From NCBI GenBank assembly GCA_018398765.1, contig JAHBMJ010001023.1, positions 1-36,967 of the forward strand: a stretch of DNA of 36,967 nt, read 5' to 3'. The DNA comes from Chromera velia. Lineage: Eukaryota > Sar > Chromeraceae. Positions within the stretch are counted from its first letter, which is position 1, and every line of letters starts with the position of its first letter. The position numbers and the translations under genes are program-made. This document shows positions 1 to 36,967 of this stretch, piece by piece. The notes under the pieces are model-generated. The model made no database searches. It was given only the letters and a program-made list of their open reading frames with translations, and had not been told where the DNA came from.

Positions 1-177
1 AACAGAAATACGACTGTTGATTCATGTGGCTAAATCGCATGCAATGATGCGTGCGCTTACTTCGATCGCAGCCCTGGTCCGGGAACGACATGCACACACA
101 CGGGCCGGTTCTATCATAATCGACACGCGAAGGCGGGGCACTCGCTGACACTCATACCACGACGGGCATACACGTCA
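1..177 (-). repeat. 3' LTR-like direct repeat (truncated by window edge)
   Basis: This matches 2424-2591 almost base for base. Main differences are point changes plus a few extra bases near 74-80. The shared end is CACGTCA at 171-177. Homology starts at the first bases of the window, so the true outer edge is not visible. Confidence 0.8.
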
Positions 178-824
178 TACATGCCCCTCTCCAGAATGAT
201 CGTCCTCGATCATTTCCTTTCCTTCATGCAAGCATCGTTCATCCTCGATCATGCTTTATTCATTCCTGCCTATACTTGAATGAACTCACATAATGAAATG
301 AGAAGCGAACGGATGCACATCAATCCTCGTAAGACTGACATCGCGGAATTAAGAAATCAATTGCATCTGCATGAGGATAAAAAATTTCGTTTCACATCCA
401 CACATACGCTTCGATCGATCGTCTGGCTCATGAATACATGACATGAAAGCTGTGGTCGCAACTGGACCTGCATAAGCTTGCTCACTTTGTACATACGCGC
501 ATGACTTCTGGTGGCAACCATGCCAGTCTCTGTAGGGTCAAACTCGCCAACCCTGTAGCCTCCCTCTCTCCTCTTCCTGGTGGCAATGCATCTGTGCACG
601 CTCATCCGAGCCTCGTCGTATTGTCGACATGAACGACTGATGCTGCTTAATCAATCGTCCACACTTTGAGTACCACTGCACAAACACACTGCAAGCTAGT
701 CTTTCTGCGTTTCTTTATAGCTGCTGGTCAGAAGAATTGTCAGCCTTCTCCTTTCTTCTGTCAGACGCCATCTGACATACTCTTACTTCCTCCCCTTCCC
801 TTTGCTTCACTCAGTACACAAACT
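178..824. other. 3' internal region of the LTR element, no recognisable pol
   Basis: This lies between the end of the gag relic and the 3' LTR. Six-frame reading shows only short open stretches (the longest, minus strand 605-357, is 82 residues with no motif I recognise). A purine-rich tract (minus strand, 184-192) abuts the LTR. I see no protease, reverse transcriptase or integrase motif. Confidence 0.5.
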
Positions 825-2236
825 CTAACGAGATCGACCTAGGGTGGGGTCTGCCTCCACTTCCCACAGCTTGTGCAGGAGGGTACCACAGGTCGTCTCC
901 TCTGTCTCCTCTTTCTTACTCTCCGTCTCCTCCTCCTTCTCTGCCTGTCTGGCAGCGAATGCGCTTTCAATTTCTGCGATCTGCTGCTCTATCAATTCCT
1001 TCTCCCTCTCCACTCTTCTAGAGCCTGGTATACGACTTTTGACTCCTGTCTGGATCGGTCTTTCTGTTTGACGGTGGTTGGGGGAATTAGCGAACTCATC
1101 TTCCTCTTTGCCGTCTCCGTCCCGTCCCTCACTGCACTCACACCCTTCGATGTGATACATGCTTGAGGGGCGGTGCACCCACACGTCATCAGACCTCTCT
1201 CCTGTGGCACGGACCATCTTCGGCTGCCCCTCTGGCCTCCAGATGTCGCTGGTCTCGTCAGAGTCATGACCAAATAACAGGTGTTTCGGCTCTCTTTCAT
1301 CTGCTCTCTCTCTCGGCTTCTGAATGATGATAATGTCGCGGTCAAGACAGTCTTTTGCACCATGACCTGCATGCAATGTCCTGCAGAGGAAACACCGTGG
1401 AACTCCCTGAGGATCTCTTTCTCTTTGTCAGTCAGGGGTGGCAGCTTTCGGATGTTGTGTTCTCTGCTTCTGTTTGTCTGCCCCAGTGTACCAATGTCCA
1501 TGGGTGCTAGACCAATGGGATTATATGACATATAACCTCCACCACCGGTCACAGGGGGTGCTTCTGTTGAGGGAAGTGTTCTGGGATGGGTTGCTGCTGC
1601 AGCAAACGAAACAGATGGGTGGGGAACGATTGAGAGTGCTTCCAATGCTGCTCCTACTGCTGCCTCAAGGTTTGCGGGTTTCTTTCTCTTCACTTCCTTC
1701 TGGACGTCTTCGGGAAGACCCTTTTCGTACTGATATACTTTGTCGCTCATGCTCATATCAGGGATGAAGAGCATCTTAGAGATGAAGTTGCTCATGTACG
1801 TCTTGAGATCTGTGCCCGACACTCCCGTATACTTCATCCTGTCCAGTTCATCTCAGTGATCATCACGAGTCCGTCTGTCCTGAAAATATGTCAGCAAGAC
1901 AGTCTAGAGCTCCAACCACGTCGCAGGCGTGTGCCCATTCTTTTCTGTGAGCTTCACAGCTTTCACTGCATCACCTTTGAGGTGGCTGTCGGCTGCACTG
2001 AGCAGCTGCGCATCAGTCATGCCATAGAAGTTGCGGTACTTCTCGCACACCTGGACCCAATCTTCGAATTCCTCAACTGTTCCAGCATAATCGTAGATTG
2101 GTTTGATTACCTTCGCAAAAGCACTGGAAGAAGTGGAATACAAGTGGCCAAGGATCGCTCTCAGCTCAGCAATCTCTGCAGCCTAAGCTTGGTACAAGGC
2201 TTTCAACTCTTCGAATTCTCTGGTGAAACTTTCCAT
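825..2236 (-). pseudogene. Decayed retrotransposon Gag (capsid region plus zinc knuckle)
   Basis: Gag would form the capsid and bind element RNA. The frame starts plausibly at the ATG ending at 2236. It runs through a capsid-like region (residues such as FEDWVQVCEKY and GLPEDVQKEV) to a CCHC zinc knuckle, then an acidic, Glu-rich coiled-coil tail ending at 825. Breaks seen directly: in-frame TAG at 2183-2185, TAG at 1904-1906 and TGA at 1853-1855, plus a one-base loss near 1394 that separates the capsid frame from the knuckle frame. The knuckle reads CFLCRTLHAGHGAKDC, a C-x2-C-x6-H-x4-C spacing rather than the usual x4. Family assignment rests on the capsid-plus-knuckle layout and the flanking LTRs. 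The copy cannot encode an intact Gag. Confidence 0.75.
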
Positions 2237-2423
2237 CCTGGCAGAGCAAATTTGGTCGTAACGAGGCTCCTGCTATTACGTGTAGCGTAGTGGCTAGCTA
2301 TACATTAGCAGACGAGGGCTCATCGAGACAGAGACAGTCAGTCAGACGGAAGGTCTGTCATGCTAAGCGTTTGTTGTTATTCGCTCATTCATTCTGTTTC
2401 TGTCAGTCTGACTCTCATGCGAT

Positions 2424-2591
2424 AGAAATACGACTGTTGATTCATGTGGCTAAATCGCATGCAATGACGTGCACGCTTACTTCGATTGCGGCCCCGGAAC
2501 GACATGCACACACACGGGCTGGTTCCATCACAATCGACACGTGAAGGCGGGGCACTTGCTAATGCTCGCACCACGACAGGCATACACGTCA
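2424..2591 (-). repeat. 5' LTR-like direct repeat
   Basis: This is the partner of the repeat at 1-177, ending CACGTCA at 2585-2591. It is the upstream LTR for the minus-strand gag. Its inner (left) boundary is uncertain and may extend toward 2290, because the left copy is cut by the window edge. No clear tRNA primer-binding site was recognised next to it. Confidence 0.75.
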
Positions 2592-2859
2592 CAGAGAGAT
2601 TACTTCTTGGTTTCCAAACAACACATACAACACAGTAAAATGTCAGCTTTAGAGATTAACAATCTGATGTAACACCTGAAAGTGTCAGGCAGACCTCTGC
2701 AGACCCGCTGGGACAGGGATTTCTTCATCAGAGACTACAACAGTGCATCTGACACATGGACTTTGACTCAGACCAAATTTCCATTCAAAAACAAGGAATA
2801 GACCTCTGTGCAGATCTTAAGGAAGAAAAAAAACTTCAGACGAAACAATGAGAAGAAGA

Positions 2860-3125
2860 AGACTGACGTTCCCCCTGCCTCTTCTCTCCTTGCGACCCCC
2901 ATGGACACCCAACAAGACGAGATCGCAATTGTTCCCGAATCTGCAAAGTTGTCCTCTCTAGCAGTGGACACTAGTGGGGAGAAGGAGACCTAAGAAGGAG
3001 ACATACATTCCCCCTGCCTCTCCTCTCTTTATGACCCCCATGGACATCCAACAAGACGAGATCGCAGTTGTCCCCGAATCTGTAGAGTTGTCCTCTCTAG
3101 CAGTGCACACCAGTGACTCAGAGAA
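2860..3125 (+). repeat. Tandem coding repeat, ~139-bp period, two copies (third after transposon)
   Basis: CCCCCTGCCTC recurs at 2871 and about 3010, followed in both copies by CCCCATGGACA and ACAAGACGAGATCGCA at matching offsets. A third, diverged start of the unit follows the transposon at 4319. The two full copies differ by scattered substitutions and by a one-base length change at the junction that causes a frameshift. Confidence 0.85.
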
Positions 3126-3140
3126 TAAGAAGGCAGATAT

Positions 3141-3454
3141 AAGCTCCTGCCCTTGAATATTGGACACACGATTTGGCTTGGCTTTGTATTATCACTTACT
3201 GTATTAGAATTCATTTTATTTTCTTTTTTTCATTTTTTTAATTTTAAAAAATGGTTGCTCTAAGGTGGATCCCTATTGTTTTTGCACTATAAAGGGTTTT
3301 GTCATGCGTACGGTATGCATGAAAAAATGCAAAAATAAATGTATTTTACAAGTTACATACATGGACAATGAGGGGGGGGTGGGTGGTGCGCCGTGGCAAA
3401 GTTGACCACAGAGAGGTCTCAAAACGTGTGTCCAATATTCAAGGGCAGGGGCTT
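3141..3454. repeat. MITE copy 1 (314 bp) with ~30-bp terminal inverted repeats
   Basis: The left end reads AAGCTCCTGCCCTTGAATAT, and the right end is its reverse complement with one or two changes. There is no coding potential. It contains a TATAAA-like stretch (around 3290) and an ATG-rich AT tract. It is nearly identical to the copy at 4002-4315 with no net length difference. Confidence 0.85.
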
Positions 3455-4001
3455 TGTGCTCGTTTTGCCTTAAAAATGAATTTTCTCAAAATGATTTCTT
3501 TTTTTCTTTAACTTCTATCACAGATGAATGCAGCCACATAGTAACCTAAATGGACTATTACACCACTAACTTAGTTAAGCATCATACGCCTCTGCTGTTT
3601 TTTCTTTGTGTCTCTCTTTGTTCTTTTTTTGTGAAAGCTTTTCTTTACACCATCATAAACAAAAGAGGTGATATCAGTTTCTTTTTTCTTTTAACTTAGA
3701 GACTCACACAAGTCAGCCTTTCTCCCTTTTTCATTTCTTTTATCTTCTATCCTTCTCTCTAAACACACCACGGTTTTATTTTTTTTCACTCTTTTTTTCA
3801 TATAAATAAAAGAGTGAATCGATGGTTCTGAGATTTAAGCCGTAAAAGGCCAAGTTTTAAAACATTTTTTTGAAATCCATCGCTTTTTAAGATAATCTCT
3901 GAAATGATACATACTGCAACCCTAAGTCACCCTATAGTATTGTTTTAGCCTCCTCTGTCTGATTTCAATCTAAAATATACTTTCAAAGTTTAAGATTCAC
4001 A

Positions 4002-4315
4002 AAGCTCCTGCCCTTGAATATTAGATGCACGATTTGGCTTGGCTTTGTATTATCACTTACTGTATTAGAATTCATTTTATTTTCTTTTTTTCATTTTTTT
4101 AATTTTAAAAAATGGTCGCTCTAAGGTGGATCCCTATTGTTTTTGCCCTATAAAGGGTTTTGTCACGCACGCGATGTATGCGAAAAAACGCAAAAATAAA
4201 TGTATTTTATAAGTTACATACATAGACAATGAGGGGCGGGTGGGTGGTGCGCCGTGGCAAAGTTGACCACAGAGAGGTCTTAAAACATGCGTCCAATATT
4301 CAAAGGCAGGGGCTT
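4002..4315. repeat. MITE copy 2 (314 bp), direct orientation
   Basis: This is the partner of 3141-3454, same length, differing by scattered transitions, several at CpG sites (for example GGTTGC versus GGTCGC). Its left flank (CACAA) and the right flank of copy 1 (TGTGC) are mutually inverted for a few bases beyond the terminal repeats. Confidence 0.85.
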
Positions 4316-4881
4316 ATATCCCCCCTGCCTCTCCTCTAGGTGCGTCTCTCATTGACAGCGAGGAAGATAAGGTAGAGGGTTTTCCTCTAGCCTTCAGTGG
4401 CCCCCGAGGGTGCATCGATGTGGATAAAAAGAAAGAGGTCCAATCACTCCAGGCCCTGATGAAAGTAGAATTCTATGCACAGTCTTAGCAGCGCAGAGGA
4501 GGGAGCAACTCCCTTTTCTCACAGAAGGGGAGGTCGGGGGAGGTGAATACATTGCGGGAGGCAGCCGAAGAGAAGGCTGGCATTACCATAAAACCAACCC
4601 TCCCCCGCTCTGAGGTTTTATCCATGCCCCTCTTCCCTGCTGAGAGCCCGACAGTGAGTGCATATGTCGATTCGTCTTTCCTATGCACAGAAATGGCTCC
4701 CTTGCATTCGGTGTACGCGCCTGGGTGTATCCAGTCATACACTTACGTGGTGCAGTCTGATCAAGCCGCCTTAGAGGCTGAATTCTACAGAGTCATGGGG
4801 GGCTCTCTCCAGCCGTTAGTATCAAAGGACGGTGTCGAAGTTCTAAGAGAGAGGGTTCAGCTGCGTCGAACTGGGAGATGA

Positions 4882-5434
4882 GTGATGTCCAAGTTAATTA
4901 ATTGAATTAACCAGCAACGGTTACACCAGACAAACCTGCTTCAGTGCAGATCCGACGTGCAAACTTGAACGTGCTCGGTCAAGTGGTCAGAAGAATCCGT
5001 TCCTTCTCCAGCGCTTACATGCAAGCGATGAGAGAGCGGCAGCGAGTGACTCATACATGAACTTGAAGGGTCGGTCCATCATTAGACCCCAATCTGTCTG
5101 TCATCTTGACGTTGAACATCGCTTCTCATTCAAAACTTGTTCGACTTCCTCTGCAAGTCGCTTGCGAATGCATGTATATGTGTGGGCATTGATTGGAAGC
5201 ATACCATTAATTTCATATAGAGCTGCTGTGAATATGCATTTCGGTCCTACTCTAGGTCTTACTTCTTTGTGTGAACCGTTGTATATCTGTATGAGAGTAT
5301 GACTGACACACAAACCTAACAGCCATGTGGCATAGGCTTTTCCTAGGGCTTTTCTCTATAGGACATGCAGATGGTAGAATTCCGATGACACCAAAATGAC
5401 GCGCTTGATTTCTCTTCATCTCTCTCTCTCTCTC

Positions 5435-5469
<35 letters not shown>

Positions 5470-5494
5470 GTGTGTGTCTGTGTGTGTCTGTGTA

Positions 5495-5536
<42 letters not shown>

Positions 5537-7164
5537 TATGCATACAGGCCTGGGGTTGAGGAACTTTCTCTACGGGCAAGACGCGGAGGGAAAAAACAGT
5601 TCAAAGGGGGTGGGAGGGCGGGTATACCAAGTTTTGAGCTCCAGGGCATGCAGAGAAGGGGTTGTGAGGGGTTGAAGGACATTCAGAGGCACGTAGGAGA
5701 TCCTTCACTTCATGTGTGAGGACGGGGGCCCGGGGGCAAGGGAGCGCAAGGGAGAGAGAGTAAGGGAGGCCGGAGGACTCTCTCTCTTTTTGTATATTTC
5801 TGCTTGCTTCTTCTTTCATGAATTAATGCTTTGTGATGTTTCTTATTTTTGACCAAAGAGAAGAGAAGCGTGTCAGGGGAATACATAACGAACATGGAAA
5901 TTGTGAATTTCAAAGGGGGAAAGGGAAGGAACAAGCCGGCCTCTGCTCTTACATCCTTCCTACTTTGCCCTATTTTGCCCTCCTTTGAACCTCTCTCTAT
6001 TCTCTCTCACTGTGGATTGCGGCTATGTCCCATAGACATACACATACACATACATATATATACACACACTCATACAGACACACTTAAGAGTCCTCTCGAT
6101 CTTTCTCTCTCTCTCTTTGTTTGAGAAATGGTTAGAAAGAGAGAGGTTCTGAGGGATGTGGCATATTCTAGTAGAAGAATCGATCAAGAGAAAGTGAATT
6201 CAACTGCATTTACTTAAACTGTTCTCGCTTCTTATTCAAGACTTATTGATATATCTAAATTTCTCTCTTTGATCTGGTAGCTGTTCCGTAGATGTTGATA
6301 TTTGAAACACCGTGACACATACACATTCATGAGCAAACAACAAAGTTCAGTCATACAAAACAATATATCTGATGATGATACTCCAGAATTAAGCACTGGA
6401 TAGTCGTACGATTCGCTACGAACCATACAATCATTGCACTCGCTAGTATAAGCAAACGTACGGTAATTTAAGCAGTTTCCAAAATTATGGTAAAATTAAT
6501 GGCTTATTGGCCCTGAAAAAGCACTCCAGAACATGCATGCGGGGCCATGTAAAAAGTTATTTGCGAATGTATCCTATGAAGTAGCCTATGAAAGTCGTTA
6601 TCATCATTCTATGGTCATTATTATCATATGTTATCAAATTTGGGGGGTTATTCGGCCCATGCATGATTAGGGCCATGATTAGGTATCTAACGCTTAGTAA
6701 GTCAGCACACTGGCAAGCACGGCACCTAAGTTGAATAATAAACTGAGTCTGTAGAATAAACTAGTTCCTACTACTACTATAATAGTAACAAACAGGCTCA
6801 AGACGGATACTTGTTTTGAAACCTAGTTTGAAATTCTTTAGGAAACTGTTCCACTTATGGCATTCTATGAAAATAGAGAAAAAAAAACTGAGACTGGTGC
6901 CCTTCTGTTTGGGTCATTTTTTAACGATTTTCAACAATAAGAAAAATGGTATAAAACTCATAAAATTTGTATGGCAGCCTATGTTTCTAGAAATGATATA
7001 AAAAATCTGTTCCATAGTTCTTTTTCTATCATTACAACGTCTTCTTACACAAAGTTTCAGCTTCTAACTCCTTACCAATTATGAGAACAAGTTTTTTGTG
7101 GAAAAGCGCCGGTCTTCTATGTAGAAAGGGGGGCAAAAAGCACCCCACTGGCCCTCGGCATGCG
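4882..7164. other. Gene-poor intergenic DNA
   Basis: No convincing coding exon was seen on either strand. It contains the CT/TG microsatellite at 5412-5544 and a short TACACA/CATACA-rich patch near 6030-6090. From about 6450 the DNA is AT-rich with many stops in all frames. Open stretches across the CT/TG repeat are products of the repeat itself. Confidence 0.6.
5412..5544. repeat. Compound microsatellite (CT)n followed by (TG)n
   Basis: Nearly pure CT dinucleotides run from about 5417 to 5466. TG dinucleotides with TGTC and TGTA interruptions follow to about 5540. Confidence 0.95.
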
Positions 7165-7177
7165 AATTTTGAGAGTC

Positions 7178-7485
7178 TTAGTTTAGTTTTTAGTCTAGTT
7201 TTTAATAATTTTCTTGTCTCTAGGGCTTTCTAGGATTTGCTAGTAGTGTCGACTAGGGTTAGTGACCAGATTTGATTTGATAGGATTTGATTTAATTTAA
7301 TTTGATCTGATTTGATTTGAGTTTCAAGCTCAAATCTGACCAGATTTGAAGTAGATTTGAGGTTGAAGTCTAGAGGTCACTCTCGATAGCACTGAAGACA
7401 ACAGGGCACAGTCGACACCACTAACAAATCCTAGAAAGCCCTAGAGACAAAAAAATCACTAAAAACTAGACTAAAAGCCTAGCTA
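7178..7485. repeat. MITE-like unit with ~70-bp inverted repeats and TTTGAT-rich core
   Basis: The left arm (about 7178-7250, including GTCTCTAGGGCTTTCTAGGA) is inverted at 7411-7485 (TCCTAGAAAGCCCTAGAGAC). Both arms carry TTTTAGTCTAGTTTTTA or its complement, and both have GTCGAC at the inner edge. The core is rich in GATTTGATTT and contains the small palindrome CAAGCTC. There is no coding capacity. Confidence 0.7.
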
Positions 7486-7519
7486 AAAGCTAAATTAATA
7501 AGGCTGAAAAAAGGTACAT

Positions 7520-7610
7520 AAGGTGCTGGTGCTGGTGTAAAAACCGGTTTGCACCTTAAATCAGATGCAAAACAGGTGCAAAATAAGGTGCACCGTTTAC
7601 CCTATAAAAA
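7520..7610. repeat. GGTGCAAAACAGG dispersed repeat, copy A (diverged)
   Basis: It contains GGTTTGCACCTTAAA, ATGCAAAACAGGTGCAAAA and AAGGTGCACC, followed by CCCTATAAA. These are the same word set as at 8590 and 26315, in a different order and more diverged. Confidence 0.6.
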
Positions 7611-8589
7611 CTAGGTTTCTAAAGCTAATTTCTAGTGTTTTTAGCGGCCAAGAGGCGCCTCATTCAAAGCCCAAAAGCTTTTTATAATATGGGTTAGCTA
7701 TACAAACTTTTACTATGTGAAACAACCTAAAATGTGAGTGAAAAGACCATAAAAAACTTTTTTTTTTCAATAATTGCAATTAAAAACTGTGTTTTTGACT
7801 ATCTCATAACTTTGGTCTCTTTCTGGGTCTCTTTTCTCGATTCAAGCAACGTTTCTGACCTGCTCAATACTTTTTTTGTATAGATTTAGAGCGTTTGAAT
7901 GTGGTTGGCACTGTTTGTGTGCTGCTTTGTAGTTTAGTTCTGTTCTTACGGTTCATAAAACGTTCATACTATATGCATGCCCCTTTGGAGCAAACTCACG
8001 AGTCACAAAGAAAGCAAAGACAAATGGTGTGATTTCATAAAAAATCAAAGGAAAGAAGAATGAAACAAAAGAAGATGTTGATCCTGATTTACATTTCTTC
8101 GCTGAGCAAGGGCAACCGAGGGCCTGATCTCAAAGGCTCAGAGAGTCAGAGCCTACCCCCATCATACCCTAGCTCTCTTCTTCACTCACCTCCCCCTCCC
8201 CCCGAAACGACCACAGAGGACGAAAAAGAAGAAGAGGAGGAAGAAGAAGAAGAAGAAGAGGAGGAGAGAGGAGGCTGCTCACTCCAAAAAAGTCTCTAAG
8301 TGAGTTATGCCCCCTTGGAGGAAGCTTCCTTTATATGTTGAGGTTGACTTGAATCACCCTTGTCCATGAGTCTTCGATGGTCAGACCGTTTCGTTGTGAG
8401 CTTTTTGGCGACTTGCTCGATTGTGTGTCCGTATATCGGTATGTAGCATGTTTGGTGTCATTCCGGCCAACATGTCCCTCGCGTGCGGCCTGCCGCGCTG
8501 TGGGACGGGGCCGTGGGGGCGGTCTGCGGCCTCACACACACCCATTTTTTACCTAAAGACTTGGACTTTAGAGCCAACTCTTCTCATAA

Positions 8590-8683
8590 GGTGCAAAACA
8601 GGTGCATCTGGTGCAAAACAGGTGCATCTGGTGCGACTCCTCGGTTTGCACCTTTTCTGCGATGCACCTTTTCCAAGCCCTAT
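8590..8683. repeat. GGTGCAAAACAGG dispersed repeat, copy B
   Basis: GGTGCAAAACAGGTGCATCT occurs twice in tandem, followed by GGTTTGCACCTTTTCTG and TGCACCTTTTCCAAGCCCTA. The two halves are partly complementary and could fold into a hairpin. The second half matches 26378-26417 closely. Confidence 0.8.
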
Positions 8684-8809
8684 AAATTAAGACTCTCAAA
8701 ATTAATGAGCTATTGTCAAAGCTAAGAGCTTACATAAGTTTTTATCTTAAAGTTATCCTAGAGAGTTATGTTAATTTAAGACTTGAGTTATCTTAGAGAT
8801 TTGAGGTTA

Positions 8810-9110
8810 AAAGGTCGGATTTGAAGTAGATTTGATAGGATTTGATAGGCCCTATCATGCTAAAGTCTCTCAAGCCTAAGATTTGATTTAAGGTTAAGCC
8901 CTACTTTAAATCAAATCAAATTAAATCAAATCAAATCTGGTCACTAACTAGGGTGTCGACTATGTCATGACTGTGTCACATCGTCTTCAGTGCTGTCGAG
9001 AGTGACCTCTAGACTTCAACCTCAAATCTACATCAAATCTAGTATCAAATCTGGTCAGATTTGAGCTTCAAGCTCAAATCAAATCAAATCAAATCTAGTC
9101 ACTACTTATG
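8810..9110. repeat. Related TTTGAT-rich repeat in opposite orientation
   Basis: Positions 8935-9095 are the reverse complement of the core at about 7255-7420, including the segments CTAGACTTCAACCTCAAATC and AGAGTGACCTCTAG. Its outer arms differ from the copy at 7178-7485, so this is a second, rearranged family member rather than a simple duplicate. Confidence 0.7.
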
Positions 9111-10182
9111 CTAGTACTTATCACTTTAATATCACTATGAAAGTGAATCTTTAAGTGATAAGTGATAAGTGGTTTATTGGCTAGTTTACATTGGTACCCT
9201 AGAACACTGTCGCCGTTTTATGACAGTCTAGGTGACGGTCTCAACTTTTGTGTTTTAGCTAGTCTTTTAGAGGTGTATATAAAAAAATATACATGAAAAA
9301 TTAATTGATAATAATATAATATGAAGTCATTTTTTTAAAAAAATCATTTTTGTAAATTTTTATACTTCTTTATACATGAATCAAATTTTATATGGAATTA
9401 ATTTTTAAAATCAACAATGAATTATGAATTGTCCAGTGAATTGCCTATGAATTGTTAAGAGACTGTTACTAGAACTGTTAGAAGCTGAAACGTACTAATC
9501 GACAACGCTTAGGACACCGCTTACATAGCCGATATCATTTGTTTTGTACATTTTCTTCTAGCATTTTCTAGGCAAAAATCTAAAGCATGAGAACCTCAAA
9601 CTGTTAACGCTCACAAGTTAACTCAAGATGTATAAGCACTGTCAGTCTCATCCTTCCAACCCCCCTCTCCTTTCCCGTCTCATGTTCGCAAAGACCGCAC
9701 CGAGAGCTAGGGGACATGCACACGGCTCAGGCACAAGCTGCATGCAGAACAACGGGCCCAGTCTTTGACTCTTTGGTCTGAAGGAAGAACACGAAGAAAC
9801 GAGACTCTCGCTCTGCAGAAATGCTGAAAAAGTACGTGAAACTGGGGGGACACATCTTTGATACAGACATCTGTCACTTGAAGTAGGCGTTGGACAAAGA
9901 GTGTCCTGTCAAAAGTGAATTGACAGACTAGACACGGGAAGGGTTAATTGACAAGAAGAATAATCAAATCTGCCTGTCGGCACACAAAAAAGACAGAAGA
10001 CAAAAGAAGCCAAAATACACGTCCGTCAAGGGACAAACCCTGACAAACAGACACAATGGAGTTGACACGAAGGTCGTTGATACAAATACCTACTCATACA
10101 AGCATATGTTCACAGACGAACAAACAAGAAGACAAAATGGGCTCAGCCGACAGACTCTGCCTCGATCAACAAAGGAAAAAAT

Positions 10183-10256
10183 ACAAACAAACAAACAAAC
10201 GAACAAACAAACAAACAAACAAAGAAACAAACAAACAAACAAAGAAAGAAACAAAA
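10183..10256. repeat. (CAAA)n microsatellite
   Basis: About 17 imperfect CAAA/GAAA units; the open frames across it are products of the repeat. Confidence 0.95.
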
Positions 10257-11218
10257 ACACGCAGCACGACACCATTGCATGCACATCGATCGAGCATCAG
10301 GGCTCCTCCCAACCATCCGTGGATCGATTGACGCAGTGAATTAATTCATCCTTCCTCGAGGCAGAGGAGACAGAAACAGAGAGAAATGGAAACGGAATCT
10401 GAGAGAAAGGAGAAGACTGACCGACAAACAAATCCACAAAAACTAACCACCCACTCATATGCACTCAAATGGACACGAAAGGGCACACACGCACACACGG
10501 ACACGAGCATAATCCCGTTTTCAAGCAACAACATCTAGGAAACAGTCTCAAATCTGCGCGTTCGCGCACTCATACAGACACACACGTACGTGTGTACAAA
10601 CAAACATGAGAGCAGACGTTCATACTGGCTGTGAAATCAAGGCAGGCATTCAGACCGACGCACTTACAAGCACACACAAACAAGAAAGATCTCAGCAGCC
10701 ACCAATGCATCCAAACGCTGTTGTGTTGCTTGTTTGCTTCCGCCCTCTTCACACCAACCAAGCAGAAAGAGAACCGAAGCGATCAATCCAGCCTTCTGCC
10801 CCCCCTTTCATTCCATGCATTCCAACCCCCCGCATGATGCTTCTCTCTTTCTTCTCGCCATCACAAATGAGCATCTAGCTCTCTCTCTCGCTTGCTTGTC
10901 CCCTATTCCACTTGCACCTCAATCCTTCCCTTCCCTTCTCTCTCTCGCGCCCCCTTCAGACGTGCAGGGACGTCATCTGCGGCTCTCTCTTGAAAACCGC
11001 ATTCAGCCTCTCCCTCTCCATTACCCCCCCTCTTGCTGTCCACAAGTCTCCTTCTTTCAAATTTGGGAACCCTCAAGAAAAACCGACGACGCCACACACA
11101 CCGTCCCACCCCCCTGACACCCTCCAGATCATACGCGCACTTGAGGGGAAAGATAACCCCCATACCCAAAGGAAGCAGCACGAAACGACAGAACAGGGAC
11201 CACAGAGCGCACACCCAC

Positions 11219-13143
11219 CCGCAGGTCACCCAGGCGGACCACACGTCCTGGGTGACAGACTTGAACGCACTCTGCCTCGAAGGATCAATATGAAGAAGAG
11301 GCTCGGCATCCCAAGGATCGAAAGTGCAGAACCTCCTCTCAACGGCTTCTGCTGCCAGCTTAGCTCTGGGACCTGAATTCTGCTGCTGCTGCTGCTGCTG
11401 CTGCTGTGCCTGCTCATTGCTGCTGGAGGGCAGAGAGAGGTCGAGGAAGGGCAGAGACGGAACTGCGAGATCCCATGTGGGGCGCACAAATCTGCACGGA
11501 CAGATACACAGACAGACAGACAAACAGACAAATTGAGCAACACACAGAAAAAGAAAGAAGCGTGGAAGTGAGACTTGTTTCAGAACGCAGAAATAAGCTG
11601 GCTTTCCGTTATTTGCGAAGAGGAAAGAAAGACAATTGGAAAGAGAACACCCATGGGCAGGGCCGAGAAGCAGCTGGCGGGGAACGAGAGAGACAGAAGC
11701 ATCTACCTCTGTCTGACGGTTTTGTTTTTTTTGCTCGCTTGAATGATCTCGCTACCTCCCTCACCCATCTTTCTGTCTCTCAATTTCTCCGCTCCCTCCA
11801 CACTCCCTTTCTCATCCTGTCACTCTCCCTCTCCTTCCCTCTAACCTCCCGGCCTTCTCGTTCAACATCGCGGCAGTGAAGCCGAAAGTGCTGTTGCTGA
11901 TCCCCAACACGTCTGCCTGCACGCGCACAGGCAGGAAAGAGGGGAAGAGAGAATAAGGGAGAGCGAAGAAATGCAGAAAAGCCCGATTTCCTTTCAGGGG
12001 AGCAGGGCAGGATGAAAGAACGAGAAACCCGAGGCCCCCTTCCGTCCATCCCGGCGGGAAGAGAAGAAACAAAGAAGAAAGAAGCAAAACAAAAAAACAG
12101 AATGCCGAGCAGCAACTCTCTAGACTTAATACAGCCATCCCCTACCCAACAAAGTCGTTTATCAACCTTCAATAATTGAACTAAGGAACCATACACACAC
12201 TTCCCCACAGACGTATCTTATGCTCCATCCCACCTCCCTCCCCTCGTCAAAACCAACGGACCTGCGACATCAACCAAAAATCCGTGTAGAACCCGGCCAC
12301 CCCCTTCGCTTTCCCCTCCAATTCAGGCACCGCTTCCACAAAATCCTCTGCGGACAGACCCAAATCCCCTCCAGACAGGGGGGCAAATTTCCGAAACACC
12401 GGAAGAACGGCATCGAGGTCGTCGCTGCAGATAGCTAGCCGGGGCCTCTCCAGCTGTCCCCACACAGACTCCAGCCACTCCAACCACCACTCAGCAGGAG
12501 TCACAAGCGCAAACGAGGCAGCGCTAAACGTTCTGTAGTCCCCTCTCCGCAACTGCAACACAACCAGCGTCTCCTCTTCAGACACTACAGTGCGGAGGGC
12601 CGTCTCCATCTTGCTCTGCAGTTTTGGGTTGGGTTGGAACAGCTTCCTCCACTGCTCCTTGAAGGGTCTCACCGTCTCTGTGTGGAGCTGGAAGAACCCG
12701 AACACGTCAACACCCCTCAGCCCTCTGCCACTCAACAGAACCTCAGAAGGATCACAAAACACCCCCACTCCTTCACCCCCTGCTTTCTTCTCTGCCAACG
12801 TCAAGGCCTCAGGACAGTCACTAAACACACTCCGGACACCACCCACAAGCTCAAAACACGGAGGTAGCGTCACTGTGGGTGGATTCAGAGGGTTCCCGAA
12901 AAGAGCATTTCCAATCCACTCAGGGCACTGCACGTTTTCTTCTTTCACTCCTCCCAATTGAGCTGCGTACTGAAGGAAGCCGTACTGCAGCACCTGATTC
13001 CCAAAACCCCCCAGCTTCCCGAAGTGGGACATGGTCAGGACATCTCTGCTCTCATCAGACCCTCCAGCGCTGACGGCAGTCTCAGCTGTGGGCTCTCTGT
13101 GGAGGAGGGCAGAGGAGGAACTGGACACGTCCCTCTGAATCAT
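11219..13143 (-). CDS. GT11-like fucosyltransferase (three exons recognised)
   Basis: Predicted to transfer fucose from GDP-fucose to glycans in the secretory pathway. Exon 1 (13143-12262) has GGFGNQVLQY at residues 45-54, RRGDY at 199-203 (donor-binding motif) and ICSDDLDAV. It ends after LMSQ in phase 0. Exon 2 (11916-11846, 71 nt) supplies the third family motif, ISNSTFGFTAAML, and ends in phase 2. Exon 3 starts at 11422 in the matching phase and encodes a polyglutamine tract followed by FCTFDPWDAEPLLH. Its end is unresolved: possible donors lie near 11229 and 11218, otherwise the frame stays open to 10903. The start is uncertain too. ATG 13143 is chosen because the core follows it, but the frame is open to an ATG at 13488, and the intervening segment includes LVCYLGFGLWISLRV, which could be a Golgi signal anchor. 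The exact fucose linkage cannot be told. It diverges from the esterase gene. Confidence 0.82.
11381..11409 (-). repeat. CAG/CTG trinucleotide repeat encoding polyglutamine
   Basis: Eight to nine CAG codons on the minus strand at the start of exon 3 of the fucosyltransferase. They lie between the conserved NST motif and the C-terminal FDPW segment, so the tract forms a linker that GT11 enzymes normally lack. Confidence 0.85.
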
Positions 13144-13838
13144 TTTCCCTTTCTTCACGTTCTGTTCTTCTCTTCCCTTCTTCTGGACGCGTAGTGAGAT
13201 CCACAGACCAAAGCCCAAATAACACACGAGACGACGTCCTCGGACAGAGTGGAATGGATGGTCACTGCACACAAACGGTCGTCGCAATCTTCGCAAAAAG
13301 GAACGATGATCGTCGAATTGAAAAGAGTTGAAGGCATATGCAATGATACCCCGGCCGGCCGCGCCGGCGAGCTCGGGCCGTAGGCCGCGGTACGTACGCG
13401 CGTGCGCGGCCGGACCCCGGACACATGCACCTGGCCGCAGCACAAAAGTCCTATAGTAACAATTGCATGCACACCGATACACGTACATGCCGGAATTGCA
13501 TGTGACTGCTTACTTGAATAGCAGTTTTCGACTGCCCACACCGTCTATATATGTGTAAGAATAGTTCAGCAGACGGCCTCCAAGCAAGCCCCAACGAGCC
13601 ATGCCGACTTTTTGCGTGTTAGATCCCAGCTGTCAATCGAAGTCAGAGTTTGTAGAGATTCAATTATATATAACCCAGTGCTTGACTGCATGTACCGCCA
13701 AGACTCAGAGGGCTTAATTCGGACAAGGAAACTCAACGTTCTGGTGCATACATAAAAGTCCGATATAGAGCCGTTTGATGCAAGCCTCGGAAGCTTTCCT
13801 TCGACTTGCCCAGAAAATCCACTATACAGCTCTTCCCC
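13144..13838. promoter_or_regulatory. Divergent intergenic region with GC-rich palindromic patch
   Basis: This region separates the starts of the minus-strand fucosyltransferase and the plus-strand esterase, so it probably holds both promoters. At 13350-13435 it has a dense cluster of CpG palindromes (GGCCGGCC, GCGCGC, CCGCGG, GTACGTAC) in otherwise moderate-GC DNA. The part up to 13488 is alternatively a 5' extension of the fucosyltransferase. No core promoter element was recognised with confidence. Confidence 0.4.
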
Positions 13839-16406
13839 ATGAAAGCTTCCCTCTATTTCTCACTGCTGTTTTCCGTCCTTCGTCATGCGTCCCCTCTTCC
13901 AATTGATGCAGATGCAATCACAGTATCCGGTTGGAGTCCGATTCCGCCCGATACGTCGACCGTGGCAGCCCGAGGAAAGGCAGGAGGGTTTGAGAAAATC
14001 TTGGTTGAGACAGCGGCTTCAGGAAGAAGAGAGGGGTTCCTCAGGATGCCACAGAAAAAGAAGACAGGGGCTCTTCCTGAAAGCATGCTTCTGGTTTCTA
14101 AGTCTGCTCAGTCAGACTCGGAGACGCTGCTTCCAAAGTTTTCCCAAATCTCTCCACAAGACTCAAAACCCTCCGACTCAAAAAAACCCGCCTTCCCTCT
14201 CTCGACTCTTCCCGTCCTTCCCTCTTTTTCTTCTTCGCCTTCTCAGTCTGCCCCAGCCAAAGAAGATTCCATCCCGCTTGTCCTCTTTCTGCACCCCTGG
14301 ATGCCTCTCGGCGAGAAAGCCAGCTCAGAAAGCGAGAGAGACAGGCAGAGAGTGGAAGAGATAGAGGAGGTAGCGCGTCTGTCCGAGTACGCAGACGCCT
14401 ACGGGTTTGCCCTCGCGTTTCCTGTAGGGCTCAACGGCCTCTTCGGCAACGCAGCATGGAACGCAGGGGAGGGGTGCTGCCAGCCCAACGCCACGGTGAA
14501 CGACGTGGAGTTCCTCGAGAGGTTTGTTGACACCCTCCTCAACCGTGACACACCACCCTCTTGGGGTGCAGAACTGCCCTCCGTCGAGACTGTCTCCTCA
14601 GTGCTTCAAGGATCTGCTTCCCTCCATGGACAGAGGGAGACAAACCTAAGGGGGGGGCTTCGGAGCAGTCAGAAGCCTGAAAAGACAGCAGCAGAAGCAC
14701 AGGAGGCGTTTCCGAGTCCCACTGTGCGGTTAGATGAAAAAAAACCTGTGAGCCTCCGTCTAGACCCGTCTCGGGTTTTTGCCTTTGGGTTTTCGAATGG
14801 GGGTGGGATGGTGGAGTTGCTCTTGTGCACTTCTGCATCTGTGCGTCTGAGGGGGGCAGTGTCTGTGGGGGGCGCGTCGTTCACAAAGGAGTTTCCGAGC
14901 TGCCATCCGAACGCTTCCGTGAAGGAGGGTGTCGCGGATGTGCTCCTGATTCACGGTCGGCAGGACTCGGTGGTTAGTTGGGAAGCTAACGTGGCAGGTT
15001 TCGTGCCGCACGCGTCGTTGGAAGATGATTTTGACAGGTGGGTGGCAGAGGCGGGTGCCAGGGAGGGGGGGTCATGTGAAGAGAAGGAAGGAAGCGTGGA
15101 GGGAGAGGTGAGTAGGAGATCAGTTGTTTGTGAGGACCCCGGCAAAGGGCCCCGGCAACGCCTAGAGCTCCTCGAGATCCTAGTAGGAGGCCATGAGTGG
15201 TACCGCAGCAATCGGTTTGACTCCTCTGCCTACGCTTTGAAGATCTTTGGCCTCACTTCCCCCGATGCCAGTCCCCCCCCTCCTGTCATCCCAGAAGTCG
15301 AAAGGAATGAAACCCTGAGGGTTGTGAGGAGCTACACCGCGACGTCAGGTAATGGACGCGCCCTTCTTGATCCAGGGAGGAATTATACGTCGTTCAGCAG
15401 AGATCTGAAACCATCAGGCTGTGCCGCCTCTCCCTTTTTCGAAGCGTCTGTGTCGACAGACGCGGACAGTCTGTCTGCGTCTCTGTTCGCAAACGGGAGA
15501 TTGTGGGGGCAGCAGGAAGGTCAGCAGAAGGTCGAATTCGAAGTTGAAGAACCGGAGGGGGGGCGATGGGAGTTGAAAGTCGAAGGACAGTGCAAAGAAG
15601 GAGCAGAGACGTGCGAGGTGAGTGAAGTGCACAAACTACAAGAACGAAGCGGGTGCAGAGACAGACGACAGATGACCTTCACTCCTTTCGAAGTCGTCTC
15701 TCTCCGCTCTCCCCTGAATTCCCTTCTCTTCCTCCCGCCCTCGGAGGAGGACAAGGACATCCCAAACGGGTCTGGAAAGGAAGTGGGGGGGGAGAGTGGA
15801 GACACAGATCCCGTTCTATCTTCTCTGAAGTTCAGAACCCCCACAGCACAAGTCTCTTCTCCTCATGCGTCGAAGAATGTTTCAGAGACCTTCATAGGAG
15901 GGGGATCGAGGGAGAGGGAGAGGGGGACGGCAAGTTGCGTGATCTTTGAGGTGCCTGCAGAGGCCCCGGAGTATCAGATCACAGGAGCCCGCGTGTCTGT
16001 AAAAGTCCTCCAAAGCGATTCTCGACCTCCAGTTTCCTTTCCTGAAGCAGTGGAGATCCTGACGGGGTGGGAAGAGGGGGATGTCAGAGGGCGAGTGAAG
16101 GTGAGTGAGTGCGAACAGACGGAAGACACGAGTTTACAATCGGAGGTTTTTGAGGCGGCTGCAGTGAGAGAAGAGATAGAAAGGGGGGAAGAAGATGCTG
16201 AAGAGAGGCACAGAAGCGTCTCTTTCTCCTCCCGTGTCTTTTCGTGCTCTTTCAGTTTTCTGTTTCCCATCGATGCATCGCCTCTTCTCTTCGTTTTAGA
16301 CTATGGAGACTCATTTCGGACCTCTCCAACAACGCTTACGGGAACCATTGACACGTGGATTAGCTTTCAGAAGAAAGATGCCAAAGAAAAGGATATATTA
16401 GTATAA
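13839..16406 (+). CDS. Secreted PHB-depolymerase/feruloyl-esterase-type hydrolase, intronless
   Basis: A serine ester hydrolase (LpqC/CE1-like alpha/beta fold) of 855 residues. ATG 13839 is chosen because it starts a clean signal peptide (KASLYFSLLFSVLRHAS). The family core is visible: LVLFLHPW near 146-155, LSEYADAYGFALAFPVG, WNAGEGCC at 207-214, nucleophile Ser319 in GFSNGGG, Asp376 in HGRQDSVV, and His452 in GGHEWY. That is a complete catalytic triad. A Ser/Pro-rich stretch of about 100 residues precedes the core. An extra loop of about 60 residues sits between the WNAG region and the nucleophile. About 390 residues follow the His, with regularly spaced Cys and possible beta-sandwich segments I cannot name. 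Bacterial relatives are usually about 300-350 residues. The natural substrate (polyester or feruloylated polysaccharide) is unknown. AATAAA at 16450-16455 may be a poly(A) signal. It is intronless, unlike its neighbours. Confidence 0.85.
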   Translation: MKASLYFSLLFSVLRHASPLPIDADAITVSGWSPIPPDTSTVAARGKAGGFEKILVETAASGRREGFLRMPQKKKTGALPESMLLVSKSAQSDSETLLPKFSQISPQDSKPSDSKKPAFPLSTLPVLPSFSSSPSQSAPAKEDSIPLVLFLHPWMPLGEKASSESERDRQRVEEIEEVARLSEYADAYGFALAFPVGLNGLFGNAAWNAGEGCCQPNATVNDVEFLERFVDTLLNRDTPPSWGAELPSVETVSSVLQGSASLHGQRETNLRGGLRSSQKPEKTAAEAQEAFPSPTVRLDEKKPVSLRLDPSRVFAFGFSNGGGMVELLLCTSASVRLRGAVSVGGASFTKEFPSCHPNASVKEGVADVLLIHGRQDSVVSWEANVAGFVPHASLEDDFDRWVAEAGAREGGSCEEKEGSVEGEVSRRSVVCEDPGKGPRQRLELLEILVGGHEWYRSNRFDSSAYALKIFGLTSPDASPPPPVIPEVERNETLRVVRSYTATSGNGRALLDPGRNYTSFSRDLKPSGCAASPFFEASVSTDADSLSASLFANGRLWGQQEGQQKVEFEVEEPEGGRWELKVEGQCKEGAETCEVSEVHKLQERSGCRDRRQMTFTPFEVVSLRSPLNSLLFLPPSEEDKDIPNGSGKEVGGESGDTDPVLSSLKFRTPTAQVSSPHASKNVSETFIGGGSRERERGTASCVIFEVPAEAPEYQITGARVSVKVLQSDSRPPVSFPEAVEILTGWEEGDVRGRVKVSECEQTEDTSLQSEVFEAAAVREEIERGEEDAEERHRSVSFSSRVFSCSFSFLFPIDASPLLFVLDYGDSFRTSPTTLTGTIDTWISFQKKDAKEKDILV

Positions 16407-17526
16407 ATTGATTTAAGAGTATTTAAGAGTCAAACATAGTCAAACTTTGAATAAAGGCAAAGATGACGCCGCGTCTACGAATTACACAGACTATACGATA
16501 TACGATCTGACTATATACATTAAGGTTACATATATTCATGGAGAAGGTATAAGAGGGTACCACTATACATAAGTATAGAGTTAATTACCAGTGACAATAA
16601 ATTGCTAACTTGAGCATAAAACTAGCATTATTATATTCAAATGAAATGTAAGAGCCTAGGTAAGAGCCGGTGTAAGAGTGAAATAAAGGTAAAGATTACG
16701 TGTTTATGATATATGGCCTGTAATGACTATACTTGGGATTTGGCGTCGCTGGATCTAGGATTTAACCCTCAATCATCATCATCAGTAATGACCCAACTAG
16801 AATTATCATGTTCTTATATATTCTTGCATCTAAAGCTCTGGCTAAAGTAGGCTAAAGCTTTTGGATTCAAACTCTGAATGAGAAGGCCCCTATCTAGAGA
16901 GGTGTGATCTTCGTAAAGCTCGACCGGGCCGGGCGGGGGGATCCCGTAACCCGCCTACCAGCCACCTGCCGGCGGCGGCCGGGCGGCCGGCCACCCGCCG
17001 CGGCGCCAGAATTCAGAGGGGAGGGGGCCCTGCACGCGGGTTGCATGAACTTCATGCACTTCGTGATAGCCGTCTCCGTCTCCTTTCTTCAAGACTTCAG
17101 TTCGTTAAAGCTGAGCTCTGGACCGGAGAGACACTAAAGAGAACACTGGTTCGCACTTCCGCTACGCGCTCCAGTCGAACCTGCCTTACAACAGGCAACG
17201 CATGTACCAAGGCCCGTCCTCGTCTCTCTCCTATTCTCTGCATGCATGGTCTCTTTGTGAGACAGAGAACGCTGCCGTTGAAGTTCGCGACTGGACTGTA
17301 TGTCATTGTAGTCTACAAGTTTGTCTCTTTCCACCTGTCTGCCTGCACATTTCCGCAACTGTAGCGTCATCTTGAAGACCGAGGGTAGCAACGGGGATTG
17401 GACGCAGAGCTGGGAGAACGGAGTCTGTAGACAGGAACTTGCTCGTGGAAGTGCTTCCTTCCTTCCTTCCTGCACTTGACTGACCTCCAGAAAGGATTGG
17501 ACATCCGAGTGGAGCCATCGTGAACA
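16407..17526. other. Intergenic region with diverged short repeats and a GC-rich palindromic patch
   Basis: No gene was recognised. AT-rich DNA at 16410-16870 holds two diverged copies of a segment beginning AATAAAGG(C/T)AAAGAT (near 16450 and 16683). Positions 16915-17005 are strongly GC-rich with nested palindromes (GCCGGGCGG, GGCCGGCC, CGCCGCGGCG), about 520 bp upstream of the next gene's start. The rest may be the promoter and 5' UTR of the ankyrin-kinase gene. Confidence 0.45.
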
Positions 17527-18913
17527 ATGGACGCGGTGAGTGTGCCTATTTGCCTTGATGGTTCCATTCTTGTGTGGAATTGTCTTTCTTTGAAATGACG
17601 CATGGAGTGAATGGAGTGACCTTCATTACCTTATCGAAGGAATTGATGTTGGATAAAACACACCTTCTCAGGATAACAGAAAGGAGGGAGGTGCATGGGC
17701 GTACTGCTATGAAGGTGCGCAGGCTGTCTGTTCCACAGAATAGCATCCGTTTCCCCCTTTCTGTCAGTCACAGAATTCCTCTTGTTCGTGAGCCAGGCGA
17801 CGGGGTTGTTCTTCTCCTCCCTGATGTACGTGCTTCTTCATAGAGGCACGTGTGTGTTCACTTTCGCATGTTGACGGTGCATCCAGAGACATGCGCGTGC
17901 TCCCTTTCGTTCTCTCTCAATTCCCCCTGCTTTTCCCTCTAGCCGCCTTGGAAGAAAGCAGTGAAGTGCGTGGATGGTGATTCAGAATGGAACGAATTGC
18001 ATTTGGCAGAGGGAAACAACGTTGACAGATACGTCTCTGTCGATGTTTTCATGCCAGACGTCGCATTCCTCTCTGCCAGACTGAATGAAGGTGTGTGTAG
18101 TGAGAGAGGAGGTGGCCACGCGGACTCTGTTCAAAAGCATTTCTCGTCGAATTGTTTGATCTCTAGCTGCATGTAATCAGCCGGCAGGCTCCAGGGACCC
18201 TTCAGCAAAAGAAGAAAAGAAGAGGGAAAGGAAAGACGGCAGGGAGAGGTGCACATGCATTGCAACTGGACGCTTTCCGGGTCAGTGAACACTCTCTCAA
18301 ACTTTCTCTCCCCACTGCAGGAAAAAGGGAGGCAGTTGTGGGAAGCTGCCCGAAAAAGCGACATGGACGGAATCCGCCGTCTCCTCCAAGAGGGGGCACC
18401 TGTCAACTGGACAGGAGATTGGGTTCGTCTCTGTTTCCTTCGAGTTTTCCTATCTTTGTCCTGTGAGGGCACTTGACTGACTGACTGCGCATGAACGTCT
18501 GTGAACGAACCTGCCCTGCTGTGTGAGTGTGTTTTTCACTACGCCCTGAGAGACGGCTGCACGTCCCGACTCGTTGAGTTGGCCTTCGGTTGGAGTTTTG
18601 GGTGGCAGGGCACTCGATTCTTTTAAGGTATCTTCCTTCAGTTCTCTCACCACCGTCTGTGCGTTCCCTCTCTTGCTTGAACCTTTCGTTGCCGAGCGAT
18701 CCAGAACTGTGGACACATTCTTGGATGGATGATGCGGATGGATGGGTTGATGGTGTGGATGGATGGATGACCGGATGGGTGGATGTGGGGAGTCACTGGA
18801 GATGATGAGTAGGTGCGCCGGTGTGGCAGCGCGAATCAGTGCATGGAGGCCCGATCGAAGGATGAACCCGTGCACTGAAGCGAATGCTCTGACCTAGTAG
18901 TTTCAGGGTTGTT

Positions 18914-18951
<38 letters not shown>

Positions 18952-21900
18952 TCTCGGTGGCTGCAGGGTGGATGGACGCCTCTCCATTTGGCTGCTCGCA
19001 ATGAGAATGGGACCCCGGAGATGGTTGAGGCTCTGGTGCGGGCGGGGGCAGAAGTTCATGCGAAGACCAACGTGAGTCATGTCGTGTTCATTTTCGGTGA
19101 ATCTTTTCATTCTCTGAGTGTTCAAAGGACATGCATCTGTCGATCTATGAAGAGACAGTTCATGCATGGAGGCCTTCAAGCATTTCCTTTGCATGCGTGC
19201 TTGTTTGGATTGGTTCAGTTGTGTCGTTTTGAATGCCGGCCGGGTCTTTCTTCTGATTTTGATTGTTTGAGTAGAGATTCCGTTTCAGAGGACATGTAAC
19301 TTGAGAGGATCTGGCGCCCGCCGATTCAGAAGCGGGGGGGAGTGTGTCTGCGGAGACGCTCTTGGATGACTTGTGGATGCATAGATGGGTGGATGGATGG
19401 ATGGATGGATGGATGGATGGATGGATGGGTGGGTGGATGGATGGATGATGTTTCAATGACGACGGAAGAAGCTGCCACATGTGTTTGCGTGTCTGTTGGG
19501 GGGCAGACAGCGATTGAATGTCTACAGTTGTTTTGTTTTTTTGGCCTTCAGGTCTGATTTGCTCTTTTCCTTGTTTCCTCTTCTGTTTGTTCTCTTCTCT
19601 TGTTTGTGATCTTCGGAAGAATGACACGGACTGCCTCCGCGGCTATGCAAGCCTGTCATCTCTCCGGCTGTTTTCTGTCATTGCGCCCTGAGCCTCTCTC
19701 CCCGTTTCTGCCTGATGCTTGAACGTTTCTTTTCTCTTGCTAGTTAGTGATCGAGGTATCTTGCCGTATCTTCTCTTTTCGAATCCTCTTGACGGCCTTC
19801 GGTTTTCTTTTTTTTTACGATGCATTTGGTAGGGCCTTCTGCATGTGCTGCAGGAGTCTTCGCTTCCCTTATGACTTCATGTATATGGATGGGTGGATGG
19901 GCGTAGTGAGTGCATGACTGGAGATGATGAGTAGCTGCGCCGGTGTGGCAGCGCGAATCAGTGCATGGAGGCCCGATCGAAGGATGAAGCTGTGCACTGA
20001 AACGAGTTCTTTGACCTTTGATTCAGGTTCAGGATTGGTCTCCCTCTGTGCTTCTCGGTGGCTGCAGGATGGAGAAACGCCTCTCCATTCGGAACCCCGG
20101 AGAACGTTGAGGCTCTTGTGCGGGCGGGGGTAGACGTTCATGCAAAGAACAAGGTGAGCCATGTTGTGATTCGTTTTTTCCTTCTGCTTTCTCCTTTGGG
20201 TTTTTAGTCAGATGACGGAGTTGTGAACAGGCAGGCAGTGCATCGATTCTTTCATGGAAGCCTGCGGGCCCTTCGTGTGCGCATTCGTTCGGTTTGGTCT
20301 CATATGGCTGTTGTTTATTGGTAAAAGTTTGTTAGTAAGCGATGCCCGCTGTTTGGCGTGTTTCGTTCTAGTTAGGGTTTTCTCCGACAAGCAGCCGTTG
20401 GGTTTTCTACCCTCAACATCCCTCAATCACCTTCAGAAGTCCCACTGCACTAGTGCATTTATACTCGGCGGTGTGTAGTTGCGTTTGGATTCATCAACCG
20501 TGCACTTCTTGTCTGTTTTTAATTGCGTCAACCTGGTGACCTTAATTCATGTGTACATGCATGGTTTCTGCGATAAACAAACATGCAATCACAAGCCGCT
20601 TTATGATACTATCGTGACACACTGTTGTCTTCCAGTATTCCCAGGGCTCTCGGACTGCCGCTGATGTTGCTCAAGTGCATGGCAAGAAAGATGTCGCCAG
20701 GAATCTGCGCGACCCCCAATGGTGTGCAAGAATGAGGAGTCGGGAGACGGCTGTCCAGACCGAGACACCCAACCAATCTCGGCCTCTACAGGAGACGGCA
20801 TCAGACATGAAGGACCGTTTTCTCTTCCTTCGTGGAGGAGACAGCGAGGGAGAAAGGCACAACGGGGGGTTGACAGGTCTCCCTGTGCCTCAGTGGACTG
20901 ACCTCCTCTCCGTGTTGGGCTCTCTTTGTTCCCCTCAGCAACTGAGTCTGTCGGATGTGCTCGGACAGGCTCGGACTTCAGTGGTGTCCCTCAAAGAAGC
21001 GACAGAACGCGCAAACGCCTTCCGGGACCATCAGAAGGGGCTCAAACACAAGGTAGCGTCAGCTTCGGCAACAGCAGCACCCCCACCCCCCGTGTCGGAA
21101 GGGGAATCCCTTGACAGAGACTGCCAGCGGGTGGACTGTCTGAGGTCTCTTGAAAGCGCTTTGCGAGGAGGCTCCCGAGTAGCTGAGCAATTTCAGGAAC
21201 TAGCGGGGAGGGGGGAGGTAGAGGACAGACAGAACCTCCCCCGAACCCAGATCCTCGCAGACCGTCTGCAGGCCTCACTGGAAGGGATTGAGGCGGCTGT
21301 CGGCGAGTTTGTCGTTGCCGCATCCTCGCAAGATACCCGTTCCCTCGCAGAGATCGCTCAGTCTGCAGTGACTCTCGCAGAAGGGTGGCAGCGTCGGAGG
21401 AAGGTAGAACTGAAAGCAAAACGGTCAGCAACAGAGGCCTGCATTGCGTGCGTCAGAGAATCTCTCGATCTCCGCATGGAAAGGCTCCCTTCTGCCTGTG
21501 GGGAGTTGGAGAGGGTGGTGGGGGAGGAGGGGAGGTTTAGGGATCTGATGGAGCGACTGGAAGACCCCGTGTCTCCCGAAGGGGGGGCACGGGGGGGGGA
21601 GGGGAGGGGGAAGTATGTGGTGAGAGGAGTGGTAACAGCAGGGCGGGCAGTTCTTGGGCAGGTGCGGGACGTGCCTGTGCTTGAGAAAGAGCTCAGAGAC
21701 GCCCTGCAGGAGGTGGAGGCTGCAGCTGTGGAGTTCCGGGAAGGGGTTGCCTTGGCAAATCCGGAGAGGTTGCAGGAGTGGAGAGAAAGGCTGTCGATGC
21801 TTCTCGAGGCTCAAAAGAAAGAGAAGAAACAAATCCGCAGAAGAGAGCGAGATATCGGAAACGCAATAGACGAAAGCCCCTCAAACGGACAGCAAGCAAA

Positions 21901-23629
21901 AGTAAATGGACTGAAAACAGAGCTCCAACAGCTGCAAGAGCAGGCAGCCACAAACGACTACGCAGCAGCCATCGCCCGTGAGCGTGCTCGTCTGCTCGCC
22001 CTAGCCTCCCTCCACTTCCCTGAGCTCTTGTGGGACGGGGGCGACTTCTTTCGTGTCGCCCGGCAGGATGTGGAGGCAGTCGGGAATCAGGGGGCCCTGC
22101 TGTCTGCTGGGGTCCTTCTGCAAGGCCGGTCCTCTGAACGGGACTTCCGAAACGAGGAGGTCCTGTCTGAGCCCTCTCCGCAGACAGGCAGCCTTGCGAG
22201 GGTGTCGACATGCGAGGACATGCAGGGCATAAAGTGGGTGCTAAAGAGGTTTCAGTTGGGGGCCACAGGGGAGGCTTCAGCAGCAGTCCGACACTTCTAC
22301 CGTCAAGTTTCGATGTTGCACGAGCTGCAGCACCCGCACCTGTGCCCTGTTGTTGCTGTGTGGCAGGAGGGAGAGTACGGGTTTGTGCAGATGCCCTTCT
22401 ACCCGGGGGGGGACCTGGCGGGATGGATGAGGGAGCGGCCTGCAGAGGGGGGAAGAGATGCAGCAGCAAGTCTGCGGTTGGCAGAAGACCTTCTGTCTGC
22501 CCTCTCCTTCCTCCACAACAAAGGAAAGGTGCACTGCGATGTGAAACCGCAAAATCTTTTCCTCACAGAGAGGGGCAGGGGGGTGTTGGGTGATTTCGAT
22601 GGCATCAAGGAAGCCAGTGAGAACGGGCAGTCCGGTGCAACAACCATTCTGCACGTGACTGCTCACTATCTGGCCCCCGAGGTGCGTGCGGGAGCGCCCG
22701 CTTCCCCCAAGAGTGACGTTTTCTCTGCAGGTGTAACCCTTTCTGAGCTGCTGGGAGGGGGTGTGCTCGCAGGGCAGCCTCAGCGGCAGGCTGCCCTTGA
22801 GAGGCTTCTTGTTCGCATGCAGGCAGAGAATCCCTCCGACCGTCCGACTGCCACAGAGGTCCTTCAAGACCGTCTCTTTTCGCAAACAGCTGTGGACGCT
22901 GCACAGTGTGTGACGTGCTTCGAGGTTGTCCTGCAGGACAGGGGGAGTTTGTACGCCTCCCACTCCCCAGATGCCTCGCAACAGCACTTCATGTGTGCCG
23001 ACTGTGTGAACAGACACGTGCAGGCACGGAGCTCGCTTGACCCAGAGTACAGCGACGTGCGTGCCCGGTTCAAGGCCAACGACTGCCGAGTGTCATGCGT
23101 TGCCCCCGGGTGTCCCTCCAACCCGTTTGCCCATGCCGACCTTGCGCGTCTTCTGCGCCCAGAGGTCCTGCAGCAGTGGGAGGGGGCGCGTCTGGAGGCA
23201 GCGGAGGAGAGGGTGCGGGCGGAGATGGAGACAGAATTCGAGGAGAGGCTGCGGAGGGCATTGAGGGAAGATGGGGCACAGAGGAGAGTGAGGGAGATTG
23301 CGGAGGAAATCCTGACCCTGAAGTGCCCCCGTTGCCGTGCAGCTTTTCTTGACTTCAATGGCTGTGCAGCGCTGACCTGTGCCCGTTGCAACTGCGGTTT
23401 CTGCGGGTACTGTCTGCGTGACTGCGGTCACGATGCTCACGGGCATGTTCCGGGATGTCCTCTGGGCGTGGGCATGTTTGTCAGGCAGGAAGAGTGGGAG
23501 CGCGTTCAGAGAGACCGCAAGAGTCGGCAGGTAAGGGAGGTGCTTGGTCGGCTGGGGCAGGAGGACAGAGCGGAGGTTCGGCGGTTGCTTGAGCCTCTGC
23601 TTCGAGAGAATGGGATTGTGATTCCATGA
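17527..23629 (+). CDS. Ankyrin repeat - coiled coil - divergent protein kinase - RBR-like zinc finger fusion
   Basis: A predicted signalling protein of about 1,118 residues. Exons: 17527-17535 (Met-Asp-Ala), 17943-18090 or 18092, 18321-18422, 18967-19071, 20636-23629. Exons 3-5 join in phase 0 and encode ankyrin repeats ([55 protein letters not shown]). Exon 5 continues with a Glu/Arg/Gln-rich coiled coil (about 21000-21980) and a kinase domain (about 22040-22890). Kinase features: lysine in WVLKRF (codon 22244), catalytic loop VHCDVKPQN (Asp codon 22538), DFD in place of DFG (22592-22600), LAPEV, and SDVFSAGV. The C-terminus has an RBR-like module: CVTC...HFMCADC...C, then CPRC...DFNGC..LTC..C..GFCGYC...DAHGHVPGC. 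The first two exons are less certain because the exon 2-3 phases conflict if the better donor at 18091 is used. No glycine-rich loop was recognised. Confidence 0.8.
18722..18785. repeat. (GGAT)n minisatellite in an intron of the ankyrin-kinase gene
   Basis: Imperfect GGAT units lie just upstream of the duplicated exon block. A second array is at 19383-19448 and a short remnant at about 19885-19900. Confidence 0.9.
18915..18946. repeat. (CT)n microsatellite forming the polypyrimidine tract of ankyrin exon 4
   Basis: Sixteen CT units end about 20 nt before the acceptor at 18965-18966. The duplicated block downstream (near 20035-20050) lacks this expansion. Confidence 0.9.
19383..19448. repeat. 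(GGAT)n minisatellite, second array
   Basis: About 16 GGAT/GGGT units in the intron between ankyrin exon 4 and the duplicated exon. Confidence 0.95.
19888..20165 (+). repeat. Duplicated ankyrin exon block (partner 18770-19085)
   Basis: Intron sequence before the exon is shared almost exactly (for example GGTGTGGCAGCGCGAATCAG and GGAGGCCCGATCGAAGGATG), as are the acceptor context TTCTCGGTGGCTGCAG and the donor side GTGAG(T/C)CATGT. The copies are about 1.1 kb apart in direct orientation, with GGAT arrays between them that could have mediated the duplication. Confidence 0.9.
20068..20153 (+). pseudogene. Frame-broken duplicate of the ankyrin exon, splice sites intact
   Basis: A copy of exon 18967-19071 (105 nt) reduced to 86 nt by a net 19-nt loss after CTCCATT. 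The acceptor (GCTGCAG) and the donor (AAG then GTGAGC) are both preserved. If included in the mRNA it would end translation at TAG 20131-20133, before the kinase and zinc modules. If skipped, exon 4 and exon 5 join in phase 0. It is therefore either a silent relic or a poison-type exon. The sequence alone does not tell which. Confidence 0.7.
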
Positions 23630-24826
23630 GGGCCCCTGCACAGACAGAGTGCCGCTTGTTGGGCCTACGTGTGCATGTGCGTGTGCTTGTTTGCTTTTGC
23701 ATTCTGTAATCAGGAGGCAGTGCGTGTAACGTGTGTATGCGTGCAAGGAACTGGCTGCAATTAAATGATTTGTGTCCACGCCTCCCCGCTTCCTTTCCCT
23801 GAATGGTTCTCTGTCTCTGTCTTGAGACACCCCTCTCTCTTTCTCTCTCTCTCTCCCTCTCTTTCCCTGTCCCTGAACTTTTCCTATGACAGGCATGCAT
23901 CCGAATACAGAATCTAGAGCAGTCAACTCGATCACTCAATGCCAAGAAACAAGCTAGGGAAAGGGGAGAATGAAGACCTGCAGGTCAACGCGTGCGACCG
24001 ACTGATCAACTGAGAGACCGAATTTTTGAAAACGGATCGACGCATGAATGGAGGGCATGACGAGCAGTCATTAACTCGATGCTGGAATGAAGATGAAAAA
24101 AAAAAATGAAACGAAAGTTGTCTGGGTGTACGTAGCAGTCTCATGCATGATTTCATGACCTTATACACATCTGCTTAATTGTTTGCATCAATCATGCGTG
24201 GGCATGCACGTGCATTTGACTGACAAGAACTTGCTGCAAATTTGCCTCTCTCAAATTATTGGTACTGCTTCTCTTCTCGATCATGCATGGACTCTCTCTC
24301 TCTTTCTCTCTGCATGCATGTCTCTTCTTTTCTTTCTTGGCCTCCACTTTTTTCATCTCTCGGTTCACGAGAGCACGCATGTGTCAGGCACGTCGAATGA
24401 CTTTGTGCCAGATCCAAGAACTACGAAGGGAGAGGGGGAGGTGGGGGGGAAGGTACGGAACGATGGGCAAAGGGGGCTAAGCGCTTCCGGGAGCGCTCGT
24501 TTTGGGGCCGGCCTGTTTTCCGTTCGTGTTTCTGCTTCTGCACTCTGCATGCATGTATAAATCTGACTCTGTGTCTGGGTGTGCTTGCTTAGTTTCGAGT
24601 TTCATGCTGCAACTCCTTTTTCCCGCGTGATTTTCATCTTCTCCTTTTTCTGGTTCTTTGGTCTTGGCTTAGACTGAGTAACAAACCCTGTGTCTCTGCA
24701 GTGTGTCTGCATTTTCTCCAACTATCTATGTGACTTCACATGAGTCGGACCTGCTAGCCGAGGGGTTCTCCCTGCATACTCCTCCCTCCCTTTCTCCCCT
24801 CTCCCACCCACTCCTCCCTCCCCCCT

Positions 24827-24853
24827 TCTCTCTCTCTCTCTCTCTCTCTCTCT
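24827..24853. repeat. (CT)n microsatellite
   Basis: Thirteen CT units flanked by C-rich and G-rich strand-asymmetric DNA. Confidence 0.9.
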
Positions 24854-26154
24854 GGGGTGGGAGGGTGGGGTCGGGGGGGTAACTGGGTGGGTGGGTGTCG
24901 GAGGGGGCAGGTGGTTTCTTTTTTGTTGTGCACCACCTCAGTTCACACCTACCATGCATCCGGCTTGCCTGCGAGGTGAGGCAGCCTGCGAGGCGAGGCA
25001 GCCTCGTCGCTAGTGGTGCAAGCAGCGCGCCGCCCTTGCAGTGCCTGTCAGTCGGCCCCGAACGGCATGCGTGCGGGCGGCCGGCCTATTGCGTTCATTG
25101 GCGTGCAGTGATTGATCGATCGACATGTATCCTCACACCCAAAGAGTGCGATCGTTGTGTTCGTCTAGTGACTGTGGTTGGTACCTGCGCCAGTGCCTGA
25201 CACTCTAGCTGACACTCCTCCTAGCTATTCTATGTATAAGGTCAGGCCTCCAAGGCTCCAACTGTCTAGCTGCTCACCAGCCTACCGATCAGCCCCTACA
25301 CTGGTCTTATCAACTATATGCACTGTCATGGAGAACTTGAAATGTTGTAAACATTCGAGCTTCTTTTTCAAATTAGATTTAACTTGAATTCAGTTTTAAT
25401 TAAGTACTATATAATATTTATAACTAGATTTATTATTTTAAGACTATAAAAATTTAACTAAAAATTTAACTCTAGAATTAACTATATAATGTATGAAGAA
25501 TGGAAATAAAAAAATATGTGTAAACTGTTTTCTGTATAAGAAATTTAAGTGTACGAAAATATTACGTTAAAAGTCAACAATCGACCGTCACAATGGTTCC
25601 ACTCTCTAATGCAAAGCACCAAACTGAATGATTAAGCCACTTCTACTCTCACTGACCAAGATAGATCGAGCTCGCCAATCGAAAAGAGCACACGGCACCA
25701 CGTTTTAAAAGTCTTTACCTGCAACCGAGAGGGAGGGTGTCAACGTACCTTCGTGTATGCATATTCCCATACATGTGTGTGCCGTTTCTGCTTCTCTTCT
25801 TCATGTCGAAAAGAATCTCTGTACAGCACTGCATTGGCCTAGTGCATTAGCATTCATCTTTAGATTGCTACTAAAGGTGGGCGAAGCTGTTTTCCTCCCG
25901 GCAAACCGTTTGGCATTATGCATGTAAACAGACTCAGTCTGCTGGCTCAGCTTCTTGACTTAAACCTGTTGTTCTGATCCTTTTCGTTGCTATGCGTGCA
26001 CAGTCGTTTATGTTACATAGAGTAGCCAATAAAACAGTTCTCATGCTGCACAGAGAAGAAGTCAACATATGTAGATTTGATTTGATGCAGAAAGCAGCTT
26101 TGGAATCCGAGAGCGCACATGCATACTTGCGCATTCAATGACCGGCCCTGTATT

Positions 26155-26182
26155 TAGCCGATTTTTATTTTAAAATCGGCTA
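26155..26182. repeat. Near-perfect hairpin TAGCCGATTTT / AAAATCGGCTA
   Basis: An 11-bp inverted repeat separated by about 6 bases, at the left edge of a GC-rich segment that leads into the GGTGCAAAACAGG repeat. It could be the terminus of a small element; no T-tract suggests a transcription terminator. Confidence 0.6.
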
Positions 26183-26314
26183 ATAGGCCTTGTTCCGCGT
26201 GCACCGCGGCCCGGCAACACGCTTGCATACATGGGCCGCGGGAAGCCGTGGGGTGGGGCCACGGCGCGTTAAATGGCCATGACGCTGACACTTTTCACCC
26301 AATTCCATTCAATC

Positions 26315-26418
26315 AGGTGCAAAACAGGTGCATCAGGTACATCTGGTACAAAACAGGTGCATCTGGTGCAGCTTCTTGGTTTGCACCTTTTCTGAGGTGC
26401 ACCTTTTCCAAGCCCTAA
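26315..26418. repeat. GGTGCAAAACAGG dispersed repeat, copy C
   Basis: GGTGCAAAACAGGTGCATC, a variant GGTACAAAACAGGTGCATCT, then GGTTTGCACCTTTTCTGAGG and TGCACCTTTTCCAAGCCCTA. It matches 8590-8683 in order and spacing. In both places a GC-rich segment with GGGCCG/GGGGCCACGG-type words lies about 50-100 bp upstream. Confidence 0.8.
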
Positions 26419-26945
26419 AAATATATATGAAAATTGATATTTTAAATTGTATATAGGCCGGAATTAATGTAAATCTGGGCCATTATCTGGCAAAAAACCT
26501 TATAAAATTGGGACAAAGTGGAAGTCCTTAACTAAAGTATCAATTTGATAAATTAGGACATGTATATGTTTTAATTTAAAAAAATATAAGCGGTCATAAG
26601 GTATCATAAGGCCTAAACCTAGAGTCTGGCGCTTTTTAATTCACGAGCATTCGATCATCGTTATACATATTCTATGTTTCTTACTTTTTGTCAGTCACGT
26701 TCCTTTTAAAGCTCTCCTGTTCCAAAGACGTCAATAATGACTTCTCACCTTCTAACTGCCAGCTCCTTTGTCTTGCATGCTACCCCAGTTTTGAAACTTT
26801 ATGCTTCTGTTTGTTTTACCCCGAAAAGAGTGGAAGAGGCAACGTACGAGTCCAAATTTCTCTTTCAAGCAACCTCCTTCACCTCTTTAGAGCTCCCTCT
26901 CGCACTCCTGTGTGGGAATATCATTCCGTCTATCAATCCCCCAAG

Positions 26946-27041
26946 TCAAGTCGCCATCACTCGTGCCACCAGCCCAGCAGGCATCGAGGAGGTCGCCGTC
27001 TGGATAGGCTCAAATCCGACTTCATCTACAGGAACACCCAG

Positions 27042-27104
<63 letters not shown>

Positions 27105-28588
27105 AAGAAATTCAGGGGGGAGAAGGGAGAGTGTGCACATACGTGGATTGACAAAGGACATGAAATGATAGCCAACAAAAAGGTTGGTTCACAGGCTCGC
27201 TGCAAACTTCAAGCAAACCCTGCAGCAACACCCACTTAGCTCGGAACGAAACGACTCATCTACATGCAAAACTGTCCATGTGCTGAATGAAGACACTCGG
27301 ATCGGTTTAAAACAATTCAAGCGGCAAACCGAATACCCCATGCACGAATGTGATCTCTCCACCCAGCCCACCTCTATCACATCTGTCTCTTACTCTCTCC
27401 CAGTCTCCATATTCCCCCCACCCCCCTTACCTACCTCCTGCAGTTTCGACTCCATCACCCTGCAGGTGTCGTTGTAGACTTTGGAGGCCCTGTGGACCTC
27501 GTACTGCAGTTCCTTGATCAGACGGTTCTTAGATCCCAACACCTGCAGGCAGGTAGACAGGCAGGCAGGCAGGGACCAACATCATCATCATCATAGTAGA
27601 CTTCATTACATGGCATCGTCATGGGGTGCGTGGGAGCCTGTGATTCACTTGATTGTTAGAAGAGGGGAAAGTCAAGGGAAGGGGAGCAGAGGGGGACGTG
27701 GTGACACCAGACAGGCACAGCGAATTAAACAAGGAGGGAGGGAGGAAGAAAAAAGCTAGGGAGGGAAGGAAGCTGTCGGACAATGCAAACGAGTTTGTTT
27801 CCCTTTTCTTTCCTCGCTCCTCCCTCTCTTCTTTCGTGTTTCTTCCTGCCTGTACTTCTTCAACCCCCCTTGCAAGGCACTCACCTGTTCCAGTTTCCCG
27901 GCGATGTTCTCGATCACCTCAGGTGCAAGCTGGGCGTTCCTCAGGACTTCGTCTAGCTGTCCTTGCTGCAGGCAGGCAGGATGGAGGGAGGGAGGAAAAG
28001 AAGGCGAAACAGAGCACGGAGAGAAGTCAAGTGACAGAAGAAGAAACGGTGTGATGATGTCCCTTTTTAGCGCTTTTTCATTTTTGGTTTAAACAAAGGA
28101 ACGAGTGCGGGCAGAAAAAAACGTCAGATGCAATCCGCTCACACAGTGAGTGACAGACAGAAACAGGGAATCGTCCATCGAATGGCCCCCCTCCCGCCCA
28201 CTTCCCCCCGCGGGCACGCACCTTCTCGTTCATTGCCGCTGTGAGAAGGTCCAGCTTCTTCTCCAAGACCACGTTCTTGAACTCTGCTTTCCTCCTGATC
28301 TCACGGACCTGCAGGCAAGAATGCAGGAAGAGAGAAGCAGGCAGGCAGGCACACAGATAAATAGTGAGAAAGAGCGAACAAAGCGATGTTTCAAAGAAAG
28401 TCAATGCACATAAACCTTTAAATTCGGATAGTTATCCGTGCAAGACTAGCTATCAAACACCTAATTGCCTGCCTGTCTGTTCTCCTTCCTTCCCTTCGTC
28501 CTGTACCTCTAGAGCCTTTCCAAACTCCCCCCCCCCGACTGACCCCCTTGTTGAACCGCCTGTACAGCTCGTCCCTTTCCTTCTCGAC

Positions 28589-28626
<38 letters not shown>

Positions 28627-31600
28627 ACAGAAAGGGAGAGAAAGAGAAAGAACGAGGCTCGGCAAGGCAAAGTTGACTCTGCAGCTATGGGCAGATAAAA
28701 AGCGAAAGGAGCGCGCAGACTCCAGCATGAGCAGAAACAGATGCAGCCAGGAGAGGCGGCAGGCGGACAGAGAGACTTCTGGGAATACGGAGAGAAAGAA
28801 ACGAAGATGGAGAAGGGAAAGAGTGAAAGCGGAGCAAAATCAGCGAAATCGAAGATTGTATAAACACACAGAAGAAAAGATAGATGCACGCATAAAGGGG
28901 TGTAAGGCCCTTTCATCGAATAATCAAATGTGCAATAAATAAATGTCACCATGCGTACAGAGAGGGGACCAGAGAAGTTCTGGTGGCATGACCAGAGAGG
29001 AGAATGGGAATTGCGCACACACTCATTCCCCCAGTCACCTGCTCCCTCATTGATTCACCAAGTCACTCACCTTTCTGAACCTCTCCTCCATCGTTCTCAG
29101 TTCTCCCTTGGCCTCCTGCAGGCAGACAGACAGACAGCAGAGTGAAATGGGAAAAGAGAAGGGAGGGACAGAAAGGAAAAGATCCAGTCACTCTACTGCT
29201 TGAAGATCACAGATGCTTTGAAGCACACACAGACACAAGGCAGGGAGGGAACACAAGGACGACAAGAAATGTCAATTTCAAGACACGCTCATGCGCACAA
29301 TGACTCACATGACGAGCATCTTTCCCTTCTCTGTTTTCCCCCCCTTCCATCTCCCTCTACTCGACCCACCTTGATTTTTTCGTCCAGTTGCGAAGACCTC
29401 GCCTTCAAATTTTTCAATGCCATCTTGTCCTGCATGGCGGATATTGGAAGAAAAAAAAGGGGATAAAGTGAGTGAAGAGAGCGAGCATCCGGAGCTCATC
29501 AGGGAGGGAGGCCGATCCTCATTTCTTTGCGCGAATGGGAAGTCTGTCCGTCGGTTTGTTTCCTTTCCTTTCCTTTCCTCATGGGCTCCTTCGGGAGTGA
29601 TTCTCACTTTGTGTGTCGTCACATTCTTCTTTCTGGGTCTTTCTTTGTGTCTGCCTGCGTCTCTCTCTGACGGCCTTCTGTTCGCTGACAGCCATCATCT
29701 AATTTCTTTCTGAACGGAGCGCTGTCAGTACACACTGACAGAAGCCGACCGGGAGGCCACCATCATCACGAAGAAAAACCCCAATGGATCCTAACCTGTC
29801 TGTCTGCCTGCTCGTTTGTGTCTGCCTCTCTGTCTGCTGCTTGTTTAATTGACCTTTGTATACGATTTGAGTTGGTCCTGCAGAAACGCCCTCTTCTTCC
29901 TATTCTCCTGCAGAGGCTCCGCCAGCTCTCTGTTGAGTTGGGTCAGTCTGTGCATCTCCCGTTGGTTCCGTTTCTCCCGGGCCTTCATTTCGGCAATCTC
30001 CTCCTGCAAAAAAATAAATGTACACACGCGCAGAAGGATAATGGGAAGGGGGTCAGAATGCATGTCTGACAAGGAGCTTTCCCTTCCAGTCCGTGTCTGC
30101 GCCAAGAACTGGATACCGATCCGGCATTTTTCTCTTTCTTTTCTCGTGCGTTTGGAGAAGGATTTCATGAAGGTCTCTCTATGCTCACTTCTGCTGCTGG
30201 AAGCATTCGCTCACGATCCGTACAAGGAGACAATTTAAAAACACATGAACGGGGGGATGGGCAAATGAGTGGACAGAATGGACAGAAGACAGAAAGAAAG
30301 AAAAAACGACAGAGAACGAATGCATGAAATGCGATGGATGCGGCTTCTTCCTTCAATTGACTGCAGTACCTTCAACGACTTGATGAGCTGCAGGTTGTCG
30401 TGCGTGATGTCGTTGTAGTAAGCTTTGATCTCGTCGAAGGCGCTCCAGTGATTTCTGCAGACAACCAAGAGTGTCGAGGTTTTTTTGCTTTCGTTTGTAT
30501 TTGATGATTTGATGACTCCATTTGAGGATTTGGCACACCCAGCCCCTTTTTCAAACAGCAAGATCAAATACTCTGAAAACAGAATTGAACTCCTGCGCCC
30601 ACTCTCTCATTTTTGCTTTGTTGACATTCCCAGAGAAACACGCACGGAATTAATTCTTCGCAGTTGAAAGAAACCCACGATCTTTCATGTCTTTGTGACA
30701 CATGCTCTTCCCACGTCAGGCAAAATTCGCTTTGACCAACTGAGAAAAACAGTAACAACTCGCGAACAGAAGAAAGGAAGTATCTTTCTGTCTGCAAGAG
30801 AGAGAGAGAGGCAAAATGAATGAATGAACGAATTCGCTACTGACGTTAGAAGGTCCGCGATGTGCTGATTTTTCCTCTCCTCTACTTCGTGGATCTCGAC
30901 CCTCCTCCGCAACTCCAGCTCCTCAGCGAGTTGCTTCACCTGCACGCGTGTACACACATACACAAACACACATACACAAACAAACGCATTTACTTGTCTG
31001 GATGCGTGAAGGTGTTCCAACACTCTGCTTTCACTCTTTCATCCTGTCAGAACAACACAGAATGTATGGGCATGCCATCGAGCACTTTGCCCGAAAAGCA
31101 TGTTCGTACTCCCCTTTCCTTCCCTTCCTTCCTGCCTTCACTCCTTCATGTCTGCAGCCGGTGTGCCATTCTTTCTGCGTTTTGAATCAAAACATCTTCA
31201 CGGTTCCTCTGGGTTGAACTGAAGACGCGCTTTCCTCAGCCCACTTTCTCTTTTCCCTCCCCTAACGCCTATCTATCCGACTGCCTGTCTGCCCGTCTGT
31301 CCCACCGACCTGCTCCTGGAACTCTGCCTCCAATTCCTGGTGCTCTTTTTGGAACTTTTGGCGCATCTTCTGGAGGGCCCCTTGGTGCTTCTGCAGATGG
31401 AAGGGGGGGGAAAGGGAGAGAGGCAGGAGGGCTGGACTCTAACTTCGATTGTTGCTTTTCTGCGGATTTGTGAAGTGATCTGTAGATTTCTTTCTTTCTT
31501 CTTTGCTTGCTCCAAAAGAGAGAAGAGCAAGCAAGGCCTCAGACACGGACGGCAAAGAAGAGAAAAGAAACGGGAGAAAAGCGCAACTCCTCCGTCCAAC

Positions 31601-32545
31601 TACACTTGCCACTTCTTTTCTGTGCGAACTTTTGTCTGCCTGCCCGTGACTCCACACGACAACTAAAAATTTCTCACCACTTCAACAGACCAACTTAGAG
31701 CAGCGAACTCCTCCCATGCGAAATAAAAGAAATGGATCAGACAGACGGACAAAAGAAAAGAAAAGAAAAGGAAAGAGAGACAATCACACCGACCTTCTCA
31801 TTCCTGCTGATTTGGTCTTCATTCGCGAGTTGCACGTTCCGGAGTTCCTTTCGCAATTCTGCCTTCTCCTGCAAAGAAAGTTGCATGCATCTTTCTTCAT
31901 CGTATAACCTGTGCAACGGCTAAACGTGACACCTGCTCTTTCTCTGGGCGCATGGGGCATCAATTGAGGAAGCATCAAGAGCTTCTTCGGCGGTCTGCTC
32001 AGAAAGACTTCCACACACGACAGACAACCACACAAGGAAGGAAGGAAGGAAGGACGGAAGACACTCGCTGTGCCAGCCGTGCTTCTAGCGTGGCAACTGT
32101 ACATGGATAGGGGCTTCGCAAGTCCAAAACAATTAATTGCCGTGAAAACATTTTCCCTCTTCAGTGCCGCTGCCATGGCGGTTAGCAGAAACGGAAAGGT
32201 TAGGAAAAAAGGATTCGTGTCCTCCTTCGTACCAAGAGCTTTCGACATTAACCTACCCGCTTGAATGCTTGTTCTGTCTGGGCATGCGCTACACACAGGA
32301 ATGAATCAAGTCATCCCCTCACTTACTCACTCACTCACTCACTCACTCACTCACTCACGTACCTTTGTCATGTCGATGACTGAGTGTTCGTGTTCCTGCG
32401 ACTCGTGTTGCACTGTCTCCTCTCCTGCCTGCTGAATGGCGACCTGTTCGGCTCTGCTCTCACGCAGACAGGGAGGCAGCCAGCCAGACAGACAGATGAA
32501 TAGTTACGGACATGGACACCGACACACACACTCATACACGCTCAT

Positions 32546-32584
<39 letters not shown>

Positions 32585-33579
32585 GTGTGTGTGTGATAGA
32601 GAGAGAAAGAGAGAGAGAGAAGAGTCGGAAGAGCAACCACAAGAAGAAGCACGGAATGGTGGGGGAAGGAAAAACGACACCCAGCGGCATTCTTTTATTC
32701 CTGCCTCCCGAAAGAAAACAAGAAGAAGAAATCTGCCTCTTTCTTCCGGCTGACAGTGCGACGCCGAACTTTCTTTCTGTCAGTGCTCCTTTTTTTCTTT
32801 CTCTCTCACACACCCACCCCCCAGCCCCCCAACCCACCTACCTGTGTTCGTATTCGAGGAGTTTCACTTTCTGTTCGTACGCCTTGATGGATACCCTGTG
32901 GTGTTTCTCCAACGTCTCGATGTCGTTGTCCTTCAACAACAGCTTCGCCTCCAGCTGCTTCACCTCATTGTGGGTGATCTCGAAAAACCTTTGTACCATG
33001 TCCTGCAAACGGGTAGGCAGGCAGGCAGGCGGGGATCAATCAATGGCACCGGTGGTAGTCACGATAGGCCAGGCCGGGCCAGGCCAGGTGATGGTGTGAG
33101 AACAAAGTCTTACGCAAAGTTCAGCGTACGTTCGTGGACAGTGTGTGTGTGTGTGTGTGTGTGGTCGTGCTTGCATCCTGACTCTGAATATGGGTATGTG
33201 TCTGCGTGTATGCGTGTGTGTGAGCGTGTCAATACCTGAGAGTGCCTGTTTCCCCGTCTGGCCATGTCCTGTAGCCACTCGGTGATGGCGAGGAAGGGGA
33301 ATGCCATCGCCTGCATGTCTGTTTCTTCATCGGTCGTTTCTTGACACACTCCTCCACCTTTCCTCTCTCCCTTCCCTACTTGATCTTCCTGAGACGTTCC
33401 TTCTTCCAACGTACCTTCTCCAGTTGCATGTAGTTCCTGTCCTTTGAGGCCTTCTGTAGGCGCTGTCTGTAGGCCTCTATCCTCTCTCTCATATCGTCCA
33501 AGTCCCTTCCCTTGAACTCAGGGTCTATGTCGGCTTCTGGGTCCTCCGGCTCTTTGGACTTTTTCTTCTTCGGCGCCAT
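26946..33579 (-). CDS. DRC4: Dynein regulatory complex subunit 4 (GAS8 family), 16 exons
   Basis: A coiled-coil subunit of the nexin-dynein regulatory complex that links and regulates axonemal dyneins. Exons (5' to 3'): 33579-33415, 33002-32842, 32456-32363, 32277-32257, 31868-31794, 31390-31310, 30939-30845, 30454-30370, 30003-29854, 29429-29370, 29115-29071, 28588-28544, 28308-28222, 27965-27885, 27542-27435, 27041-26946. All junctions are GT-AG and phase-consistent. The sum is 1,449 nt, or 482 residues, close to the family's usual ~480. Family landmarks in order: MAPKKKK start, KVKLLEYEH, VEIHEVEERKNQHI, AYYNDITHDNLQLIKSLK, ELAEPLQENRKK, ERDELYRRF, EFKNVVLEKKLDLLTAAM, and LGVPVDEVGFEPIQTA near the C-terminus. 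Exon 4 is a 21-nt microexon (TEQAFKR), the least certain exon. The 3'-most exons are best conserved. It is transcribed divergently from the alveolin gene. Confidence 0.94.
27044..27103. repeat. (CA)n(GA)n microsatellite abutting the last DRC4 splice acceptor
   Basis: On the gene's strand this reads (CT)n then (GT)n and runs directly into the CAG of the acceptor for exon 16 (27041). The repeat replaces a normal mixed polypyrimidine tract. Confidence 0.95.
28591..28622. repeat. (CA)n microsatellite abutting the DRC4 exon 12 acceptor
   Basis: On the gene's strand this is a (TG)n tract ending in GCAG, then exon 12 at 28588. Confidence 0.95.
32321..32358. repeat. (ACTC)n microsatellite just inside the DRC4 exon 3 donor
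   Basis: On the gene's strand, (GAGT)n units follow the donor GTACGTGAGTGAGTGAG, so the repeat contains many further GTGAGT-like donor words. Confidence 0.9.
32550..32620. repeat. (CA)n-(GT)n-(GA)n compound microsatellite
   Basis: A CA run meets a GT run at about 32581, forming a potential hairpin, followed by GAGA-rich DNA. It lies in DRC4 intron 2. Confidence 0.9.
33140..33163. repeat. (GT)n microsatellite in DRC4 intron 1
   Basis: Twelve GT units on the plus strand. Confidence 0.9.
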
Positions 33580-34532
33580 TCTGCTGTTCCCTGCTTGTCT
33601 TTACGTGATCTTTCAATGGGAAAGGAGAAAAGGAACAGGGATGAGAAGCTTCAGAGCCTCTCTATCAATGCCGTAGAGCCTGCGGCTGTGAGCAACACAA
33701 AGAGACCGGTATGCTATGTACGGGTCTGACGAGTGGCTCCCAACGCAGTGACGCGACCGGCCAAGTTCTGATGGTCGAAAGGGCAGGCGTGGTAGTGTGG
33801 GATTCTCTTGGCAGGCCAAGAAGAGAACGTGGGCTCGAACTTCACTGCAACTGTTGCTCACAACGATTTATGTATCGATTTGTACGCGTATATTTCGTTT
33901 TTATCCGGTTGGGTTCATGCAGACTGAGCAATTTCTATGTGCGGATCCCTTCATGAAGCGCGCCGCAGAAAGATGCATGGATGTATTTTTTTCGCTTTCC
34001 CGGGCCAAACTTACCCCGCCCGGCCCTCGATCGATCGATCGAGGCCGCGGACGTACGTACGTGGCATGCCCGAGCCATGCAATGAAATTGAATGAATGGC
34101 CCCGGAAAGTCTCACGACACGAAAAAAGCTATAAGTTTGAAACTTATAGGGCGTTCGCACGGAGTACCAATTTTTGCATTTTGTGGGCCCTGAGCCCCGA
34201 CGAGGCCCCGGAAAGTTGTTGGTTTCAAAAGCTTGCATGATCGCGAGGTACGTATCAATATCGGTCGATCCGACTGAATTAACAGCTGCCCCAAATTACC
34301 AGAAAGATATAACGGCTTCTTGGTCTTTCCTGCGGGATCAAACGTCTGAGAGAGAAGCTGAGTAGAGCGCCCTTCTCTGCGTGTGAGGTGACTAGCGCTA
34401 CTTCAAGCTTCTCCGCGTGAGAAACGAAAAAAACTCGCAAAACTCCGGCAGTGACACACCTGTTGAATCTTCCTTTGTCTTGTAACCTCTTCCTCGCGCT
34501 TCCACATTTCTTCTTGACCGTAAAAGAGGAAG
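33580..34532. promoter_or_regulatory. Divergent intergenic region between DRC4 and alveolin
   Basis: About 950 bp separating the two start codons, probably containing both promoters. It holds a cluster of CpG and alternating palindromes at 34010-34065 (CCCGCCCGG, GATCGATCGATCGA, CCGCGG, ACGTACGTACGT), the inverted repeat CTATAAGTTT/AAACTTATAG at 34129-34149, and two copies of GGCCCCGGAAAGT (34099 and 34203). No core promoter element was recognised with confidence. Confidence 0.4.
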
Positions 34533-36967
34533 ATGGAGCCAGGAACAGGCATGCTCCCGAACAAGTTCGTCACTGCCCCTGGGCACGTTGAGGTCAGTTC
34601 CTTGTGCACACCGTTGGACAGACGGCCAGTGGATATGCGCACGTACCGGCTGTCCCAACCAACTTTCCGTATCTCCCTGATCAACCTCTCCTTCCGGCTT
34701 TTCCCCTGCCCTCCGCTCCCCCGTTCCTGCAGGAACGTCTTGTGAGGGTCCCTCAGGTCCAGTATGAGGACAGAGAGGTCCCGGGGGAGGAGAGGATTGA
34801 GGTGAGGGAAAGGATCGTGGAGAAGATCCAGAAGGTTGTGCAAGAAAAGGTCGTCTACGTTCCCAAACCCGTCATCGAGGAGAGAGTCGTGGAGGTCCCA
34901 AAGGTGAGTCTCTGGGCTTTATCGTGACTCAATTCATGAGCACATCGATCCAAAAAGGCAAAGGAAAAGTGCGTGACTTTGGCTTTCACTTTGCAATTTC
35001 GATCTGTCTGTCCCTCCATCCATCTGAACAAACCCTCACGCCAGTCAACGAAGGGACCCGTCTATCGATCTCTGTTGTAATCCTTTTATTGGAATGCTCG
35101 GATCTTATTTCTTGAAGCACTCCTGTTGATGTCTTGAAAGCGTTGGTGTGCTCTCCCTGCTGGACCTTGAGCGTTTCTTGGTCGCCTTCTTGCTCTTTCC
35201 TTCCCTTCTGTTTGAATCCACCTCCCTCCACTGTCTCTGCCACCACTGACCCGTCTATTGAGCTGTAGTTGCACTGATCAGCCTTTGCATACTAGAGGTG
35301 CATTGGAGAGCACTTGGTTTTGCTCTGTGATGTTTCGTTCGGCTTGCCAGTGACTAGAGACTGGGATTGAGAGTCCACTTGCGTTTCGACAAAGATTGTT
35401 TTTTCTCCCACCCTGCCGTTCGCTTGGCCCTGCTTTGTTCCTTAGTAACATGTTCGTGCACGTATAGGGTTCTGCCTCCATCCTCTTGTGCTCATGTATG
35501 TCGCTCTACTACTACCGTCTTGCCTGCCTGCCTGTTTGCCTGTCTGCCTGTGTGCAGCCTGAGTTCATCGAGGAGATCATAGAGGTCCCCCAGATCCAAT
35601 ACACCACGAGGGAGGTGGAGGTGTGGACCCCCCAGTGGATGGAAAAGGTCAAGTACGTCCCCAAGGTGGAGGTCCAGTGGAGAGAGGTGCCAAGACCCAG
35701 ACTGATGGTCTCAGAAAAAACCGTTGAAGTGCCCAGACAAGAAATCAGACACGTCAGTCAGGGAAGCAGCGATGTGATGCAGATAGGGAGACAAAGAGGC
35801 AGATGGACAGAAAGATACGCAGGAGAAGAGTTGTTTGCTTGCATGTCTGCCGTGGCGTACGATCTACCGGTAGGATCTGATTCCTTCATTTTGTTGCTGT
35901 ACTTTTTGTGCGCTTTCTTGTCTCTCCATGGAAGGCTTCCACCTCAGCCGTCCCTGTTCTCTTCATCGTGTCTTTTGGCTCGCTCTGATCTCGCCATTAC
36001 CCTGTGCCTCTGTGTGATTCAGGTTTACGTCGAGAAGGAGGTCGAGGTGCCAGTGGTACAGCATCAGTATGTGTACAAAGACGTTCCAGTGCCACAGAGA
36101 GTCCACCGCACTACAGCCTCGATGCCGGAGCTGCCCCCAATGCCTCCCATGCTCCCCCCACCTCCCCAACAAGTGCTCGTCAAAACACTCCCCCCTCCCC
36201 CCATGCCCCCTCCCACTACAGTCCTCCCAGGGCCCGTCAGAGAACTGCCTCCCCCCCCTATGCCCATGCCCCCCCCCACGATGATGGCACCTCCACCTGC
36301 AAAGATTGAGACAGAGATCCCACCTCCCATGATGGCATTCCCACCCCCACAACCTATGCCCATGATGATGGCACCGCCCCCCCCTGGACCCGCCCCTCTC
36401 CTCAGCACATTGGGGGGAAACCCGAATCCCCTGTCAACCTCACAGGCGCCTCCTCTTCCGATGCTTGCTCCTCCTCTGTTGAACAAATCACAACTGGTAG
36501 TGGGGGAACCCAGAGCGCTTCCTTCGCCTCTGCCCGCACCGGAGGGACCTCCTGCAACCGTCTCCTACATGCCCCCCCCGCCCATGTCCACCTTCGCACC
36601 CCCACCCGGGCCTCCGATGCCTCTGATGGCGTCTCTTCCCCCTCCCTCTATGCCTCCTCCTCCAATGCTCGAGAAGCCCCCGATGCCTCCGATGATCATG
36701 ACAGGGCCTCCCATGGAACCACCAAAGATGCCCATGCCCACATCACCCCCTCCTCCTATGATGATGCCCCCCCCTCCGGTGCCCCCCCCCGTTCCTATGC
36801 CCATGCCCATGCCACCCCCCTCAATGGTCATGACAGGCCCGCCTGCAGAGCCGCCGAAGATGCCACCCCCCATGCCCGTCTCTCCGCCTCCTCCTATAAT
36901 GATGCCCCCGCCACCAATGCCCCCCATGCCAACAATGAGCCCCATGCCCCCCCCCGAGTTCGAGAAG
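34533..36967 (+). CDS. Alveolin (inner membrane complex / cortical alveolar network protein), 3' end beyond window
   Basis: A structural protein of the filamentous network beneath the alveolar sacs. Exons: 34533-34592, 34733-34903, 35558-35752, 36023 to the window end, all joining in phase 0 with GT-AG ends. ATG 34533 begins a short leader (MEPGTGMLPNKFVTAPGHVE). Exons 2-4 encode the alveolin core: charged Val/Pro repeats such as VRVPQVQYEDREV, KVVYVPKPVIEERVVEVPK, IIEVPQIQY and VYVEKEVEVPVVQHQYVYKDVPVP (shown here in part). From about 36135 the frame is a Pro/Met-rich tail of about 275 residues, open to the last base. The tail includes a repeated block (TGPP.EPPKMP...SPPPP.MMPPPP) at about 36688-36790 and 36828-36930. 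The core is diagnostic of alveolates. The tail resembles proline-rich linkers and may bind profilin-, SH3- or WW-type partners (inference). It is divergent from DRC4. Confidence 0.94.
36135..36967 (+). repeat. Proline/methionine-codon low-complexity tract with internal ~140-bp repeat
   Basis: CCC/CCT/ATG-rich coding DNA. ATCATGACAGGGCCTCCCAT at about 36693 recurs with changes as GTCATGACAGGCCCGCCTGC at about 36828, each followed by similar CCGAAGATGCC and TCCTCCTAT(G/A)ATGATGCC segments. The long Gly-rich open frames on the opposite strand are shadows of this composition. Confidence 0.8.

What the first reader, a model, noticed from the sequence alone, without database searches (positions are those of the whole stretch)
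17527..23629. A single gene fuses ankyrin repeats, a coiled coil, a divergent kinase and an RBR-type ubiquitin-ligase module
Seen: one 2,994-nt exon encodes kinase motifs (Lys in [19 protein letters not shown]) followed without a break by two Cys/His clusters. Known: in RBR E3 ligases the RING2 motif has a catalytic Cys at the position equivalent to NGCAAL here (codon 23363). Inferred: a protein that could phosphorylate and ubiquitinate the same ankyrin-bound client. I know of no named protein with this order of domains, though I cannot search for one.
Basis: partly seen in the sequence, partly recalled or inferred. Interest (0 to 1): 0.85.

Follow-up and report, generated by a model that had tools for sequence, protein, structure and literature searches.

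The report
Kinase fused to stripped-down RBR ligase
In the alga Chromera one gene joins client-binding repeats, a protein kinase and a ubiquitin-ligase module that keeps the first and last parts of the Parkin-type (RBR) machinery but lacks the middle one, and relatives of it occur in other protists; if active, it would show that such ligases can work without that middle part.

Summary
A four-exon gene (17527-23629; introns phase 0, GT-AG) reads as 1069 aa: ankyrin repeats, a presumed coil, a kinase and two zinc modules. The first zinc module folds like RING1 of Parkin/ARIH2, the second like the catalytic RING2 (Rcat) of RBR ligases. The Cys of codon 23363 is invariant at the active-site position (33 of 33 database relatives, 26 of 26 Chromera segments covering it). 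The active-site His (+2) is Ala in all 33. Nor is it a one-off: 23 Chromera loci pair kinase and module (some broken), and relatives in Hondaea, Balamuthia and unnamed protists carry LRR, ubiquitin-like or ankyrin N-termini. This copy has blemishes: one RING1 ligand is Tyr, and one ankyrin exon is frame-broken. A 2014 review suggests RING1, BRcat and Rcat always occur together; this family is an exception. Most likely it is a kinase-coupled E3 that transfers ubiquitin through Cys982 without BRcat. Activity is untested.

The parts
17527..17535 (+). exon 1 (start codon, MDA)
   Evidence: GT donor, phase 0; by eye matches the N-terminus of paralog model P0003 (MAE-RKGRQL)
18321..18422 (+). exon 2: first ankyrin-like unit
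   Evidence: AG/GT borders, phase 0; Ank_2 and Ank_4 stretches on the spliced N-terminus start here
18967..19071 (+). exon 3: ankyrin repeat
   Evidence: PF00023 best stretch; Chromera ankyrin HMM E 3e-17
20068..20153 (+). frame-broken ankyrin exon relic (86 nt, 19-nt deletion)
   Evidence: Aligned to exon 3; stop at codon 94 if included; HMM E 5e-9 in another frame
20636..23629 (+). exon 4: ankyrin cap, presumed helical coil, kinase, RING1, linker helix, Rcat, C-terminal helices, stop
   Evidence: 2994-nt open frame
22187..22768 (+). protein kinase domain (Pfam span)
   Evidence: PF00069 E 1.1e-28; Foldseek kinase matches, best E 3.8e-15
22304..22306 (+). Gln at the alpha-C Glu position of the kinase
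   Evidence: Alignment A2, 32 rows: E 19, Q 8, H 2, T 1, Y 1, gap 1
22907..23113 (+). RING1 ligand span
22952..22954 (+). Tyr at the third RING1 zinc-ligand position
   Evidence: Column in A1: Cys 30 of 32, Tyr here, Ser in P0006; codon TAC
23159..23314 (+). 52-residue helix in place of IBR/BRcat
   Evidence: Helix 100-151 of the model; linker without Cys
23324..23458 (+). Rcat (RING2-like) zinc domain
23363..23365 (+). proposed catalytic Cys (exon residue 910, protein residue 982)
   Evidence: 33 of 33 database relatives, 26 of 26 Chromera segments covering the column, window included
23486..23608 (+). C-terminal helical extension
   Evidence: Helices 209-230 and 233-249 of the model; matched also in IBR-containing relatives

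Best explanation
A multidomain signalling E3. Ankyrin repeats hold a client, a kinase domain (probably active) phosphorylates the client or its own ligase module, and a RING1-helix-Rcat module passes ubiquitin from an E2 (on RING1) to Cys982 in Rcat and then to the client, as RBR ligases do but without the IBR/BRcat domain; a long helix bridges RING1 and Rcat. Shown by computation: domain identities and order, absence of IBR, invariance of the Cys, purifying selection, family breadth. Inferred: E2 binding, thioester formation, kinase activity and the shared client.
For: (1) Rcat: a profile of 14 relatives finds Cullin-9 first (3.5e-5) and also ARIH1 (0.0019) and parkin (0.0026), with the conserved Cys on the 'GC' Cys that is catalytic in ARIH1. 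(2) Model pLDDT 92.5; 47 of the 50 VIA-align rows shown are RBR E3 chains, covering RING1 and, for RNF216, the Rcat part. (3) The Cys is invariant: 33 of 33 and 26 of 26, also in Chromera copies L013, L014, L016 and L036 that lost a zinc ligand. (4) Five relatives with a Pfam IBR match (P0138, P0142, P0146, P0147, P0148) carry the same Rcat and C-terminal extension after RING1-IBR, so the module sits where Rcat sits. (5) Kinase Lys, HxD Asp, Asn and DFx Asp intact. (6) omega against C575: kinase 0.13, RING1 0.06, Rcat 0.05 (dS near saturation in the last two); against C1613: 0.11, 0.23, 0.11; kinase against C1772 0.12. (7) The fusion kinases of Chromera, Hondaea, Balamuthia and unnamed relatives form one clade of 23 rows (SH-aLRT 99).
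Confidence: 0.58

Rival explanations
1. The zinc module is not a thioester ligase: Rcat has become a structural or ubiquitin-binding zinc domain and the protein acts at most as a RING-type E3 or scaffold.
For: BRcat absent, +2 His replaced by Ala in all 33 database relatives.
Against: The non-ligand Cys is invariant in 33 of 33 and 26 of 26 rows; the same Rcat follows RING1-IBR in five relatives.
Confidence: 0.22
2. This copy is a decaying paralog of an otherwise functional family.
For: Frame-broken ankyrin exon, RING1 Cys to Tyr, and other copies with stops or split frames (L025, L030, L034, C1772).
Against: 997-codon exon intact, Rcat ligands and kinase catalytic residues kept, low omega (pairwise values include the partner's branch).
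Confidence: 0.3
3. Pseudokinase scaffold: the kinase domain binds partners or nucleotide and regulates the ligase allosterically.
For: alpha-C Glu is Gln in 8 of 32 aligned rows including this one; poor Gly loop.
Against: Lys 30 of 30 ungapped rows, HxD Asp 31 of 32, Asn 30 of 32, DFx Asp 31 of 32.
Confidence: 0.25
4. The ankyrin exons belong to a separate gene and the protein begins inside exon 4.
For: The listed protein that the window itself encodes, P0001, is 965 aa and starts inside exon 4; a broken exon lies between.
Against: All junctions are phase 0 GT-AG; exon 4 begins with an ankyrin cap like that of P0003; 17 of 20 paralog regions have ankyrin hits upstream on the same strand; paralog models P0003-P0007 carry ankyrin and kinase domains together.
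Confidence: 0.12

Closest known systems
Canonical RBR E3 ligases (Parkin, ARIH1/2, RNF216, HOIP, Cullin-9)
   Same: RING1 fold, Rcat fold, active-site Cys position, RING1 before Rcat
   Different: No IBR/BRcat; one predicted helix instead; +2 His absent; kinase in the same chain
ANKIB1
   Same: Ankyrin repeats and RBR parts in one protein (named in PMC3940038, passages seen)
   Different: Has the full RBR; no kinase (recalled)
Plant KEG (KEEP ON GOING)
   Same: E3, kinase and ankyrin repeats in one protein; repeats bind substrate (PMC11020294, passages seen)
   Different: Order RING-kinase-ankyrin-HERC2; ordinary RING, no Rcat (the last recalled)
IBR-containing KH/CCCH proteins P0138, P0142, P0146, P0147, P0148
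   Same: The same Rcat and C-terminal extension
   Different: IBR present between RING1 and Rcat, no kinase domain listed
Kinase fusions P0139, P0122 and others (second kinase clade)
   Same: Kinase followed by RING1-helix-Rcat; P0139 also has ankyrin repeats first
   Different: Kinase from another clade

Membership tests
RBR E3 ligase (RING1-BRcat-Rcat) | RING1 domain | tested here: met
RBR E3 ligase (RING1-BRcat-Rcat) | BRcat/IBR domain between RING1 and Rcat | tested here: not met
   70-aa linker with 0 Cys and 1 His; 0-2 Cys in 41 database rows; a genome search with Pfam IBR finds 7 matches at 5 other loci and none at the module loci
RBR E3 ligase (RING1-BRcat-Rcat) | Rcat with a non-ligand catalytic Cys | tested here: met
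   (position and fold; catalysis itself untested)
RBR E3 ligase (RING1-BRcat-Rcat) | Catalytic His two residues after the Cys (conserved in a number of RBRs, PMC5413910) | tested here: not met
   Ala at +2 in 33 of 33 database relatives and in 22 of 26 Chromera segments covering it, the other four S, T, K, V
RBR E3 ligase (RING1-BRcat-Rcat) | E3~ubiquitin thioester | not testable with these tools
   Needs biochemistry
Active eukaryotic-type protein kinase | Kinase fold with Lys, HxD, Asn, DFx Asp | tested here: met
Active eukaryotic-type protein kinase | alpha-C Glu | tested here: not met
   Gln at codon 22304
Active eukaryotic-type protein kinase | Phosphotransfer | not testable with these tools
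   Needs assay
Ankyrin-repeat protein | Ankyrin repeats above Pfam cut-off | tested here: met
   PF00023 47.4 bits against cut-off 21.1 on the hand-spliced N-terminus
KEG-type RING-kinase-ankyrin E3 | N-terminal RING, then kinase, then ankyrin and HERC2-like repeats | tested here: not met
   Order is ankyrin-kinase-RING1-Rcat

The most novel reading that the evidence does not exclude
A widespread protist family of kinase-coupled ubiquitin ligases performs RING1-to-Rcat transthiolation without BRcat and without the +2 His, and the module has joined two different kinase clades, so phosphorylation and thioester ligation are built into one chain with swappable client-binding N-termini.
Probability: 0.4. 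Interest if true: 0.82.

Novelty: new variant of a known kind. Interest (0 to 1): 0.66.

Why it matters
A 2014 review (PMC3940038, passages seen) says that no obvious protein with an isolated BRcat or Rcat had been identified and takes this to indicate that all three RBR domains are required. A natural family with RING1 and Rcat but no BRcat makes that testable: if active, BRcat is dispensable and its role must be regulatory or structural. The fusion to kinases also gives a one-chain version of the kinase-RBR coupling known in two proteins (PINK1 and Parkin, same review).

Tried and rejected
Strand error: one search translated minus-strand loci in the wrong orientation; redone. A regex census of Rcat motifs was circular for the Cys and was replaced by HMM-aligned columns. 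The RING1 third-ligand column failed in that alignment (insertion in the window copy); the loss was taken from A1 (Cys in 30 of 32 rows, Tyr in the window, Ser in P0006) and from a check for any Cys between ligands 2 and 4 (4 of 64 segments lack one, two of them the window counted twice; L022, with Ser at the position, is not flagged because a Cys lies nearby). The Rcat+C omega against C1772 (22 codons, dS not defined) was dropped because that copy's frame is split there. The Rcat tree is unresolved deep down and cannot tell whether IBR was lost once, several times or gained. The kinase tree (quick method, no bootstrap) lacks eukaryotic TKL outgroups, so an independent fusion of the second kinase clade is plausible, not shown; hits P0061-P0120 were left out of it. 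A viral-contig scan with A3 gave 76 pattern matches, none confirmed. Ten literature searches showed, in the rows listed (some lists were capped), no paper on an IBR-less RBR or a kinase-RBR fusion; the library holds open-licence papers only. The locus census uses kinase hits that I picked by eye, which scored 113 of 735 candidates, and a hand-copied list of the 44 matches: counts are lower bounds and include broken copies. Whether this gene is transcribed, and the coiled coil, were not tested.

Full report
WHERE IT IS. The window is contig C1022 (36,967 bases) of a 178-Mb genome. The closest database proteins are named Chromera velia CCMP2878, so this is Chromera velia or very near it.

GENE MODEL. 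Exons 17527-17535, 18321-18422, 18967-19071 and 20636-23629 give 3210 nt and 1069 aa with no internal stop; all three introns are phase 0, begin GT and end AG. The paralog on C1772 (model P0003, UniRef) has its ankyrin units in separate exons and then the same long exon, starting with a similar ankyrin cap. Between exons 3 and 4 lies an exon-like copy of exon 3 (20068-20153) with a 19-nt deletion; its 86 nt break the frame, and including it would stop translation at codon 94. The simplest reading is that it is skipped. No RNA was available. The listed protein that the window itself encodes, P0001, is 965 aa and begins inside exon 4, so the ankyrin-kinase link in this copy rests on splice logic and on paralogs: 17 of 20 fetched paralog regions have at least one ankyrin hit upstream of the module on the same strand, 3 have none.

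KINASE. Pfam Pkinase E 1.1e-28; the predicted domain matches solved kinases (best Foldseek E 3.8e-15). Lys, HxD, Asn and the DFx Asp are present; DFG reads DFD and the alpha-C Glu is Gln. Across 32 aligned proteins Lys is kept in 30 of 30 ungapped rows, the HxD Asp in 31 of 32, Asn in 30 of 32 and the DFx Asp in 31 of 32; the alpha-C position is Glu in 19 and Gln in 8.

THE CYSTEINE. In HMM-aligned columns the Cys of codon 23363 is present in 33 of 33 non-Chromera relatives and in 26 of 26 Chromera segments that cover it (29 segments were aligned, three lack that part; the window is one of the 26). The residue two places on, His in Parkin, HHARI and HOIP (PMC3940038 and PMC5413910, passages seen), is Ala in all 33 relatives and in 22 of the 26.

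NO IBR. Between RING1 and Rcat the window has 70 residues with no Cys and one His; 41 database rows (Chromera models included) have 0-2 Cys. The model shows one helix of 52 residues. Five relatives with KH or CCCH domains have RING1, a Pfam IBR match and then the same Rcat and C-terminal extension, which fixes the identity of the module as Rcat by position. As a control, Pfam IBR finds 7 matches at five other loci in this genome and none at the module loci. [quoted passage not shown]

FAMILY. The C-terminal module matches 44 places in the genome, merged to 38 loci; 23 have a kinase hit within 800 nt upstream on the same strand (lower bounds, broken copies included). Several copies have stops or split frames. 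Outside Chromera the kinase-module order occurs in Hondaea (P0013, LRRs) and Balamuthia (P0134, one LRR match just under cut-off), in a protein with a ubiquitin-like domain (P0123), and in environmental proteins including one with ankyrin repeats (P0139). Fusion kinases fall into two clades: 23 rows with the window, SH-aLRT 99; and 13 rows of a second type, SH-aLRT 100 (14 with P0132, at 90). mmetsp and TRINITY entries among the relatives carry kinase and module in one protein.

SELECTION AND BLEMISHES. omega against C575: kinase 0.13, RING1 0.06, Rcat 0.05, with dS near saturation in the last two; against C1613: 0.11, 0.23, 0.11; against C1772: kinase 0.12, RING1 0.34 (85 codons), coil 0.36. 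The Tyr at the third RING1 ligand (codon 22952) is Cys in C1772, so the change is probably younger than that split. A nearby His could stand in; this was not tested.

MECHANISM. Most likely: client on the ankyrin repeats; E2~ubiquitin on RING1; ubiquitin passed to Cys982 in Rcat and then to the client; the kinase marks the client or switches the module. The helix would act as the bridge that BRcat provides elsewhere. What is shown is anatomy, homology and constraint; every catalytic step is inferred.

VERDICT. It works like an RBR but fails one defining feature of that family, so it is filed as a variant, not a member.

Noticed in passing
window 35468-36967 (+): Frame with an IMCp (inner membrane complex / alveolin) domain, Pfam E 8e-9, followed by a long Pro/Met-rich tail; runs off the contig.
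   Followed up: partly
window 30235-30603 (-) and 28078-28428 (-): Frames matching GAS (growth-arrest-specific, microtubule binding; E 1e-9, and 0.0021 below cut-off): perhaps exons of one minus-strand gene.
   Followed up: partly
window 13779-16403 (+): 875-aa frame with a weak Abhydrolase_2 match, E 9e-6.
   Followed up: no
window 12247-13506 (-): Frame that by eye resembles an alpha-1,2-fucosyltransferase (recalled); no Pfam match at 0.01.
   Followed up: no
window 992-1849 (-): Possible Ty3-type capsid fragment, E 0.0065, below cut-off.
   Followed up: no
window 18806-18880 and 19924-20000: The introns before ankyrin exon 3 and before its broken copy share near-identical stretches, so exon and intron seem to have been duplicated together (by eye).
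   Followed up: partly
database protein P0124: ZNFX1-like helicase domains followed by the same RING1-helix-Rcat module, without a kinase match.
   Followed up: partly
C1772, locus L053 6703-7448 (gene strand): The closest paralog has its module split into two overlapping frames just before Rcat, i.e. a frameshift in the assembly or the gene.
   Followed up: partly
window 23084-23086 (exon residue 817): An extra RING1-region Cys four residues before ligand 7 is present in 20 of 25 Chromera segments covering it but in 0 of 33 other relatives.
   Followed up: no
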